Assembly: GCA_016841045.1 (NCBI GenBank)
Contig: JAENZX010000017.1
Location: 1-64,000 of the forward strand
From: Thermincola carboxydiphila
GTDB lineage: Bacteria; Bacillota; Thermincolia; Thermincolales; UBA2595
Direction of reading: 5' to 3'
Length of the DNA stretch: 64,000 bases
The translations under genes were made by a program, and so were the position numbers. The notes beneath the pieces were generated by a model that was not told the origin of the DNA, ran no database searches, and saw only the letters and a program-made list of their open reading frames with translations. Each line of letters starts with the position of its first letter. Position 1 is the first letter of the stretch. Positions 1-64,000 of the stretch are shown here, piece after piece.

Positions 1-545
1 CAGCTCCGGCTCCAGCTCCGGCTCCAGCTCCGGCTCCAGCTCCGGCTCCAGCTCCAGCTCCAGCTCCAGCTCCAGCTCCAGCTCCAGCTCCAGCTCCGGC
101 TCCAGCTCCGGCTCCAGCTCCGGCTCCAGCTCCGGCTCCGGCACCTACATATACCATCAGTCAATTTGAACAAAGGGTTATAGACCTTGTAAATATAGAA
201 AGGAAAAAAGCAGGTTTGAAGCCTCTTGTGGCAGATACTCTTCTAAGCAAAGGTGCAAGAGCAAAATCACAAGATATGGTTAAAAACAATTATTTTGGTC
301 ATACTTCACCTAAATACGGTTCACCTTTTGCCATGATGAAATCCTTTGGAATCAGATACCGCTACGCGGGCGAAAACATCGCCTCAGGCCAGAGAACACC
401 TGAATCCGTTGTTAGAGCCTGGATGAACAGTCCGGGACACCGCAAAAATATCATGAGCACAAGATTTGGCAAGATTGGTGTAGGCTATGCTTACAAGAGC
501 AGTGGTAACTACCACCACTACTGGACACAGTGGTTTACAAATTAA
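1..545 (+). CDS. Secreted CAP-superfamily (YkwD-like) protein, 5' end outside window
   Basis: The frame is open from the window edge (first full codon at base 3), so the real start lies upstream; the in-frame TTG at 216 is an internal Leu. The first 48 visible residues are 24 consecutive Ala-Pro dipeptides written with GCTCCG/GCTCCA, an extended linker that would hold a domain away from membrane or wall. Residues about 54-180 form a CAP (SCP/PR-1) domain: an LVNIERKKAGL-type start, FGHTSP, GENIASG, SPGHRKNIM and a closing WTQWF. The His and Glu of the CAP cavity motifs (GHT, GENI, PGHR) are present. Bacterial relatives are usually extracellular or spore-associated and their activity is unsettled. 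A hairpin terminator follows at once. The family is clear; the N-terminal anchor cannot be seen. Confidence 0.9.
   Translation, partial: APAPAPAPAPAPAPAPAPAPAPAPAPAPAPAPAPAPAPAPAPAPAPAPTYTISQFEQRVIDLVNIERKKAGLKPLVADTLLSKGARAKSQDMVKNNYFGHTSPKYGSPFAMMKSFGIRYRYAGENIASGQRTPESVVRAWMNSPGHRKNIMSTRFGKIGVGYAYKSSGNYHHYWTQWFTN
3..146 (+). repeat. 6-bp tandem repeat encoding (Ala-Pro)24
   Basis: This is an uninterrupted hexanucleotide array of GCTCCG and GCTCCA units inside the CAP gene. The central part uses only CCA for Pro, while the flanks alternate CCG and CCA, which suggests expansion by slippage. It continues past the window edge, so its true length is unknown and an assembly could easily collapse it. 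Confidence 0.95.
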
Positions 546-561
546 GCTTATATAACTTGCA

Positions 562-594
562 AATAACGGGGATAAGCTCCCCGTTATTTTTTAT
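562..594 (+). terminator. Rho-independent terminator after the CAP gene
   Basis: A perfect 10-bp stem (AATAACGGGG with CCCCGTTATT, 7-nt loop) is followed by a T run. It sits 17 bases after the CAP stop codon. Confidence 0.9.
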
Positions 595-603
595 AATTTA
601 AAG

Positions 604-807
604 TTAAACTATTTTAATAGCCTTACCTCTGCAAAACCTTTCACACTTCCCGCAACCCAGGCATCTCTTCTGATCAATTTCCACCGGACCGTTACGTACC
701 AGGTCTGATGACCAGTTATGTTTTATTGCATCAATGGGACAAGCAAGCATAGCGTTACACACTGCACATTTTTCACATAAGCCTGGTTCCAGCTTAGCTA
801 TAGCCAT
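604..807 (-). CDS. Small two-cluster 4Fe-4S ferredoxin
   Basis: This encodes a 67-residue protein with eight Cys in two motifs: C11-C14-C17-C23-P and C49-C52-C55-C59. The second motif is the standard CX2CX2CX3C; in the first the last Cys is displaced (CX2CX2CX5CP), so its cluster environment may differ. The ATG at 807 is chosen because GGAGGGA lies just upstream; a longer frame to 870 has no ribosome site. The gene is divergent from the NapH-like gene at 1118 and the two share an intergenic region with two CsoR/CstR-type palindromes, so joint control by a copper- or sulfide/persulfide-responsive repressor is inferred. It is a likely soluble electron carrier; its partner is unknown. Confidence 0.85.
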   Translation of the reverse strand: MAIAKLEPGLCEKCAVCNAMLACPIDAIKHNWSSDLVRNGPVEIDQKRCLGCGKCERFCRGKAIKIV

Positions 808-891
808 GAAAATCCCTCCATTCTGATAATTAAACCCAGTCTTTAAAGCAGCGTAAAAATAACTCGACATTTAGGACATTCTTTTCACTGC

Positions 892-912
892 ATATACCCC
901 TACCGGGTATAT
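892..912. promoter_or_regulatory. CsoR/CstR-type operator candidate 1
   Basis: The inverted repeat ATATACCC-CTACC-GGGTATAT has perfect 8-bp arms and a GC-rich centre, the form used by CsoR-family (CsoR, RcnR, CstR, FrmR) repressors. It lies 85 bases upstream of the ferredoxin start, where it could cover the ferredoxin promoter. No CsoR-family gene is present in the window. Confidence 0.6.
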
Positions 913-1015
913 TCTATTTTAGCATTAACCCTTTCTCCTGTCAATACAACTTGTTAAATTTAGAACTTACCTTATTTATTTACAATTGAGGCCAAGTGTT
1001 ATAAAATTATAATAT

Positions 1016-1034
1016 ACCTATACCCCCTATAGGT
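1016..1034. promoter_or_regulatory. CsoR/CstR-type operator candidate 2
   Basis: The perfect palindrome ACCTATA-CCCCC-TATAGGT lies 83 bases upstream of the NapH-like gene. With the site at 892-912 it brackets the divergent promoter region, giving one operator per gene. Confidence 0.55.
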
Positions 1035-1117
1035 TGCCCCGCGTTTTTTCCGCACTGTAATTGCCGTTTGATTAAGGCAGTATTCGACAAATCTCATGTT
1101 ATTGGAGGTCAAAAGTG

Positions 1118-1774
1118 ATGCAAGCAGCAAGAAGAATTTCACAAATTATTTTTTTAGGGATTTTCATTTTATTAATGGTTTCAGGAAAAGCTCAATTCTG
1201 GATGGGTTTTATTTTCACTTCAATTGTACTAGCTGCATTCCTTGGACGTTTTTACTGCGGTTGGGCCTGCCCCATCAATACACTTATGGGACCAGTGAAT
1301 ATATTGGGTAAAAAACTGGGTACTCAAAAGGCAACTCCATCTTCTTTACGAAAAGAAAATTACAGAATAGCAGTATTTCTTCTGTTTCTTGTGGGACTAG
1401 GATACACAATCTACTCTATAACGCAGGGAAATAAGTTCCCGCTGCCACTTATAATTATCCCATTCGGACTACTGGTAACCCTTTTCATCAATCCCACCGC
1501 CTGGCATAGATACCTTTGTCCTTGGGGAACATTCTTCAGCCTGACAGCACGTTTTAGCGGTGATACCATAAAAAATGCGGGGCCATGTAATGGATGCAAA
1601 TCCTGTGAAAAGGTTTGTCCCACCGGATCGATTTCATTTGTGAATAAAACTGCGAAAATTAACCCTACCAACTGTCTGCTGTGCTTTAGCTGCAGTTCAA
1701 ACTGCCCCAAAGACTCCTTAAAACCTGGTTTTATCCTGGAAAGAGAGAAAAAAGCAGCCCAGTGTCATACCTGA
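1118..1774 (+). CDS. NapH/YccM-like polytopic membrane protein with 4Fe-4S clusters
   Basis: This is a 218-residue membrane protein with hydrophobic segments at about 9-22, 28-45, 84-103 and 108-125. Cys pairs follow the NapH/NosR/YccM pattern: C47/C51 (CGWACP), C134 (CPWGTF) and two ferredoxin motifs C157-C160-C163-C167 and C186-C189-C192-C196. Family members pass electrons between the quinone pool or a periplasmic partner and cytoplasmic Fe-S proteins. ATG 1118 (GGAGG 9 bases upstream) is preferred; GTG 1115 with a 6-base spacer is equally possible. The divergent small ferredoxin is an obvious candidate partner. The two CsoR-type sites upstream suggest control by metal or reactive sulfur species. 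The real substrate cannot be read from sequence. Confidence 0.85.
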   Translation: MQAARRISQIIFLGIFILLMVSGKAQFWMGFIFTSIVLAAFLGRFYCGWACPINTLMGPVNILGKKLGTQKATPSSLRKENYRIAVFLLFLVGLGYTIYSITQGNKFPLPLIIIPFGLLVTLFINPTAWHRYLCPWGTFFSLTARFSGDTIKNAGPCNGCKSCEKVCPTGSISFVNKTAKINPTNCLLCFSCSSNCPKDSLKPGFILEREKKAAQCHT

Positions 1775-1888
1775 GGGTAGTTTAGCTCAAGGGAGTTTCC
1801 CTTGTTTAAACACTTGTCTCCTTGAATAGCTAATGTTAAAATAAGGGCAGAATTTCTGTTAAAATCAAAACTGGAGGTAATCTAATAT

Positions 1889-1999
1889 ATGTGCCCTTAT
1901 AAATACACGGACAAGAATACCTTTGAAGAATACTGTGAGCTTCTTGACAGACCCTGTGATGATGAAGCAATACTGATTTGCCCGCTCCTTTCAGAATAA
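1889..1999 (+). CDS. Cys-containing microprotein (36 aa), unknown function
   Basis: A short frame with ATG 1889 and a good ribosome site (CTGGAGGT, 10-base spacer) ends at TAA 1997-1999 and is followed by a hairpin terminator. The product is acidic with four Cys at residues 2, 16, 23 and 31; the first and last are CP motifs near the termini. It has no signal peptide or membrane segment. A metal site or redox role is possible but not shown. The strong start context and terminator are the main evidence that it is expressed. Confidence 0.6.
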   Translation: MCPYKYTDKNTFEEYCELLDRPCDDEAILICPLLSE

Positions 2000-2032
2000 T
2001 CTGGGCTAAAAAACGAAATAATAATAAATGAA

Positions 2033-2057
2033 AAGCCGCCTTTAAGGGCGGTTTTTT
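2033..2057 (+). terminator. Terminator after the microprotein gene
   Basis: The stem GCCGCC/GGGCGGT with a short A/T loop is followed by six T, 34 bases after the 36-aa ORF. Confidence 0.85.
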
Positions 2058-2111
2058 AGTGGAGCATTATACTAAAATTTTTACCTATTTTTTAAACAGG
2101 GGTGATTAAGA

Positions 2112-2360
2112 TTGCTTTTAGACCAGATGATGAGTGTGATGGAAAAGCTAGTTAAAGAAATCAGAGAAACGGAGCCTGAGAAAAGGGATCATTTCCTCAA
2201 GATAACTTCTGAATTATTTACAATATCAGCAGAGGCGATAAGAATCAGCCCTGAGTTCAGGCAAGGGTTCGCATTGGTCCATACTGAATTTCTAAAATAC
2301 CCTGAGTGTCGGGAAACAGTTGAACAGAGCCTGGCGGCTTATAAACAATTCGTACAATAA
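2112..2360 (+). CDS. Hypothetical 82-aa helical protein
   Basis: The TTG start at 2112 is supported by AGGGGTGA six bases upstream. The protein is charged, predicted almost wholly helical, with no signal peptide or membrane span and one Cys. I do not recognise a family. It stands alone on the plus strand between two terminators and converges on holA, so it is probably monocistronic. Confidence 0.65.
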   Translation: MLLDQMMSVMEKLVKEIRETEPEKRDHFLKITSELFTISAEAIRISPEFRQGFALVHTEFLKYPECRETVEQSLAAYKQFVQ

Positions 2361-2387
2361 AAGGTCGGCACAATTGCCGCCCTTTTT
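2361..2387 (+). terminator. Terminator between the 82-aa gene and holA
   Basis: A GTCGGCA-CAAT-TGCCGC stem is followed by CCTTTTT. The T run overlaps the holA stop codon region of the converging gene. Confidence 0.75.
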
Positions 2388-3435
2388 AGCGTTTCTCACA
2401 TAATCCAATTATCAGCAATTCCAGTGCCAGGGTAGGTTCCTGACGACCGTTCTTTATATCCGAATCTGTTTTTAGAATTTTCTCCAAAGCGAGTTTTAGC
2501 TCATCCATTGAAAAGTTCCTGGCTTGTTTGATACACTTCTGTGCTACAAAGGGATGAACCTGAAGCTGCCCGGCAACCTGTTTATCTGCGTAGCCTTGTT
2601 GGTGCAGGTCCTTGGACCGTAAAATCAGACGAAACTGTCTTGCTACCATAAACAGCAGCTTGATAACAGACTCACCCAGAAATACCATCTCACGAGCCAT
2701 CTTAATAGCTTTGTTATAGTTTCTTTCACCAACCGAATCTACAAGTTCAAAGACGCTTAATTCAGCAGTTTTACTGACCATTTCTTCAACGTCTGCCGCA
2801 GTAATTTTGTCCGTTCGGGAATAGCAAGCCAGTTTTTCCAGTTCAGTGTTAAGATGCTGAAGATCGCTGCCTACTGCAGTAATAAGTCCTGCCATGGCCT
2901 GTGTCTCAATGATTTTCCCAAGATTTCTGGCCCTGCTGTCAATCCAGGCATTGAGATCCTTACCTTTTAGGGGTGAAAATTCCACTACCTGCCCATGCTT
3001 TTCAATGGTCTTGTATAATTTTCGTTTTTTATCAATTGAATCTGTACAAAAAATCAGGCATGTTGAGTTGACCGGTTCTTCAAGGTAACTTAAAAGAGCC
3101 TTCTCAGCGCTATTTGCTTTTTCATCCTTCTCGTTTTGCTCTTTACCGCTGTCACTCTGATTCTTACGCTTAGATTTAAAAAAAGCGGCATTTTTGACAA
3201 TAACCAGTCTTTTTTCAGACATAAAAGGCATTGTCATGGCCATGCCTACTATAGCTTCTAAACCAACATCTTTGCTGTCTACAATATCCATATTAAAATC
3301 CCGAACATCTGCGGGTATAAGAGACTTGAACTTTGAAAGAAATCCATCCCTCAAATAAGTCTCTTCCCCGTAAAACAGGTAAACCGGTGATATAACCTGT
3401 CTTTGCAGGCTTTTGTCCAGTGCAGTATAGTCCAT
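2386..3435 (-). CDS. holA: DNA polymerase III delta subunit
   Basis: The delta subunit of the clamp loader opens the beta sliding clamp during loading in DNA replication. The 349-residue length and layout are typical: an N-terminal AAA+-like fold without a working Walker A (VYLFYGEETYLRDGF), a mid-protein ELEKLACY segment and a C-terminal helical collar. ATG 3435 is chosen over the ATG at 3444 because AAGGA abuts the latter and lies 9 bases from the former. An acidic/basic insert at about residues 85-110 (KSKRKNQSDSGKEQNEKDEKANS) is longer than usual. It follows comEC, the common Firmicutes order comEA-comEC-holA. Confidence 0.95.
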   Translation of the reverse strand: MDYTALDKSLQRQVISPVYLFYGEETYLRDGFLSKFKSLIPADVRDFNMDIVDSKDVGLEAIVGMAMTMPFMSEKRLVIVKNAAFFKSKRKNQSDSGKEQNEKDEKANSAEKALLSYLEEPVNSTCLIFCTDSIDKKRKLYKTIEKHGQVVEFSPLKGKDLNAWIDSRARNLGKIIETQAMAGLITAVGSDLQHLNTELEKLACYSRTDKITAADVEEMVSKTAELSVFELVDSVGERNYNKAIKMAREMVFLGESVIKLLFMVARQFRLILRSKDLHQQGYADKQVAGQLQVHPFVAQKCIKQARNFSMDELKLALEKILKTDSDIKNGRQEPTLALELLIIGLCEKR

Positions 3436-3508
3436 TTTGTTCATTCCTTTTTATTCGGTCGGTGATTCCGGCGTCTCATCAATAGTACTCCAGCCTATAA
3501 TTTATTGT

Positions 3509-5923
3509 TTATTCTTTAACGACTGTCAATTTTCCTCCTACTTCTAACCACTCTAATTTTTCCCCTTTCCCCGTCTCCACCTCAAAACCACTGCCATCAG
3601 AACTTACTATCACTGCCCCATCCCTATCTGTTCTCAGCACAGAAATTCCTAATGCAGTAAGCCCCTCTGTCACTTCCTTTGATGGATGGCCGAATTTATT
3701 ACGTTCACCCACACTTATAACTGCCAAATCAGGGGCTGCCTGACGGTAAAATTTTTTAACCCAACTGCCGCGGCTCCCATGGTGCGGCACTTTGACCAGA
3801 TTCGACTTAAATTTGCTAGAATCAGATAATTCATCCAAGGCAGGTTGTTCTGCATCTCCGGTAAATAAAATACTGAAGTCACTAAAACTAAGTCTTAATA
3901 TCATAGAGTCATTGTTTTCTTCCGGCGCAGCACTCTCTGAAGGGTACAACACTTCAAGCTTAAGATTGTCAAAAAGAATTGTATCTCCGGCACTGACTTC
4001 TTTTATTTCACTGTCTGCCTGACGAAATTTTTGTAAGAGTGCTGCCCCATCGGGATATTGGGAAAACTGTGGATTAACTGCAACCGCATCCACCTTTAAA
4101 TACTTTAAAACAGATTCCGCTCCCTGTATATGATCTGCGTGTGGATGACTTAGCAGCATCAAATCAATTGAGCGTATTCCCTGCCTCCTAAGTAAAGGTA
4201 TCAGTATTCTTTCCCCGGGGTCAAATGTACTGTTGGCGTCATCATTCCCTCCTGTATCAATCATTATATATTTACCGTTAGGGGACCTGATCAAAGCTGC
4301 ATCACCCTGTCCTATGTCCACAAAGTTTATTTCCAGTCTTCCACTCACTGGTAAAAAGATACCGGCCCAGAGAAAAACAGCGGCAGCGGTAAGAGCAGCC
4401 AAACATATCTTATGTCGGTTAAGCTGCCATAACCTCATGGTCTTTATATACTTATCCCTATTTCTCAGTATTTCGATAACGCTGACTGCTATCGCGTACA
4501 TTAAGACTACAACTGGAATGGAAGGCTGCCCGGTGGTAATAATCGAAAACGGGAGGTCGGCCAATATATGGGCCAGGTTAAGTACAAGTTCTAGTATAAA
4601 TGCAGTGCTAACATTTATTATCTCTGCAATAGGAATCCAAACCATACCTCCAAAGATGGCCGCACTTCCTGTCAGCATGGCCAGGCTTACGAGAGGAACG
4701 ATAACGAGGTTGGAGATAACAGAGATGACGGAAAAATAGCTAAAGTAGTATGAAGTTACAGGAAGAACAGCCAGCTGAGCAGCTAATGTCACGGAAACAG
4801 CCTTTCCTATATACGGAATGAATGCAAGTCTGGGCTTGATAATGGGGGTAAGATAAAATATCCCCCAGGTCGCAATAAAAGAAAGCTGAAAGCCAGCGGT
4901 AAAAAAAGACTGGGGATCAAGAAGGAGAATTATAAATGCCGCCAGACTCATTGAACTCTGCCAGTCATAATGTCGTCTCAGAACACGAGCCATCAGCAGT
5001 GTCCATATCATGACAGCTGACCTGGCTACAGGTGGCGTAAAACCGGTCATTATGGCATAAAACAGGGTTACAGCTATAGTTACAAAAGTTTGTGCACTCC
5101 GAGTTAACCCAAAAAGATTCCCCAGTACAAGACATGCTCCTGCCAGAAGGGCCATATGATAACCTGAAACCGAAAGAATGTGTATAACACCTGATAGAGC
5201 AAAATCATTTTGTGTTTGGTAATCTATTCGTCCGGCAGAACCAAAAAGAATACCTTCCATTATCGGGGCATAATTTTCAGCCAGAGAACTATTTAATATG
5301 GAAATCAATAACCCTCTGAATTTAAAACAGGTATCCAAAACGTAGTTCAGGCTGCCAATCCCAGTTCTCTGTACTCCGGAGCCTTTCCAACTGTTAATTA
5401 CAAGCTGTATACCTTTAGACTGCAGATACTTTCTATAACTAAAATCTCCTGGGTTACCTGCTTCTGCCGGAGATTCGGGAATACCGATGATTTCCAGCCT
5501 ATCTCCATAAGAAAAAGTTGGCGCAGCACCTTTGACAGTTAATAGTACATATCCCTTAGCCGAGTCTCCAACCAGGTTACCGGAAAGTTCCTGTTCAACT
5601 TTTACCGTATAATTGGTCTTGTTAATTCTGATATCCGGTTCGGTGCTGACTGTGCCAATTAAAACTGACTTTTTCCCTGCTAAAGTTTCCAAGTTCCCTT
5701 TGTTTCTTTCTGACTGCCATTGAAACATTATTAATCCAAGTATGGTTAACGCCAACAAAAAATACACCCGGTTTTTCCGCCAGGCTGTGGCTTCATTAAT
5801 CAAACCTGCTAGAAGAAAAATCAAGCCGATTAAAATCAGTGTTAACATCGATAAACTGATGCAGCAGCCCAAAACAATCCCTGCTGCATAAAAAAACAGG
5901 GCCGCGACTATTGGCCTGTCCAT
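3509..5923 (-). CDS. comEC: DNA-uptake channel ComEC/Rec2
   Basis: This is a membrane channel that carries single-stranded DNA into the cell during natural transformation. The 804 residues contain an N-terminal pair of membrane spans and DUF4131-type OB region (about 1-190), the Competence membrane domain (about 215-490), and a cytosolic metallo-beta-lactamase-like domain (about 525-780). The last keeps the metal signature HPHADH near residue 594 and the downstream FTGDAE and KVPHHGS motifs, so a nuclease role for it is plausible. The frame is intact. comEA lies 35 bases upstream and holA 73 bases downstream. Confidence 0.96.
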   Translation of the reverse strand: MDRPIVAALFFYAAGIVLGCCISLSMLTLILIGLIFLLAGLINEATAWRKNRVYFLLALTILGLIMFQWQSERNKGNLETLAGKKSVLIGTVSTEPDIRINKTNYTVKVEQELSGNLVGDSAKGYVLLTVKGAAPTFSYGDRLEIIGIPESPAEAGNPGDFSYRKYLQSKGIQLVINSWKGSGVQRTGIGSLNYVLDTCFKFRGLLISILNSSLAENYAPIMEGILFGSAGRIDYQTQNDFALSGVIHILSVSGYHMALLAGACLVLGNLFGLTRSAQTFVTIAVTLFYAIMTGFTPPVARSAVMIWTLLMARVLRRHYDWQSSMSLAAFIILLLDPQSFFTAGFQLSFIATWGIFYLTPIIKPRLAFIPYIGKAVSVTLAAQLAVLPVTSYYFSYFSVISVISNLVIVPLVSLAMLTGSAAIFGGMVWIPIAEIINVSTAFILELVLNLAHILADLPFSIITTGQPSIPVVVLMYAIAVSVIEILRNRDKYIKTMRLWQLNRHKICLAALTAAAVFLWAGIFLPVSGRLEINFVDIGQGDAALIRSPNGKYIMIDTGGNDDANSTFDPGERILIPLLRRQGIRSIDLMLLSHPHADHIQGAESVLKYLKVDAVAVNPQFSQYPDGAALLQKFRQADSEIKEVSAGDTILFDNLKLEVLYPSESAAPEENNDSMILRLSFSDFSILFTGDAEQPALDELSDSSKFKSNLVKVPHHGSRGSWVKKFYRQAAPDLAVISVGERNKFGHPSKEVTEGLTALGISVLRTDRDGAVIVSSDGSGFEVETGKGEKLEWLEVGGKLTVVKE

Positions 5924-5958
5924 AAGATAATCAACCCTTCACATATATTGTCACGACA

Positions 5959-6564
5959 TTAGATAGTAACCTTGTCTTTAAATTTGGCCAGCGTCTTTTC
6001 GCCAATTCCGGAAATATTCAAGAGGTCTGAAATACTCTTAAATTTGCCGTGACTTTGGCGATATTCAACGATTTTTTCCGCAGTAGAAGGTCCAACTCCA
6101 GGAAGTTGATCTAGGGTTTCTTCTGTAGCGGTATTAATATTAATCTTTCCCGTTCGTCCAAAAGTACCGGTAATCCCAAGGCCGTTTCCGGACCCCTGAA
6201 GCTGCTGGCTCTCTTCAACTTGACCTTTATGTGGAATATAAATATGTTGGCTGTCAGTCATGGGTTCTGCCAGGTTAACATACTCCAGGGCTGCGTCAGC
6301 AGCCGGTTCCGCTTTTTTAATACCTTCGATTATACGTGCCCCTTCCGGAAATGTATACACTCCGGGTTTTTTTACAGCGCCTGTGAGGTAAACAGTCACC
6401 TGCCGAACAATGTCTTTCTTCTCCTTATCACTCTGGGTAACTGTTACCATCGGTTTGAATTCAGCTTTTACTTTAACCTGAGCCAATTTATAACCAGTCC
6501 CAAACAGTATCGCACAGATTAAAGCAGCGGCTATTAAAAGCTGCTTGCGATCCATTCCCAACAC
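5959..6564 (-). CDS. comEA: Competence DNA-binding protein ComEA
   Basis: A membrane-anchored receptor for double-stranded DNA that works with ComEC. It has one N-terminal transmembrane helix (about residues 8-24), a SLBB-type domain (VTVYLTGAVKKPGVYTFPEG), and a C-terminal pair of helix-hairpin-helix motifs (INTATEETLDQLPGVGPSTA and LLNISGIGEKTLAKF). The start is set at GTG 6564, five bases after GAGGAGGGG; a TTG at 6561 is also possible, while the longer frame to 6588 would overlap the ribosome site. It is translated just ahead of comEC, probably as one unit. No late competence promoter could be assigned. Confidence 0.93.
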   Translation of the reverse strand: MLGMDRKQLLIAAALICAILFGTGYKLAQVKVKAEFKPMVTVTQSDKEKKDIVRQVTVYLTGAVKKPGVYTFPEGARIIEGIKKAEPAADAALEYVNLAEPMTDSQHIYIPHKGQVEESQQLQGSGNGLGITGTFGRTGKININTATEETLDQLPGVGPSTAEKIVEYRQSHGKFKSISDLLNISGIGEKTLAKFKDKVTI

Positions 6565-6698
6565 ATGAGCCCCTCCTCTCTCTATCACCCTTATTATAAC
6601 TTACATTTACTGATTTTTTTGTCATTTTTTGTCGTTTCAGTAATTTTTTTGCTATGTCCTGCTGTTACAACTCATAATAGCAAAAAACACAGGTTTAA

Positions 6699-6707
6699 CA
6701 TAATATA
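6699..6707 (+). promoter_or_regulatory. Possible mother-cell sigma (SigE/SigK-like) -10 element
   Basis: CATAATATA fits the CATANNNTA -10 form of sporulation mother-cell promoters and lies about 40 bases before the silk-like gene. No convincing -35 element was found at the expected spacing, so this is tentative. Confidence 0.25.
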
Positions 6708-6747
6708 TTACGGGTTCTATATTAGAGATTAAGGGAGGATATTTTAA

Positions 6748-7164
6748 ATGAGCGATTACTATTCACAACAATTTGGACCTGGGTTTGGCATTGGTGGAGG
6801 TTTCGGGCCTGGTTTAGGTTTTGGTGGAGGTTTCGGGCCTGGTTTTGGTGGAGGTTTCGGCCCTGGTTTAGGTGCAGGCATGGGTGGAGGATTTGCATTT
6901 GGGTTCTTTGCCAACCGGGCTGCTTTATCCGCCCGTCAGGCAGCAGCTGCTTCCGCTGCTGCAATAGCCGCCTCTAACAGAGGAGACCGGAGAGGCTCAG
7001 CCGCTGCTGCTGCTGCCTCCGCTGCAGCTGCTAATAATGCCGCTGCCGCTGCTGCTGCCGCCGCCGCTTCAGGCAGTGGTGATGCTGCTGCTGCCGCTGC
7101 TGCCGCTGCTGCTGCTGCTGGTTCTGCCGCCGCTGCTGCATCTGCCGCTGCCGCCGCAGGTTAA
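6748..7164 (+). CDS. Silk-like low-complexity Gly/Phe-Ala protein
   Basis: ATG 6748 follows GGGAGGAT. The 138 residues fall into blocks: residues 10-48 repeat GGGFGPG(L/F)G, 49-64 are a short non-repetitive link, and 65-138 are almost pure Ala with Ser and Gly breaks and one RGDRRG patch. This alternation of Gly-rich and poly-Ala blocks is like structural silks and glycine-rich coat proteins; it has no Cys, signal peptide or membrane span. Codon use in the Ala tracts is mixed (GCT, GCC, GCA), so the tract is maintained at protein level and is not simple DNA slippage. The host is a spore former, so a spore surface or assembly role is reasonable but inferred. A small Lys-rich gene follows. Confidence 0.75.
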   Translation: MSDYYSQQFGPGFGIGGGFGPGLGFGGGFGPGFGGGFGPGLGAGMGGGFAFGFFANRAALSARQAAAASAAAIAASNRGDRRGSAAAAAASAAAANNAAAAAAAAAASGSGDAAAAAAAAAAAAGSAAAAASAAAAAG

Positions 7165-7228
7165 CCATGTTTAAAAATATCTCTCCGCGGCAATAATAGT
7201 AATGAAAATCATTAGCGGAGGGATATCA

Positions 7229-7339
7229 TTGAACAAATCGGCTTTACTAAAACAGGTTGAGACCAATATCAAAAACTTTGAAAACTATATTAAGTCTCTT
7301 AAAAAGAAGAAAGCCTCAGATAAAAAGAAAAGTGGGTAA
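7229..7339 (+). CDS. Lys-rich microprotein (36 aa)
   Basis: The TTG start at 7229 is seven bases after GGAGGGA. The product is a short amphipathic helix followed by a strongly basic tail (LKKKKASDKKKSG). It is 64 bases downstream of the silk-like gene with no terminator visible between them, so they may be co-transcribed; a basic partner for a low-complexity structural protein is a guess. It has no recognised family. Confidence 0.5.
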   Translation: MNKSALLKQVETNIKNFENYIKSLKKKKASDKKKSG

Positions 7340-7396
7340 TTGACTTTAAAAATCCTTTACCCCTAGAGTTTCTCCGGATATGTGAAAGTGTTCCAA

Positions 7397-7468
7397 ACAT
7401 GGGGCGCTTTTTCTTTTTAGTTTGTAGTATCCCGAAACTGAGGCCGGGGAATCGGCAAGGGATGGCGG
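7397..7468. repeat. Dispersed repeat, copy 1 (similar to 58865-58935)
   Basis: About 70 bases beginning ACATGGGG align with 58865-58935, with most positions identical: TTTCTTTTTA, GTAGT.TCCCG, CTGAGG.CGGGG and AAT.CGGC are shared in the same order. The GC-rich TCCCG...CGGGG part can pair. It is intergenic in both places. The form recalls the folded right end (omega-RNA region) of IS200/IS605 TnpB elements, but no tnpB sequence is recognisable here. Confidence 0.55.
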
Positions 7469-7575
7469 CGAGAAAAGAATCAAAAAAAATACGGGGTGCC
7501 CATCAGTTTTTATGATGAAACACACCCCTTTTTTAATACTCCATTTACGACCCTATTTGGATATTTTACTAACTA

Positions 7576-8463
7576 CTACGCCATTACTTCCGCACCCATA
7601 ACTTCCTGCTTAAATTTATCGAGACCTATCCGGTCAATCAACTCGCCAATTCGTTCGTTACGCTTACCATTTTCTTTATACCAATTTATAATTTTCTCAA
7701 CCAGACTCATTACCTGGTCAGGCTCAAGCTGGGTGGCAATTTTATCACCTAATCTGGGCTTCATACCGGCGTTGCCGCCTACCATGACCACGTAGCCCTT
7801 TGGAGTACCCATTATCCCTATATCTCTGACCGCTGGTTCGGAGCAAGAGTTCTGACAGCCACTCACAGCCATTTTAAACTTACTGGGGAGCTCCATACCG
7901 TGATAGAGCTTATCGAGTTCGAGTCCCATACCTACAGCATCCTGCTGGCCGCGTTTACAAAAAGTTGTTCCTGGACAAATCTTTACACTTCTCATACATA
8001 ACCCAACTGCATGGGCCGGGTCCATCTGAAGGTCTCCCCATGCCTTATCAACATCTTCGTGTTGTAATCCAACTATGGCAATCCGTTGGGCCGAGGTACA
8101 TTTTATGGCCGCAGCATTATATTTTTCTGCCACATCAGCTATTTTTCTCAATGTCTCGGCATTTGTAATCCCACCCGGCATATGAGGAACGATAGCATAA
8201 GTAGCCTTATCCCTTTGTAATACTGCTCCCTTAGGTTGTGCCAAGGCCTTTGTTGCTTCAGACATTTCACCCTGTTCAACTGAATTCAGCTTTGCTAAAA
8301 GTTCATTTTCTGATAACCCATGTGTTTTTGCTGCTCCGGCTAGTGATTCACTGGTTGCTGACGGGCATCCCAGGCAGTGCATATTCATTGAACGGAATAC
8401 ATCTGCTGTTTTGGGGTTAGCTTTTAAAACATCCCCTACTGTCATGTCTCTGGTAAATTCCAT
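7576..8463 (-). CDS. DUF1858-sulfite/nitrite-reductase-like hemoprotein
   Basis: This is a 295-residue fusion. Residues 1-60 are a DUF1858 domain with the HCLGC pair (C30, C33). Residues about 75-290 are a single nitrite/sulfite reductase-type unit with the siroheme-4Fe-4S signature C163-X5-C169 and C203-X3-C207 (CPGTTFC, CQNSC). Small single-unit reductases of this kind occur in anaerobes and reduce sulfite or similar oxyanions, though many have no proven substrate. ATG 8463 follows AAAGGAGG. A hairpin separates it from the upstream ferredoxin gene, so its level may be set separately. The neighbouring genes (ferredoxin, CGGC protein, second DUF1858 protein) support a redox/sulfur role. Confidence 0.88.
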   Translation of the reverse strand: MEFTRDMTVGDVLKANPKTADVFRSMNMHCLGCPSATSESLAGAAKTHGLSENELLAKLNSVEQGEMSEATKALAQPKGAVLQRDKATYAIVPHMPGGITNAETLRKIADVAEKYNAAAIKCTSAQRIAIVGLQHEDVDKAWGDLQMDPAHAVGLCMRSVKICPGTTFCKRGQQDAVGMGLELDKLYHGMELPSKFKMAVSGCQNSCSEPAVRDIGIMGTPKGYVVMVGGNAGMKPRLGDKIATQLEPDQVMSLVEKIINWYKENGKRNERIGELIDRIGLDKFKQEVMGAEVMA

Positions 8464-8561
8464 TTTGGTATCCTCCTTTTATAAGCCACTTTTTATTTAA
8501 ATAAAATCAATTTTGCATTATGCTAACTAAAAATATTTTTACCCTGGCCAGAAAAATTATG

Positions 8562-8590
8562 TAAAAGGAACCCCAGATTGCTCTGAGGTT
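8562..8590 (-). terminator. Hairpin after the 8612-8788 ferredoxin gene
   Basis: On the minus strand an AACCTCAG/CTGGGGTT stem (six-base loop) is followed by CCTTTT. It lies between the ferredoxin stop and the reductase gene and may end or attenuate transcription. Confidence 0.6.
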
Positions 8591-8611
8591 TATTAGCAAG
8601 CTTTTTAAAAT

Positions 8612-8788
8612 TTATTCAAGGCTTATACAATTCTCCGGACAGCCGTCAACACAGGCTCCACATTCAATACAGTCATCCGGACGTAGCATAACAGCTTTTC
8701 CGTCTTCCATTTCCCATACTTCGACGGGGCATACCTCAGCACAATTTCCACATCCGATACAGCAATCTTCTTTAAACTTAAGAGCCAT
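8612..8788 (-). CDS. 2[4Fe-4S] ferredoxin
   Basis: A 58-residue bacterial-type ferredoxin with motifs CIGCGNCAEVCP and CIECGACVDGCP, each CX2CX2CX3CP. ATG 8788 lies eight bases after GGGAGGG; a TTG two codons earlier is too close to that site. The two clusters suit low-potential electron supply to the siroheme protein encoded next. It is 32 bases downstream of the PCP_red-CGGC gene and likely in the same transcript. Confidence 0.93.
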   Translation of the reverse strand: MALKFKEDCCIGCGNCAEVCPVEVWEMEDGKAVMLRPDDCIECGACVDGCPENCISLE

Positions 8789-8820
8789 ATTCAAATCCCT
8801 CCCCTATTTTTTACTAATGG

Positions 8821-9336
8821 TTAGTGATGAGTACCTTCCAGAACTTTAACACCTTTACCCTCTATGGCCTTTTTTATTTGTGTCTTGAACGGGCATTTGG
8901 GGTAGTCATCTTCGTCCATACACATACACGAACTCAGGTGAACAACATCCAACCCGTGATCAAGGAGTTTTTCAACCAGCCTTGATACCCTTCTTCCTGA
9001 ACAGCCTCCACATGTGAAAAAGCCAATTAATTCAGTGTCAGGGCCGTAATTCTGAAAATTAAGCTTGCGATGAGTAAAAGCCTTGAGACATCCTACACCT
9101 GGGCATACTTCAGCTACAGTGTGGCAGCGAACTACAGCAACCTTGGTAGTCTTCCTTTCATCATTTTCTTTGCCAATCATAGAAAAATACTTTTCTTTAA
9201 CCTCTAAAACGATTTCACGTGTGACAGAAGTATTTTCTTTTTCCCTGGCAGCTTTTTCAACAGCTTTTTTAGCCATACCTCGGACAAATTTAGGAACCTT
9301 TTCAAGTTCCTCCAAGGCTTCTTGAGTCCAATCCAT
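8821..9336 (-). CDS. PCP_red domain fused to CGGC domain
   Basis: A 171-residue protein in two parts. Residues 1-50 match the PCP_red domain first seen in light-independent protochlorophyllide reductase (WTQEALEELEKVPKFVR with a following charged helix). Residues about 65-170 are a CGGC domain with Cys at 71, 78, 83, 109, 112, 137, 139 and 148; CGGC at 109-112 and the SSCMC pair are its hallmark. CGGC proteins are thought to bind metal or persulfide; no activity is established. ATG 9336 follows GGGAGG with a seven-base spacer. The gene starts 14 bases after the methyltransferase stop. Confidence 0.85.
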   Translation of the reverse strand: MDWTQEALEELEKVPKFVRGMAKKAVEKAAREKENTSVTREIVLEVKEKYFSMIGKENDERKTTKVAVVRCHTVAEVCPGVGCLKAFTHRKLNFQNYGPDTELIGFFTCGGCSGRRVSRLVEKLLDHGLDVVHLSSCMCMDEDDYPKCPFKTQIKKAIEGKGVKVLEGTHH

Positions 9337-9350
9337 AGTAAAACCTCCCA

Positions 9351-10142
9351 TCAAAGGCCTGTTTTCTGAGCTATAATTACTAAATCTGTGGACTCTAGCG
9401 GAACAAAGCTGCTAAAACTTAGATCCCCATAGACTCCTGTTGTTACAAAGCCCGATTCTATCAAAATAGTTAGAATATCTTTATCCAACCACGGCTTAAG
9501 TCTCTCAGAATTTACGTCAAATGACCATTTACCATATTCGTCTTTCTGAAAAACCAAAATACTAAAGGTTACCATATCCTCGCCAGGTTCTGTTATTCGA
9601 AGGTAGATGTATTCTTTTCCCTTGTCTGCAAAACTATTTAGGGGCATATATTTTTCATTTTTTTCAAGTACCCGCCGATAATTACGTATCTGCAGCGTAA
9701 AAATCCCCCCCGGCTTAAGCACATTAGCAACGGCTGTAAAGACCTTTCGCAGTTCTCCCGACGTCCTGATATGGGGAAGTGAATTACCCATACAGGTAAC
9801 CACGTCAAACCCGGCAGAGAACTCTTTATCCAGCTCCTCGATACTTACCTTTCTAAAACTTACGTTTACTCCTGCATTCTTTGCATTCTCTTTTGCCTTA
9901 GAAATCATTTCCCCACTCGAATCTACGGCATGAACCTCCATTCCCCAGGAGGAAAATAATATTCCATGACGACCGGTGCCGCAGGCAGTATCAAGAATCT
10001 TTCCCGCCCCTGCATCAGTGAAAATTTTTTTATAAAAGGGTATTTCCCGCTGTAAGCGGCTTTCCCAATTTATCATGCGGTCATAATGTTCAGCAAAAGC
10101 CGAAAATAGATTTGCATCTCCTGTATTACCGTAATTACTCAT
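9351..10142 (-). CDS. SAM-dependent class I methyltransferase
   Basis: This 263-residue protein has the Rossmann SAM-binding motif ILDTACGTGRHGILFSSWG near residue 50, a following VDSSGEMI motif II and a CMGNSLPHI motif IV. It resembles glycine/sarcosine-type or ubiquinone/menaquinone-like methyltransferases, but the substrate cannot be named. ATG 10142 follows GAGGTGG. It is the first gene of the likely methyltransferase, CGGC protein, ferredoxin transcript. Confidence 0.85.
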   Translation of the reverse strand: MSNYGNTGDANLFSAFAEHYDRMINWESRLQREIPFYKKIFTDAGAGKILDTACGTGRHGILFSSWGMEVHAVDSSGEMISKAKENAKNAGVNVSFRKVSIEELDKEFSAGFDVVTCMGNSLPHIRTSGELRKVFTAVANVLKPGGIFTLQIRNYRRVLEKNEKYMPLNSFADKGKEYIYLRITEPGEDMVTFSILVFQKDEYGKWSFDVNSERLKPWLDKDILTILIESGFVTTGVYGDLSFSSFVPLESTDLVIIAQKTGL

Positions 10143-10220
10143 AGAACCACCTCATAAAATTTTGCTCGCCTCATTTATTATACTACCAGGAAGATGTGAC
10201 GCCCTGTGTTAAACGATGAT

Positions 10221-10418
10221 TTAAGCATCCTGTAGGTCATTTAATTGTTTGAGTAGTGAATTTAAATCCACCTGATGTTTTTCTGCCATATCTGCAACCT
10301 TTTTATGATAAACATTATTGCAGGTGAGGCAATGGCTGCCATAGCTCATAAAAATCTCGGCCGCGCCTTTTTTCCCTTCCAAAACTTCAGCGATAATGTT
10401 TTGAGCAGTTACAATCAT
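10221..10418 (-). CDS. DUF1858 small protein
   Basis: A 65-residue stand-alone DUF1858 domain with C30-X2-C33 (HCLTC), at exactly the positions seen in the DUF1858 part of the 7576-8463 protein. ATG 10418 follows GGAGGGG; the longer frame to 10475 has no ribosome site. DUF1858 domains often accompany Fe-S, sulfite-reductase and Hcp-like proteins and are thought to be small redox or ligand-binding modules. It lies 78 bases upstream of the methyltransferase gene. Confidence 0.8.
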   Translation of the reverse strand: MIVTAQNIIAEVLEGKKGAAEIFMSYGSHCLTCNNVYHKKVADMAEKHQVDLNSLLKQLNDLQDA

Positions 10419-10545
10419 GTTTACCCCTCCTTCAAACCCAAAATTCTTTAAAATAAAACCATCTGTAGAAATCATACTCTAAAAAGCTGTTCTCCTCTGC
10501 GAATCAGATTCCACCGGGATGTGATATTAGTCACATGATTAATTG

Positions 10546-11550
10546 TTATACAAGCTCTTCTTCATTCTCGTTATTAAAAATAATAATTATTATAGAAGAT
10601 ATTACGACTGACAGTGTTGTCAAAAATATTACAACTTTACTTTGTAAGGATTTCAGTTGGTCATAGATTTGAGTCACTTCATGCAAAACATATACTGCAC
10701 CAATTTTTTTGTTGTTAACATCATAAACAGGAAAAGCTCCCCTTATGAAAGTCCTGCCCTTTTCTCTTAGATTTTCAAATACTATTCCTTCGTTGGGAAT
10801 GTCAGATATGCTGCCTTCAAATTTAATCAATCCGGCACTGTCAGCGGCTTTATCAACCACAACCGCGTCCCTTATGTCATTCCAGTTATTGGCGAGCCCC
10901 TTTTTAGCCCTCATGGAAGCCCACTTTCTTTCGTCAATATAGCTTTTGTCGATTAAAAGGCCGTATTCATTTCCTGGCTGCTTTCTCAGCACCTCAAGGA
11001 AATGTCCTATTTCTTCCCCCAGTTCCATAAAGCCTATTAGCTGCCCTTTATTGAAAAGGGGATAAACTATCCAGAAAACAAGACGCTCCCTAAATTCCTT
11101 GCCGTATGATAACTTATTTGATAATACTGCTTTATCATAAGTGGAACTCCTGATGACATCATCAAACTTTTCAGGTTCATGTACCCTCAGAAAATACTTA
11201 CCCTGTGCCCCAGGCTTTATAAAGGACCAGTAGTTAATTCCGTAACGGTTTTCAAATTTATTGAATAACGGTAATATGGATTCATAAAGCTTCTCCCTGT
11301 CATCTTTCATAAAGGGCTTCTTAACACTATCATTTTCTAAAAGTAACTGCAATTCAGCAGTAAGCAAGTTTATTTTATTAAATTCAAGGTTGTAAAAAAT
11401 TTCTTTAGACATTCTGACATCCTCTTTGAAATCAAGCTGCATACTATTATCATAAGTAATACTCAATAAACGATTTATGGCCATTGACCCTACCGTCAGG
11501 CATACGAAAATTATTAGGATTATTTTAAACTTCACAGAACCAAAATTCAT
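10546..11550 (-). CDS. Membrane-anchored Cache-type sensor without output domain
   Basis: A 334-residue protein with a transmembrane helix at about 9-24, an extracellular region of about 280 residues and a second helix at about 305-326, ending in the nine-residue acidic tail NNENEEELV. The extracellular part has the features of a double Cache ligand-binding domain (GKYFLRVHEPEKFDD, FWIVYPLF, GFMELGEE, FIRGAFPVYD, IGAVYVLHEV). Such domains normally feed a HAMP, kinase, cyclase or chemoreceptor module; none follows here. ATG 11550 is preferred because GGAGG is eight bases upstream. It is divergent from the HEPN-like/Mug gene. It may work through a partner or be a truncated receptor. Confidence 0.75.
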   Translation of the reverse strand: MNFGSVKFKIILIIFVCLTVGSMAINRLLSITYDNSMQLDFKEDVRMSKEIFYNLEFNKINLLTAELQLLLENDSVKKPFMKDDREKLYESILPLFNKFENRYGINYWSFIKPGAQGKYFLRVHEPEKFDDVIRSSTYDKAVLSNKLSYGKEFRERLVFWIVYPLFNKGQLIGFMELGEEIGHFLEVLRKQPGNEYGLLIDKSYIDERKWASMRAKKGLANNWNDIRDAVVVDKAADSAGLIKFEGSISDIPNEGIVFENLREKGRTFIRGAFPVYDVNNKKIGAVYVLHEVTQIYDQLKSLQSKVVIFLTTLSVVISSIIIIIFNNENEEELV

Positions 11551-11690
11551 TTCCTGTTCCTCCATTTATATAATTTGTATGATTGCCTAATTCGACTAAA
11601 CCAAGTCTATTCCTGCAATATACGAATTTATCCCATAACCCGTCTGGATTTTGGCTATACTTGTAAAGAGAAAAACTACGGAGGTTACAT

Positions 11691-12869
11691 ATGTGGGTTT
11701 CGCCCAATTATCAGGAGACTGATTTTTCATGGCCACTGACAACAGACGATAAAATAGAGATCTTCCTTGACAGAACTTATGGATGGCAGTTGGATATAGC
11801 CGATCAGTGCATTAACGGCAAACGCAGCCCGGAAGGGGATATTATTGTCCAGCCAATTGATCATTCCGGCTTTGCAGTTCTCAACATTGTTTTAAGCTAT
11901 TTTGAAATGATAGCCAAATATCAGGACGGTTTTACCCAGCATACAAAATCTGAGTATTATTTTAAGCAAGGACTCTACTCAGTTTTTCCAGACCTAAAAA
12001 AACAGTCCTCGACGATAGCCGATAACCTTTTAGACATACTTTATTACGGCTGCCGCTGCGGTCTTTATCATGGCGGAATGACAGATACAAGTATTGTCGT
12101 TACCGGTGAAACCGAATTTCCGCTGGTGTTTGACTCACATGAACTGCGCCTAAAAATAAACCCACATCTGCTTGTCCCCGCCCTTAAACTTCACCTGGCG
12201 GAATATGGGGCAATGTTGAAAGATAAAACCAACACTGTTTTAAGACAAAACCACGAGAAAAGGTTTGATTTTGATGCATTAACCAGAATGGGTTCGGAAA
12301 GAGAAGCACGGAATGGCTACTACTCAACTTATAGGGACAAGGAGAACAGAAGAGTTTTTGCTCTGCCGGATGTCCTTGGAGAAAAACCCTCTGTTGTTTT
12401 CTGCAATATAGGGGGCAGATCATCACAGTCCAGCGGGTATTACACAGATTCACGGAATCGTTTCTGGATTGTTTTGTTTCGTATTGGATTGATACCTAAT
12501 ACCTTATCTCCTAAAGAATACCGTACTCTGCCCAAATACGGGATAGGCTTGACAGAGCTAAACAAGACCAGCAGGTTTAATAATAAATCAGATTCTGAAT
12601 ACGATTTGGAAGGATTCAGAGCGAAAATTGAACAATATTCCCCCGCGGTGGTCGCTTTTAACGGTAAACGGGCAGCTCAGGAATTATACGGTTATTCAGT
12701 TCATTATGGGCTTCAGCCCGAACCCATAGGTAATTCAACTGTTTTTGTCCTGCCTTCAACTTCAGGGATTGCCCGCAAGTACTGGAACGAGTGGTACTGG
12801 CGGGAACTGGCTGACTATGTGAAGAGCCGTAGAACCAGTGGGGAGTGGGAAGTGGGGAGTGGGGAGTGA
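11691..12869 (+). CDS. HEPN-like domain fused to Mug/TDG-type uracil-DNA glycosylase
   Basis: A 392-residue protein with two parts. Residues about 1-200 are helical and contain YYGCRCGLYHGG, where R122-X4-H127 fits the RX4-6H motif of HEPN ribonuclease-type domains. Residues about 222-380 match bacterial Mug/TDG glycosylases: LPDVLGEKPSVVFC, NRFW (257-260), VVAFNGK, and LPSTSGIAR (354-362), the equivalent of the Mug LPNPSGLSR loop. The GINPG active-site motif is altered to CNIGG; Asn239 aligns with the catalytic Asn only if one gap is allowed. ATG 11691 follows GGAGG. The last 12 residues come from a GGGGAGTG repeat. RNA-and-DNA-directed stress or defence is inferred, not shown. Confidence 0.7.
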   Translation: MWVSPNYQETDFSWPLTTDDKIEIFLDRTYGWQLDIADQCINGKRSPEGDIIVQPIDHSGFAVLNIVLSYFEMIAKYQDGFTQHTKSEYYFKQGLYSVFPDLKKQSSTIADNLLDILYYGCRCGLYHGGMTDTSIVVTGETEFPLVFDSHELRLKINPHLLVPALKLHLAEYGAMLKDKTNTVLRQNHEKRFDFDALTRMGSEREARNGYYSTYRDKENRRVFALPDVLGEKPSVVFCNIGGRSSQSSGYYTDSRNRFWIVLFRIGLIPNTLSPKEYRTLPKYGIGLTELNKTSRFNNKSDSEYDLEGFRAKIEQYSPAVVAFNGKRAAQELYGYSVHYGLQPEPIGNSTVFVLPSTSGIARKYWNEWYWRELADYVKSRRTSGEWEVGSGE

Positions 12870-12922
12870 AAAAAGGCCCCGGGAGAAGACGCGGGCAATA
12901 CCCCACTCACCACTCCCCACTA
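12838..12922 (+). repeat. Self-complementary GGGGAGTG / CACTCCCC repeat
   Basis: The end of the glycosylase gene runs into repeated AGTGGGGAGTG units, followed after 30 bases by CCCCACTCACCACTCCCC; the two can pair as a long stem. It is one of several TAGTG/AGTG-type arrays in gene ends of this window (see 21778, 27298, 38512). Confidence 0.6.
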
Positions 12923-13028
12923 CAAAAAACTTAATTAGATAAAATTTTGGTCACAAATTAGTCACAATTTCGATTTATCATATTATCAGATGTAATACTA
13001 ACCCATGTAAGAGGGAGGTGTCAACGAA

Positions 13029-13217
13029 ATGAAAATTATTGCTAAATTATTCTTAACCGCCGCAATGGTACTGTCTTTTTCCGCTACAGCCTTCGCTTCT
13101 ACTGCAGTATCAGATATGGCTTTAACTAAAGGAGGCCAGCATGTGGCTGAATGTGCACAAACTATGACCGGTGTGGCAGAATGTGCACAAATGTCTGCCT
13201 GCCAAATGCAAATGTAA
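13029..13217 (+). CDS. Small secreted Cys/Met-rich peptide
   Basis: ATG 13029 lies after GAGGGAGG. The 62-residue product has a signal peptide (basic start, hydrophobic 6-22, likely cleavage after AFA at 21-23). The mature part of about 39 residues carries a near-duplicated unit VAECAQTMTG / VAECAQMSA and ends CQMQM, giving three Cys (42, 52, 58) and five Met. A metal-binding or modified secreted peptide is possible; no maturation or export enzyme is next to it. A strong terminator follows. Confidence 0.65.
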   Translation: MKIIAKLFLTAAMVLSFSATAFASTAVSDMALTKGGQHVAECAQTMTGVAECAQMSACQMQM

Positions 13218-13260
13218 TTACATGCAGCAAAAATAAGAACAAAGTGAAACACAGTTCTAG

Positions 13261-13288
13261 AACGAAGCCTTCAGGCTTCGTTTTTCAT
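13261..13288 (+). terminator. Terminator after the small secreted peptide gene
   Basis: A perfect AACGAAGCC/GGCTTCGTT stem with a TTCA loop is followed by a T run. Confidence 0.92.
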
Positions 13289-13344
13289 TTTTTAGTATAT
13301 TTGCATATAATGTAAGATAAAGCTTTTTAAACGGAGGTATTCGT

Positions 13345-13863
13345 TTGAAAACCGAAAGTAACACCCTCCAAAACCTAGTCCGTTATTCCCTGTTGGCGTC
13401 GATTGCCACTCTTCTACAGATCTCAGTGATCTTTCTACCAGGTTTAGGCAGAATTCTGGGGGCATTCAACACTCTTCCTATAGCACTGGCTGCACGCATA
13501 AGTCCACGGGGAGGCATACTATGCTATATTATCTCCACCTGGCTGACATTGGTGATGATTCCTTCAGAAGCACCTCTGTTGGTTCTTTGTACCGGACCTC
13601 TCGGGGTTGCTCTGGGATGGGGGTTACACTTGTCTGCAGGGAAAAGAAAGACGGCCTTGTCAGGGGCATTGATATTTATGTGCGGTTTACTGCTTATTAC
13701 TCTACTACTTGGTCTTCCGGTTTTTGGACCAATACTGCAGGGTAAAGGTTTAATCATAATGCTGGGGTTTTATGCAGGATTTGCGTGGGTATATAGTTAT
13801 GCTTGGCTGAGGATGGTGAAGAAGATGGTTGGCCAGTTAGAGCGGATGGGGGTGCGGCTGTGA
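13345..13863 (+). CDS. Hypothetical integral membrane protein (possible ECF-type S component)
   Basis: TTG 13345 lies seven bases after GGAGG. The 172-residue protein has about five hydrophobic spans (residues about 14-31, 38-51, 55-75, 79-95, 104-123, 132-150) and a basic C-terminus. Size and helix pattern resemble substrate-binding S components of ECF importers, but no family signature is certain. It is monocistronic and followed directly by the long inverted repeat. Confidence 0.6.
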   Translation: MKTESNTLQNLVRYSLLASIATLLQISVIFLPGLGRILGAFNTLPIALAARISPRGGILCYIISTWLTLVMIPSEAPLLVLCTGPLGVALGWGLHLSAGKRKTALSGALIFMCGLLLITLLLGLPVFGPILQGKGLIIMLGFYAGFAWVYSYAWLRMVKKMVGQLERMGVRL

Positions 13864-14224
13864 AGAGGGGTATGGGGTCAGACTCGGGCCAAGGGGTTGG
13901 GTGTTAGTGACTTGCCTTACCTAGAGCGAAGAGGTTAGACATTTGCACGATTTTTCAAGGGTCCCCATCTAGTCAACTAAACCGCCTCAATTTTCAAATC
14001 CTTGGGTACCCGCCCCAAGCGCCATCCGTGGCGCTGGGCGGCTCCGGCGTCCTGCCTCCGCCCTGCGGATTTGAAAATTAATTCGGTAAGTTGACTCACG
14101 ATGGTGACCCAATGAAAAATCGCCGCAAATGTCTAACCTCTAATCTCTAGTGACTAATACTGTAACACCCAACCCCAAGGCGGGAGTGGACAAGCATACT
14201 CTCTTAGCACCCCGTATCCCTCTT
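13863..14224. repeat. Very long imperfect inverted repeat (about 360 bp)
   Basis: The arms pair over nearly their full length. AAGAGGGGTATGGGG (13863-13877) pairs with CCCGTATCCCTCTT (14211-14224). GGGGTTGGGTGTTA pairs with TAACACCCAACCCC. GAGGTTAGACATTTGC pairs with GCAAATGTCTAACCTC. CGATTTTTCA pairs with its partner near 14115. TTTTCAAATCC (13991-14001) pairs exactly with GGATTTGAAAA (14067-14077). The tip is GCGCCA-TCCG-TGGCGC (14019-14034). It starts at the stop codon of the membrane-protein gene and codes for nothing evident. It could be a palindromic MITE or a long structured RNA. Confidence 0.8.
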
Positions 14225-14322
14225 AACGGGAGCCCGGGGAGATGAAAAGAAAAAAGTTTCCCCCTACAAAACCTTGGGTCCCCCCGTAACTGGGTGTCTT
14301 ATAATCGATATATGCACAAAAT

Positions 14323-14346
14323 ATGGAGATGTTTTCACATCTCCAT
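14323..14346 (-). terminator. Terminator of the DUF169-ABC operon
   Basis: A perfect 9-bp stem ATGGAGATG/CATCTCCAT with a six-base loop is followed on the minus strand by ATTTTG. It lies 136 bases past the binding-protein stop. Confidence 0.7.
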
Positions 14347-14481
14347 TACAGGGCTTTCATAAAATAGTATTTTAGCCTTATCGATTGATAGGTTCACTGT
14401 TTGACCTATTTTAAATTCACTTAATTACCAAAAGACTTATTGACATCCTTAAATTCAATATATGCCATCTAGTTCACCTAT

Positions 14482-15509
14482 TTATTTTTTGTTTGCCTTT
14501 TCAACAAAAGTCATATCAACGATATTTTCATATCCAATTGGCTGCTTTATGATTCCTGTACCAATAGCAAACTTTTCAACCGCTTCATAGCCTTCCTTAG
14601 AGATTGTTCCATCTGGTGAATATGCTTGTCTTAAAATACTAATTTTATTAGTTAAATCCTCAACAGGTGTTCCCTCAAACAGTGGCGCTACCAGCTCTGC
14701 TGCTTCTTTATCACTATGCTCCTGAGTCCACTTGTTGCCCCTTACAACAGCATTAACAAACTTCTGCACTGTTTCCGGATTTTTCTCTGCAAATTCTTTA
14801 GTACATGTGATTATTTCTCCTTCAAAAAGCTCTGAACCGAATATTTCTTTCCGAGTTTCAATTTTTGCTGTATCAGCAAGTATGTTCCCATCTATTTTTT
14901 CAAATTCAATACGATTATCAACATTCATGTAGCTTGCTGCTATGGTCCCCTTAGCTAAAGCTGCCATAGATGCACCATATTGCATATTAATAAAGGTAAC
15001 ATCTGTTTTGGGGTTAAGCCCTGCTTTTTCAAGTATGCTACTTACAAATGAATAGGGTGCCGAACCTGGTGCACCTGCAAAGATGCTTTTTCCCTTTAAT
15101 TGTTTAACATCTGTTATTTCTTTATTTCCAACCAAAGCATATAATCTTGTGTTTTGTACAGCGGCAATATATGTTGATTTTAGACCTTCTTCATATGCCC
15201 TTAAAACAGGTTCTTGGGATAACAAAGTAAATTGTGAATCTCCTGCATGCATTCCTTGGAAAGCAACTGGTCCATCACCGTAGACTGAGAATTCCAGTTC
15301 AAGTCCTTCCTCAGTAAAAAAACCCTTCTGATATGCAACATGGACTGGCAACCAGCCAAGTGCACGGAATTCAGAAACTACAACCTTCGTTTTCTCAGCT
15401 GTTGTACTTGTTGTTTGATCCATTTTAGTGCTTGAACAACCTGCTAATAAAATCATCATCAAAGTAAGCACACATAATTTTTTTAATGTTTTTTTAATAT
15501 TTTTTTCAT
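14482..15509 (-). CDS. ABC transporter substrate-binding lipoprotein (SsuA/THI5 type), frameshift in signal peptide
   Basis: The mature part (lipobox LLAGC, then about 318 residues) is a nitrate/sulfonate/taurine-family (SsuA/NMT1-THI5-like) binding protein: WLPVHVAYQKGFF, LEFSVYGDGP, KGTIAASYMN. The long frame begins only at GTG 15471, which would leave a signal peptide with no basic start. A well-placed ATG at 15507-15509 (GGAGG upstream) reads MKKILKKH and then stops at 15483. One extra A in either 7-A run (15489-15495 or 15500-15506) would join it to the main frame and give a normal lipoprotein signal. This may be sequencing error, mutation or transcriptional slippage. The ligand is unknown. 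Confidence 0.8.
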
Positions 15510-15539
15510 AATTTCCTCCCCAAAATTTCCGTTTATTTA

Positions 15540-16337
15540 TTATTTTTGTTTCATCGATAAAGTTGTTTCAGTTCTCCATATCAGCATTTTTGATTCTGCA
15601 AAATCCAAGATTTTGTTAAGAACAATTCCTACCAACAATAAAATTAAAATACATGCCATAACTCTTTTGATATTAAAATACGAGTTGGAATAAACAATCA
15701 TCCATCCGAAACCACCGGAAGCTCCTATGTACTCACCAATAATTGCTCCAACTAATGCTGAACCTACCCCAGCTCTTATACCAGATAAAATCCATGGCAT
15801 ACATGCTGGAACAACTACAGTTCTAAGGATTCTTACATTACTTGCCCCAAGAAGATTAGCTGACTCTATTAGTTTCTTGTCAAAATTTTTTATTGCATTG
15901 TATGAAGAAAAGAACACATTAAAAAACACCATTAATCCTGCCAGAAATATTTTTGATGTCAAACCTAAACCAAACCAAAGAACATAAACCGGCGCCAGGG
16001 TAAGCTGCGGAATTCCACTTATAGCAAAAATAATAGGAGTGAATAGTTTACCTAACGCAGAGAAATACCCAAATATAATAGCAGTTACTACACCAAGTAC
16101 AGTTCCATAAAACAAGCCTAAAAGGGCTTCAGTAAGTGTAATTGCTGTATGCTTTCCTAAATCACCACTCCTATAAAATTCAACTAAATCATTTAAAATT
16201 TCACTTGGGTAGCTTGTAAAAAAAGGATTATATATTTTGCTTCTTGCGCAAAACTCCCATACCAGCAAAAATATAAGGATAATAATAGTTCGTGTTATCA
16301 TTATATAGACTTTTTCATTTTTACTCCTACGCCCCAT
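15540..16337 (-). CDS. ABC transporter permease (SsuC/TauC type)
   Basis: A 265-residue inner-membrane permease with six predicted helices and the family's cytoplasmic EAA-type loop (ESANLLGASNVRILRTVVVP, near residue 165). It pairs with the SsuA-like binding protein just downstream. Its start overlaps the DUF169 gene by 11 bases, indicating translational coupling. No ATP-binding subunit is present in the cluster or elsewhere in the window, so the ATPase must be encoded elsewhere or shared. Confidence 0.9.
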   Translation of the reverse strand: MGRRSKNEKVYIMITRTIIILIFLLVWEFCARSKIYNPFFTSYPSEILNDLVEFYRSGDLGKHTAITLTEALLGLFYGTVLGVVTAIIFGYFSALGKLFTPIIFAISGIPQLTLAPVYVLWFGLGLTSKIFLAGLMVFFNVFFSSYNAIKNFDKKLIESANLLGASNVRILRTVVVPACMPWILSGIRAGVGSALVGAIIGEYIGASGGFGWMIVYSNSYFNIKRVMACILILLLVGIVLNKILDFAESKMLIWRTETTLSMKQK

Positions 16338-17154
16338 TTTTTCTCTGTTCCCTTTTAATTTTTTCTAATTCAGTATAGTAAGTCCTTCCATAATCAATCG
16401 TTAAAGTATTGATGTTTACCTCATATAAATTGCTTTGAATCTCTTTTTTTCTTTCATCAATTTCAACGGGGTTGATTGTATTGAGTATTCCTTCAACAAC
16501 CTTTGAAAACATATAAAATGGTATTCCTATACCTATCTCATCCTTCTCCCAACCAGCCAAATATCTTGTGCCCGAACATAAAAATGATACATTAACCGTG
16601 TTGTTTATCAGTGGATAAGCAGTCAGTTCCGAACAAACTCCCTGGTTTCCGGACATACTGATGTTTTTTGTAACTCCATAATGAAAAGCATAACCCTGCA
16701 TAATTCTCATACCTTCTCTAGGATTACATATTACCAGCACCAAATCAGGAACATTAACCTCACTAAAATACTCGAGAGGCTGTACAATTACTCCATAGAC
16801 TTCCTTGTCTAAAGAAATAATTTGTCTTGCACATTCCTTTGCTACTTCCCTGTCTTTATAAAGACCCAGATTAAAGCCTTCAGTACCATCATAGTAGGTT
16901 GCGCCTGGCTTAGTTAAGCCTAAAACTCTTGAGCTGCCACCACAGCTTGAGGTTTTAGCATTAATTTTAACCCTGTGCCCTAAAGATGCTGATTTTACTG
17001 CAACACAATAGGCTAGCGGTTTTTTTAGAGACTTTACGTCATAGGAGTTAAATTGTTCCTCAGTAGGTAAAAGTTTTACCCCGACAAGCCTCCTATTGGT
17101 GTCTATTATGGCATATGCTTTTCTAATATCTCCTTTAAAACTAACTCCACTCAC
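16327..17154 (-). CDS. DUF169 family protein
   Basis: A 275-residue DUF169 protein. Typical features are CVAVKSAS near residue 50, a TSSCGGSSRVLGL motif, GNQGVCSELTAYPL and SFLCSGTRYLAGW, giving several conserved Cys that suggest metal or Fe-S binding. The function of DUF169 is not established. GTG 17154 overlaps its own AAGGAGG, so the true start is uncertain; no better in-frame start is visible. It heads a probable operon with the permease and binding protein, which suggests it senses, modifies or uses the imported molecule. A foldable leader lies upstream. Confidence 0.8.
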   Translation of the reverse strand: MSGVSFKGDIRKAYAIIDTNRRLVGVKLLPTEEQFNSYDVKSLKKPLAYCVAVKSASLGHRVKINAKTSSCGGSSRVLGLTKPGATYYDGTEGFNLGLYKDREVAKECARQIISLDKEVYGVIVQPLEYFSEVNVPDLVLVICNPREGMRIMQGYAFHYGVTKNISMSGNQGVCSELTAYPLINNTVNVSFLCSGTRYLAGWEKDEIGIGIPFYMFSKVVEGILNTINPVEIDERKKEIQSNLYEVNINTLTIDYGRTYYTELEKIKREQRKNGA

Positions 17155-17157
17155 CTC

Positions 17158-17275
17158 CTTTACAATGGAAAATTCACCAGTCCACCCCCCATGACTAAAA
17201 TAATTCCACTCATAAATAATGAGTGGAGATTAATAGGGATGGTGGGCCATGACCCGCCTACGATGCAATTACATT
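17158..17275 (-). promoter_or_regulatory. Candidate structured 5' leader of the DUF169-ABC operon
   Basis: On the minus strand, a TATAAT-like element near 17280 is followed by about 115 leader bases that can fold: CCACC-AT-CCC pairs with GGGGGGTGG, enclosing a strong hairpin CCACTCAT/ATGAGTGG (17207-17227) and unpaired A/T-rich joins, then the ribosome site. It does not match TPP, SAM, guanidine, fluoride or Moco consensus elements that I can recall. A metabolite-responsive leader is possible. Confidence 0.35.
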
Positions 17276-17401
17276 ATATTATAAATTTTATTAATAAGAC
17301 AAATAAATTGTTTTTATTAACTTCTCATATCCTATAACGGTTTCTATTGGACATTTTCCTCTGGAACACATCAGGTGACCGGTTTTAACATATACCCCAA
17401 A

Positions 17402-17440
17402 CAAAAAAAAGAAACCCCAAGCTTGCGCCCGGAGTTTTAA
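17402..17440 (-). terminator. Terminator of leuS
   Basis: On the minus strand an AAACTCC/GGGGTTT stem (one G-U pair, 12-base loop) is followed by CTTTTTTTTTG, about 70 bases after the leuS stop. The intervening 17466-17502 holds short TCAATTATCAATTCTCAATTG-like direct repeats. Nothing else is evident between 17290 and 17508. Confidence 0.65.
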
Positions 17441-17508
17441 TTTCTGGTTTGCACAGAACCTTCCTACCATTGTCAATTATCAATTCTCAATTGTCAATTT
17501 TGTCTTCT

Positions 17509-19983
17509 TTACTTCACAACTATATTCACCAATTTCCCTGGCACTCCTACTATCTTCACAACCTGTTTGCCCTCCATCTGGGCTTTTACTTCCTCATTCT
17601 CCAGGGCTGTTTTTTCCATGTCTTCTTTGCTCATGTCTGCCGCGATCATCATGCGGGCGCGGACTTTGCCGTTTATCTGGACTACTATCTCGACTTCGTC
17701 CTGGACCAGGGCTGCCGGGTCGTAGTTAGGCCAGGGTTGTTTGTGGATACTTTCGGTATAGCCCAGGTCGTGCCAGAGTTCTTCTGCTATATGGGGCGCG
17801 AAGGGGGCCAGCAGTATGACCAGGCTGTTTATGGCTTCGGCCTCTACGGTGCTGTTACGAACGGGGTTTTTGTCACGGTATTGGTAGAGTCCATTTACCA
17901 GCTCCATGATGGCACTTATGGCTGTATTGAAGTTAAACCTGAGGTTGATGTCCTCAGTTACTTTTTTAATAGTATAGTGAGTGAGTCTTCTTGCCTCTTT
18001 ATCGGCGGCAGTCATTTCTTCAACTTTTGCGGCTTCATTAAGGCCGTCAACGTAGTTGTAGCACAATCTCCATACCCGGTTGAGGAACCTGAAGGCACCC
18101 TCAACACCCGCGTCGCTCCATTCTAGATCACGCTCGGGGGGAGCAGCAAAAAGGATGAACAGACGGGCTGTATCTGCACCGTATTTGCTTACTGTTTCTT
18201 CAGGGCTGACGGTATTGCCTTTGGACTTTGACATCTTAGCCCCGTCTTTAAGCACCATGCCCTGGGTAAGCAGGTTGGTAAAAGGCTCGTCGAAGTTGAC
18301 AAGGCCCTGGTCTTTGAGCACCTTGGTAAAGAAGCGGGAATAGAGCAGGTGCAGGATAGCATGCTCAACACCGCCTATATACTGCTCAACAGGCATCCAG
18401 TAGTCAGCTTTTTCTTTAGTAAATGCACTTTGGTCATCATGTGGACTGCAGTACCTTAGGAAGTACCATGATGAACAGATAAATGTATCCATTGTGTCAG
18501 TTTCCCGTTTGGCCGCTCCCCCACACTTGGGACAGTTGGTGTTGACGAAGGCTTCAGACTCTGCCAGGGGTGACTTACCGGTGGGTTTAAACTCCACATC
18601 TGTCGGGAGGTAAACAGGCAGCTGCTCATCAGGAACAGCAACCTCGCCGCACTTGTCACAATAAACTACGGGAATAGGCGCTCCCCAGTAACGCTGGCGG
18701 GAAATCAGCCAGTCCCTGAGGCGGAAATTGGTCATAGATTTACCAATACCCTTTTCTTCCATGTATTTTATTATATTTTTAAGAGCAGCCTCATTATTCT
18801 GCCCGTTAAAAGGCCCTGAGTTAACCATTATACCTTCGGCATCATAGGCCTGGGTTAACTGAATATCCTTTTCTGATACACCTTCCGGAAGAATAACTAT
18901 AGGGATAGCTAAATCATACTTTTTGGCAAAATCAAAGTCACGCTGGTCGTGGGCCGGTACTCCCATTACGGCACCGGTACCATACTCCATCAAAACATAA
19001 TTGGCAATAAATAAGGGTATCTTTTCACCGTTCATAGGGTTAATCACATGAGCGCCTATGAAAAGGCCTTCCTTCTCAGTATCAGTTGAAGTCCTGTCAA
19101 TTTCGCTCATGGTACGCATCTTTTTAATAAATTCCTGAACGCTGGCTTCGTGCGGAGTTCCGGCTGCAAGCTTCTCAACTAACGGATGTTCCGGAGCCAG
19201 GACCATGAAGGTAACCCCGTAAATAGTATCAGGCCTGGTGGTGAAAACAGTAATTTTATCGTCAGTACCGTCAATCTGGAAGTTTACTTCTGCACCCTCG
19301 CTGCGCCCAATCCAGTTCTCCTGCATTATCTTTACCTTGTCCGGCCAGCCCTTCAGTTTGCTAATGTCTTCAAGGAGCCTGTCGGCATAATCGGTAATCT
19401 TCAAGAACCACTGGGATAGGTCCTTTCTGGTTACTTCAGCCCCACAGCGCTCACAAGCTCCGTTTACAACCTGTTCGTTGGCAAGAACTGTTACACAGTC
19501 GGGACACCAATTTACCGCAGCTCTTTTCTTATAGGCCAGCCCATTTTTATAAAAGAGCAGGAACAGCCACTGGGTCCATTTATAGTAATCAGGGAGACAG
19601 GTGGTAACTTCCCTGTCCCAGTCATAGCTGAATCCTAATCGAGACAACTGTTTTCTCATGTTCTCAATGTTGCTGATAGTCCACTTATGGGGATGTATGC
19701 CGTTTTTTATGGCAGCATTCTCCGCCGGCAGACCAAAGGAGTCCCACCCCATAGGGTGAAGTACATTGTAGCCCTGCATTGCTTTAATCCTTGCAATTAC
19801 GTCACCTATGGAGTAATTCCTAACATGCCCCATATGAAGATTCCCTGACGGGTACGGAAACATCTCTAGGCAGTAATATTTCTCTTTGGACTCATCATTA
19901 TCCACCACTTTGTGGAGGCCGGTGTCTTCCCAAATCGTCTGCCATTTGGGTTCAATCTCCGCAAAATCATAACGTTCCTTCAT
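17509..19983 (-). CDS. leuS: Leucyl-tRNA synthetase
   Basis: A class Ia aminoacyl-tRNA synthetase of 824 residues that charges tRNA-Leu. It has the HIGH motif as HMGH at residues 50-53, a zinc-ribbon-like CPDC...CERCG segment, the CP1 editing domain (about 220-420) with its T-rich TTRPDTIYG and [12 protein letters not shown] motifs, KMSKSKGN near residue 582, and the C-terminal anticodon-binding region. ATG 19983 lies six bases after GGAGG. Expression is controlled by the upstream T-box leader with a Leu specifier codon. Confidence 0.98.
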
Positions 19984-20104
19984 CAAAATCCTCCTAAAAT
20001 TAGTTTAAATATAATTTCTATCGAATAAATACCGGAAGGTTTATGCTCTAGCACACCAACCTATTTTGTATAGAATAGCTGTCCAACCTGTCCAATTGGA
20101 GCAC

Positions 20105-20345
20105 ATAAAATAAAAAACCTTCCTCCCTAAAAAGGGACGAAAGGCTGCTTCCGTGGTACCACCCATTTTGACAGTCCGGCCAATCTAACTCCGCGAGGCC
20201 AATCTGCCCACTCAAAATAATAACGGTATAACCGGCGTGGGTTACTGTTATTTTCACCCTCGCATCTCAGGGATGAGTTCAATGGTTATCCCCACTGCCT
20301 TGCACCATCCGGCAGCTCTCTAAAGGTTAAGACCATCTACTGCTT
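20105..20345 (-). promoter_or_regulatory. Leu T-box riboswitch leader of leuS
   Basis: Read on the minus strand, stem I contains the conserved AGAGAGCTGCCGGATGGTGC segment. The likely specifier codon CTC (Leu) is at 20275-20277 in the context GAACTCATC. The T-box sequence GGGTGGTACCACGG is at 20151-20164. A terminator hairpin (CCTTTCGTCCCT/AGGGAGGAAGG) with a T run at 20113-20145 follows. Uncharged tRNA-Leu would stabilise the antiterminator and allow leuS transcription. Confidence 0.93.
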
Positions 20346-20416
20346 CCCATCATAGAATTAATGTTATTTAGATTTAAAACCCCTATTACATGCCTGGATA
20401 ATTTTACGCAATTGTA

Positions 20417-20445
20417 ATTATACGAAAAACCTTCTAAAAAGTCAA
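20417..20445 (-). promoter_or_regulatory. Sigma-A promoter for the leuS T-box transcript
   Basis: TTGACT (20440-20445) and TATAAT (20417-20422) on the minus strand are 17 bases apart, placing the start near 20410, about 65 bases before the T-box stem I. Confidence 0.85.
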
Positions 20446-20490
20446 CCGTCAGGGAGCTACGCTGTAAGCAAACTGCACATCATGCTAAAT

Positions 20491-21237
20491 CTACTTAGCT
20501 TTAGCTACAAAGTAAATCCGTTCAGTGTTTTTTTTCGGCAGGTCAAAAGTATCTTCGGCATAAACTCCTTCAACAGAAAACCCGGCGCGACACAGTAAAT
20601 CCTTCACAGTTTCTTCTTTATATCCTGTTTCTGAATGATGTTCCTGAAACCTCCGGTATCGACCGTCAGCTTCCCTTACAAAAAAAGTCAGGTCCATTTC
20701 ACAGGTTTGGCTTACAGCATCATAGTCATTCTCCCAAATGTATGTAATATCCTCTTCAACTAAAGTAAAAGTGTTGTTCCCAAAGACCTCACTTATCTTA
20801 TAATAGGTGTTCAAATCAAATATAAACCATCCCCTAGGCTTCAACAAATCCCTGACTCGGCCAAAGACCTGAACCAAGTCTTCAGCATGATTCAGGTAAT
20901 TTAAGCTGTCTGTCATAGAAATTACGAGTTCGTATTGCAAGCCTCCTAAATCCATATCCCTCATGTCCTGCTTTATCCATTTTACCTGAAGGCCTTTTTC
21001 TCTTGCCTTTTGTTCTGATACTGCCAGCATTTCCGCCGACATATCGAGCCCCGTCAGTTGATAGCCCAACTCAGCCAGAGGCAAGGTAACATTCCCCGTG
21101 CCACACCCGATATCCAGAATTTCCCTGGCCCTAATATCGTGTCGTTCAAAAAGCCTGTCCAGGTAATTTATCCATTGAGTGTAAGGAACATCCTGCATTA
21201 GCCGGTCGTAAACCCAGGCAAAATTTGCATAAATCAT
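20491..21237 (-). CDS. SAM-dependent class I methyltransferase
   Basis: A 248-residue enzyme with motif I ILDIGCGTGNVTLPLAELG near residue 40, motif II GLDMSAEML and a MTDSLNYL motif IV. It resembles the small methyltransferases often found beside leuS/rsfS in Clostridia; the substrate is unknown. The start overlaps the upstream S1-protein stop by four bases (ATGA), so the two are translationally coupled. Confidence 0.87.
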   Translation of the reverse strand: MIYANFAWVYDRLMQDVPYTQWINYLDRLFERHDIRAREILDIGCGTGNVTLPLAELGYQLTGLDMSAEMLAVSEQKAREKGLQVKWIKQDMRDMDLGGLQYELVISMTDSLNYLNHAEDLVQVFGRVRDLLKPRGWFIFDLNTYYKISEVFGNNTFTLVEEDITYIWENDYDAVSQTCEMDLTFFVREADGRYRRFQEHHSETGYKEETVKDLLCRAGFSVEGVYAEDTFDLPKKNTERIYFVAKAK

Positions 21238-21758
21238 ATCTTATCCTCTTTTCGAAGAGTGATCCACCCATCGTTCTCATATATGGTCCCATCCTTCAAG
21301 AGTTTGCCAAGAGCCCTCTTAAAAGCGGACTTGCTGATGCCGAACTTCTCTTTTATAATCTCGGGAGGGGAATCATCGTTAAAGGGCATGGAACCGTTCC
21401 TTTTCTTCAGGTATTCCAGAATTCTTTCCGCATCAGCCACCCGTGCATACTCTTTCTGCGGTCTTAACGAAAGATTGACTCTGCCATCAGGTCTGACATA
21501 GGTAACCCTTGCTTCAACACTCATCCCCGCTTTTAAAGGATGAGACTGCTCATCATTATGAATAAAGCCGATATAGTTTTCCTCAGTCTGTACAAAAGCA
21601 CCGTCTTCAGTGACATTATATATTTTACCTTTTAGTGTGTCACCCCTTTTTACATCCTGAGCAGGTTTTGCGTTTTTAAATACTTCCCTTCTTTTGGCCC
21701 GTTCAGCCATGCTTAGTTTTACTCTTTTATCTGCGTACCTTGTTTCAGTTCCGTTCAC
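21234..21758 (-). CDS. S1 domain plus winged-helix RNA-binding protein (CvfB-like, short)
   Basis: This has one S1 domain at about residues 37-98 (GDTLKGKIYNVTEDGAFVQT, YIGFIHNDE, VNLSLRP) followed by a winged helix (EIIKEKFGISKSAFKRALGKLLKDG) as in CvfB/YitL proteins. At 174 residues it lacks the first two S1 repeats of the usual protein of about 280 residues, leaving a basic N-terminal tail. The start is placed at GTG 21758, nine bases after AAGGAG; ATG 21767 directly abuts that site. A role in RNA binding or translation is inferred. Confidence 0.8.
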   Translation of the reverse strand: MNGTETRYADKRVKLSMAERAKRREVFKNAKPAQDVKRGDTLKGKIYNVTEDGAFVQTEENYIGFIHNDEQSHPLKAGMSVEARVTYVRPDGRVNLSLRPQKEYARVADAERILEYLKKRNGSMPFNDDSPPEIIKEKFGISKSAFKRALGKLLKDGTIYENDGWITLRKEDKI

Positions 21759-21777
21759 GTGCTCCATCTCCTTAAGT

Positions 21778-21897
21778 AGTGGGTAATGGTTAGTGGTTAG
21801 TGGGTAGTGTTACTATAGTGTTAGTGTAGTGTTAGTGTAGTGTTACTATAGTGTTAGTATAGTGTTCCAGTCTCTAGCACTACTCACTACTCACTAT
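21778..21897. repeat. TAGTG-type intergenic repeat array
   Basis: Some 120 bases are built of TAGTG/TTAGTG/ATAGTG units (for example GTGTTAGTGTAGTGTTAGTG), ending in CACTACTCACTACTCACTATTTT, which can pair with the start of the array. It lies between rsfS and the S1 gene. Similar arrays occur at 12838, 27298 and 38512. Confidence 0.8.
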
Positions 21898-21914
21898 TTT
21901 AACTAAAAAGGTGG

Positions 21915-22259
21915 TTACAAATGTACCACCTTTGCATCGCCCCATAAATGTTCCAGATTATAAAATTCTCGGTCTCTCTCCTGAAAAACATGAACCACTA
22001 CAGAACCGTAATCAAGAAGAACCCACTGTCCGTCTTTAAGCCCTTCTATTCTTAATTTACGAATGCCCTGTTCCTCCAGCTTTTCCTCAATATTTTCAGC
22101 TATTGCCTTAACCTGAGTCGATGAGAAACCACTGCAAATAACAAAATAGTCACACACGGAAGAGATATCACTAATGTCAAGGGTAACTACATTATTAGCC
22201 TTTTTGTCATCAGCTGCCTTTGCAACCAGTGATGCTAATTTTTCAGGTGATAGGGTCAA
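21915..22259 (-). CDS. rsfS: Ribosomal silencing factor RsfS
   Basis: A 114-residue protein that binds ribosomal protein uL14 and blocks subunit joining under starvation. Family motifs are intact: DISDISSVCDYFVICSGFSS, QVKAIAENIEEKL, GQWVLLDYGSVVVHVFQ, and EFYNLEHLWGDAK. TTG 22259 follows AGGAGGGA. It lies in the usual nadD-yqeK-rsfS order, but here separated from yqeK by 238 bases with a long hairpin. Confidence 0.96.
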   Translation of the reverse strand: MTLSPEKLASLVAKAADDKKANNVVTLDISDISSVCDYFVICSGFSSTQVKAIAENIEEKLEEQGIRKLRIEGLKDGQWVLLDYGSVVVHVFQERDREFYNLEHLWGDAKVVHL

Positions 22260-22338
22260 TAAAATTCCCTCCTAATTTAATATTAACAGGATTCTTAGTT
22301 CAGATGGAGTTTAAAACTCCACCTTAACTTAGAAACCG

Positions 22339-22413
22339 TTATCCAGGAGCTTAGCGCCGCTTATCTGCCACTTGAAGAAGTGGCAGTTTTAGCGGCGTTT
22401 AGCTATCGGATAA
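22339..22413. repeat. Long imperfect hairpin between yqeK and rsfS
   Basis: TTATCC...AGCTTAGCGCCGC...CTGCCACTT pairs with AAGTGGCAG...AGCGGCG.TTAGCT...GGATAA around a GAAG loop, about 35 bp per arm. No T run follows directly. It could be an RNA-processing site or a repeat element. Confidence 0.6.
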
Positions 22414-22497
22414 ATTCGAGGTCATATTAATAATAAATTTAATTTCTTAATTATTATATATTCGCCTGAGATTGGGAAGTTCCTTCAAAAACACCTC

Positions 22498-23058
22498 TTA
22501 AGGGTACAGAATGAGGTAGTTTCTTGCTTCAATACTAAGGGGATGAATAACCCCATTCCTTTCTAACACAAACCTGATTGTCGTGTTTAGCCCTTCAAGT
22601 ATAGATTTGTTCAGATTGTTAAATGCTGTTTCCCGCAATGAATCGACTCCCCGAAATTCTCTTCCAGGCTCAATCATATCCGCTATAAAAACTATCTTTT
22701 CCACCAGTGACATTTCTTTGCGACCGGTTGTATGAAACCTGATAGCATCGAGCACAATAGAATTTTCGATTCCATAAGCTTCCTCAGCAATTGAGGCACC
22801 TATTTTACCGTGTAATAGACCAGGGGCATGCCGCTCAATTTCATCCGGAATTATGTTGTACTTTTGGCACAAATTCAACATTGAACTATTATCTACTTCC
22901 TTTGCAATGTCATGCAGAAGAGCGGACGTTTCAACAACTACACGGTCACCTCCGTAAATTTGGGAAAGCTTCACCGCAGTTTCAACTACTCCGATAGTAT
23001 GAGTATAACGCTTAGGGCTTAAAGTATTCTTGATTTGCTCTTTCATTTGTTGATTCAT
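22498..23058 (-). CDS. yqeK: HD-domain hydrolase YqeK (Ap4A hydrolase type)
   Basis: A 186-residue HD-superfamily protein; YqeK proteins symmetrically cleave Ap4A to ADP. The HD core is visible: RYTHTIGVVETA (first His), ALLHDIAKEV (HD), RHAPGLLHGKIGA, RFHTTG and KIVFIADMIEPGR (Asp). GTG 23061 or ATG 23058 may be used; the ribosome site is weak. It is encoded between nadD and rsfS as is typical. Confidence 0.93.
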   Translation of the reverse strand: MNQQMKEQIKNTLSPKRYTHTIGVVETAVKLSQIYGGDRVVVETSALLHDIAKEVDNSSMLNLCQKYNIIPDEIERHAPGLLHGKIGASIAEEAYGIENSIVLDAIRFHTTGRKEMSLVEKIVFIADMIEPGREFRGVDSLRETAFNNLNKSILEGLNTTIRFVLERNGVIHPLSIEARNYLILYP

Positions 23059-23117
23059 CACAGAGTTTTCCCCGCTAAACAGTTATTTTATACTATGTAA
23101 TTGGTTCGACAAGTGCA

Positions 23118-23149
23118 AAATAAAACCTCCCTGTCTAAGAGGAGGCTTT
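23118..23149 (-). terminator. Terminator after the RRM gene
   Basis: On the minus strand an AAGCCTCC/GGGAGGTTT stem is followed by TTATTTTG, 17 bases past the RRM stop. Confidence 0.85.
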
Positions 23150-23165
23150 AAGTTTACCGCCATAT

Positions 23166-23420
23166 TTATTGTTCTGCTTTTGGTTTTGCTTCATTTACTG
23201 TTAGAGCCCGACCTTGAAAATCGGCCCCGTTCATAGCTTCAATCATTTTATCTGCCGCTGCATCTTCAACCTCGACAAACCCAAACCCTCTGGAACGGCC
23301 CGTCTCGCGGTCAGTTATAATTCTGCTTCCTACAACCTCACCATGAGTTCTAAAGGCGTCTGCTAATTCCTCAGGTTTTGTACCCCACGGCAAATTACCG
23401 ACATAAAGTGTCCTTACCAC
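23166..23420 (-). CDS. RRM-type RNA-binding protein
   Basis: An 84-residue single RRM domain with RNP2 (LYVGNLPW) and RNP1 (SRGFGFVEV), like the small glycine-poor Rbp proteins of cyanobacteria and some anaerobes. It would bind single-stranded RNA. GTG 23420 follows AGAGGTGAT. It is flanked by hairpins on both sides and so forms its own transcript inserted between nadD and yqeK, which are normally adjacent. Confidence 0.92.
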   Translation of the reverse strand: MVRTLYVGNLPWGTKPEELADAFRTHGEVVGSRIITDRETGRSRGFGFVEVEDAAADKMIEAMNGADFQGRALTVNEAKPKAEQ

Positions 23421-23483
23421 CTTCCGATCACCTCTCTTTCACACGTGGAAGCTCTTTAATACAGTTACTGCTCTCTTTGAAAT

Positions 23484-23528
23484 TATAAGGCACCCGAGGT
23501 TCCATTAAGAAAATCCCGGGTGCCCTTA
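23484..23528 (-). terminator. Hairpin between nadD and the RRM gene
   Basis: GGCACCCG/CGGGTGCC with a 20-base loop is followed on the minus strand by TTATAATTT. It is probably the terminator or attenuator downstream of nadD. Confidence 0.55.
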
Positions 23529-23685
23529 AACAGACAGCTGTCTGGATAATTAGCTGATAACGGAACCTTGAACCCTTGTAGCTATTTCGTTAACTCGAGT
23601 CTATTAGTATTATGTTCAAAAGGAGTGTTTATATGCGATGTCTGACTTGGGAATAATTATCATTAAATCAAAAAAGGAGTTCTTA

Positions 23686-24303
23686 CTACTTGTACAGCCC
23701 GTTAGCAGATATATATTTTTCGACATTATCAGGAACCAAATATCGAATAGGTTCGTTCATTGAAACTCTCTCACGTATTTCAGTAGAAGATACGAGTATG
23801 CCTACTGTTTCATAGATATGAAACCTTGACCTCTGAACCTCCAAAAGACTATCCAGCACTTTGTTAATTCCGTCCAGTGAATGGCCAGGTCTAGTGACAG
23901 CAATAAACTGGCATAGTTCCAAGACTTTATCGACATCTTTCCATGTCAATATTTCCATAATAGCATCTGCACCTGTAATAAAAAAATACTCCTGGGTAAA
24001 GGCATTAAGGTTGTGTAAAATTTCCAAAGTATCAACAGTGTAAGTTGGCCCTGGTCGATCTATTTCAATAGTTGACAATTCAAAGTTTGGGTTAGCCTCA
24101 ACTGCCAGACGAGTCATCTCCAACCGTCGCTCAGGCGGCTGTATATCTAAGCGTTTTTTGTGAACCGGCCTTCCGGAAGGAATAAACAAAACCTTACTGA
24201 GATTAAATTTATGCCTTGAACATTCCGCAATAAAAAGGTGTCCATAGTGAATTGGGTCAAATGTCCCCCCCATAATACCGATCCTCGTTTTTTGAGCATC
24301 CAT
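23686..24303 (-). CDS. nadD: Nicotinate-mononucleotide adenylyltransferase
   Basis: This enzyme transfers AMP from ATP to nicotinate mononucleotide in NAD synthesis. The 205-residue protein shows GIMGGTFDPIHYGHL (nucleotidyltransferase HxGH), FIPSGRPVHK, TYTVDTL, YFFITGADA and the C-terminal SSTEIRERV signature. ATG 24303 is five bases after GGGGTGA; a GTG three codons earlier is less likely. Confidence 0.96.
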   Translation of the reverse strand: MDAQKTRIGIMGGTFDPIHYGHLFIAECSRHKFNLSKVLFIPSGRPVHKKRLDIQPPERRLEMTRLAVEANPNFELSTIEIDRPGPTYTVDTLEILHNLNAFTQEYFFITGADAIMEILTWKDVDKVLELCQFIAVTRPGHSLDGINKVLDSLLEVQRSRFHIYETVGILVSSTEIRERVSMNEPIRYLVPDNVEKYISANGLYK

Positions 24304-24424
24304 TATTTTCACCCCGTATGTTTATTGCAACCCGCAGATACTTAAATAAGCACGTCTATTTATAGTAACGTGCTTTACAGGCCAAACATCTGAACTGATT
24401 GCAGCATTCTTAAAAAGAAAGCTA

Positions 24425-24472
24425 AACCGCAAAGTTCGCGAAGTACGCTGGCCTTTGCGGTTTTCTTTTTTT
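24425..24472. terminator. Terminator between proA and nadD
   Basis: A perfect 10-bp stem AACCGCAAAG/CTTTGCGGTT has a T run on the plus side and a shorter one on the minus side. An 8-bp hairpin AAGCACGT/ACGTGCTT lies at 24350-24374. Confidence 0.75.
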
Positions 24473-24504
24473 AAAACATTACAGTACAGCATGAAAGTCC
24501 ATGG

Positions 24505-25761
24505 TTATTTTCTGATTTGACCTTCTCCATTAATTATATATTTTATGGTTGTTAGTTCTTCAAGCCCCATGGGTCCCCTGGCATGGAGCTTTTGGGTGCT
24601 GATACCGATTTCTGCACCAAATCCGAATTGAAACCCGTCAGTAAAACGTGTTGATGCATTAACATAAACCGCTGCAGCATCGATGTCCTGCTGGAAACGA
24701 CGGGCTTTATTATAATCTGTGGTTATTATTGCCTCAGAGTGTTTTGTCCCATACTTATAAATATGATTCATGGCTTCATCCATGTCTTCAACCACTCTTA
24801 CAGCCATTATCAGATCAAGGAATTCAGTATAATAGTCCTCGTCGTCAGCTTCTTTTACCCACTCCACCAATTCTTTGGTTGCCTGACAACCCCTGATCTC
24901 CACCCCGTATTCGTCTTTTAAAGTATTTAGCACATCGGGAAGAAAAACACCGGCTGCCTTTTTGTTGACCAGTAGGGTTTCCATAGCATTACAAACACCA
25001 GGACGTTGAGTTTTTGCATTGATAACAATCTCTTTAGCCATTTTGAGGTCAGCTTCATCATCAACATATACATGGCAGTTGCCAACACCAGTCTCAATAA
25101 CCGGAACTGTGGCATTTTTTACAACAGTCTGAATTAACCCCGCTCCACCACGTGGAATTAGTATATCTATGTATTCATTAAGTTTAAGCATGATATTTAC
25201 TGCTTCCCGGTCTGTAGTCTCAATAAGCTGAATTGCCCCTTCTGGTATTCCAGCTTTAACAGCAGCTTCGGAAATAATTTTGGCAATTGCCTGATTAGAA
25301 TGTATTGCTTCTGAGCCGCCCCTTAATAATACGGCATTGCCAGTCTTGAGACACAACCCTGCTGCATCAACCGTAACATTAGGTCTTGCCTCATATATTA
25401 TTCCAATAACACCTATAGGAACCCGCATTTTACCTATTTGTATCCCATTAGGCCTCTTCCACATAGATGTAATTTCACCAACAGGGTCCGGAAGATCTGC
25501 AATTGCCTTAAGACCATCAGCCATTTCTCCGATTCTCGCCTCAGTGAGCAGAAGCCGGTCAAGTAAAGAACCTTTTAGCCCCCGTTCACGGCCTTTTGCC
25601 ATATCTATCTTATTTGCTTCAATTATGTATTCAGCCCTGTTTACCAATTCTTCAGCCATATACCTTAATGCCTGGTCTTTTGCAAAAGAGGACAATGACC
25701 CCATTAACCTTGATGCTTCTTTTGCCCTACCAGCCTTATTAACTACTTCTTCCCTTACCAT
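24505..25761 (-). CDS. proA: Gamma-glutamyl phosphate reductase
   Basis: The second enzyme of proline synthesis reduces glutamyl-5-phosphate with NADPH. The 418-residue aldehyde-dehydrogenase-fold protein has RPNVTVDAAGLCLKTGNAVLLRGG, LIPRGGAGLI, the catalytic Cys in TQRPGVCNAMETLLV, and the C-terminal ELTTIKY. ATG 25761 follows GGGGGAA. It directly follows proB by 12 bases. Confidence 0.97.
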   Translation of the reverse strand: MVREEVVNKAGRAKEASRLMGSLSSFAKDQALRYMAEELVNRAEYIIEANKIDMAKGRERGLKGSLLDRLLLTEARIGEMADGLKAIADLPDPVGEITSMWKRPNGIQIGKMRVPIGVIGIIYEARPNVTVDAAGLCLKTGNAVLLRGGSEAIHSNQAIAKIISEAAVKAGIPEGAIQLIETTDREAVNIMLKLNEYIDILIPRGGAGLIQTVVKNATVPVIETGVGNCHVYVDDEADLKMAKEIVINAKTQRPGVCNAMETLLVNKKAAGVFLPDVLNTLKDEYGVEIRGCQATKELVEWVKEADDEDYYTEFLDLIMAVRVVEDMDEAMNHIYKYGTKHSEAIITTDYNKARRFQQDIDAAAVYVNASTRFTDGFQFGFGAEIGISTQKLHARGPMGLEELTTIKYIINGEGQIRK

Positions 25762-25773
25762 TTAAAATTCCCC

Positions 25774-26904
25774 CTAAACACTTAACACAAAATTATTTCT
25801 ATGAATAACTTCATCAAAATCCTTGTGCCCAAGAAATTTCTCAATTTCTTTGCTTTTCTTACCCATTATTCTGCCGGTTTCTGTGGAAGAGTAATTTACA
25901 ATTCCCCTGCCTATTTCACGATCATTAAACCACACGCAGACAGTATTGCCCATTTCAAAATCGCCTTCAATGCCTGTAACTCCCGATGGCAGCAAGCTCT
26001 TGCCCTCTTCAATAAGAGCTTTTTTTGCTCCTTCATCGACAAAAATTTTGCCCTGGATACAAGATCCGAAGGCTATCCACCTCTTTTTTGAATGCAGTCT
26101 GTTTTCCCTGGGCAGAAACAATGTCCCTAGTTGTTCGCCTTCAACAAGTCGTGATATAACCTTATCTTCCCTCCCATGGGCAATTACCATGGGAAATCCT
26201 GATGACATAGCTATTTTTGCTGCCTGGATTTTTGTAACCATTCCACCGGTTCCCAGATTAGAGCCACTGCCCCCGGCCAGCTTTTCCACATCTTCAGTTA
26301 TGTCAGCTACAAGAGGGATAAAGGCAGCGTCTTTGTCGGTGTTGGGATTACCTGTATATAATCCGTCGATATCTGAAAGGAGAATAAGAAGCTCTGCATC
26401 GGCAATTGATGCAACCATAGCAGACAAAGTATCATTATCACCAAATTTTATTTCATCAACAGCAATTGTATCATTTTCGTTAATTATAGGCACTGCGTCC
26501 ATGTGAATGAGAGCATCCAGCGCATTCCTGGCATTAAGAAACCTTTTTCGGTCCATAATATCTTCCCGGGTTAGCAAAACCTGAGCCACTACTATGCCGT
26601 ATTCAGAAAACAGTTTTTCGTACATGTGCATCAGCAAGCCCTGTCCTACTGCGGCAACAGCCTGTTTTTCCGGAATGGTCTTAGGCTTAGATGAAAGTCC
26701 CAGTCTTCCGATACCAGCCCCCTGTGCACCAGAAGTAACGAGAATTACTTCTTTGCCTGCATTCTTTAAGTTGGCAAGCTCCCTTACAAGGTGTTCCATC
26801 TGATTTATATCCAGTTTACCTGTGGAGTAACTCAGGGTACTTGAACCTACTTTTACAACAATCCTTTTGAGGTGTGCAAAACTCCGCAATTCGTCATTAT
26901 TCAT
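25774..26904 (-). CDS. proB: Glutamate 5-kinase
   Basis: The first enzyme of proline synthesis phosphorylates glutamate. The 376 residues comprise an amino-acid-kinase domain (VVKVGSSTLS, VTSGAQGAG, INENDTIAVDEIKFGDND, LLSDIDGLY, GTGGMVTKIQAAKIA) and a C-terminal PUA domain (about 285-365). Feedback inhibition by proline is the family rule. It forms an operon with proA, and possibly with yhbY upstream (33-base gap). Confidence 0.97.
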   Translation of the reverse strand: MNNDELRSFAHLKRIVVKVGSSTLSYSTGKLDINQMEHLVRELANLKNAGKEVILVTSGAQGAGIGRLGLSSKPKTIPEKQAVAAVGQGLLMHMYEKLFSEYGIVVAQVLLTREDIMDRKRFLNARNALDALIHMDAVPIINENDTIAVDEIKFGDNDTLSAMVASIADAELLILLSDIDGLYTGNPNTDKDAAFIPLVADITEDVEKLAGGSGSNLGTGGMVTKIQAAKIAMSSGFPMVIAHGREDKVISRLVEGEQLGTLFLPRENRLHSKKRWIAFGSCIQGKIFVDEGAKKALIEEGKSLLPSGVTGIEGDFEMGNTVCVWFNDREIGRGIVNYSSTETGRIMGKKSKEIEKFLGHKDFDEVIHRNNFVLSV

Positions 26905-26937
26905 AACCTTCGAGAAGCTCCCTTCGGAAACTTTGTT

Positions 26938-27243
26938 TTAAGGAAGCTGGATTTGAGGATCCTGAGACGATGGACGGTACAGCAGAAAAGTTTTGCCAAT
27001 AACCTGGACAAGCGCCGAGCCAGACCTCTCCGCCAAAAGCCTTGCCACTTCTTTTCGGTCTTCTAGGCAGTTACTCAAGATTCTAACTTTGATAAGTTCC
27101 CGTGCTTCCAATGCATCCCTTGCTTGTGCCACCACACCGGGCAGCACTCCGCCCTTTCCTATCTGCAAAATAGGCTCCATAGTACTGCCAAGCCCACGCA
27201 GGTATCTTTTCTGTTTACCGGTCAATTGAACTTCCTCTGTCAA
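26938..27243 (-). CDS. yhbY: YhbY-type CRM-domain RNA-binding protein
   Basis: A single CRM domain of about 100 residues (LTGKQKRYLRGLGSTMEPILQIGKGG, GLP-type loop, HEL-like ARELIKVRIL, TLLYR-like FLLYRP end). YhbY associates with pre-50S ribosomes. The start is uncertain: TTG 27243 lies about 10 bases after GAGGAGGA, while TTG 27252 is too close to it. It lies between obg and proB, as is common in Firmicutes. Confidence 0.92.
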   Translation of the reverse strand: MTEEVQLTGKQKRYLRGLGSTMEPILQIGKGGVLPGVVAQARDALEARELIKVRILSNCLEDRKEVARLLAERSGSALVQVIGKTFLLYRPSSQDPQIQLP

Positions 27244-27297
27244 ATAAATCAAATCCTCCTCAAAACCAGATATTAACTATAGAGAATATTATATCAT

Positions 27298-27372
27298 ACT
27301 CAGTGATTAGTGAGTAGTGGGTAGTTACTAGCCACAAGCACTAGCACGAGTAAATAACAACTAGCACTAATC
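27298..27372. repeat. TAGTG-type intergenic repeat
   Basis: AGTGATTAGTGAGTAGTGGG at one end and ACTAGCACTAATC at the other can pair; it is the same style as 21778-21897. It ends exactly at the obg stop codon. Confidence 0.65.
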
Positions 27373-28640
27373 TAATCTACAAAATCAAACTCCAGGTTGC
27401 CTATCCGGATTGTATCACCGTTTTGGGCACCCTGTTGTCTTAATTCGTCATCCACACCCATAACCTTCAGAATTCGTAAGAAACGCTTGACAGCATCTTC
27501 GTTATTAAAATCAGTCATGGCATAATGCCTTTCTATTTCTTTTCCCTTAATATCGAAAACACCGTCCTCCTTTGTCACAGTAAATCTTTCGGCAGGTACT
27601 ACACGGGTAACCTTCTCATCTTCTGTAACAATAGGTTCTGCCGGACCAACAGTCTTTAAGAGTTCGGCAACTTTAAACATAAGTGGTTCCAACCCGTCGC
27701 CTGTGACTGCGGAAATAGCAAACAGGTCAGTTTCATCACCTATATGCTGTTTGAGACTTTTAAGGTTTTCCTCAGCTTCTGGAACATCCATCTTGTTAGC
27801 CGCTACAACCTGAGGTCGCTTTGCAAGGACTGGGTTATATGCTGCAAGTTCTTTATTTATTGTCACATAATCCTCTACCGGGTCCCTTCCCTCAGAGCCT
27901 GCAGTGTCAACCACATGGATGATAACCCTCGTCCGTTCAATATGCCTTAAGAACTCATGACCAAGCCCGGCTCCCTGGTGTGCGCCCTCAATAAGTCCGG
28001 GTATATCGGCTATAACAAAGCTCTCACCATCTGCCAAACTAACCACACCAAGATTAGGGACCAGGGTGGTAAATGGGTAGTCGGCTATTTTAGGTTTAGC
28101 TGCTGAAACCCTTGATATCAGGGTTGATTTACCTGCATTGGGGAAACCCACCAGACCAACATCTGCAAGAAGTTTCAGTTCCAGAGAAACCCATCGTTCT
28201 TCCCCCGGTTCACCTTTTTCCGAAACCCTTGGCGCTTTATTGGCAGCCGTTGCAAACCTGGCATTGCCCCTGCCGCCTCGACCGCCGGCAGCTACAACAA
28301 CCTGCTGGCCATTCTCAACCATATCGAAAATAAACTCACCTGTCTCAGCATCTTTAATTACAGTCCCGACAGGAATCCTTATAATCAGATCCTCAGCGCC
28401 TCTGCCATGCATTCCTTTTCCCTGACCATGTTCTCCCCGGTCTGCCTTATAATGTCTTTGATACCGGAAATCAACGAGAGTCCGCAGTCCTTCATCTGCG
28501 ATGAATATAACACTGCCTCCGCTGCCTCCGTCACCTCCACTGGGACCACCCAGTGGTACATATTTTTCACGCCTGAAGGCTACAGCTCCATTCCCGCCGT
28601 CTCCCCCTTTTACAAAAACCTTTGCTCTATCATAAAACAT
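27372..28640 (-). CDS. obgE: Obg-family GTPase
   Basis: A 422-residue ribosome-assembly and stress GTPase with an N-terminal glycine-rich Obg fold ([18 protein letters not shown]), a G domain with G1 [10 protein letters not shown]3 DIPGLIEGA and G4 NKMD, and a C-terminal OCT domain (about 340-420). In Bacillus Obg also affects Spo0A activation. ATG 28640 follows GGGTGAT. It is nine codons or fewer from the spo0B-like gene, as in Bacillus. Confidence 0.98.
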
Positions 28641-28657
28641 ATTGATCACCCATCTGT

Positions 28658-29224
28658 TTATTTATCTGTATTATTGTCATAAACCGGTATTTTTAACGTT
28701 AATACCTGCAGACCTTTCTCATATTCCACTTCTATATCCTTGTCTAAAATCAGAACCTTTGTCTTTAAAGCTTCAAATTCATTTCGAAACTCCTCCTCGA
28801 TGACTGAACATGGAAGCTTTAACCGGAAAGCATATTTTGCCGCCTCTTCTTTAATATCCAGTTCAATTTCCTGCTTTTCTGAATCTGCATTCCACACCAC
28901 ACTAATTACAAGCTTCAGCAATTGCTTTAATATATCGGCAGCTTCTTCAGCTTTAGCAATTCCCTTCTCAAGGCCGGTGGTAATTCTTTTATTTATTTTT
29001 ATTCCCTGTTTCCCTGCCGCAAGATCAGAACTAAGAATTGCCACAACGATTTCCGGCACCTCCAGCCTGCCCACAAGGCTGTCCTGATTATACTCGTCTC
29101 CTATCTGAATTATGTAATCCATTATCCTGTCATGTTTTTTTAATTGAAGCAGTCCGGAAATCACCTGGAGGTGGTTCAGGAAATTATGCCTCTGGACCCT
29201 CAATACTTCCAATAAGTCTTCCAA
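28658..29224 (-). CDS. spo0B: Spo0B-like sporulation phosphotransferase
   Basis: A 188-residue protein that opens with [17 protein letters not shown], where H13 is the expected phosphorylated His of the Spo0B helical hairpin. The rest resembles a degenerate histidine-kinase ATPase fold without clear nucleotide boxes, as in Spo0B. In the Spo0 phosphorelay Spo0B passes phosphate from Spo0F to Spo0A. Many Clostridia lack a full relay, so its partners here are uncertain. TTG 29224 follows GGAGG. Position immediately upstream of obg matches Bacillus. Confidence 0.88.
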
Positions 29225-29302
29225 TTTTGTAACCTCCGCTTGGAATAAATTTCATCGACAGTATTTCTATCATTTCATATTACCATTTTTTGTTTTCAAA
29301 AG

Positions 29303-29533
29303 CTACTCAAAAAAAGAAGTTAGCAGTTTAGTTGGTGGAGCAAAAATCATTTCTATTAATGCTGTTGGATTTGGCACATCAATATTTAAGACAGCGGCAG
29401 AACTGATGACCATACCAAACAGTAAAAGGCCAGAAAAAGCCATCAGCTCTCCCCACATCTTTTCCTTTATCAGTTTTGGAGCTTCAAACAGAATAATTCC
29501 GCAAAATGCTATTACCAAACCAATTATATACAT
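29303..29533 (-). CDS. Small membrane protein at the end of the ger operon
   Basis: A 76-residue protein with two hydrophobic helices (about 2-17 and 30-48) and a short C-terminal tail. ATG 29533 follows GGAGAGGG. It lies 43 bases after the second gerB gene and is probably its co-transcribed partner; small two-helix proteins (GerD-unrelated, GerF/GerK-associated) occur with some germinant-receptor operons. Function is not known. Confidence 0.65.
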   Translation of the reverse strand: MYIIGLVIAFCGIILFEAPKLIKEKMWGELMAFSGLLLFGMVISSAAVLNIDVPNPTALIEMIFAPPTKLLTSFFE

Positions 29534-29576
29534 CTTCCCTCTCCTTTACTCGTTTGCTTTTAGACCGCTATGGGGT

Positions 29577-30686
29577 TTACCGACCTTTTTCAGCCCCTCT
29601 TTTTTTTCTTAAGACAGCAATAAGCAGCAGCAATGCAGGGACAATAAATTCAAAGGTAAGCGAGAATCCTATCCATGCTATATCAAAATGTTCAACTAAC
29701 TGCGTTATATTGTCAAAAATAGTAATGGACCATGTAAGGCATATTACACCCAGGGGCAAAACAACAGGTTTGTAATCCTGCAGGTTAAAGGTACGTGCCG
29801 CCACGATCACAGCACAGTAGTACCAAATACTCACCTTCATAGTAATCCCGGCAACCCACAGGGCCAGGATAAAGGCTTCTACACGCTCCAAAAACCCGGC
29901 AATACTTATATAGGTTGCCAATGTGTGAACCGGAAAGACGTAGTCTGCTGCCTGTTGGCCAAATACAGCTAATGCTATTACAATATCAATTGACATTATA
30001 ACACCCAGCATTAGTGCCGCTTTATAACCCGCATACTTGGCCTCTCTGTAGTTATTCAAATAAGGCATTAAAATAAAAATGAGAAACAGTTCACCTGCCC
30101 ATCCCATTGGAGTAAAAAAACCCCTGAATATAGGGAGGATACCTCCCTCAAAGATGGGATACAGGTTTTTAAAATCAGCCTCACTAAAGACCAGGGTAAA
30201 AATAAAAATCAGGGCAAAAAACATCAGGGATACTACAAAGTGATTCATCCGCGCGATGACTTCTATACCGTTTCTAACCGCTGATGCGGCCAGGGCGATG
30301 AGTAGAAAGTTAAAAACAAAAATTGGTGTCTGCTGCATAAAAGATGAGACCAGGAATTCACCAAACTCCCTGACGACAATAGCGACAGTAAGAACTAGAA
30401 CAAATATATAGAAAGCACCAACAAGTTTCCCTGGAAATTTTCCCAGAATAAGGCTGGAATAATCAACAAGGGTCATTCCCGGAAACCTTTCTCCCAGAGT
30501 GGAGGCAACCCAAACTATTATAAATGCCCAAATCGTAGTAAATACTCCACCGCTTATCCATGCAGATGTACCCGAATACTTTATTGTCAGGGCAGGTATG
30601 AAAAGAACAGCAGTTGGAAGTACAATAGTTACCAACAACCACATAAACTGGCTGCCGGAAATCTTCCCTTCTTCTATCAGTTTCAT
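29577..30686 (-). CDS. gerB: Germinant-receptor B subunit, second copy (GerAB/APC-type permease)
   Basis: A 369-residue, roughly ten-helix protein of the endospore germination permease family. It shares its length and its first 20 residues almost exactly with the product of 31926-33035, and matches it over long stretches (LWVAGITMKVSIWYY, NLQDYKPVVLPLGVI). B subunits bind the germinant in the spore inner membrane. It lies after gerC, separated by 53 bases, so the operon order is A-B-C-B2. Confidence 0.95.
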   Translation of the reverse strand: MKLIEEGKISGSQFMWLLVTIVLPTAVLFIPALTIKYSGTSAWISGGVFTTIWAFIIVWVASTLGERFPGMTLVDYSSLILGKFPGKLVGAFYIFVLVLTVAIVVREFGEFLVSSFMQQTPIFVFNFLLIALAASAVRNGIEVIARMNHFVVSLMFFALIFIFTLVFSEADFKNLYPIFEGGILPIFRGFFTPMGWAGELFLIFILMPYLNNYREAKYAGYKAALMLGVIMSIDIVIALAVFGQQAADYVFPVHTLATYISIAGFLERVEAFILALWVAGITMKVSIWYYCAVIVAARTFNLQDYKPVVLPLGVICLTWSITIFDNITQLVEHFDIAWIGFSLTFEFIVPALLLLIAVLRKKRGAEKGR

Positions 30687-30739
30687 TTAGAATTCCGCCC
30701 TTCATTAAAAATAAAATTTCTTCCTATTTCTCCTCTACC

Positions 30740-31936
30740 TTATTCGGGCTTGAAAGGCTCAGCAGTCATCCCCGTGCGCCTGACATAAGCAGTAACTTTT
30801 ACTGTGACTTTTATTCGAGGCAGCACTTCGTACCAGTGTTTTTCAAATCTTTTCCATTCTGCTGGGTTGTCTCGGTGCAGTGCCGCTCCAAAGCCAAAGA
30901 TATCTGATTTAAGCTCTTTGGATTTTTTGACTGCCTTCATAACTTCGGTTTTTATAGCGTCACTAAATTTTTGACCAAGGATTTTCATTCCTTCATCTGT
31001 TGCAATTTCTTCAGTAGTATGAAACTCCGAAAGGTCTCCTTCCGCTGATATCTCAATTACGGCAGTTACTTCATCTCCATCGGTATCGACTTTAATTTTA
31101 CCGGTAGCCCTAGTCATCATAATATTAACATCCTTATGTGAATGCGGCTTCAGCGTTATAGAAAAGGGCCCTGACTGAGCCTTACCTATGCCCAGCAAAT
31201 AACCGCGGACTTCGTCAGAATCCAGCCAGCCGACAAACTTGTCTACCCGAAATGCTCCACCACGGTTTATGCGAATTACTTTAACAGGTTTGCCTTCCGG
31301 TTCAGTAGGCGGCGACTCTATTGGTGTAATACCTGCTACCAAAGGGTCAATTCCCGAAGCTGTCAGTTGGCCAGTCGTATGCGCCAGGTCATCAATAAAG
31401 GCTTTGGAGGATCTGGAAAGAGCCATCCTATCCATTTCATCAATCATTCTTGCAAGGTCAGGCTCAAGTTCGGCTTGCCTGATTAACGTGTCAAATGCTT
31501 TTTCAGGAGTCAATAAAAGTAATACTCTGGGCCGTATTCTCATATTTCGGTGCAGGTAGTCAATAATATCTGCCAGGCCTTTGCGTGCCACTTTTTCGTT
31601 GATGACAACAAATCTCAGATGACCGTAAAATATTCGTCTTGGAATCCGTAAATTGAGATTCCTTTCAGCATCTGACAGAGTATCTCCAAGGGAAGCAACT
31701 CTCCAGTAAACAGGCTTACCAGCGCCGCTGCCACCACCCTGAGTGCCGCCGCCGGCTAGTGGTGGTCTTATTATATTTGCAGTCAGTAAGAACTTTACAT
31801 GTCCATCCTGTTCAACAGTATCTATACCTATGTTGGTCACTATGGCCAGAGTCTCAACTTCCGTCCGGCTCCAGCAGCCAGGCAGAAAAAAAACAAGTAT
31901 AAGAGCAATAATAATTACAACTCTTTTACTTACCAC
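30740..31936 (-). CDS. gerC: Germinant-receptor C subunit (Ger(x)C lipoprotein)
   Basis: A 398-residue lipoprotein with lipobox FLPGC (C21) and Ger(x)C family sequence throughout (CWSRTEVETLAIVTNIGID, RRIFYGHLRFVVINEK, DIIDYLHRN). It anchors to the outer face of the spore inner membrane with GerA and GerB. GTG 31936 is six bases after GGAGGGG and overlaps gerB by 11 bases. Confidence 0.95.
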   Translation of the reverse strand: MVSKRVVIIIALILVFFLPGCWSRTEVETLAIVTNIGIDTVEQDGHVKFLLTANIIRPPLAGGGTQGGGSGAGKPVYWRVASLGDTLSDAERNLNLRIPRRIFYGHLRFVVINEKVARKGLADIIDYLHRNMRIRPRVLLLLTPEKAFDTLIRQAELEPDLARMIDEMDRMALSRSSKAFIDDLAHTTGQLTASGIDPLVAGITPIESPPTEPEGKPVKVIRINRGGAFRVDKFVGWLDSDEVRGYLLGIGKAQSGPFSITLKPHSHKDVNIMMTRATGKIKVDTDGDEVTAVIEISAEGDLSEFHTTEEIATDEGMKILGQKFSDAIKTEVMKAVKKSKELKSDIFGFGAALHRDNPAEWKRFEKHWYEVLPRIKVTVKVTAYVRRTGMTAEPFKPE

Positions 31937-33035
31937 TCTTGACCCCTCCTTTTTTCCGCAAAACTGCCATAATCAGCAGTAGTACCGGAAGAACCACCTC
32001 CCATGACATAAAGAAGGCTGGCCCAGATTCATTAAACCACTCTACCAGCTGTCTGATATTATCAAAAAGAGTCATTGACCAGGTTAGCATAATTACACCC
32101 AGCGGGAGGACAAGCGGTTTGTAGTCCTGCAGGTTTAATGTTCTAGCCATTAATACAGTTGCGGAATAGTACCAAATACTTACCTTCATTGTTATCCCTG
32201 CCACCCATAGAGCCAGGATAAAGGCTTCCACACGCTCAATAAATCCCCCGACACTTATGTAGCTTGCCAGAGCGTGGGCTGGAAATACGTAATTGGCCGC
32301 CAGTTGGCCAAAGACCGCCAAACATATAATAATTTCAGCTGCTAGTATAATTCCAAGCATCACTACAGCCTTGTAAGCGGCAGGCCTGGCTTCTCTGTAA
32401 TTATTCAAATAAGGCATAAAAATTAAAAGCAAAACCGTTTGACCCCTCCAACTCATAGGTATAAAGGCCCCCTTAATTACTGGGCCGATTCCTTCCTCCA
32501 GAATGGGAAGCAGATTATTGAAATTCCATTCTCCAAAAACAAGTGAAAAGATAAATAGCACAGAAAAAAACATAAGAGATACTACGAAGTGATTCATCCT
32601 TGCTATGACTTCCACTCCATTTCTTACAGCCGATGCAGCCAGTGCAATTAAAAAAATATGGAAAACAATAATAGGTGTTTCAGGCATAAAGGCCGTAACC
32701 AGGAACTCACCAAACTGTCGGGTGATGACAGCTATTCCATGAACAAGTACAAATATATAATAGGCCCCGATCATCTTTCCACCAAACTTGCCGATTATCT
32801 GTCCGGAGTAATCAACCAAGGTCATTCCGGGGAATCTTTCCCCAAGAGTTGAAGCTATCCATACTACTAAGATACCCCAAAAAGTAGCAACAACACCCCC
32901 ACTGATCCAGGCTGATGCACCCGCCTCTTTGATTGTCAGAGCAGGAATGAAGAGCACGGCCGTTGGAAGAACAACAGTTACCAGCAGCCACATAAACTGG
33001 CTGCCGGAAATCTTACCTTCTTCAATAAGTTTCAC
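31926..33035 (-). CDS. gerB: Germinant-receptor B subunit, first copy
   Basis: A 369-residue endospore germination permease of the APC superfamily, the closest relative of which is the second copy at 29577-30686. GTG 33035 overlaps the gerA stop by four bases (GTGA), and its end overlaps gerC, so A, B and C are translationally coupled. Divergence is greatest in the middle helices, where germinant specificity is thought to lie. Confidence 0.96.
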   Translation of the reverse strand: MKLIEEGKISGSQFMWLLVTVVLPTAVLFIPALTIKEAGASAWISGGVVATFWGILVVWIASTLGERFPGMTLVDYSGQIIGKFGGKMIGAYYIFVLVHGIAVITRQFGEFLVTAFMPETPIIVFHIFLIALAASAVRNGVEVIARMNHFVVSLMFFSVLFIFSLVFGEWNFNNLLPILEEGIGPVIKGAFIPMSWRGQTVLLLIFMPYLNNYREARPAAYKAVVMLGIILAAEIIICLAVFGQLAANYVFPAHALASYISVGGFIERVEAFILALWVAGITMKVSIWYYSATVLMARTLNLQDYKPLVLPLGVIMLTWSMTLFDNIRQLVEWFNESGPAFFMSWEVVLPVLLLIMAVLRKKGGVKSGK

Positions 33036-34681
33036 TTATTATCGCGCTCCTTCCCTCCGCTTGGTCTCTTCGGATTTGCAGGAGGTTTGGGAATCTGCAG
33101 GTATTCCTGTCTCTGGGGTTCCTTGTAGCCTATCAGACGAGGCCTGGTAAACATAGCCCACAGAGGAAACCTGATTACAGAGTCCTTCATATCACTCCTG
33201 ATGAAGGGAGCAATAGGCGAAATATACGGAACTCCAAAGGAGCGAAGTGAGCATAAGTGTAGAAGAAGCGCCATTAGGCCTACCATGATTCCAAAAAGCC
33301 CCAGACTCGCAGCTAAAACCATTAGAGGAAACCGCAGAATACGCAGGGATAGAGCTCCGGAATAGTTGGGTATTGAAAAAGATGAAATGGCTGTAAGAGA
33401 TACTATGATTACCATAGCAGGTGAAACCAGCCCTGCTGTTACCGCGGCCTGGCCTATAACCAGTGCGCCCACTATACTGACCGCCTGACCTACCGGGCGG
33501 GGAAGACGAATACCAGCCTCCCTCAAAAGTTCAAAGGTGCCCTCCATAATAAATGCTTCTATAAAGGCCGGAAAAGGAACACCCTCCCTGGCAGATGCAA
33601 TATTAATAAGCAGGGCTGTCGGAAGCATCTCCTGATGAAAAGTCACGATAGCAATATAAAAAGATGGCAGCAGCAGGGATATGTTAACAGCAATTATTCT
33701 AAGAAGCCTAATCATCGCAGTACCGACCCAATGAGTGTAATAGTCCTCGGAAGCCTGAAGAAAGTGAAAGAAAGTAACCGGGACTATTAAAGCAAAGGGG
33801 GTGGTATCAGTTAAAATAATAACATTTCCTTCCAACAGATGAGCAGCAGCCCGATCAGGCCTTTCTGTACTCAAAACGAGTGGGAAAGGGGTCTTCCAGT
33901 CATCCTGAATATATTCTTCAATATATCCACTCTCAAGAATCCCGTCTATTTTTATTCTGTCAATCCTCTTTCTGACTTCCTCAACCACCTTGTTGTTAGC
34001 TATTCCATCAATATACATGATGCCTATATCTGTTTTGCTGACAATACCTACTTTTTTTATCTCAAGCTTAAGCCTTGAAGACTTTATACGTCTTCTTAGC
34101 AGCATCGTGTTAGTAAGCATTCTTTCGGTAAAGCCTTCCCTTGGCCCCCGAACTACAGGCTCAGACTGGGGTTCTTCTATACCTCGAGACTCCCATTCCT
34201 TGATTCCTAATATAAGAGCAGTTTTTTCCCCATCAATTAACAGAGCTGCATTCCCCATTAGAATATTGTCAGTGATTTTTATAAAGTCACCATTCTCTGA
34301 TAATTCGCCTATAGGCAAAAGTTTTTCTCTAATCAATTCCAGTGTATGTTCCGGGCTGATTTCCTCCATCAAGCCTTCAAGAAGCATCAATTGGTTCATG
34401 ATGCTTTCATGTATATCTGATGTTGAGACCATCCCGTCTATGTAAACCAGCAGAAGCTTAACTGCCGGAGCAGTACCTAACTCAAATTCTCTAAATTTTA
34501 CATCACTGCAATTGTTAAAAATCTCTTTTAAAATTATTTTATTTTGCTCCAATGAATTGGAAATCGGATGCTTTTCTTTATCACCATTACCTTCCCCGTG
34601 TTCAAACTTATCATGGGGAACTTTTAAGTCCTTGTTTCTTCCCAGGGTTTGTTTTAGTTTTCTTCTCAAAACATTAAACAT
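33032..34681 (-). CDS. gerA: Germinant-receptor A subunit
   Basis: A 549-residue GerA-family protein: a hydrophilic N-terminal domain (about 1-290) and a C-terminal membrane domain (about 295-500) with the family's GVPFPAFIEAFIMEGTFELL and RPVGQAVSIVGALVIGQAA motifs. Recent work on this family points to ligand-gated ion channel activity of the A subunit. It is the first gene of the operon. No forespore promoter was confidently assigned in the 85 bases upstream. Confidence 0.96.
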   Translation of the reverse strand: MFNVLRRKLKQTLGRNKDLKVPHDKFEHGEGNGDKEKHPISNSLEQNKIILKEIFNNCSDVKFREFELGTAPAVKLLLVYIDGMVSTSDIHESIMNQLMLLEGLMEEISPEHTLELIREKLLPIGELSENGDFIKITDNILMGNAALLIDGEKTALILGIKEWESRGIEEPQSEPVVRGPREGFTERMLTNTMLLRRRIKSSRLKLEIKKVGIVSKTDIGIMYIDGIANNKVVEEVRKRIDRIKIDGILESGYIEEYIQDDWKTPFPLVLSTERPDRAAAHLLEGNVIILTDTTPFALIVPVTFFHFLQASEDYYTHWVGTAMIRLLRIIAVNISLLLPSFYIAIVTFHQEMLPTALLINIASAREGVPFPAFIEAFIMEGTFELLREAGIRLPRPVGQAVSIVGALVIGQAAVTAGLVSPAMVIIVSLTAISSFSIPNYSGALSLRILRFPLMVLAASLGLFGIMVGLMALLLHLCSLRSFGVPYISPIAPFIRSDMKDSVIRFPLWAMFTRPRLIGYKEPQRQEYLQIPKPPANPKRPSGGKERDNK

Positions 34682-34765
34682 TTATTTCATCCCCGTTACT
34701 CTTTGACTTCTGTTAGAAAATATCGATTCACTCAAACCGGCTATTAAAACAGCTATTAAAAACGG

Positions 34766-35032
34766 CTATCCAAACCGGTGAATAACACCCTGCCCTCCGG
34801 CAGGATACCGGAATCTTATATTGTCACATACAAGTCGGCAAGCCCCGCATTCCAGACATATTCCCGAAGAGTTAAAGACAACTTCTCCGTTCTGTACGTC
34901 AAACAAACCGGCAGGACAAACATATAGGCATACATAGTCCCTGCAGCTATCACACTCTTTTTCGGCGACTATTTCCACACAGGGTTCTGAAAAATGATAA
35001 CAGTCAACAACAACCTGTTTTTGTAAATTCAT
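34766..35032 (-). CDS. fixX: FixX-like ferredoxin
   Basis: An 88-residue ferredoxin-like protein of the FixX/ETF-QO small-subunit type. It has CDSC...CLYVCPAGLF and CLECGACRLVC motifs and a C-terminal basic tail (FRYPAGGQGVIHRFG) typical of FixX. It passes electrons from FixC to an acceptor. It begins ten bases after the fixC stop. Confidence 0.9.
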   Translation of the reverse strand: MNLQKQVVVDCYHFSEPCVEIVAEKECDSCRDYVCLYVCPAGLFDVQNGEVVFNSSGICLECGACRLVCDNIRFRYPAGGQGVIHRFG

Positions 35033-35042
35033 TGGCCTAAAC

Positions 35043-36359
35043 CTACCTAATCACTTTAATAACCTTATATAAATCCAAAAGCATTTTTCCAGCTGATTTA
35101 GCATTGAAAGCCCTGCTCTCAATTAGCTTTCTCTTTTCCCGGCGAGAGACAGGGAATACGGCAGCAACCTCAAAAGCGACCTGGTTAACCAGCTTTATGT
35201 AGTCTTCATAAAGCTTCGGATTCTCGGAATACAAAGCAGGCACTTTTCGGTTATCCCGCAGGTCCTTAAGGACAAAACTGTTCTCTAACCTGTCACGGTA
35301 AGCCTTTAGTACTTTCCGCGAATATTTACCTTTCTCAAGAGCTTCGACAGCAGTATCTGCGGCATACTTTCCTGAATACATGGCCAGGCTTAACCCGTGA
35401 GTTCCGTTAACCAGACCGGCGGCATCACCGATAATCACAGCCCCGTTAAAGACCATTGAAGGTATAGCATTAAATCCTCCCTCAGGAATCATGTGGGCTA
35501 GATATTCAACCAGCGTACCTTCCCGAAGCAGTGGATCTATTGCCGGGTGGTGATTTACCCTGTCAATAATGTCAGAAAGGTTAACCTTTTTTTCTGCCAG
35601 TGTCTTGACACTAATCCCCGTATTTATACCGATATGTTCCCTAAAGGTATAAATGGAACCGGTTCCTATTAAACCTGCCGTATTGTCTCCCAACAGTCCT
35701 ATTACAGAGCCCTGTCTTCCTTTTAGATGAAACCTTTCATTTATCAAATTTTCAGGCAGATGAAATAACTGTTTAACATATAAGCTGTAATTCTTTGCCT
35801 CAGCTTTTTTTATCAATCCCGCTTGTTCTGCCAAAAGTGGATTTGCCCCTTCAGCCAGAATAGTAATATCGGCTAATATGTCATCATTAACAGTCCCGCT
35901 AACCCGCGCCCCAATAACTTGCCGACCGTCAAACAGTAATGATTCTGCTTTACAGCCAGACCATAACTTTGCACCTGCTTCAACAGCTTTTGAAGCGTAC
36001 CAGCGGTCAAAGGCTGCCCGCAGGACGGAAAATTTATTGTAAGGAGGATTATCAAAATCTACACTGCTAAATCCAAGTTTAACTGCTGAAGTCTCAGTCA
36101 TTAACCAGTACTGCTGGTCAACCAACACTCTCTCCACCGGCGCTTCCAACCAAAAATCAGGCACAAGTTCCCGGGTAGGCAGGGAATAGACCGCCCCCCC
36201 GCTCATATTTTTTGAACCTGGGTATGGTCCGCGTTCCAGCAGTAATACATCTACCCCAGCTTTGGCCAGAAAATATGCAGCAGTGGTCCCTGCAGCACCT
36301 GCTCCGATAACAAGGACCTGAAACTTAGTTTTTTCTGGTTTGCCGCCTTTTTTCTCCAA
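35043..36359 (-). CDS. fixC: FixC-like flavoprotein dehydrogenase (ETF-quinone oxidoreductase type)
   Basis: A 438-residue FAD enzyme: the N-terminal dinucleotide motif VIGAGAAGTTAAYFL, the ERG motif (LLLERGPYPGSKNMSGG), and VIIGDAAGLVNGTHGLSLAMYSG near residue 310. FixC with FixX takes electrons from an electron-transfer flavoprotein (FixAB). No fixAB is in the window. TTG 36359 is the only plausible start and has a poor ribosome site. FixAB could be encoded elsewhere or another donor used. Confidence 0.9.
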   Translation of the reverse strand: MEKKGGKPEKTKFQVLVIGAGAAGTTAAYFLAKAGVDVLLLERGPYPGSKNMSGGAVYSLPTRELVPDFWLEAPVERVLVDQQYWLMTETSAVKLGFSSVDFDNPPYNKFSVLRAAFDRWYASKAVEAGAKLWSGCKAESLLFDGRQVIGARVSGTVNDDILADITILAEGANPLLAEQAGLIKKAEAKNYSLYVKQLFHLPENLINERFHLKGRQGSVIGLLGDNTAGLIGTGSIYTFREHIGINTGISVKTLAEKKVNLSDIIDRVNHHPAIDPLLREGTLVEYLAHMIPEGGFNAIPSMVFNGAVIIGDAAGLVNGTHGLSLAMYSGKYAADTAVEALEKGKYSRKVLKAYRDRLENSFVLKDLRDNRKVPALYSENPKLYEDYIKLVNQVAFEVAAVFPVSRREKRKLIESRAFNAKSAGKMLLDLYKVIKVIR

Positions 36360-36467
36360 ACACCGGCAACCTCACTTTCAGTATGTTCTGTTATTTGTTA
36401 CAGATATTGCAGGTTTAAAATATAAAGTTATTATTTCCCTGTATATGTTCTTTATCCCAAAATCAAT

Positions 36468-36500
36468 TTAAAACAAAAAAGCCCGAATCAAATCCGGGCT
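36468..36500 (-). terminator. Hairpin with T run upstream of fixC
   Basis: On the minus strand an AGCCCG/CGGGCT stem (9-base loop) is followed by TTTTTTG. A second stop signal beyond 36712-36776. Confidence 0.7.
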
Positions 36501-36600
36501 CATTCAACAGAAAGAAAAATGCCGGTTCGTACCCGACAAGACAAGTATAATTTCGTTTTGAAGGCACAAGAATATAAGTAAATTTTATCTGAGGAGATCT

Positions 36601-36681
36601 ATGCCTAAAATAAGAGATAAATCTGCTTTTATAGCCGCACCGGCGAAAAAAACCTTTTCAAGAGAGCCTTATGCGGTTTAG
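36601..36681 (+). CDS. Candidate 26-aa basic microprotein
   Basis: ATG 36601 is four bases after GAGGAG and the frame closes with TAG at 36679-36681. The peptide is basic (MPKIRDKSAFIAAPAKKTF and a short end). It is on the strand opposite to all its neighbours, with no clear promoter. It is reported as possible only. Confidence 0.25.
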   Translation: MPKIRDKSAFIAAPAKKTFSREPYAV

Positions 36682-36711
36682 TAAACGTTTTCGGTTTTTG
36701 TAATCATCAAA

Positions 36712-36776
36712 CTAAAAGCCCCCTTGATAAACACTCTGTATGAATAATCATACAGAGTGCCTGCCAAGGGGGTTCC
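36712..36776 (-). terminator. Long terminator hairpin after rpmA
   Basis: The outer stem AACCCCCTT/AAGGGGGCT encloses a perfect 11-bp inner stem CACTCTGTATG/CATACAGAGTG; on the minus strand TTTTAG follows. It ends the rplU-prp-rpmA transcript. Confidence 0.85.
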
Positions 36777-36818
36777 CATTTAATCCTTTTAAAAAAAATC
36801 TACAATTAAGGTACTACT

Positions 36819-37115
36819 TTATTCGGCAGCTGCAGCTGTCTGGCTGTATACGCTGACCTGCTTTTTGTCTCTGCCTTTTCTTTCAAATTTCACAACACCG
36901 TCGATCAATGCAAACAATGTATCATCTCTGCCGATGCCTACATTATTGCCGGGGTGAATTTTGCTGCCACGCTGGCGAACCAGGATATTGCCTGCTGTTA
37001 CAACCATACCGTCTGATCTCTTAACTCCAAGATATTTGGGGTTTGAATCACGACCGTTCCTTGAACTACCTACACCTTTTTTATGTGCAAACAATTGAAG
37101 ATTAATATTTAACAT
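36819..37115 (-). CDS. rpmA: Ribosomal protein bL27 with cleavable N-terminal extension
   Basis: bL27 sits at the peptidyl-transferase centre. ATG 37115 is eight bases after GGAGG, giving 98 residues that begin with the Firmicutes-type extension [10 protein letters not shown]. In Firmicutes this extension must be removed by the Prp protease (encoded just upstream) between the Ala and the following residue. The body ([33 protein letters not shown]) is standard. Confidence 0.98.
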
Positions 37116-37453
37116 GAGGTCCACCTCCTTCTAAAGACTTTCACGTATCCGGAATAGTTTTTCTGTAAATTTTTCAGCCCTGCAACCATAGTCTCCAGTA
37201 TTGCCTGACATTGAACCTCTTGCAGCTCAGTGAGGTTATCAGGAAGACTGCATTCCAAAAATACAGGATCCTCAACAATTCTGTAATCCAGACCTTCACC
37301 AACAAAACGGTTTAACCCAAGGAGAATAGTCTGGGTCAGCATTGAGACAGCAGCGCATATAATATCTTCACCTGGGGGCCGGTATCCGGCATGACCTTTG
37401 ACAGAAAAACCTTTAATCCTTGAATCTGCTCTGTGAACATTTACTATAATCAT
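37109..37453 (-). CDS. prp: Ribosomal-processing cysteine protease Prp (YsxB)
   Basis: A 114-residue protease that removes the N-terminal extension of bL27. The catalytic pair is present: His21 in KGHAGY and Cys33 in [10 protein letters not shown]. Its end overlaps the rpmA start by seven bases, and it lies between rplU and rpmA as in all Firmicutes that make an extended bL27. Confidence 0.96.
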
Positions 37454-37461
37454 AGGAAAGC

Positions 37462-37773
37462 TTAAGCCTGAATCTTTTCTACGGCAACCTTTGTATAAGG
37501 CTGGCGGTGACCGGTCTTACGACGGTAGCCTTTCTTGGGCTTATACTTGAAGACAATAATCTTTTTGCCCTTGCCCTGACCCAAAACCTTGAGAACGGCT
37601 TTAGCACCTGCAACCACCGGAGTTCCCAGTTTAAGGTCTCCCTCGTTGCCTACAGCCAGAACCTCGGTGATTTCAACAGTGTCACCTTCGTTGGCATCAA
37701 GTTTCTCAACAAGAATAACATCGCCTTCCTTAACATAATACTGCTTACCGCCTGTAGCAATAATCGCGTACAT
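37462..37773 (-). CDS. rplU: Ribosomal protein bL21
   Basis: The start at ATG 37773 (five bases after GGGAGGTG) gives 103 residues, the standard bL21 length; the longer frame to 37812 reads through the ribosome site. Conserved ends are [14 protein letters not shown] and the C-terminal [15 protein letters not shown]. It binds 23S rRNA domain I. It is the first gene of rplU-prp-rpmA. Confidence 0.98.
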
Positions 37774-37884
37774 GAATACACCTCCCTGCGTTGAACTCGC
37801 CAGACCAGGCACTTTCGTTTATGGACGTTTTTCCGTCCGCCCTTGCTGTGCGGTTTTCAGCAAAGCCTTAGACTTTGCCTACAG
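37774..37884 (-). promoter_or_regulatory. bL21 leader (candidate autoregulatory 5' UTR)
   Basis: Between the promoter and rplU the minus-strand leader can form GCAAAG-TCTAAG-GCTTTGC and GGACG-GAAAAA-CGTCC hairpins. Firmicutes rplU genes commonly have an L21 leader that is thought to bind bL21 for feedback control; assignment here rests on position and foldability. Confidence 0.55.
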
Positions 37885-37890
37885 TACAAT

Positions 37891-37919
37891 ATTTTATAGT
37901 AAGAGGGGTGTGTTGTCAA
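37891..37919 (-). promoter_or_regulatory. Sigma-A promoter of rplU-prp-rpmA
   Basis: TTGACA (37914-37919) and TAAAAT (37891-37896) on the minus strand are separated by 17 bases, with a start near 37884. Confidence 0.85.
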
Positions 37920-37988
37920 GTTGATTTATACTCACACAATACCTCAACCCAACGTATTATGTATACTACATCGAAAGGAGTTTTACCT

Positions 37989-38512
37989 GTGAGTACATAT
38001 ATTGATCAAGCTAAACTAGAGCATGGTTTCTGGCTGCAGATACTTGGAACCTCATGTATCTTGTTGAAAGACAGGAAATCCCGCCAAAATCTCCGGTCCA
38101 TCATCACCTCCTGTGGGTGCTTGATGCAGAAGGTCATGCCGAGTCGGTATACTGTGGACTTGATGCTTCACAAACAAATCTACGTAAGACCGCTAAATCT
38201 TATATGGAGCTATGGGATAAGAAATATAATGAAGCGGTGGAGTTCGCCGGTTTCCTGCGCACCGGTCTGCCAACGTTCCCCAGTTTAGGAGAATTCGATA
38301 ATGACGTGGCCTCTGAGATGTTCGCCTTCAAAGATTACCTTGAGGTCTTGAAGAAAAAAATTATTGAAGCAAAGTCTATCGGAATCTTGAGCCCCCTGGT
38401 ACCGGACCACATGGCCCGAGAGGAATGCTATTACTTATATCAACTTTACAGAAGTGACCCCGATAACGTTTCAAATCCCAAGTGTGACCCCACAAGGCCA
38501 AGGGTGAACTAG
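37989..38512 (+). pseudogene. DUF2935 protein gene with internal deletion and frameshift
   Basis: GTG 37989 (AAAGGAG, good spacing) begins STYIDQAKLEHGFWLQILG, the start of a DUF2935 protein. After about 20 codons the frame is lost near 38045-38056 and the rest continues in another frame (to 38512) with the second half of a DUF2935 protein: EIPPKSPVHHHLLWVLDAEGHA and a HMAREECYYLYQLY end. About 100 residues of the first repeat expected in this family are missing. A deletion that also shifts the frame explains both facts. The second half could still be translated from ATG 38054 (152 residues) but has no ribosome site. Confidence 0.75.
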
Positions 38513-38602
38513 TTCGGTAGTGCTGGCAGCTAGTGACTAGTTGGCTAGTGTCCCATCTAATAACGTTGACCAGACTAGTAACTAGCACTATTTTTTTTAT
38601 TA
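38512..38602 (+). repeat. TAGTG-type repeat with terminator-like end
   Basis: TAGTGCTGG, CTAGTGACTAGTTGGCTAGTG and ACTAGTAACTAGCACTATTTTTTTT can pair as a long stem ending in a T run, so it may end the DUF2935 transcript. It is related in style to the arrays at 21778 and 27298. Confidence 0.6.
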
Positions 38603-38689
38603 GCAGGAAACATCTCTTATACATAGAAAAGTTTAAAATGGAAAACATTGTTTAACCAGGACTAAAAATCTCTACCGGATGTGATTCAG

Positions 38690-39478
38690 TTGATTGGTGC
38701 AATTGCCGGAGATATTATTGGCTCCGTCTATGAATGGGACAATATTAAAACTACTGAATTCCCTCTCTTTGGTAAAGACTGCCGCTTTACAGATGATACT
38801 GTTCTTACGGTAGCTATCGCTGACAGTATTTTAACCGGAACAGAATATGCGGTCAAATTGAAGCAGTATTATAGACGTTATCCCAATGCCGGTTATGGCG
38901 GGAGTTTTCGAAACTGGGGAGAATCTGAGGAATTTAAACCATACAATAGCTGGGGCAATGGCTCTGCCATGCGGGTCAGCCCTGTTGGTTTTGCTTTTGA
39001 TACTATCGATAAAGTATTGGAAGAGGCCAAAAAAAGTGCCCAAGTAACACATAACCACCCGGAAGGCATTAAAGGTGCTCAGGCTGTTGCATCTGCTGTC
39101 TTTCTAGCTAAAAACGGCACTGATAAAGCAGGAATAAGAAACTATGTTACCAGGAAATTCGGTTATAATCTTACCGAACCTCTCGAACAGATCAGGACTT
39201 ATTATAAATTTGATGTTTCCTGCCAGGGTTCCGTTCCCCAGGCGATTACAGCTTTTTTGGAATCCACCAACTATGAAGATGCTGTAAGAAAAGCAGTCTC
39301 CCTCGGAGGCGACAGTGACACCATTGCCTGCATCACCGGAGGTATAGCCCAAGCGTATTACAAGGAAATCCCGAATTTTATTACCGCAAAAGTAACCGAA
39401 CTGCTTGATGACGATCTTAACAGGGTGGTGTCGGAATTCAGTAAAAAATATATAGGCTGGCGCCTTCTGGCTTCTTAA
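38690..39478 (+). CDS. ADP-ribosylglycohydrolase family protein (DraG/ARH type)
   Basis: This family removes ADP-ribose from proteins or small molecules using two Mg ions. Metal ligands are visible in FTDDTVLTVA (near residue 33) and GGDSDTIACITGGIAQA (near residue 205); an NGSAMRVSP motif lies between. TTG 38690 gives the common start LIGAIAGDIIGSVYEW; GTG 38681 is an alternative. About 262 residues, full length. It stands alone between repeats and the tandem membrane genes; its substrate is unknown. Confidence 0.9.
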   Translation: MIGAIAGDIIGSVYEWDNIKTTEFPLFGKDCRFTDDTVLTVAIADSILTGTEYAVKLKQYYRRYPNAGYGGSFRNWGESEEFKPYNSWGNGSAMRVSPVGFAFDTIDKVLEEAKKSAQVTHNHPEGIKGAQAVASAVFLAKNGTDKAGIRNYVTRKFGYNLTEPLEQIRTYYKFDVSCQGSVPQAITAFLESTNYEDAVRKAVSLGGDSDTIACITGGIAQAYYKEIPNFITAKVTELLDDDLNRVVSEFSKKYIGWRLLAS

Positions 39479-39531
39479 AAATGAATATATTTACCTCTTT
39501 TGATTAAAACTAGTCAGGAGGGGGTAAGGCA

Positions 39532-39975
39532 ATGAAAGACAGGTTTTTACTGGGTACCGCCGCCGGGGCTGTTGGCGGGATTGTAATGGGAATATTACAC
39601 CTCTTGTTAAGCCAGATACCTGGAGTCAGTTTAAAGATGATTTATGGGGTTTCCAAATTATTTGTACCTGCAAGTATGCTTGGAACCCTTGAAGCAAATA
39701 TCATCGGAGGACTAGCCAATATTGTCTGTGCTTCTTTGATAGGGCTCCTGGTAATGGCCTTATTGGAAGTAACAGGATTTGACTCTTATCTGTTTAAAGG
39801 TGCCTTATTGGGCATCATGATATGGTTTGTCACATGCGGTCTTATTGGCAAGGCACTTAAACTTAATATGCAGGAAACCTTCTGGGATAATATTATAATA
39901 ATTGCTATCCACGCTGTTTACGGTATAGTAACAGTTTCATTTATAAGGAAGTATAGGGTTACGGCTAATTCTTAA
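39532..39975 (+). CDS. Four-helix membrane protein, paralogue 1
   Basis: ATG 39532 follows AGGAGGGGG. The 147-residue protein has hydrophobic segments at about 5-27, 54-80, 88-104 and 118-137, separated by short loops. It shares its plan and many residues with the product of 40123-40569 (MKDRFLLGTAAG / MKDKFIIGSLAG, IPGVSLKMIYGVSKLFVP / IPGINMELIFGVSALFIP). No catalytic motif is visible and no function is known. Terminators follow both copies, so each is its own transcript. Confidence 0.75.
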   Translation: MKDRFLLGTAAGAVGGIVMGILHLLLSQIPGVSLKMIYGVSKLFVPASMLGTLEANIIGGLANIVCASLIGLLVMALLEVTGFDSYLFKGALLGIMIWFVTCGLIGKALKLNMQETFWDNIIIIAIHAVYGIVTVSFIRKYRVTANS

Positions 39976-40005
39976 AAAAGTTCGCAGCAATGCGAACTTT
40001 TTTTA
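39974..40005 (+). terminator. Terminator after membrane paralogue 1
   Basis: A perfect AAAGTTCGCA/TGCGAACTTT stem with a GCAA-type loop is followed by TTTTTT. Confidence 0.92.
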
Positions 40006-40122
40006 AGTCTTCAGTTTAACCGACTTCCATACAATGTCATTCTGAAGGTTTATAATTTCCTTTTTATGTAAAAACTGTAAATAGTTATAGTTTGGAGAGT
40101 TGCACAAATTGGAGGTGACGTC

Positions 40123-40569
40123 GTGAAAGATAAGTTTATTATTGGTTCCCTGGCAGGCTTGGCAGGTTCAGCAGTGATGGCGCTTATAAATTTTATTATA
40201 AATCTGATACCTGGTATAAATATGGAATTAATATTTGGCGTATCAGCACTGTTTATACCGGAATCTCTTCAGGGAACATTACCTGGCGCTGCCATGGGCC
40301 TGTTTGCACACCTGATATGTGGAACGTTGGTAGGAATGGTAATATTAGGATTACTCGAAATATCCGGCTATGAGCATACCCTGGCTAAAGGTGCAATTCT
40401 GGGGCTTTTTTCCTGGTTTTTATTGTGTGGTATGCTGGGGAGAGTACTAGAACTTGGCATGCAGGATAAGTTTATAGACCAGGTACTATTTATTATTAAT
40501 CATGTCTTCTTTGGTATCATAACCGTCTGGTTAATAAAAAGATACAGATTGGAACAGCCAATCAGGTAA
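40123..40569 (+). CDS. Four-helix membrane protein, paralogue 2
   Basis: GTG 40123 lies after GGAGGTGA. The 148 residues align end to end with the 39532-39975 product, so the pair arose by tandem duplication and has diverged considerably. Four membrane spans; a single CG pair (LCGML / TCGLI) is shared in the third helix. Function is unknown. Confidence 0.75.
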   Translation: MKDKFIIGSLAGLAGSAVMALINFIINLIPGINMELIFGVSALFIPESLQGTLPGAAMGLFAHLICGTLVGMVILGLLEISGYEHTLAKGAILGLFSWFLLCGMLGRVLELGMQDKFIDQVLFIINHVFFGIITVWLIKRYRLEQPIR

Positions 40570-40598
40570 AAAGGTTCGCCTTCAGGCGAACCTTTTAT
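40568..40598. terminator. Bidirectional terminator between paralogue 2 and rng
   Basis: AAAAGGTTCGCC-TTCA-GGCGAACCTTTT has T runs on both strands and lies between the two converging stop codons. Confidence 0.93.
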
Positions 40599-40603
40599 AG
40601 TCT

Positions 40604-42298
40604 CTATTTATGCACTTCTACCAGTTTAGCCTTACAATACGTGCGATAAACCTTTGTAATCTCAACAGGCACTATTTCACCAATTAGAGAATGAGCAGCT
40701 TCAATATCAACTATAAAGCCGTTAACCCTGCCAATACCATCGTAAATATTAGTGGCATGGGGTTCCTCCACTTTTACCTCAAGAATCTGACCGGGCCGCA
40801 CAGGCACTCCGATAGCCTCAATTTCAGACTGGGAGTGAAGTGCCCTGATATTGATAACTTCCTGATGGTAGTGTTCGCATCCTCTGATCAGGATATGTTT
40901 TCGTGTTTTGGCCTCAATATCCCGTAAATTGGCTCCGCCACTGCCTATTAAGAGAGAAGCAACAGAGGGGTGCACTTCAGCAAGTATAGCCTCAGCGCTA
41001 GTATGCTGCGCAAGTTTAAGAATTTCATTTTTTGCCCTGATTCCAATAGTTTCCTCAGAGAGAACCTTACCTTTACCTTCACAGTAAGGGCAGTTCTTTA
41101 AAAGCACATATTCAAGACCCTGCCTTACCTTTTTTCGGGTCATTTCAACAAGACCAAGCTGGGTCAAACCCAGAATATTGGTCTTGGTCTTATCCTTTTT
41201 GATTTCTTCTTCCAACTGATCCAGTACTGCAGTCTGATGTTCCTCCTCGTGCATGTCAATAAAATCTATAATGATTATGCCACCGATATTACGCAGCCTT
41301 AGCTGTCTCGCAATTTCCACTGCGGCCTCAATATTAGTTTTAAAGACGGTATCAGAAAGATTTGTACTGCCGACATATTTCCCGGTATTTACATCGATAG
41401 CTGTAAGAGCTTCTGTCTGGTCAATAACTATGTACCCGCCACACTTTAGCCATACTTTCGGTTTAAGAACCTTTTCAATCTCTTCTTCAACGCCATGTTT
41501 TTCAAATAGGTTTTCTTTCTCGTAAAGGAGAACTCTGCCTTTAAGTTCAGGTGATGTGAGTTCCATAAGATCCATTACCTTTTCATACTCGTAACGGGAA
41601 TCGATAATAAGACGGTCAACATCTTCTGTGAAAATATCTCTAAGGGTCCTCTGTACAAGTTCAAGATCTTTATGAATCAGGTTCGGAACGGGACCGTGAT
41701 AAGCCCTGTTTTGTATTTTTCTCCAGAGTTTTGTCAGGAGTGAAACATCCTGCTGGAAATCTTCCTCAGTCAGACCTTCGGCTATAGTTCTCACAATAAG
41801 TCCCATTTTAGCCGGTTTAACCTTTTCTACTGCTTCCCTTAAACGTTCGCGTTCTTTTTCATCTTCAATTCTTCTGGAAATTCCTATGTAGTCAACAGTA
41901 GGCATCAGAACAAGATAACGTCCCGGTAAAGTAATATGTGTAGTAACACGGGCCCCTTTAGTGCCAATAGGCTCTTTAGCAATCTGAACCAGGATTTCCT
42001 GCCCTTCTTTAAGGACATCCGTTATGCCCGGCTGTGAATCAGATGTACCTGCTTCTTCACCGGAACTGCGCGGTGGAAGGGCATCCTCTACAAAAAGAAA
42101 AGCATTTTTTTCAAGCCCTATATCAACAAAGGCAGCCTGCATACCAGGGAGGACATTTTCCACCTTACCTTTGTAGATGTTACCAACAAGCCTTTGATTA
42201 AGTGATCGCTCTATATATATCTCTACAACCACTTTATCTTCCATTACAGCAACCCTGGTCTCTTCTTCTCTTACATTTACAAGTATTTCTTTTAGCAA
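40604..42298 (-). CDS. rng: Ribonuclease G/E
   Basis: An endoribonuclease of 564 residues acting in rRNA and mRNA processing. It has an S1 domain near the start (GNIYKGKVENVLPGMQAAFVD), the catalytic DNase I-like region with Asp in AIDVNTGKYVG and IIIDFIDMHEEEH, and the zinc-link CPYCEGKG near residues 400-410. TTG 42298 is seven bases after GAGGGAGG; a longer frame overlaps the upstream gene. It follows the two radical-SAM-associated genes and precedes rplU, the usual clostridial order, though with inserted genes between. Confidence 0.95.
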   Translation of the reverse strand: MLKEILVNVREEETRVAVMEDKVVVEIYIERSLNQRLVGNIYKGKVENVLPGMQAAFVDIGLEKNAFLFVEDALPPRSSGEEAGTSDSQPGITDVLKEGQEILVQIAKEPIGTKGARVTTHITLPGRYLVLMPTVDYIGISRRIEDEKERERLREAVEKVKPAKMGLIVRTIAEGLTEEDFQQDVSLLTKLWRKIQNRAYHGPVPNLIHKDLELVQRTLRDIFTEDVDRLIIDSRYEYEKVMDLMELTSPELKGRVLLYEKENLFEKHGVEEEIEKVLKPKVWLKCGGYIVIDQTEALTAIDVNTGKYVGSTNLSDTVFKTNIEAAVEIARQLRLRNIGGIIIIDFIDMHEEEHQTAVLDQLEEEIKKDKTKTNILGLTQLGLVEMTRKKVRQGLEYVLLKNCPYCEGKGKVLSEETIGIRAKNEILKLAQHTSAEAILAEVHPSVASLLIGSGGANLRDIEAKTRKHILIRGCEHYHQEVINIRALHSQSEIEAIGVPVRPGQILEVKVEEPHATNIYDGIGRVNGFIVDIEAAHSLIGEIVPVEITKVYRTYCKAKLVEVHK

Positions 42299-42332
42299 AT
42301 TTCCACCTCCCTCAAACCCAAGTATTGATAAC

Positions 42333-43028
42333 TCAACCATCTATGGGACTATAACGTTTACTGCCTTTATCAACAAATAATCTTGTTCGTCTTATCATGA
42401 TTGTTTCATAGTCAATAGGCAGTCCTGATTTTGTTACAAAAGCTCTTATAACTTCCTCTGGCCTCACATTACCTTCATTACTCACAACTGTGGTAACATT
42501 AAATTCAATATCTTTCCCCACCGGGCGCCCATCAAAATGAATTATTCCGGGGCGAATATTCTTTTCTCGGGGACCTTTTTTGGTTCTCTTTATTATTAAA
42601 ACTTCCGTATTCTCCATAAACCGGCCAACATTATCATTCAAGGTCTCTGAATCGATAGACTGTTGTGTTTCCGCTAAAACAATATAACTGGCACGGTTTA
42701 CCTCTGCCATAAGCGCCGGTGTATTATCAGCCACAAACCGCCCTCTTTTTATTTCAATTCCGGGCGGTACTGCCCTGGTCAGCCGTCTTATGATATCAGC
42801 TAACTCTATATTCTCCCTGAGTTCCATATCCATATACTCACTATCACTGGTAACCCCTACGGCCAAAGCTGATGCGAAATTCATTTTTGGGTGAGGGTTA
42901 AATCCTTCCGAAAATGCAATAGGTATTTCTGCCCTGCGAATGACTCGTTCAAAAGTCTTCATAAGATCAAGATGAGATAAGAACCTGACCTGATCCCCTT
43001 TAGCAAATTCCACTCTAACTCGGGGCAT
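42333..43028 (-). CDS. TIGR03936/DUF2344 family protein
   Basis: A 231-residue protein of the radical-SAM-associated DUF2344 family (RVEFAKGDQVRFLSHLDLMKTFERVIRR, FSEGFNPHPKMNFASALAVG). It is nearly always encoded next to, or fused with, the TIGR03960 radical SAM protein, with which it overlaps here by 14 bases. The pair is thought to modify RNA or a ribosomal component, but the reaction is not established. Confidence 0.93.
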   Translation of the reverse strand: MPRVRVEFAKGDQVRFLSHLDLMKTFERVIRRAEIPIAFSEGFNPHPKMNFASALAVGVTSDSEYMDMELRENIELADIIRRLTRAVPPGIEIKRGRFVADNTPALMAEVNRASYIVLAETQQSIDSETLNDNVGRFMENTEVLIIKRTKKGPREKNIRPGIIHFDGRPVGKDIEFNVTTVVSNEGNVRPEEVIRAFVTKSGLPIDYETIMIRRTRLFVDKGSKRYSPIDG

Positions 43029-44889
43029 GGAGCTTACCCCCTTTTATGTCAGTTTGTACATTGAGGTTCTGGCATACCCCGCAAACTGTGCACTTTTCAA
43101 ATCTGCAGTCAGCAGTTGTCTGTTCTTTGGCTGCCTCACTGTACTCAGAGATAAGGAATTCTCTGGTTACACCGGCATCGAGATGGTCCCATGGAAGAAC
43201 CTCCTCTATTGAGAAAGGTCTGTTGGCATAAAAAGAGGGGTCCAGCCCAACATCAGCAAATGCCTCCATCCAATTGTCAAACTTGAATTGATCCGACCAG
43301 CTGTCAAACTTACATCCCAGCTGCCATGCCCTTAGAAGAGCATCAGCTACTTTTCTTCCACCTCGGGCAAAAACTGCTTCAATAAAACTCAGCTTGGCAT
43401 CATGCCAGTTGAAAACAATTCTTCTATGCTTTAATCTGCGGGCCAAATACTGTTGTTTTTCCTTCAGTGCTTCTATTGTGTCCTGAGGAAACCATTGAAA
43501 AGGCGTATGGGCTTTTGGTACAAAAGATGAAGCACTAACAGTTACCTTCATCCTACCCACACGATCCCCCATTATTTCACGGCCTACATCAACCACCTTG
43601 TAGGCCAAATCAGCAATACCATCCAGGTCCTCCTGGGTCTCTCCAGGCAGTCCAATCATAAAATACAATTTGACTGATGACCATCCGGCTTTGAAGGCAG
43701 CTGTAACAGCCTCCATAAGATTCTCCTCTGTAACACCCTTATTGATTATATCCCTTAAACGCTGGGTACCGGCCTCCGGTGCAAACGTCAGGGAAGTTTT
43801 ACGTACTCTTTGAACCTGTTTGGCAAGCTCTACCGAAAAATTATCTGCTCTTAGGGATGGAAGGGAAACCCCTACTCCTGATGATCCATGCTTATCCATC
43901 AGCGACTCCAGGACACCCTGAACACACGAATAATCACTGGTACTCAGGGAAGTAAGGGATATTTCATCATAACCGGTATTTTTTATTAGTTCTTCCGCTT
44001 GTTTCAAAAGAGATTCAGGACTTTTTTCCCTTACAGGCCTATAAATCATCCCAGCCTGACAGAAACGACATCCCCTGCTGCAGCCCCTCAAAACCTCAAG
44101 CATTATCCGGTCGTGGACAACCTCAGTATATGGGACAATAGGTTTATCAGGAAAATCAACATTATCAAAATCTTTGATAACCCTTCTTACTACCTTCTTG
44201 GGAGCGAAAGACACATTAGAGATCACCTCTTTGATGATCCCGTCAGAATGATATTCTACATCATAAAATTTAGGGACATAGACCCCTGTGACTTTACAGA
44301 GCCTTTTTAGCAGTTCATCTTTACTTTTCACACCTTCGGTTAGCTTCCATTGCTTAATAACATCAATGATTTCATGAATAGCTTCTTCTCCTTCACCTAT
44401 TAAAAAAGCATCAATGAAGGGAGCCAGCGGCTCAGGATTATAAGCGGTAGGCCCTCCCGCAATTACCAAAGGCCACTTGTCATCTCGTTCCGATGACTTA
44501 ATAGGGATACCGCTTAAATCAAGCATATTAAGTAAGTTGGTAAAACTCATTTCATATTGAAGAGTAAAAGCAAAGACATCAAATTCTGCAATAGGTTTAT
44601 ATGATTCAAGAGAAAATAACGGAACCTTGTATTCTCGCATTTTCTCTTCAAAATCAACCCAGGGGGCAAAAACCCGCTCCATTAATGCGTCTTCCCTTTT
44701 GTTTACCGTATGGTACAAAATCCGTAAACCCAAATGGGACATTCCAACTTCGTAAACGTCAGGAAAACCAAAAGCAACACGTACGGGTATTTGATCCCAG
44801 TTTTTATGTACAGAGTTAAATTCATTTCCCTGATAACGAATAGGCTTGATCACTTTGGGCAAAATTTTATTTTCAATAACCTGTCTCAT
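43015..44889 (-). CDS. TIGR03960 radical SAM protein
   Basis: A 624-residue B12-binding/radical SAM-type protein. The 4Fe-4S motif CSRGCRFCQAG lies near residue 270; the preceding region (IRVAFGFPDVYEVGMSHLG, WPLVIAGGPTAYNPEP) is the B12-like Rossmann domain. The C-terminus carries an extra Cys group (CRFEKCTVCGVC). ATG 44889 lies nine bases after GGAGGG; a TTG one codon earlier is also possible. Its product partners with the DUF2344 protein encoded directly downstream. Confidence 0.95.
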   Translation of the reverse strand: MRQVIENKILPKVIKPIRYQGNEFNSVHKNWDQIPVRVAFGFPDVYEVGMSHLGLRILYHTVNKREDALMERVFAPWVDFEEKMREYKVPLFSLESYKPIAEFDVFAFTLQYEMSFTNLLNMLDLSGIPIKSSERDDKWPLVIAGGPTAYNPEPLAPFIDAFLIGEGEEAIHEIIDVIKQWKLTEGVKSKDELLKRLCKVTGVYVPKFYDVEYHSDGIIKEVISNVSFAPKKVVRRVIKDFDNVDFPDKPIVPYTEVVHDRIMLEVLRGCSRGCRFCQAGMIYRPVREKSPESLLKQAEELIKNTGYDEISLTSLSTSDYSCVQGVLESLMDKHGSSGVGVSLPSLRADNFSVELAKQVQRVRKTSLTFAPEAGTQRLRDIINKGVTEENLMEAVTAAFKAGWSSVKLYFMIGLPGETQEDLDGIADLAYKVVDVGREIMGDRVGRMKVTVSASSFVPKAHTPFQWFPQDTIEALKEKQQYLARRLKHRRIVFNWHDAKLSFIEAVFARGGRKVADALLRAWQLGCKFDSWSDQFKFDNWMEAFADVGLDPSFYANRPFSIEEVLPWDHLDAGVTREFLISEYSEAAKEQTTADCRFEKCTVCGVCQNLNVQTDIKGGKLHAPS

Positions 44890-44986
44890 CAATTAGTTCC
44901 CTCCGGAAGTGTGTGTCCTCTATCCATATATGTTATTATACCCAAAGACTGGTATTATTCAATTCTACAGACAAAAATAAAATCCT

Positions 44987-45871
44987 TTATTTTTCCCTCG
45001 GGATTAAAGTCCCAACTACAGTGTCCGGCCCCTGCCCGAGCATCGCGTCTATTATTTCCCCCTCCGTAACAGTCCCCCTGACCGAATGATCACGGGTAAC
45101 TACAACTACCAAATGATACTTTTGAGGCACAAAGAACTTTACAACGTCCTTCAAAAAAGTTGATTCGAGAGCAACTACCTGACGGGTGAGGAGTACCCCC
45201 TCCCTAAGCAGATCTTCTTTTTTTCTGGCCAAAAACTTCATGAAAATATACATTGTTGTACCCTTCTCTTTCGCCGCAAAATATAAAAGAAAAACCGCTA
45301 TAACCAGGAAATCAAAATTCCTGGCCTGATTAACAATAACCGACCATATCCCTAAACAGGCTAAGACAAAGCCTATTAGAGTTGATAGGTTTATAGCCCT
45401 TTCAGTCGCCCTTTTAATTCCCATATGCAATGATAGGACAGCACGTAAAATGCGGCCACCATCTAAAGGAAATGCAGGCAGCAGGTTAAAAACCCCTAAT
45501 AAAATATTGCACTGAACAAAAAATGGGAGCCATTGCTGGTTTCCCATCCCGAACTTCTCCATTGTAAATCCCATTAGAGCAAGAAACCCGTTTGTTAACG
45601 GTCCTGCCACAGCAATATATGTGTCAATGGCGGGATGCAGTTCAACACTGCCTTCCAGCCTCGCCACACCGCCAAAGGGCAGGAGTTCGACATCTGTTAC
45701 CTTTATACCGTAACCCAGAGCAACAACTACATGTCCGATTTCGTGCAGGAACACTGCTGTGAACACAACCAGTGCCTGACCGAGTACGCCCATCTGCCAG
45801 TACAAGAAGAACAACAACAAAAAGAATATATTTATTCTTAAATTTATACCGAACAGTGTGAGGAGTCTCAT
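44987..45871 (-). CDS. spoIVFB: Sporulation site-2 protease SpoIVFB (M50 family)
   Basis: An intramembrane metalloprotease of 294 residues that activates pro-SigmaK in the mother cell. Zinc ligands are visible: HEIGH (H43, E44, H47) and the PLDGGR Asp (D137). About six hydrophobic segments are followed by a C-terminal single CBS-like domain (about 215-290). Its start overlaps the end of the spoIVFA-like gene by four bases. Pro-SigmaK is not in the window. Confidence 0.93.
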   Translation of the reverse strand: MRLLTLFGINLRINIFFLLLFFLYWQMGVLGQALVVFTAVFLHEIGHVVVALGYGIKVTDVELLPFGGVARLEGSVELHPAIDTYIAVAGPLTNGFLALMGFTMEKFGMGNQQWLPFFVQCNILLGVFNLLPAFPLDGGRILRAVLSLHMGIKRATERAINLSTLIGFVLACLGIWSVIVNQARNFDFLVIAVFLLYFAAKEKGTTMYIFMKFLARKKEDLLREGVLLTRQVVALESTFLKDVVKFFVPQKYHLVVVVTRDHSVRGTVTEGEIIDAMLGQGPDTVVGTLIPREK

Positions 45872-46677
45872 TGTTGGACAATGCCTGCAGCACCCTCGGA
45901 ACCAGATATGTTAAGTCCCAGCTTGCCCAGCGGATCTACCGGCTTGCCATTGACAATTACCTCCAGATGAAGGTGTGGGCTGCCGTCTTCATAGTCTCCT
46001 GTTTTAGCGATTACTTCCCCGGCTTTGACCGGCTGATCAGACTTCACAAAGATTTCTGAAAGGTTTGCATAGCGAACCATATCACCATTGCTGTTCTCAA
46101 CTAAGACGTACTTACCAATCTCTTTGTCCTCTCCACACTTAAGAACCCAGCCTTTAGCAGCAGCTTTTACCTCAGTGCCCTTAGGGACCTCAATATCGAG
46201 GCCATGGTGAAAAACCTGGACTTTTTCCTCCGGACCCAAAGACCAGCCATATAACCGTGAGACTTTACCTGATACAGGAAGTGTCATGGTAGCATCAGTA
46301 GGAACCTGTTTACTGACAGCAGCAGTCTGCTGCGGGATATCATCTACAAGAGGCCACTGCATATTAGTCTGCTGGGAAGCAAGTTGAACTATCTTAGAAA
46401 AAATAGGCTGTACATCTGTTTCTGTATTCATCAAATACCTGACTCCGTTTTTAATCGGTCCAGTGAAAGGAACGTTGAACTTAAAAATTCCTCCTATAAC
46501 CAAAAGTATTGCACAGGAAATAAGCATCTGAAAAATCCACTTGTTATCCTGTTTCCTTTTATTATAAAGCGTGCTGTAGTTACCGCTGCTCTTGCTCTTG
46601 GCAGGACGGTAGTTCTGATAAATATAGTCTATATCGTTAGTTTCGTCTGCCTGTTTTTGGCCGATGTTAACTTTCAT
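45868..46677 (-). CDS. spoIVFA: SpoIVFA-like membrane protein with M23 (LytM) domain
   Basis: A 269-residue protein: a cytoplasmic N-terminus (1-46), one membrane helix (about 47-64) and an extracytoplasmic LytM/M23 domain (about 150-255). SpoIVFA tethers and inhibits SpoIVFB. In this protein the metal ligands of active LytM enzymes appear intact (H157-X3-D161 and H235-X-H237), whereas the Bacillus protein is regarded as non-catalytic. Translational overlap with spoIVFB supports the name. Confidence 0.85.
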   Translation of the reverse strand: MKVNIGQKQADETNDIDYIYQNYRPAKSKSSGNYSTLYNKRKQDNKWIFQMLISCAILLVIGGIFKFNVPFTGPIKNGVRYLMNTETDVQPIFSKIVQLASQQTNMQWPLVDDIPQQTAAVSKQVPTDATMTLPVSGKVSRLYGWSLGPEEKVQVFHHGLDIEVPKGTEVKAAAKGWVLKCGEDKEIGKYVLVENSNGDMVRYANLSEIFVKSDQPVKAGEVIAKTGDYEDGSPHLHLEVIVNGKPVDPLGKLGLNISGSEGAAGIVQQ

Positions 46678-46717
46678 CGGTATATAGCCCCCTTTTCAAA
46701 GCTTTAGTTAATGTATA

Positions 46718-46954
46718 TTGGGTTGGCTCATAAAGTATGACAAGCTTTACTGGAAAAAAAGCAGGCTACAACTCAGTCCGTTACCGGATCCCGCATACGC
46801 GGATCTCCGACGGACGGATGTCAGACTCGCCGCTTAGGAAATATATCATCCCCTCTTATCTCTGGAAGGGTTTGTCATCAAGCGGGGAAACTCTTTGTGA
46901 GAGTCTGCTTTTTAGCTTGGGAATGCTTGGGGGGACTTAATGAGCCAAGCCCAA
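46718..46954. mobile_element. MITE-like element with terminal inverted repeats and 5-bp target duplication
   Basis: TTGGGTTGGCTCAT (46718-46731) is matched by ATGAGCCAAGCCCAA (46940-46954), and GTATA stands immediately outside both ends (46713-46717 and 46955-46959). Inside, nested pairs are visible: AAAAGCAGGCT with AGTCTGCTTTT, GGATCCCGCATACGCGGATC, and CCGCTT with AAGCGG. No transposase is encoded; the 67-aa frame within it has no family features. A non-autonomous transposon is the simplest reading. Confidence 0.7.
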
Positions 46955-47191
46955 GTATAGATTGTGGCCTGGGGGCGGCGGCTAAAATGCGAATGGGAGA
47001 GACTAAAACTTGACCATACAAGGCTTAAGATGCTGCGACTGGGGCAAACCATACATTTAGGCTAATATAACAATTAAACATGGCGGTAAATATGCGTTTA
47101 AAAAATAACCTCGTGAACTTCCTGCAAATAAGAATAGTTTAGCAGTAATTGTTACAAAATTAACTTAAATATAAAGAAAGGGATGTCTATT

Positions 47192-47614
47192 ATGAGCGAC
47201 TGGCTAGTACCTTATTTAACGTTTAACGGCAATTGTGAAGAAGCAGTCAAATTTTATCAAAAGGCTTTGGGCGGCGAAAGTCAAATTATGCATTTTGATG
47301 ATGCACCGCCTAATCCGGCCTTTCAGGTGCCTGAGAGCGCTAAAAACCTGGTGCTTCATGCAGAATTAAGAAAAGATGGGCACGTTATTCGTTTTTCGGA
47401 CGCTTTCCCCGGCTCCACGTATAATACAGGAAATAATATTTCTTTTTCATTAGAGTTTGATACTAAAGATGAAACCAAAGCAATCTTTGAAGCTTTATCC
47501 GAGGGTGGTACAGTTGAGATGGAATTGCAGGAGACTTTCTTTAGCCCAATGTACGGTAAATTAACAGATAAATTTGGGTTGATGTGGCAGCTTTCATGCA
47601 AACACAAAAAGTAG
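47192..47614 (+). CDS. PhnB-like VOC family protein
   Basis: A 140-residue glyoxalase/VOC-fold protein of the PhnB type (VPYLTFNGNCEEAVKFYQKALGG, HAELRKDGHVIRFSDAFPG, FWSPMYGKLTDKFG-like end). Members bind a metal and small ligands; the activity of this type is usually unknown. ATG 47192 is preferred (AAAGGGA eight bases upstream) over ATG 47183, which overlaps that site. It is monocistronic. Confidence 0.9.
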   Translation: MSDWLVPYLTFNGNCEEAVKFYQKALGGESQIMHFDDAPPNPAFQVPESAKNLVLHAELRKDGHVIRFSDAFPGSTYNTGNNISFSLEFDTKDETKAIFEALSEGGTVEMELQETFFSPMYGKLTDKFGLMWQLSCKHKK

Positions 47615-47668
47615 AGGCTGACCTACTTTAGTCAGCCCCTCAGATTTATTCTAAAATTTCATTGAATC

Positions 47669-48169
47669 TTAAACAAAAATATCCAGTATCCTTCCTGCTT
47701 CTTCCTTTTGCTTAGGCTTTTCTTTCATCATAGTCCTGGTCTCACCGCCTGATACATAGACTCGACCACATTCGGGGCAGGTATCGGTATAGATTCGGAC
47801 AGACTGGTATACAATTTCTTTTTCTTCTACCCTGGCATCTGCCTGAGCGTTTAAGACATGTTCCTGTTCGTGACCAGCAACTGCATATGCTGCTCGCTCC
47901 GGCGAAAGCCGGGTAGGAGTTTTAAAGGATACCCCTGGGTCATTTGATTCGTCCTGGTATGTTCTCTGCTCACATGTTTCACAGCTCTTAATACCTAACT
48001 TTTTAAGAGCCTTTTCGGATAAATCGAGCTTAATTGCACCATTATTAGACAAGCTGACATCACCGGTAAGACCGCTTCCATAATCGCCAGCCTTCTTAAA
48101 GCCTTCACTACTGTTGGTATCCTGTCTGTATAGTGATTGTATAGGATGTTGAGACACATTGTTAATCAT
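47669..48169 (-). CDS. SprA-related putative metalloprotease
   Basis: A 166-residue protein of the SprA-related/CJM1_0395 type: GHEQEH (H100, E101, H104) is the zinc motif, in the context YAVAGHEQEHVLNAQADA, followed by YTDTCPECGRVYVSGG with a Cys pair C131/C134 and an earlier pair C63/C66. No signal peptide. The start ATG 48169 uses AAGGTGG inside the end of the upstream membrane gene (eight-base overlap). Substrate unknown. Confidence 0.8.
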   Translation of the reverse strand: MINNVSQHPIQSLYRQDTNSSEGFKKAGDYGSGLTGDVSLSNNGAIKLDLSEKALKKLGIKSCETCEQRTYQDESNDPGVSFKTPTRLSPERAAYAVAGHEQEHVLNAQADARVEEKEIVYQSVRIYTDTCPECGRVYVSGGETRTMMKEKPKQKEEAGRILDIFV

Positions 48170-48746
48170 ATTTGTCAACCACCTTGTCCACACCAGCGCT
48201 GTTCTGCCGATACCATTTTATCCAACTGCTGTGCGTAAGCCAGGCGCCAATGGTGGACAGGGCACCACCCCATGCAAAATAAGACTTGGTATAAAAAGCT
48301 ATTATACTTAGGGGAATAAACAAAGATAGTACCCGGTATTGCGACCTCTTGACAGACATTTCGTAGTTAATAAATACTTTTCCTTTAAGCAAGCTAGGAT
48401 GTGTATTAGTGTACTTAAAAATAAAAATGTTTTCTAAATGCCCAGCATTTATAAGAGAATATAACACTATATAATAGCCCAATAATACCTGCAGTATTTT
48501 TTCATTAATAATGTTGTAATAATCAAAACTCATAAACACAATTGTAAACACTATGGACATAAAAAGATGCCGGAAATCGAATTTTTCACTCTTACCAACA
48601 CTGGACTGCCACATAGGATTTAGCTCATAATTATCCAGAACAAAATAATTCCCATATGATTGTTTATACAGGCTCGCTCCTATCAAGGTAAGATAATAGT
48701 CTGCTATCATCAGTAAGGGCAATAAAAATATCTCATAATGAGCCAT
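48162..48746 (-). CDS. Hypothetical five-helix membrane protein
   Basis: ATG 48746 follows AAAGGAG. The 194 residues contain about five hydrophobic spans and many aromatic residues (NYFVLDNYELNPMW, SFDYYNIINEK). I do not recognise a family. Its stop overlaps the start of the SprA-like gene, so the two are probably made together. Confidence 0.65.
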   Translation of the reverse strand: MAHYEIFLLPLLMIADYYLTLIGASLYKQSYGNYFVLDNYELNPMWQSSVGKSEKFDFRHLFMSIVFTIVFMSFDYYNIINEKILQVLLGYYIVLYSLINAGHLENIFIFKYTNTHPSLLKGKVFINYEMSVKRSQYRVLSLFIPLSIIAFYTKSYFAWGGALSTIGAWLTHSSWIKWYRQNSAGVDKVVDKYD

Positions 48747-48889
48747 AATATACTCCTTTACAAAAAGATATTACGTATCGTAATTCGTCAAAAAGTTGTA
48801 TTTTTCCTGCATTTGTAAATTTATATAAGGAATTACTTAAAACCCCAGCTCCATTTAACCCTGCCTAAGACATAATTCAGGACGATATA

Positions 48890-48926
48890 TAAAAAAAGGG
48901 GCCCCATGTAATGGGACAACCCTTTC
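48890..48926 (-). terminator. Terminator after rodA
   Basis: On the minus strand AAAGGG...CCCAT-TAC-ATGGG...CCCCTTTTTTT, 45 bases after the rodA stop. An 11-base direct repeat TTAATACCTGT occurs twice close to the rodA stop (48954 and 48979). Confidence 0.75.
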
Positions 48927-48970
48927 GCTTTAAAGCCGCTTTTGTTAGGAAGTTAATACCTGTATTATAT

Positions 48971-50107
48971 TTAGAAGGTTAATACCTGTCTCCTTTGGTT
49001 TACATTCAGCAATATTCCTACTCCCAATAAATTAGCCAACATGGAACTTCCCCCATAACTGAAGAAAGGCAGAGGAATTCCTGTGATAGGCATGATCCCT
49101 GCAGCCATGCCAATATTAATAAGAAGATGGAATGTAATCATCGATACTATTCCTGTGGCCAGTAGTGAACCCAGCATATCTTTAGACTTCATTGCAATTT
49201 TAATGCCGCGCATGATAAAGATATAAAAAAGGATAAGTAATCCCACTGAACCAACAAAGCCAAACTCCTCGCCGACTACCGAAAAAATAAAGTCATTCTT
49301 CTGTTCAGGCAGGAAGTTTAGCTGAGTTTGGGTGCCCTTAAACAGGCCTTTGCCCCAGATTCCACCCGAGCCAAGGGAAACCAGTGACTGTATTACGTGA
49401 TATCCAGCTCCCTTGGGGTCTTTGTACGGATCGACAAATATTGTAAGACGGTCTAACTGATAGGGTTTGAGTGGTTTATCCAGCCCAAAACCCAACTGGG
49501 CAACTAGTACCCCACCCACCAGAATTGCTCCGATTAGAATTAAAGCCAGAAGGTTTTTGGGATTGGCCCCGGCTACAAATAACATTCCAAAATAAATAGC
49601 CACAAATACAAGCGCAGTTCCCAGGTCAGGCTGGAGTAGTATCAGAAACATCGGCATCCCAAAAAATATAAAAGTAGGAATCAAATCACTGAAATTTCTT
49701 AGCTTCCCTTCACGAGCAGTGAGATATACCGCAAAGGTGATAATCATGGCAATTTTTGCAAACTCAGAAGGCTGTAAAGAGAACGAGCCTATCGAAATCC
49801 ATGACTGGGCACCTTTATGCTCCTCTCCTATAACCATTACGCTAATTAGCAGAAGTAAATTTGCGACATAAATAAACTTTGCATATTTGACGAGTCTGGT
49901 GTAATCCATCTTTAGAATAAATCCTATTGCGGCTAAACCAATAACTACCGAAATGGTCTGTTTCTTAACATGGGCATAAGGGTCATCCCCTCTTGCCATG
50001 GTAGCATGGGTAGCGCTGGTTAAGATGATAAGGCCAAAGACAATAATAAGCATTATTGTAACAAAAAGGGTAAAGTCAAAATTTCTTATTGCCCTGCGGT
50101 CAATCAC
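48971..50107 (-). CDS. rodA: SEDS-family glycosyltransferase RodA
   Basis: A 378-residue, ten-helix peptidoglycan polymerase of the SEDS family (FtsW/RodA/SpoVE). Family motifs are ARGDDPYAHVKKQ, GAQSWISIGSFSLQPSEFAKI, LNFLPEQKNDFIFSVVGEE and GIPLPFFSYGGSSMLANL. Its proximity to mreBCD, mrdA and the min genes favours RodA over FtsW or SpoVE. GTG 50107 follows AGAGGCGA. Confidence 0.95.
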   Translation of the reverse strand: MIDRRAIRNFDFTLFVTIMLIIVFGLIILTSATHATMARGDDPYAHVKKQTISVVIGLAAIGFILKMDYTRLVKYAKFIYVANLLLLISVMVIGEEHKGAQSWISIGSFSLQPSEFAKIAMIITFAVYLTAREGKLRNFSDLIPTFIFFGMPMFLILLQPDLGTALVFVAIYFGMLFVAGANPKNLLALILIGAILVGGVLVAQLGFGLDKPLKPYQLDRLTIFVDPYKDPKGAGYHVIQSLVSLGSGGIWGKGLFKGTQTQLNFLPEQKNDFIFSVVGEEFGFVGSVGLLILFYIFIMRGIKIAMKSKDMLGSLLATGIVSMITFHLLINIGMAAGIMPITGIPLPFFSYGGSSMLANLLGVGILLNVNQRRQVLTF

Positions 50108-50279
50108 TTTTTTCGCCTCTTTCTAAAACAAAATCTCCTTTAAATTATATATTACCCCAACTATATAAGTCCACCTTTAACATACCACCAAAAATTTGTC
50201 AAATAATATGAATTTTTTTACAAAGTATAATAACCGTATAATAACAGGCTCTATTTTGAGCCATATTTGAACATATCAA

Positions 50280-50384
50280 GACCCATAAGTGGGAAAATGC
50301 CGTTCTGGCTAGGCGCACGGGGCGGCGCAACAACGCCAGGTTGGCATTTTCCCTCGCATGCATCTAAGGATACATGCATTCGCA
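50280..50384. repeat. Folded intergenic repeat, copy 1 (related to 61664-61794)
   Basis: GTGGGAAAATGCC (50289-50301) pairs with GGCATTTTCCC (50343-50353), enclosing CTGGC/GCCAG and a GC-rich core with TGGCTAGGCGCACGG. A second hairpin, GCATGCAT/ATGCATTCGC, follows. The same outer arms and core occur at 61664-61794, which marks a repeat family and not a terminator. Confidence 0.7.
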
Positions 50385-50403
50385 ATAGAAAAAAGATTGG
50401 GGG

Positions 50404-50691
50404 TTACCCAATCTTCTCTTCCCTTTTGGCATTACGTTTCATCTTAATTACAGGTATATTAGCTACTAAGGCAACTGTATTGTCTGAGTTATCAAAGTTA
50501 ACCTCCAGAGCTCTCTCGTCTATATCCATATAATTAGTTATTACTTTTATGAGATCTTCTTTTAAGTCTTCAAGCAGCTGAGGAGATACATCGGCCCGGT
50601 CATGTACAAGTACCAGGCGTAGTCTATCCTTGGCTACATTTTTACTGGAGCTAGCATCTTTTCCAAAAACTCTTAACAAAAAATCCAGCAA
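50404..50691 (-). CDS. minE: Cell-division topological factor MinE
   Basis: A 95-residue protein with an N-terminal MinD-activating, membrane-targeting segment (MLDFLLRVFGK) and the C-terminal dimer domain (YMDIDERALEVNF). It drives MinD oscillation that confines division to midcell. TTG 50691 is eight bases after GGGAGGGGG. It is 30 bases after minD. Confidence 0.95.
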   Translation of the reverse strand: MLDFLLRVFGKDASSSKNVAKDRLRLVLVHDRADVSPQLLEDLKEDLIKVITNYMDIDERALEVNFDNSDNTVALVANIPVIKMKRNAKREEKIG

Positions 50692-50721
50692 GTCCCGTTC
50701 CCCCTCCCAACAAAACTTCGA

Positions 50722-51516
50722 TTACTTAAAACCGATAAATTTCTTCAGTCTATTGACCAATCCGAGATCTGCATACAGATCCATCAGTGGTACATCTTCT
50801 CCCGTAATTCTTCTCGCCATATTTCGATAGGCTTGTCCGGCCCTGGATTTATTATCAAGAACTGCCGGCTCACCCTTATTTGTGGTAATAACAATCATTT
50901 CATCTTCTGGAATAACCCCTAAGAGGTCAATGGCTAGTATCTCGATAATATCGTCAATACTCATCATATCTCCGCTTTTTACCATCCGGGGTCTTAGCCT
51001 ATTGACTATCAGTTTCGGACTACGCAACTCAGCAGCTTCCAACAGTCCAATTATCCTGTCAGCATCACGGACTGCTGAAACTTCGGGAGTAGTAACTACC
51101 AGTGCTCTGTCAGCACCTGCAATAGCGTTTTTAAATCCCTGTTCTATACCAGCCGGACAGTCAATTATTACATAATCAAAATCCTTTTTAAGTTCTGTAC
51201 ACAGTTCACGCATCTGGTCGGGAGATACAGCCGTTTTATCCTTTGTCTGTGCCGCCGGAAGCAGGTGCAGCCCTTCAAATCTCTTATCCTTGATTAAGGC
51301 CTGCTTCAGCCGGCAATGACCGTGAGTAACATCAACAATATCATATACAATTCTATTTTCTAGTCCTAAGACCACATCTAGGTTACGCAGACCTATATCT
51401 GTATCTACAAGAACCACTTTGTAACCCATAGCCGCCAATCCTGTTCCGATATTGGCTGACGTTGTGGTCTTACCTACCCCTCCTTTTCCAGAGGTGATTA
51501 CTATGACTTCGCCCAT
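50722..51516 (-). CDS. minD: Septum-site determining ATPase MinD
   Basis: A 264-residue deviant-Walker ATPase (SGKGGVGKTTTSANIG) that recruits MinC to the membrane. DTDIGLRNLDVVLGL and DYVIIDCPAGIE are conserved, and the C-terminal amphipathic membrane anchor (LVNRLKKFIGFK) is present. It is encoded between minC and minE in the normal order. Confidence 0.98.
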   Translation of the reverse strand: MGEVIVITSGKGGVGKTTTSANIGTGLAAMGYKVVLVDTDIGLRNLDVVLGLENRIVYDIVDVTHGHCRLKQALIKDKRFEGLHLLPAAQTKDKTAVSPDQMRELCTELKKDFDYVIIDCPAGIEQGFKNAIAGADRALVVTTPEVSAVRDADRIIGLLEAAELRSPKLIVNRLRPRMVKSGDMMSIDDIIEILAIDLLGVIPEDEMIVITTNKGEPAVLDNKSRAGQAYRNMARRITGEDVPLMDLYADLGLVNRLKKFIGFK

Positions 51517-51537
51517 CTTTTGTCCTCCTTTAAAATC

Positions 51538-52107
51538 TTAACCTATCTTTATTTGCCTATCCTGGCCCATCTGGTATAATTCAATTACCACAACACCGTC
51601 TTTTATCCTTGCAATTTCAGGGTGTTCGGGAGCAACATAGTCACCATCCGGTGCACGGGTGATATGGTTTGCAATCCTTAACTGGGTAGGCTGAAGTTTA
51701 AAGGCAGCCACAGTAGCATCCTCATTTCCTGTTGCCCCGGCATGGACTACACCTCTAAGAGCGCCCATAACTACAATGTTACCTGACGCGATAATCTCCG
51801 AACCGGGATTAACATCCCCAAGTACTACGACATTACCGTCAAATTGGATGCTTTGACCTGACCTGACAGTCCTCTTAATTAAAATAGTATTCTCGTCGGC
51901 AATAGCCTGCTGTAATGGTTCATTACCCACCGATACCGGTTTGCTGATAGGTTTAGCAGCAGCAGCTTTAGTTTCTACTTCTTTGGTGACAGCAGCCGGA
52001 ATCTCACTCTCTTCGAATTCAAAACGGTTGTCGACTTCAAAGCTATTTTCCCTTTTCATAAATAACTTCTTGCCTTTCTTTGAACCTTTATTCTTCTTCA
52101 AAACCAT
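51538..52107 (-). CDS. minC: Septum-site determining protein MinC, atypical N-terminus
   Basis: The last 100 residues or so are a normal MinC_C beta-helix domain (RSGQSIQFDGNVVVLGDVN, GSEIIASGNIVVMGALRG, AFKLQPTQLRIANHITR). The preceding 90 residues are a Lys/Glu/Ala-rich, probably unstructured segment and do not look like the FtsZ-inhibiting MinC_N domain. At 189 residues it is shorter than the usual 210-230. ATG 52107 is close to GGGGAG; TTG two codons later has better spacing. It is the first gene of minC-minD-minE. Confidence 0.88.
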   Translation of the reverse strand: MVLKKNKGSKKGKKLFMKRENSFEVDNRFEFEESEIPAAVTKEVETKAAAAKPISKPVSVGNEPLQQAIADENTILIKRTVRSGQSIQFDGNVVVLGDVNPGSEIIASGNIVVMGALRGVVHAGATGNEDATVAAFKLQPTQLRIANHITRAPDGDYVAPEHPEIARIKDGVVVIELYQMGQDRQIKIG

Positions 52108-52188
52108 CGCTCCCCGGATGTTGGTCACATTTTCGAGAAATCCTTGGTTTTAAATTCTACAAAAGGAATTTAAATCCTGCCAAGAAGC

Positions 52189-52230
52189 AAAAAAAACCCA
52201 GGGCTTTTTTGCCCCCGGTTTTTTTATTTT
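52189..52230 (-). terminator. Terminator of the mre-mrdA operon
   Basis: AACCGGGGGC-AAAAAA-GCCCTGGGTT followed by T runs on the minus strand, 22 bases after the mrdA stop. It separates the mre operon from minCDE. Confidence 0.85.
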
Positions 52231-52251
52231 ATGACATCATTCTGTTGTTTT

Positions 52252-54285
52252 CTATTCCTCTGATCGTGCCGCCACGCCAATTTGCGATGGTTTAACATTA
52301 AAATAAGCCGCCAGAGTATCCTTTACTACAAGACCAGCCGTTGAACCGCCATGACCGGCGTTTTCCATAATTGCTGCTACAGCAACCTGAGGGTTGTCAT
52401 AGGGAGCATAGGCAACAAACCAGCCGTGTGTAGGTTTTTCTTTACCGAACTTGTCCTTTCCCGTCTGTGCAGTTCCTGTTTTACCTGCTATTTTAACAGG
52501 GAAGTTGGCATAAATGCCGTAAGCTGTACCCCCTGGTTCAACTACGGCCCTCATACCGCGTCGTACAGCATTAAGAGTTTTGTCGCTGATATTAATTCGC
52601 TCAACCATTTTCTTATCAATCTTTGTAACTGTATTGCCTTTATAATCCACAACCCGGTCAACCAGATAAGGTTGGTATCTAGTACCACCATTGGCAATTG
52701 TGGCAATATAATTGGCCAATTGAATAGGAGTATAAGAGTTATAGCCCTGTCCTATTGACATTATAATTGTTTCAAATTCACGCCACTCGATATTCCAATA
52801 TTTCTTTATCTTGTAATCGGCATTCAGCGCATTAATCCTCTGAGTTTTTTCTCGATTAATTCTCTTGCGCTCCCGTTCACCTTCGGCTTTTTCCAATTTC
52901 TCTGCAAACTCTTTTTCTATTGTATCTAATTGTTCGTTGTATTTCTTTTGCAAAGAAGGCTCATTCAAATTTCTTTTCCATTCGGGATTCGGAGCCAGCC
53001 CCGCCATTTCAGTCGGGAGATCAATACCGGTCTTCTGACCCAGTCCGAACAGGTGAGCATATTTATACAGAATGTCTACACCGGCCCTTAAGCCCATTTG
53101 ATAAAAGTAAACGTTACAGGAGGTCTGTATTGCCTTCACCAAGTCCACAGTCCCATGTCCGCTAGGTTTCCAGCAGCCATATGACCTACCGTATAGATAG
53201 ACCGAACCTGGATCAAAATAGGTTTCACTGGCAGTTGCTTTTTTTTCTTCCAGAATAGCTGCTGCAACAACCATTTTAAAAGTTGATCCGGGCGGATAAG
53301 CCATTAGAGCCCTGTTGTTAAAAGCAGGAAACGGGTTCTTTTCTTTATCAGCTCCAAATAACGCTTCACTTTGAGCTGGCGTTATTTTGCCGTTAAAAAT
53401 ATTGGGATCAAACCCAGGCTTGCTGGCCATGGCAATAACCTTACCTGAATTAACATCCAGCATAACTATTGCCCCGGCTTTAGCCATGGGAAACCCATTC
53501 TCCTGTAGATTAGCCATTGTCCGCTCTAGAGACTCCTCTGCAGCTTTCTGGACCTTATAATCTATATTCAAAATCAGGTTATTGCCCGGAACTGAACCCT
53601 TGATGTCTAAAGGCGGTCGGTTTACAGGCCGCTGAGACTTATCAACCTCAACCAACATATGACCATCCTGGCCCCTAAGGTATTTTTCATAAGTGTTTTC
53701 CAGTCCCGCCTGGCCAAACCTATCACCCAGACTATATCCATCATCCTTGTGCTTCTCCAACTGACCGGGAGTTATCTCTCTTACATAACCAAGTATATGT
53801 GGCATAAAGTCATTATACACATACTGTCGCATGGGTTCAACATTAATCACAACACCTGGAAGCCTATTTTCTTCAATCTTTGTAACTACATCCAGAGGAA
53901 CATCTTTTGCTATTTTTATAGGTTCATACTTCCGCACCTTTTTATCATTCATAGCTGCCAATATTTCATCAGGACTCATCTTAAGCATTGACGCAAGACG
54001 GTTTACCACCTGCTCCTGATCCTTTTCAGCTATGCCCAGATAGCTTATAGACACACTGTAGACCGGCCGGTCCTTAACAATTATGGTCTTACCGGTGCGA
54101 TCCAGTACTTCTCCTCTTTTTGCAGGAATCGGTATTAATCTGATGCGGTTTTGCTCAGATGCAGTTTGGTACTCCTCAGTTTGCACTAATTGTAAATAAG
54201 CCAGTCGAGATGCCAGGATAATGAAAATAAGTGTGATAATTGCTGTAAAGATTTTAAGTTTTTTATCTATGTTTTTATCTGCCAT
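52252..54285 (-). CDS. mrdA: Penicillin-binding protein 2 (elongasome transpeptidase)
   Basis: A class B PBP of 677 residues: an N-terminal membrane anchor (about 11-30), a pedestal domain (QNRIRLIPIPAKRGEVLDR), and the transpeptidase domain with active-site STFK, SCN (TSCNVYFYQ) and KTGTAQ motifs. A charged coiled insert lies at about residues 435-490 (EKEFAEKLEKAEGERERKR). It cross-links wall peptides during elongation together with RodA and MreBCD. Confidence 0.96.
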   Translation of the reverse strand: MADKNIDKKLKIFTAIITLIFIILASRLAYLQLVQTEEYQTASEQNRIRLIPIPAKRGEVLDRTGKTIIVKDRPVYSVSISYLGIAEKDQEQVVNRLASMLKMSPDEILAAMNDKKVRKYEPIKIAKDVPLDVVTKIEENRLPGVVINVEPMRQYVYNDFMPHILGYVREITPGQLEKHKDDGYSLGDRFGQAGLENTYEKYLRGQDGHMLVEVDKSQRPVNRPPLDIKGSVPGNNLILNIDYKVQKAAEESLERTMANLQENGFPMAKAGAIVMLDVNSGKVIAMASKPGFDPNIFNGKITPAQSEALFGADKEKNPFPAFNNRALMAYPPGSTFKMVVAAAILEEKKATASETYFDPGSVYLYGRSYGCWKPSGHGTVDLVKAIQTSCNVYFYQMGLRAGVDILYKYAHLFGLGQKTGIDLPTEMAGLAPNPEWKRNLNEPSLQKKYNEQLDTIEKEFAEKLEKAEGERERKRINREKTQRINALNADYKIKKYWNIEWREFETIIMSIGQGYNSYTPIQLANYIATIANGGTRYQPYLVDRVVDYKGNTVTKIDKKMVERINISDKTLNAVRRGMRAVVEPGGTAYGIYANFPVKIAGKTGTAQTGKDKFGKEKPTHGWFVAYAPYDNPQVAVAAIMENAGHGGSTAGLVVKDTLAAYFNVKPSQIGVAARSEE

Positions 54286-54304
54286 TATGAGCCCCCCGTC
54301 TGTA

Positions 54305-54805
54305 TTACATGTCTGTAACTCTTAGCAGGCCTTTCTGTGACGAGGCATAGATTCTTTTGTATATAAAAATTGTAAGGAAACTGTTGTAAGCTGCCGTAAT
54401 CAAAATAACACCTCTGATATAGCTGAAAGAGCCGGTTGAAATGTCAACCGTCAGTCTGAACAGATATAGCATAAACTCATTCGCTGAAGTTCCAATGAAG
54501 ACGACAAACATAGGAATTAACAAATTTTCTTTATAAATCCTTCTTTCCAAAAGACCACATAGATGTCCAGTAATTAATTTTGCTAGTATATTCATCCCCA
54601 TGTTCTGGCCAAAAGCAAGGTCCTGTAATAGTCCTCCAATTAATCCAGCCAACGCTCCCTCTTTAGGGCCGTGTAGAATGGCATAAAAGATAATAATAAC
54701 CAATACCAAATCTGGTTTAACACCGAAAACGGTTAGGTGGGAAAAGACTGTAGACTGTAGTATAAGGCTGGATAAAAAAAGTACTGTTAGTGTTAAATAC
54801 CTCAT
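54305..54805 (-). CDS. mreD: Rod shape-determining protein MreD
   Basis: A 166-residue membrane protein with about five spans and the family's LVLVIIIFYAILHGPKEGAL and GLLQDLAFGQNMGMN motifs. It is part of the elongasome with MreB and MreC. Its start is contiguous with the mreC stop. Confidence 0.93.
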   Translation of the reverse strand: MRYLTLTVLFLSSLILQSTVFSHLTVFGVKPDLVLVIIIFYAILHGPKEGALAGLIGGLLQDLAFGQNMGMNILAKLITGHLCGLLERRIYKENLLIPMFVVFIGTSANEFMLYLFRLTVDISTGSFSYIRGVILITAAYNSFLTIFIYKRIYASSQKGLLRVTDM

Positions 54806-55666
54806 TTACTCCACTCCATACGAAAGGGTATTTCCGGTTTGATCAAAGACATTCTTTATTATAAAAACTTCTTCAATACGATTAAAATCAACAAAAGGCT
54901 GAAGAATTGCGTATTTCTCCAATCCATTTGATTCAGTTTCAACTTTTACAACTCTGCCTATGGGAAGTCCTTTGGGGAAAATCTCTCCAAATCCGGAAGT
55001 AACTACGACCTGTTTTTCTCGTATAGGAGCATCTTTAGCGATATATCTCATTTTCAGCTGACCTGTATTATCACCTAGTCCTTCAACAACACCGGGAATC
55101 CTTGTAACTTGTATCAACGCTCCCGCTGCACTGCTGCTTTCGATAACAAGCAAAACCTCAGCAGAATATTTGGATACATTGATGACGTGTCCTACCAAAC
55201 CCTGATTTGTGACGACCACCATATTTTTTTTTACTCCGTCAGATTCACCTCGATTTAAGGTGATGGTTTTATACCAGTTAGAAGGATTGCGCCCAGCTAC
55301 AGAGGCCGAGATCAGCTCATACTGTCCACTGACAGTATCTTTAAACTTCATCATATCCCGAAGCCTGAGGTTCTGGTAACCGTATTCCTTAAGCAGAAGA
55401 TTTTCCGATTTCAAAGCCGCTAACTGATCCCTGAGCTTCTGATTTTCTTCTTTAATCTCCCCTATCCTAAACACCGAACCAACAGTACTTAGGCTTCTGA
55501 TTACCCTGGAAAGTCCGTTTTCCACTGGTGTCACAATGTTTTTGGTAATCTTTTCAAACGGGGTAAGACGTAATCTTTCTTCACCGGTGACATTGACAAG
55601 CAAAACAGCAAGCACAGCCAACACTAAAAAGCCTGCCATATACCTGTTTATAATTAACCGGAGCAT
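54806..55666 (-). CDS. mreC: Rod shape-determining protein MreC
   Basis: A 286-residue bitopic protein: one N-terminal helix (about 8-26), a coiled coil (about 68-98, KEENQKLRDQLAALKSENLL) and two beta-barrel domains (VVVTNQGLVGHV, VVTSGFGEIFPKGLPIGRV). It links MreB to the wall-synthesis enzymes outside. It lies 15 bases from mreB. Confidence 0.96.
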   Translation of the reverse strand: MLRLIINRYMAGFLVLAVLAVLLVNVTGEERLRLTPFEKITKNIVTPVENGLSRVIRSLSTVGSVFRIGEIKEENQKLRDQLAALKSENLLLKEYGYQNLRLRDMMKFKDTVSGQYELISASVAGRNPSNWYKTITLNRGESDGVKKNMVVVTNQGLVGHVINVSKYSAEVLLVIESSSAAGALIQVTRIPGVVEGLGDNTGQLKMRYIAKDAPIREKQVVVTSGFGEIFPKGLPIGRVVKVETESNGLEKYAILQPFVDFNRIEEVFIIKNVFDQTGNTLSYGVE

Positions 55667-55681
55667 TTAACCCCCGCCTTT

Positions 55682-56758
<1,077 letters not shown>

Positions 56759-56784
56759 TTATCTTCATGTAATGATTTTAACTT

Positions 56785-57480
56785 CTATATAATCCCCTGT
56801 TCTTTAAGACTGACAAAATCCTTCTCACCTATAATTATATGGTCAAGAACCTGTATTCCTATTATCTTCCCTACCTCTGCCAATCTTCGTGTAATTTCGA
56901 TATCCTCCACACTTGGTGTCGGGTCGCCGCTGGGATGATTATGAGCCAATATCAATGCAGCAGCGCTCCTCTTTATGGAATTTTTGAAAAGCTCCCTTGG
57001 ATGAACGAGGGAAGAGTTAAGACTTCCTACAGAAATAATCTCAACAGCAATTACGTGATGTTTAGTATTAAGATACACCGCTTTAAAATACTCACGATCA
57101 TAATATCGCATTCGTTCCTTGAGCAAGTTAAATACATCTGCCGGGCCGCTTATTATACTTTTGGGTGCAGCGACCTCACAGGCCAGCCTGCGGCCAAGTT
57201 CGACAGCCGCCTTAAGCTGAGCTGCCTTGGCCGGGCCAATACCGTTAATATTGCAAAGCTCCCCAACTTCTTTTTCGGCAAGCCCCATAAGCCCCTCTGA
57301 TTTAACAAGTAAAAAAGTAGCCAAATCAACTGCACTCATGGACTTATTCCCTGTTCTTAAGAGCACAGCCAGAAGCTCCGCAATCGTCAATGCCTCGGGT
57401 CCGTTTTTGAGCATCTTTTCTCTGGGACGCATATCTTCAGGAAGCTCTTTTATTCTAATTCGGTAACCAACTGAATCCAT
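56785..57480 (-). CDS. radC: RadC/DUF2466 JAB-domain protein
   Basis: A 231-residue protein with an N-terminal helix-hairpin-helix-like region (LCNINGIGPAKAAQLKAAVELG) and a C-terminal JAMM metalloprotease-like domain (LAHNHPSGDPTPSVEDI). Despite its name a role in DNA repair is not secure. It lies between maf and mreB as in Bacillus. Confidence 0.96.
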   Translation of the reverse strand: MDSVGYRIRIKELPEDMRPREKMLKNGPEALTIAELLAVLLRTGNKSMSAVDLATFLLVKSEGLMGLAEKEVGELCNINGIGPAKAAQLKAAVELGRRLACEVAAPKSIISGPADVFNLLKERMRYYDREYFKAVYLNTKHHVIAVEIISVGSLNSSLVHPRELFKNSIKRSAAALILAHNHPSGDPTPSVEDIEITRRLAEVGKIIGIQVLDHIIIGEKDFVSLKEQGII

Positions 57481-57533
57481 TAATTAACTCCTAAACTAAA
57501 ATCCAAACCTAGTCCAAACAACAATTCAAAAAA

Positions 57534-58112
57534 TCAGACTAAAACCTCTACACCAAAATCCTTTAATGCCAAAGCAACTTTAGTAAGAGGAAGACCTACT
57601 ACATTAAAATAACAACCGTTAATTCTCTCCACGAGGATTGACCCAAGCCCTTGTATCCCGTAAGAACCGGCTTTATCCATAGGCTCACCTGAATCCACAT
57701 ATGCCAACAATTCTTTATCCGTAAGTTCACGGAAAACAACCTCTGTTGTACTACTGTCTTTAACAAATTTACTTGTAGCAGTATCGATTATACAAAAACC
57801 GGTTATAACCAAATGAGTGGAACCATTCAAGGTTCTAAGGGTATTAAGGGCATCTTCCCGGTCCAACGGTTTACCCAAAATTATGTCGTTGTAAACCACT
57901 ACCGTATCAGCACCTATGACAATACCTTCATTAACAACGTCGGCTGCCTCCCTGGCTTTACGGTAAGCTAATTCACATACAGCATCCTGCGGGCGTAAAT
58001 GTTTGTCCAGTGTCTCATCCACAGGTTTGAAAAGCACTTCAAACCGAAGTCCTATTTGTTTAAGTAGTTCCTGCCTTCTGGGTGATGCAGACGCTAAAAT
58101 CAGTTTTTTCAT
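57534..58112 (-). CDS. maf: Maf-family nucleotide pyrophosphatase
   Basis: A 192-residue Maf protein (LILASASPRRQELLKQIG, GADTVVVYNDIILGKP, GSYGIQGLGSILVERINGCYFNVVGLP). These enzymes hydrolyse non-canonical or modified nucleoside triphosphates (dTTP/UTP type) and may affect septum formation. ATG 58112 begins the conserved KKLILAS; upstream in-frame codons have no better ribosome site. Confidence 0.95.
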   Translation of the reverse strand: MKKLILASASPRRQELLKQIGLRFEVLFKPVDETLDKHLRPQDAVCELAYRKAREAADVVNEGIVIGADTVVVYNDIILGKPLDREDALNTLRTLNGSTHLVITGFCIIDTATSKFVKDSSTTEVVFRELTDKELLAYVDSGEPMDKAGSYGIQGLGSILVERINGCYFNVVGLPLTKVALALKDFGVEVLV

Positions 58113-58319
58113 AACATCCATCCGAAACATTTGATAATATTACTAACACTTACTTTAACTAGCTTTCCCACGGTATGACAAAAAATGCGTCTATAAAATA
58201 TACGAAAACATCTTCATTTTTTAGACAGTTTTCGTTTTTTTCCTCATTTCAGTGTATCATTTTTGACATTTGATGACAAGCAGTATTAACCTAATGAAAA
58301 ATGTTACAGGTATAAACCG

Positions 58320-58357
58320 CCAAAAACCCAGTTCAATACACATACTGAACTGGGTTA
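58320..58357 (-). terminator. Terminator after the hndB-like gene
   Basis: A perfect 11-bp stem AACCCAGTTCA/TGAACTGGGTT is followed by TTTTTGG on the minus strand. The remaining gap to maf (58131-58318) shows no gene; it has A/T-rich stretches only. Confidence 0.88.
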
Positions 58358-58400
58358 AGGTTTCATAATTTGCCAATATATTTCTTAATATTTTTCAAGT

Positions 58401-58760
58401 CTAGTCGTTCCTGGTAGATAATACCCATTTATCTACCGGATTACCGCCTAAGACATGTTCTTTAATGACTTCTCTGACTCTGTCGGGAGTCATCTCTCCG
58501 TACATAATTACAGGTTGTCCCGGCATAGATACCTCTACAACAGGTTCATATGAACAGAGTCCGATACAACCAACATGAGTAACAATAACATTTCTGTCCG
58601 TACCCAGGGTCGAATCAATCTCATCCAACACCTCCTGTGCACCTGCCTTTATCCCGCAAGTTCCCATGCCGATGGTTATTCTGGGTGATTTCCTATCCTG
58701 TTCCATTGCTTTTTCTGATATAATGCGATTTTTAATTTGTTCCAACTCCTGTAAGTTCAA
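58401..58760 (-). CDS. hndB: HndB-like thioredoxin-fold [2Fe-2S] subunit
   Basis: A 119-residue protein of the NADP-reducing hydrogenase HndB type: C35 in GMGTCGIKAG and C65/C69 in VGCIGLCSYEP. It carries a [2Fe-2S] cluster and feeds the NuoF-like flavoprotein. TTG 58760 is chosen because GGAGGTGAT precedes it; the longer frame to 58811 lies across that site. Unusually it follows nuoF after a terminator and 377 bases, and no catalytic HndD is nearby. Confidence 0.85.
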   Translation of the reverse strand: MNLQELEQIKNRIISEKAMEQDRKSPRITIGMGTCGIKAGAQEVLDEIDSTLGTDRNVIVTHVGCIGLCSYEPVVEVSMPGQPVIMYGEMTPDRVREVIKEHVLGGNPVDKWVLSTRND

Positions 58761-58864
58761 AAGAATCACCTCCTGCAATATTCTATATAAATTGTTCGAC
58801 AAGTCCGACAATTTTCCTGTCTGCAGGCGGCTGCCTTATGTTGGGAAGAAGGAATCCCATAAGT

Positions 58865-58935
58865 ACATGGGGCCCTCTTTCTTTTTAATTAGTAGTCTCC
58901 CGCATCTGAGGGCGGGGGAATCCGGCGAGGCATTG
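58865..58935. repeat. Dispersed repeat, copy 2 (similar to 7397-7468)
   Basis: ACATGGGG, TTTCTTTTTA, AGTAGTCTCCCG, CTGAGGGCGGGGGAAT and CCGGCGAGG match copy 1 at 7397 in order. A TCCCGC/GCGGGGG pairing can form. In this copy it sits between nuoF and the hndB-like gene, where it seems to split an operon. Confidence 0.6.
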
Positions 58936-59053
58936 CACCGATTTTCCGCACCTGGAATTGTTAAAGCAGTACTTTTTGGGGAAAATGAAAATTTAGAATC
59001 AACAGAGGAATTTGATGACCTCGGTAGACAATTGAAGATAGTCGAGACTTAAA

Positions 59054-59085
59054 TAAAAAAAAAACCCATTAAAAAAATGGGGTTA
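59054..59085 (-). terminator. Terminator after nuoF
   Basis: AACCCCATT-TTTTT-AATGGGTT is followed by a long T run on the minus strand, 53 bases after the nuoF stop. It would stop nuoE-nuoF transcripts before hndB. Confidence 0.88.
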
Positions 59086-59137
59086 TTTAATAGAGTTTTT
59101 AAATCGCCTAACTAAACATATGTTTTCAAAATAAAAT

Positions 59138-60925
59138 TTATTTTTTTATCGCCTTGAAATGGCACTTCTTGATACACTCTTCACATTTAATACATTTATC
59201 AGGATCAATCTCGTGGAGTTCCTTTGGTTTTCCCTTTATGGCTCCAACGGGGCATACTTTAGTACATGCCCCACATTTTTTACATTCTTCAGGAATAATT
59301 CTTATTTTGCTCAACTTTTTACATACTCCGGCGGGACATACTTTATCCCTGATATGGGCCATGTACTCTTCCTCAAAGTATCTTAATGTACTAAGAACAG
59401 GGTTTGGCGCACTTTGTCCAAGACCGCAGAGTGACGTTTCTTTTATACCGTGACCTAGCTCCTTTAGCAGGTCTATATCTTCCTCCCGGCCCCGGCCTTC
59501 AGTTATTCTTTCCAAAATCTCCAGCATCCTTTTGGTACCGACGCGGCAGGGAGTACATTTGCCACAGGATTCATCACAGGTAAACTCAAGATAAAATTTG
59601 GCAATATCAACCATACAGTCACTATCATCCATAACGATGAGGCCACCCGAACCCATCATTGACCCTGCTTCTAAAAGGCTATCATACTCAATGGGAATAT
59701 CAATAAGGGTTGCCGGGATACAGCCTCCTGACGGTCCCCCGGTTTGGGCTGCTTTAAATTCCCTCCCGTCGGGAATACCTCCGCCAATATCATAAATTAC
59801 CTCTCTTAGTGAGATTCCCATGGGTACTTCAATCAATCCTGTATTGCCAATTTTTCCGGCAATGGCAAATACTTTTGTACCTTTGCTCTTTTCCGTTCCA
59901 AAGGAGGCATACCACTCAGGCCCCTTAAGGATTACAGCTGGTATGTTGGCAAGAGTCTCGACATTGTTAATCAGGGTCGGCTTGCCCCATAACCCTTTCT
60001 GGGCAGGAAACGGCGGTCTTGGGCGGGGTTCCCCCCGGTTCCCTTCTATTGATGTAATTAGGGCAGTTTCTTCACCACAGACAAACGCCCCAGCTCCAAG
60101 CCGGAGTTCAATGTCAAAATCAAACTCCGTTTCAAAAAGCTTTTTACCCAATAGACCCTTTTGTCTGGCCTGTTTTATAGCATTGTTCAAACGTTCTACA
60201 GCAATAGCATACTCAGCCCTTACGTACACAAAGCCCTGCCTGGCACCTATTGCGTAACCTGCTATTGCCATTGCTTCGAGCACAGAATGAGGGTCACCCT
60301 CAAGGATACTCCTATCCATAAAAGCCCCGGGGTCACCTTCGTCTGCATTGCAAATAACGTATTTAATATCATCCACTGATTTACGGGTCAGCTCCCACTT
60401 AAGACCTGTTGGAAAGCCTCCTCCTCCCCTGCCCCTGAGTTCAGATTTTTTAATTATATTAACAACTTCTTCAGGGGTCGATTCAGTCAGCACCTTACCC
60501 AAGGCCTTATAGCCATCCCTGGCAATGTATTCTTCAATATCATCAGGATTTATATGTCCACAATTGCGTAAGGCAATTCTCACTTGTTTCCGAAAAAAGT
60601 CAACCTCGTCAATCTTTTCCGTGGGCTCATAAGTCTGGGGGTCCTTAAAAAGGAGCCGTTCGATAATTTCTCCACCCAGAATATGTCGTTCAATAATTTC
60701 GCCGACATCTTCAACCCTAACTTCACAATACATGGTTCCCCGAGGCAGAATAACCATCACAGGGCCTCTGGCACAAAAACCAAAGCATCCGGTGTGAACA
60801 ACCCTGACCTGTTCTGACAAACCTCTTTCCCTAACCTGTTTTTCCAGTTCGTTTTGCACTTCCTGGCTTTCTGTAGAGACACATGCCGTCCCGCGGCATA
60901 TTAGAATATGAGAACTATGGGTCAC
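59138..60925 (-). CDS. nuoF: NuoF/HndC-like NADH-oxidising flavoprotein subunit
   Basis: A 595-residue subunit: an N-terminal thioredoxin-like [2Fe-2S] domain (about 5-110), the FMN/NADH-binding NuoF core (GRGGGGFPTGLKWEL, ICNADEGDPGAFMDR, GAGAYICGEE-like GAGAFVCGEETALI), a SLBB region, the 4Fe-4S motif ESCGKCTPCRVG, and a C-terminal 2[4Fe-4S] ferredoxin domain (CKKCGACTKVCP, CIKCEECIKKC). Such subunits are found in electron-bifurcating hydrogenases and NADH-dependent formate dehydrogenases. GTG 60925 follows GGAGGAT; nuoE lies 24 bases upstream. Confidence 0.95.
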   Translation of the reverse strand: MTHSSHILICRGTACVSTESQEVQNELEKQVRERGLSEQVRVVHTGCFGFCARGPVMVILPRGTMYCEVRVEDVGEIIERHILGGEIIERLLFKDPQTYEPTEKIDEVDFFRKQVRIALRNCGHINPDDIEEYIARDGYKALGKVLTESTPEEVVNIIKKSELRGRGGGGFPTGLKWELTRKSVDDIKYVICNADEGDPGAFMDRSILEGDPHSVLEAMAIAGYAIGARQGFVYVRAEYAIAVERLNNAIKQARQKGLLGKKLFETEFDFDIELRLGAGAFVCGEETALITSIEGNRGEPRPRPPFPAQKGLWGKPTLINNVETLANIPAVILKGPEWYASFGTEKSKGTKVFAIAGKIGNTGLIEVPMGISLREVIYDIGGGIPDGREFKAAQTGGPSGGCIPATLIDIPIEYDSLLEAGSMMGSGGLIVMDDSDCMVDIAKFYLEFTCDESCGKCTPCRVGTKRMLEILERITEGRGREEDIDLLKELGHGIKETSLCGLGQSAPNPVLSTLRYFEEEYMAHIRDKVCPAGVCKKLSKIRIIPEECKKCGACTKVCPVGAIKGKPKELHEIDPDKCIKCEECIKKCHFKAIKK

Positions 60926-60949
60926 TTGAATAACATCCTCCTTAATGGA

Positions 60950-61489
60950 CTAAGCATGAGTGGTACTCTGTTCCCCCGTTTTATATTTTTGCAAAATTTC
61001 CTCCAATTGATCTGCATCCAGGCGGCCATGTACTTCCTCATTTATAGTGAGTACTGGGGCCATTCCGCATGCCCCAATACATCTGGTCGCTTCAAGACCG
61101 TACTTTCGGTCTTCACTTATTTCACCTATTTTGATCCCAAACTCGTCACGTATCTTTTGGACAAGTTCGCCTGCACCTTTTACATAACAAGCAGTTCCCA
61201 TACATACTGCGAGGTTATAATCAGCTCTTGGGGTCATAGTAAACAGGGAATAAAATGTTACTACACCATAAACATCAGCTAAAGGGACTCCCAGACCTTG
61301 AGATATATGATATTGAACCTCCTCAGGAAGATACCCGTATACCTGCTGAGCCTGATGAAGAACCGGAATTAAGGCACCTGGCTGTCCTTTGAATTCTTCC
61401 AAAATAGAGTTAAGTTTTTCAAGTTTTTCATCATGACCCTTTTTGCAGCAATTGTCTTCCCCGTTAGTACATTTACATTGTTCTGTCAA
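60950..61489 (-). CDS. nuoE: NuoE/HndA-like [2Fe-2S] subunit
   Basis: A 179-residue subunit with a helical N-terminus and a thioredoxin-fold [2Fe-2S] domain; cluster ligands are in CMGTACYVKGAGE and RCIGACGMAP. A Cys-rich start (QCKCTNGEDNCCKKGHDE) of about 20 residues precedes the fold and is not usual for the family. TTG 61489 follows GGAGGG. It pairs with NuoF encoded next. Confidence 0.94.
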   Translation of the reverse strand: MTEQCKCTNGEDNCCKKGHDEKLEKLNSILEEFKGQPGALIPVLHQAQQVYGYLPEEVQYHISQGLGVPLADVYGVVTFYSLFTMTPRADYNLAVCMGTACYVKGAGELVQKIRDEFGIKIGEISEDRKYGLEATRCIGACGMAPVLTINEEVHGRLDADQLEEILQKYKTGEQSTTHA

Positions 61490-61663
61490 TTAACTCCCTC
61501 CTACATACATCCAAACTTAATTAGGAGCCTACAATGTATTGTACCTATTATACATTCCTTCTATGCAATTCAATTCAACCCAGATGTATGTTTTCACCCA
61601 CGTGTATATTTTCCAAAACTTTTACTCGCCTTGCTTAGAACACTTAAATGATGATGTTTTCAA

Positions 61664-61794
61664 CGACCCAGAGGTGGGAAAATGGCAGCTGGCTAGGCGC
61701 ACGGACGGACGCAACCGGAGGTGTACTTTATTCGTACATCGAGGATTGCGTCCGCCCGCGCAACGACGTCCAGATGCCATTTTCCCCTGCATGC
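61664..61794. repeat. Folded intergenic repeat, copy 2 (related to 50280-50384)
   Basis: GTGGGAAAATGGCA (61674-61687) pairs with TGCCATTTTCCC (61775-61786). Inside are CTGGCTAGGCGCACGG, a perfect GGACGCAA/TTGCGTCC stem and a GTGTAC/GTACAT tip. It shares its outer arms and core with copy 1 but has about 45 extra bases at the tip. It lies between rex and nuoE; the rest of the gap 61490-61891 holds only the rex terminator and A/T-rich DNA. Confidence 0.7.
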
Positions 61795-61807
61795 ACTTCT
61801 TTTAGCA

Positions 61808-61852
61808 AAAATAAAAGCTGTTCGGTCTTATTAACGACCAAACAGCTTTTTA
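61808..61852 (-). terminator. Terminator of rex
   Basis: A 15-bp stem AAAAGCTGTTTGGTC/GACCGAACAGCTTTT (one mismatch) is followed by TATTTTTG on the minus strand. Confidence 0.92.
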
Positions 61853-61891
61853 TACGAAGAATCTATTTTGTATTTTGCTTTGATAAAAGTT

Positions 61892-62524
61892 TTAAGAATC
61901 TTTAATGCCCAGTTGGAATGTCAGTATCTCCAACCTTGTTGCAAGATCCATATCCCTTACTTCAACATTATCCGGAACGCTAATCACAGTAGGTGCAAAA
62001 TTAAGAATCGCTCTAATACCTGCTTTGACCAGTAGGTTAACTACGTCCTGAGCAACAGAAGTAGGAACTGTAACTATACCAATTTTAGCATCATGCTCTT
62101 TCACAACCTGCTGAATCTTCTCAGTGCCCATAACTTCTAAATTTACAATTCTTTTTCCGATTTTCGTCAGGTCATTATCAAACACACCAACGATATCAAA
62201 ACCCCGCTCGCGAAAACCCCGATATGAAACCAGTGCCGAGCCAAGATTACCGGCACCTACCACTACTACTGACCATTTACCGTTGAGGCCTAATATCTTC
62301 AAGGTATGCCTAAGGAGGTCTTTTACATTATAACCAACACCACGGGTACCGAATTCACCGAAATAAGCAAGATCCTTCCTTACCTGGGCAGGGCTAACAC
62401 CTACTCCTTCAGCTATTTCACCAGAAGATATAGTCACTATCCCCCGTTTATCAGCTTGTTCCAGAAAACGCGAGTATACAGACAATCTAACAATTGTCGC
62501 TTCAGGGATTTTTAGCGCTTTCAA
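61892..62524 (-). CDS. rex: Redox-sensing transcriptional repressor Rex
   Basis: A 210-residue NADH/NAD-ratio sensor that represses fermentation and hydrogenase genes when NADH is low. It has an N-terminal winged helix ([36 protein letters not shown]), a Rossmann domain ([18 protein letters not shown]) and a C-terminal dimer-forming helix. It stands next to the NADH-linked nuoE-nuoF genes, its likely targets, though no clear Rex operator was found upstream of them. Confidence 0.96.
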
Positions 62525-62589
62525 ACTTTCTCCTCCCCCCTTACCCTCTCAGATATTTATTATATCACGTAGTAAGAAGTAGAACAATC

Positions 62590-63423
62590 TCAAGTTTGTG
62601 ACAAGTTATCAATTTCTTGCCGTAGAATAAGGTAATTATCGATAAAGCTGAGCAGTTGAAACTGCAGCATAGAATAGCGTTCGGAGGTGACTTTGTTTTT
62701 AAAAGCATCTAGCTCTTGCTTATATTCCATAATCACATCTTCAATATTTCCAAAACGCCTGTTAATAACCTCGCTTTTAGTTCGGAGATGGTTGTTTCCT
62801 ATAGTTTTATATACATTATCTACTACAGTCGCTTGTCTTTGAACTAAATCAACATTAAGCCGGTCAGCGCTGCCGGCATGACAGATTTCAAGATTTTCCT
62901 TCAACCACAAGGTATATGCTTCCAGTAGAGGTGTAATTTCCTTTATTAATGCCTCACTACCTTTTTTATATCTAAGATTTTCGCCATTAACAACAACAGC
63001 CCCAGTAAAAGTGCTTAAACTCTTCTCGATTAGCTGTTTCTTAACTTTTTCCGTATCTTCACGGTTTTTATATACTCCAATCCATATTTTATGTGGCACC
63101 GTTTGAGTAATATACGGTCTGTAGCCTAAATCTATCAGTGGTTGGGCCGCAGCCTTCGCACCCTGCATATCGGAATAAACGCCGACCTGGAGGAAGTACA
63201 CCGGTACAGGGTTGAGCGTAAGAAGTTCACCTTCATCCTGAGCAGCTACAGACTTTGACTGGTTTGAAATAACACGCGTGCTTCCTGAGTAAGTTCCCTG
63301 CCGCATAATATCAATGTAAAGCCCACCAAGATAAAAAGCTCCTAAAACCGCAAATGCGGTGAGAGAAATCACCATCAGACCGATACCCATTCTCTGTCTG
63401 AAAAAACTGCCCATAGACAGCAC
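62590..63423 (-). CDS. Membrane protein with SPOR domain
   Basis: A 277-residue protein with an N-terminal membrane helix (about 15-36), a SPOR domain (about 72-145: VYFLQVGVYSDMQGAKAAAQPLIDLG, WIGVYKNREDTEKVKKQL) and a helical C-terminal region of about 120 residues. SPOR domains bind denuded glycan strands of the wall. The long helical tail is not part of the usual layout. ATG 63423 follows a GGGAGGTG site. A role in septal or spore wall is likely. Confidence 0.85.
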   Translation of the reverse strand: MLSMGSFFRQRMGIGLMVISLTAFAVLGAFYLGGLYIDIMRQGTYSGSTRVISNQSKSVAAQDEGELLTLNPVPVYFLQVGVYSDMQGAKAAAQPLIDLGYRPYITQTVPHKIWIGVYKNREDTEKVKKQLIEKSLSTFTGAVVVNGENLRYKKGSEALIKEITPLLEAYTLWLKENLEICHAGSADRLNVDLVQRQATVVDNVYKTIGNNHLRTKSEVINRRFGNIEDVIMEYKQELDAFKNKVTSERYSMLQFQLLSFIDNYLILRQEIDNLSQT

Positions 63424-63500
63424 CTCCCGCTACCTCGTCCAAATACTCTTCTAATAATATATGGGACGTGCCCGAATCTTAGAACAGATAAAAAACCATG

Positions 63501-63989
63501 TTATAGAACAGCTCTAGGGCTTTTAAAGTGTGGAGGCAGCTCATAGTCTTTGACATGATTAAATTTTCGCAGCCAGGCTCCCCCGGCGTTTATGCTAATA
63601 GTAAGGTTGTCTACTCCAATGGTATGGTATGCTCCTATGAACGGGCAAACCTGGACCTTAACAATAAAATCGAAGGTTCTATAGCCCTTGGTTCTGACTA
63701 TGTCGAGAAACTTTACATCATATAGATTATAGTCTACGACCCTTCCATAGTAAGCTTTCAATGACTTATGAATTACAGGGTGTATTGATGTAATTATTAG
63801 GTCCCTGTATAATTCCATAGATATCTCATAGCGTTCCTTGGAGTTTTCGTTAAAATCAGGCTGCTGCCGGTTTTCCTGAGCCGGTTTATGAGCAGCCGCC
63901 ATATGAGCTTTTGCACCTTCTGACCCTGGGACTATAAATGGGAGATAAAGTAAGCCGACAACTACCAGGGCGCTTGCTAATAGTTTCAA
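63501..63989 (-). CDS. DUF3888 exported protein
   Basis: A 162-residue protein with a hydrophobic N-terminus (signal peptide or anchor, about 3-20) followed by a DUF3888 domain (ELYRDLIITSIHPVIHKSL, YYGRVVDYNLYDVKFLDI, FIVKVQVCPFIGAYHTIGVD). DUF3888 proteins are found in spore-forming Firmicutes and have no known function. TTG 63989 follows GGTGG with a seven-base spacer, so the gene appears complete just inside the window edge. Confidence 0.8.
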   Translation of the reverse strand: MKLLASALVVVGLLYLPFIVPGSEGAKAHMAAAHKPAQENRQQPDFNENSKERYEISMELYRDLIITSIHPVIHKSLKAYYGRVVDYNLYDVKFLDIVRTKGYRTFDFIVKVQVCPFIGAYHTIGVDNLTISINAGGAWLRKFNHVKDYELPPHFKSPRAVL

Positions 63990-64000
63990 AAAATTCCACC

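Follow-up and report, generated by a model that had tools for sequence, protein, structure and literature searches.

The window, a 64,000-nucleotide stretch of Thermincola carboxydiphila DNA, carries on its forward strand at 11691-12869 a gene for a 392-residue protein, which is present in the list of open reading frames and has full-length homologues in two other genera. A GGAGG ribosome-binding site, read from the sequence, precedes the ATG by 6 nt (11680-11684, forward strand, as are all the features of the gene given below). The first-pass annotation had claimed that a single ORF joins a helical domain to a Mug-type glycosylase, and this proved to be so. Residues 1-200 (11691-12290) make up an all-helical domain, termed HEPN-like here, as judged from an AlphaFold2 model and a 23-member family. 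Residues 223-385 (12357-12845) constitute a Mug/TDG-type glycosylase domain, placed in the MUG2 class by profile and sequence matches and by a tree. The two are separated by a variable linker (residues 201-222, 12291-12356) that is poorly conserved among the three fusions of this type. An intergenic inverted repeat at 12838-12920 (GGGGAGTGGGGAGTG...; folding z-score -5.2), to which no strand was assigned, was also recognized from the sequence and would form a strong hairpin. Its left arm encodes the final residues of the ORF (...SGEWEVGSGE) and the stop codon; the fusion orthologues lack the repeat and terminate without it.

Two more genera of the family also carry the full fusion (the Thermincola MAG L003, equivalent to L006, and G005, equivalent to L007), with an end-to-end identity to the window protein of 64-66%. 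The locus is conserved: on one side are the comEA region and genes for sulfite-reductase-like, CGGC-domain and methyltransferase proteins, and on the other, in the window and in L031, is leuS. Since copies of this identity occupy one conserved locus in other genera, three genera in all, the fusion is neither an assembly accident nor an event confined to a single genome. The window also contains a low-complexity ORF, Gly-rich and then Ala-rich, at 6748-7164, and a similar Gly-rich ORF occupies the matching place, beside the same neighbor genes, in another genus (L031, 949-1461).

For pairs with unsaturated synonymous sites, nearly all of which came from a second group of fusions described below, the glycosylase half had a dN/dS of 0.11-0.18 and the HEPN half one of 0.06-0.09. 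Synonymous sites were saturated within the window's own group, where the nonsynonymous divergence of 0.16-0.34 was far below the synonymous divergence. These low values indicate, at the level of sequence comparison, that both halves are under purifying selection rather than decaying. The degenerate motif I of the glycosylase and the C-terminus of the window copy, which runs into the intergenic repeat, might suggest a decaying or accidental fusion with no function. However, the ORF is intact, with a good ribosome-binding site and conserved sites, and full-length orthologues are present at one locus in two other genera, which makes such a fusion highly improbable. Conservation and synteny likewise led to the rejection of a pseudogene.

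The amino-terminal domain had been proposed to carry the HEPN ribonuclease motif, R122-x4-H127 (RCGLYH), and the motif was found at the predicted place (codons 12054-12071), where helix 3 of the model ends. It is the sole RX4H within the domain. The pattern arises in 22% of shuffles of the domain sequence, so its occurrence in one sequence is weak evidence. Its conservation carries far more weight: R122 and H127 are invariant in all 23 of those examined, at a median pairwise identity of 24%. Exactly four columns of this alignment are invariant, E72, G80, R122 and H127, and R28 is invariant among all full-length members of the family. E72 begins an E72-x3-K76 motif (11904-11918) that lies in helix 2 according to the model and the family alignment; 7 of the 23 sequences, the window protein among them, have the lysine at +4, and E-x3-K occurs in the fusions.

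The homologue searches comprised about 1,950 genome look-ups, mainly in Bacillota, Chloroflexota and Verrucomicrobiota. In a sample of 348 genomes from the phylum, the domain was restricted to the three fusions. Unfused relatives were encoded in Chloroflexota and Verrucomicrobiota genomes and on Synechocystis, rhizobial and Persicobacter plasmids, and a scan of a phage collection and viral contigs yielded no relative. Residues 1-200 had no family match in Pfam, NCBIfam and PADLOC.

The AlphaFold2 model of this domain was confident (pLDDT 90.5, pTM 0.87). It consists of helix 1, helix 2 with E72, a helical insert and helix 3 ending in R122...H127, followed by beta strands, helix 4 and one further helix. 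A plasmid-derived row was omitted from one structure-model alignment. In the HEPN layout described by Anantharaman et al., RX4-6H ends helix 3 and an acidic Ex3[KR] lies in helix 2 (PMC3710099). According to the same survey, helices 2 and 3 are separated by an insert, and the motif of Csx1 is directly followed by a beta-hairpin (PMC3710099). The helix order of the model and the placement of E72, R122 and H127 match this layout. As modelled, the domain resembles the HEPN superfamily (DUF4145, PF13643; pEK499_p136, PF18736; Csx1) in the RX4H that ends helix 3, the acidic helix-2 residue and the helical insert, and Csx1 in the hairpin after the motif, but neither profile comparisons nor Foldseek linked it significantly to these proteins.

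Specifically, a Foldseek search of the PDB with the model returned no HEPN structure and no match at all. Pfam gave nothing for the window domain, and one homologue matched pEK499_p136 at E 0.11. When the domain was compared by hhalign with pEK499_p136, the score was no better than that of shuffles; hhalign with the DUF4145-like domain from the second fusion placed the RX4H motifs of both domains opposite each other, at a score that was not significant. A survey for PF18736 in Chloroflexota gave no match anywhere, not even in the controls, and so carries no weight. A sequence-profile search of the PDB returned a triplicated cytochrome (i-Evalue 50 for each copy) and one weak match, which were taken as chance. 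Just two BFVD structures came near the model in fold, both of uncharacterized viral proteins: A0A3G2KI42 (Arthrobacter phage Nandita) and A0A0H4TI24 (probability 0.91-0.92, E 0.03-0.04). The proposed HEPN identity is supported for the most part: the invariant R122, H127 and E72 and the helix order agree with it, but matches from Foldseek against the PDB, Pfam, NCBIfam and PADLOC are absent. Because matches to HEPN families are absent, the domain is named HEPN-like on the basis of its motif and predicted helix order and is assigned to no named HEPN family.

The glycosylase half matched PF03167 (E 2e-8) and NF007570 (2e-19, under the equivalog cut-off of that model), and its best solved relative was the D. 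radiodurans MUG (DrMUG, DR_0715, PDB 2c2p, 6e-25). The motifs on which a Mug relationship had been claimed, NRFW (residues 256-259, 12456-12467) and motif II, LPSTSGIAR (residues 354-362, 12750-12776), are present and kept in the alignment. As in known Mug structures, NRFW would be the base-stacking region. In the glycosylase tree, this fusion group and the second one fell on the DrMUG (MUG2) side, split from the canonical GxNPG Mugs with support of 100/100. Judged by its sequence, this half belongs to the MUG2 class of the Mug/TDG family.

The second group was found when relatives were searched with the whole window protein. Three other Thermincola-family genera (G001; G002; G004, G007 and G008) encode proteins of 310-341 residues in which the glycosylase domain comes first and a helical domain different from that of the window protein lies at the C-terminus (L010, L011, L012, L013 and L015). 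The same MUG2-first, HEPN-last architecture occurs in another family of the phylum (G160, locus L052), where G160 is the sole carrier among 46 genomes of its own family. The locus is conserved among the sister genera and distinct from that of the window fusion; its neighbors, recognized from sequence, we take to be Fur-like, bshA/bshB-like and MoxR-like genes. The two architectures are mutually exclusive within the Thermincola family, with three genomes having one and five the other, and one genome, 63% complete, having neither.

The C-terminal domain matched DUF4145 at 1e-4 to 2e-3, slightly below the curated cut-off, and carries RN-x-x-FH and E-x3-K. Its model had a pLDDT of 77, and nearly all of the 29 best PDB fold matches were HEPN proteins, including MntA-HepT, TM0613, AF0298 and HI0074 (probability at most 0.99, TMt at most 0.63, E at least 0.14). 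By predicted fold and by motif, the domain of the sister fusion is HEPN. A 769-residue protein of a Streptomyces plasmid (L060, 3144-5453), encoded after a DEAD/DEAH helicase gene, contains DUF7380, DUF4209 and a C-terminal DUF4145-like stretch resembling this domain. In the glycosylase tree, each fusion group formed its own clade. Since the HEPN domains differ, are attached at opposite ends and lie at different loci, the two architectures were formed independently of each other. That a Mug-HEPN fusion arose a second time, in sister genera, is the strongest evidence for a functional pairing.

It was also considered that the amino-terminal domain of the window protein may be some other helical nucleic-acid-binding or dimerization domain, with E, R and H being structural or otherwise catalytic and the protein a repair or DNA-binding factor. 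This would account for the lack of a Foldseek HEPN match and of significant profile comparisons, and the residue after R122 is Cys rather than polar in 18 of 23 homologues. However, the helix order and all three site residues fit the HEPN layout, with the Csx1-like beta-hairpin included, and the domain of the sister fusion is HEPN by fold. A non-HEPN domain is thus unlikely.

The annotation had further noted that the active-site GINPG is changed to CNIGG, with N239 as the catalytic Asn. The change is real, and the eroded motif I (residues 238-242, 12402-12416) was aligned with DrMUG and the unfused MUG2 proteins. However, the alignment rules out N239 as the equivalent of the catalytic Asn, since it lies earlier, beside a two-residue gap. 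Motif I is CGTA.. in the unfused MUG2 proteins and CNIGG, CGAAAG, CSIAG or CANVMG in the fusions. The DrMUG sequence is itself without a motif-I Asn, and its catalytic residue is Asp93 (PMC5128194). The Asp93 column was kept in all eight unfused MUG2 proteins (DrMUG, L008, L009, L072, L073, L096, L097 and L117). In the alignment it was lost in all eight Thermincola-family fusions of both architectures, being substituted in the group with the amino-terminal domain and removed with its whole segment in the group with the C-terminal one; the loop is variable, which brings some alignment risk for single columns, and the segment deletion is free of that risk. The G160 fusion retains Asp93. The FW base-stacking and PSTS motifs were retained in the fusions. 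DrMUG and the window domain thus share a clade and these two motifs, but DrMUG is a single domain with a catalytic Asp93, whereas Asp93 and the motif-I Asn are both missing from the window protein, which has the HEPN-like domain in addition.

The suspicion of an altered glycosylase chemistry is borne out by the sequence and extends further, to the loss of the MUG2 catalytic residue. We infer that the glycosylase half has undergone catalytic loss, although other residues could serve, and the eight Thermincola-family fusions, which have neither the motif-I Asn nor Asp93, are not classed as active glycosylases. Conceivably, the protein is an active repair glycosylase of altered specificity that uses other catalytic residues, the helical domain being a regulatory or nucleic-acid-binding accessory. 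The pocket motifs are kept and under selection, and several UDG-superfamily enzymes, DrMUG among them, use unusual catalytic residues. Such an enzyme is nevertheless somewhat unlikely, given that both known catalytic positions were lost in parallel in two lineages, that precisely the nuclease-site residues E, R and H are conserved in the supposed accessory domain, and that an ordinary Mug with GYNPG is already encoded separately in the genome.

A location in a defence island, as the annotation had envisaged, was not borne out. No defence genes were found among the genes adjoining the fusion, which lies in a conserved housekeeping neighborhood common to the three genera. The unfused relatives of the amino-terminal domain have other neighbors: one adjoins SduA/Shedu (L056), one lies near an RT_III-A reverse transcriptase (L057), one near QatC-like, PD-T7-5 and Lit genes (L065) and one among toxin-antitoxin genes (L022). 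The context of the domain family, a handful of plasmid loci considered with no statistical control, points to defence. On the Agrobacterium and Rhizobium plasmids (L065, 4968-8635; L057, 5974-8707), the unfused gene is followed by two conserved genes, for a 282-aa protein of unknown function and a 387-aa PD-T7-5 protein, and the stretch adjoins QatC-like and RmrA/XRE-like genes. These three genes may be an undescribed defence cassette.

UDG-fold glycosylases, Brig1 and Brig3, provide anti-phage defence (PMC11078745, PMC13160076), and the window protein could similarly be a dual-action enzyme that excises modified phage bases while its HEPN half adds RNA cleavage. The defence genes near relatives of the amino-terminal domain and the Asp93 of the G160 fusion would agree with this. 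However, Asp93 is absent from the Thermincola-family fusions, the locus is vertically conserved with no defence island, and the domain has no relative in the phages and viral contigs scanned, a result that bears weakly on a host defence gene. A dual-action enzyme is therefore quite unlikely. Likened by description, Brig1 and Brig3 are, as here, UDG-superfamily proteins outside canonical repair; unlike the window fusion, they are active glycosylases with no HEPN domain reported and usually lie in defence islands, and Brig3 is described as single-domain. Their genes are reported to adjoin ADP-ribosyl glycohydrolase genes (PMC11078745, PMC13160076). In G053 (L014, 574-2004), a canonical GYNPG Mug domain ends a 477-aa frame, the front half of which resembles ADP-ribosylglycohydrolase. 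As for the window gene, a resident stress checkpoint or a core-genome immune gene fits both contexts, and its vertical retention in a housekeeping neighborhood makes either of these more likely than a mobile defence module.

DNA glycosylases can find an individual wrong base, and RNA cleavage by HEPN domains leads to a halt of the cell or the death of infected cells. The fusion may be a single-chain sensor-effector in which a pseudo-glycosylase senses abnormal DNA and thereby governs a HEPN RNase, an interpretation to which we give slightly less than an even chance. A protein that reads with one half and acts with the other is suggested by the two joinings, the loss of Asp93 in both and the conservation of the base pocket. 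Moreover, apart from one Gly, the invariant residues of the amino-terminal domain are just the ones that a HEPN RNase site should have, and a separate canonical Mug is available for repair. The purifying selection, the defence neighborhoods of unfused relatives and the sensor-HEPN precedents given below also favor it. The G160 fusion, with its Asp93, speaks against it, in that a dead glycosylase is not general in Mug-HEPN fusions, and so do the lack of significant fold and profile matches of the amino-terminal domain to known HEPN proteins and the lack of defence genes beside the fusion. The glycosylase half would scan DNA and bind or flip an abnormal base, with little or no excision. This base could be uracil or a deaminated or modified base, perhaps within invading DNA. 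Base binding, or a resulting change in a dimer, would free the HEPN-like half for RNA cleavage, which would lead to growth arrest or abortive infection while the DNA is damaged or foreign.

Sensor-HEPN designs have been proposed for CARF-HEPN and AbiJ proteins (PMC3710099), and protection by the CBS-HEPN protein DS-11 has been shown by experiment (PMC13092281). In CARF-HEPN (Csx1/Csm6), AbiJ and DS-11, a putative sensor and a HEPN RNase are in one chain, as here. Their sensors, however, read nucleotides or unknown signals, whereas the partner in the window protein is a DNA-base-binding glycosylase fold. No description of a glycosylase-HEPN fusion was found in the main texts of the open-access literature. 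Within the literature searched, the fusion is apparently a variant of the single-chain sensor-HEPN design with an unreported type of sensor.

The recurring pairing suggests an undescribed switch, in which RNA is cut upon abnormal DNA. More tentatively, there may be a class of RNases triggered by the state of DNA that evolved at least twice in one family, by the joining of different HEPN domains to opposite ends of MUG2, each time with loss of the catalytic residue. An unnamed HEPN-like family in plasmid defence neighborhoods is also brought to light. That the catalytic Asp disappeared in parallel from two separate fusions is a natural experiment in the conversion of a repair enzyme to a sensor, and the two fusions make testable the idea that base-flipping domains can act as pure readers. 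If the sensor-effector interpretation is correct, the protein would connect a single abnormal base straight to growth arrest, and no signaling molecule would be needed in between.
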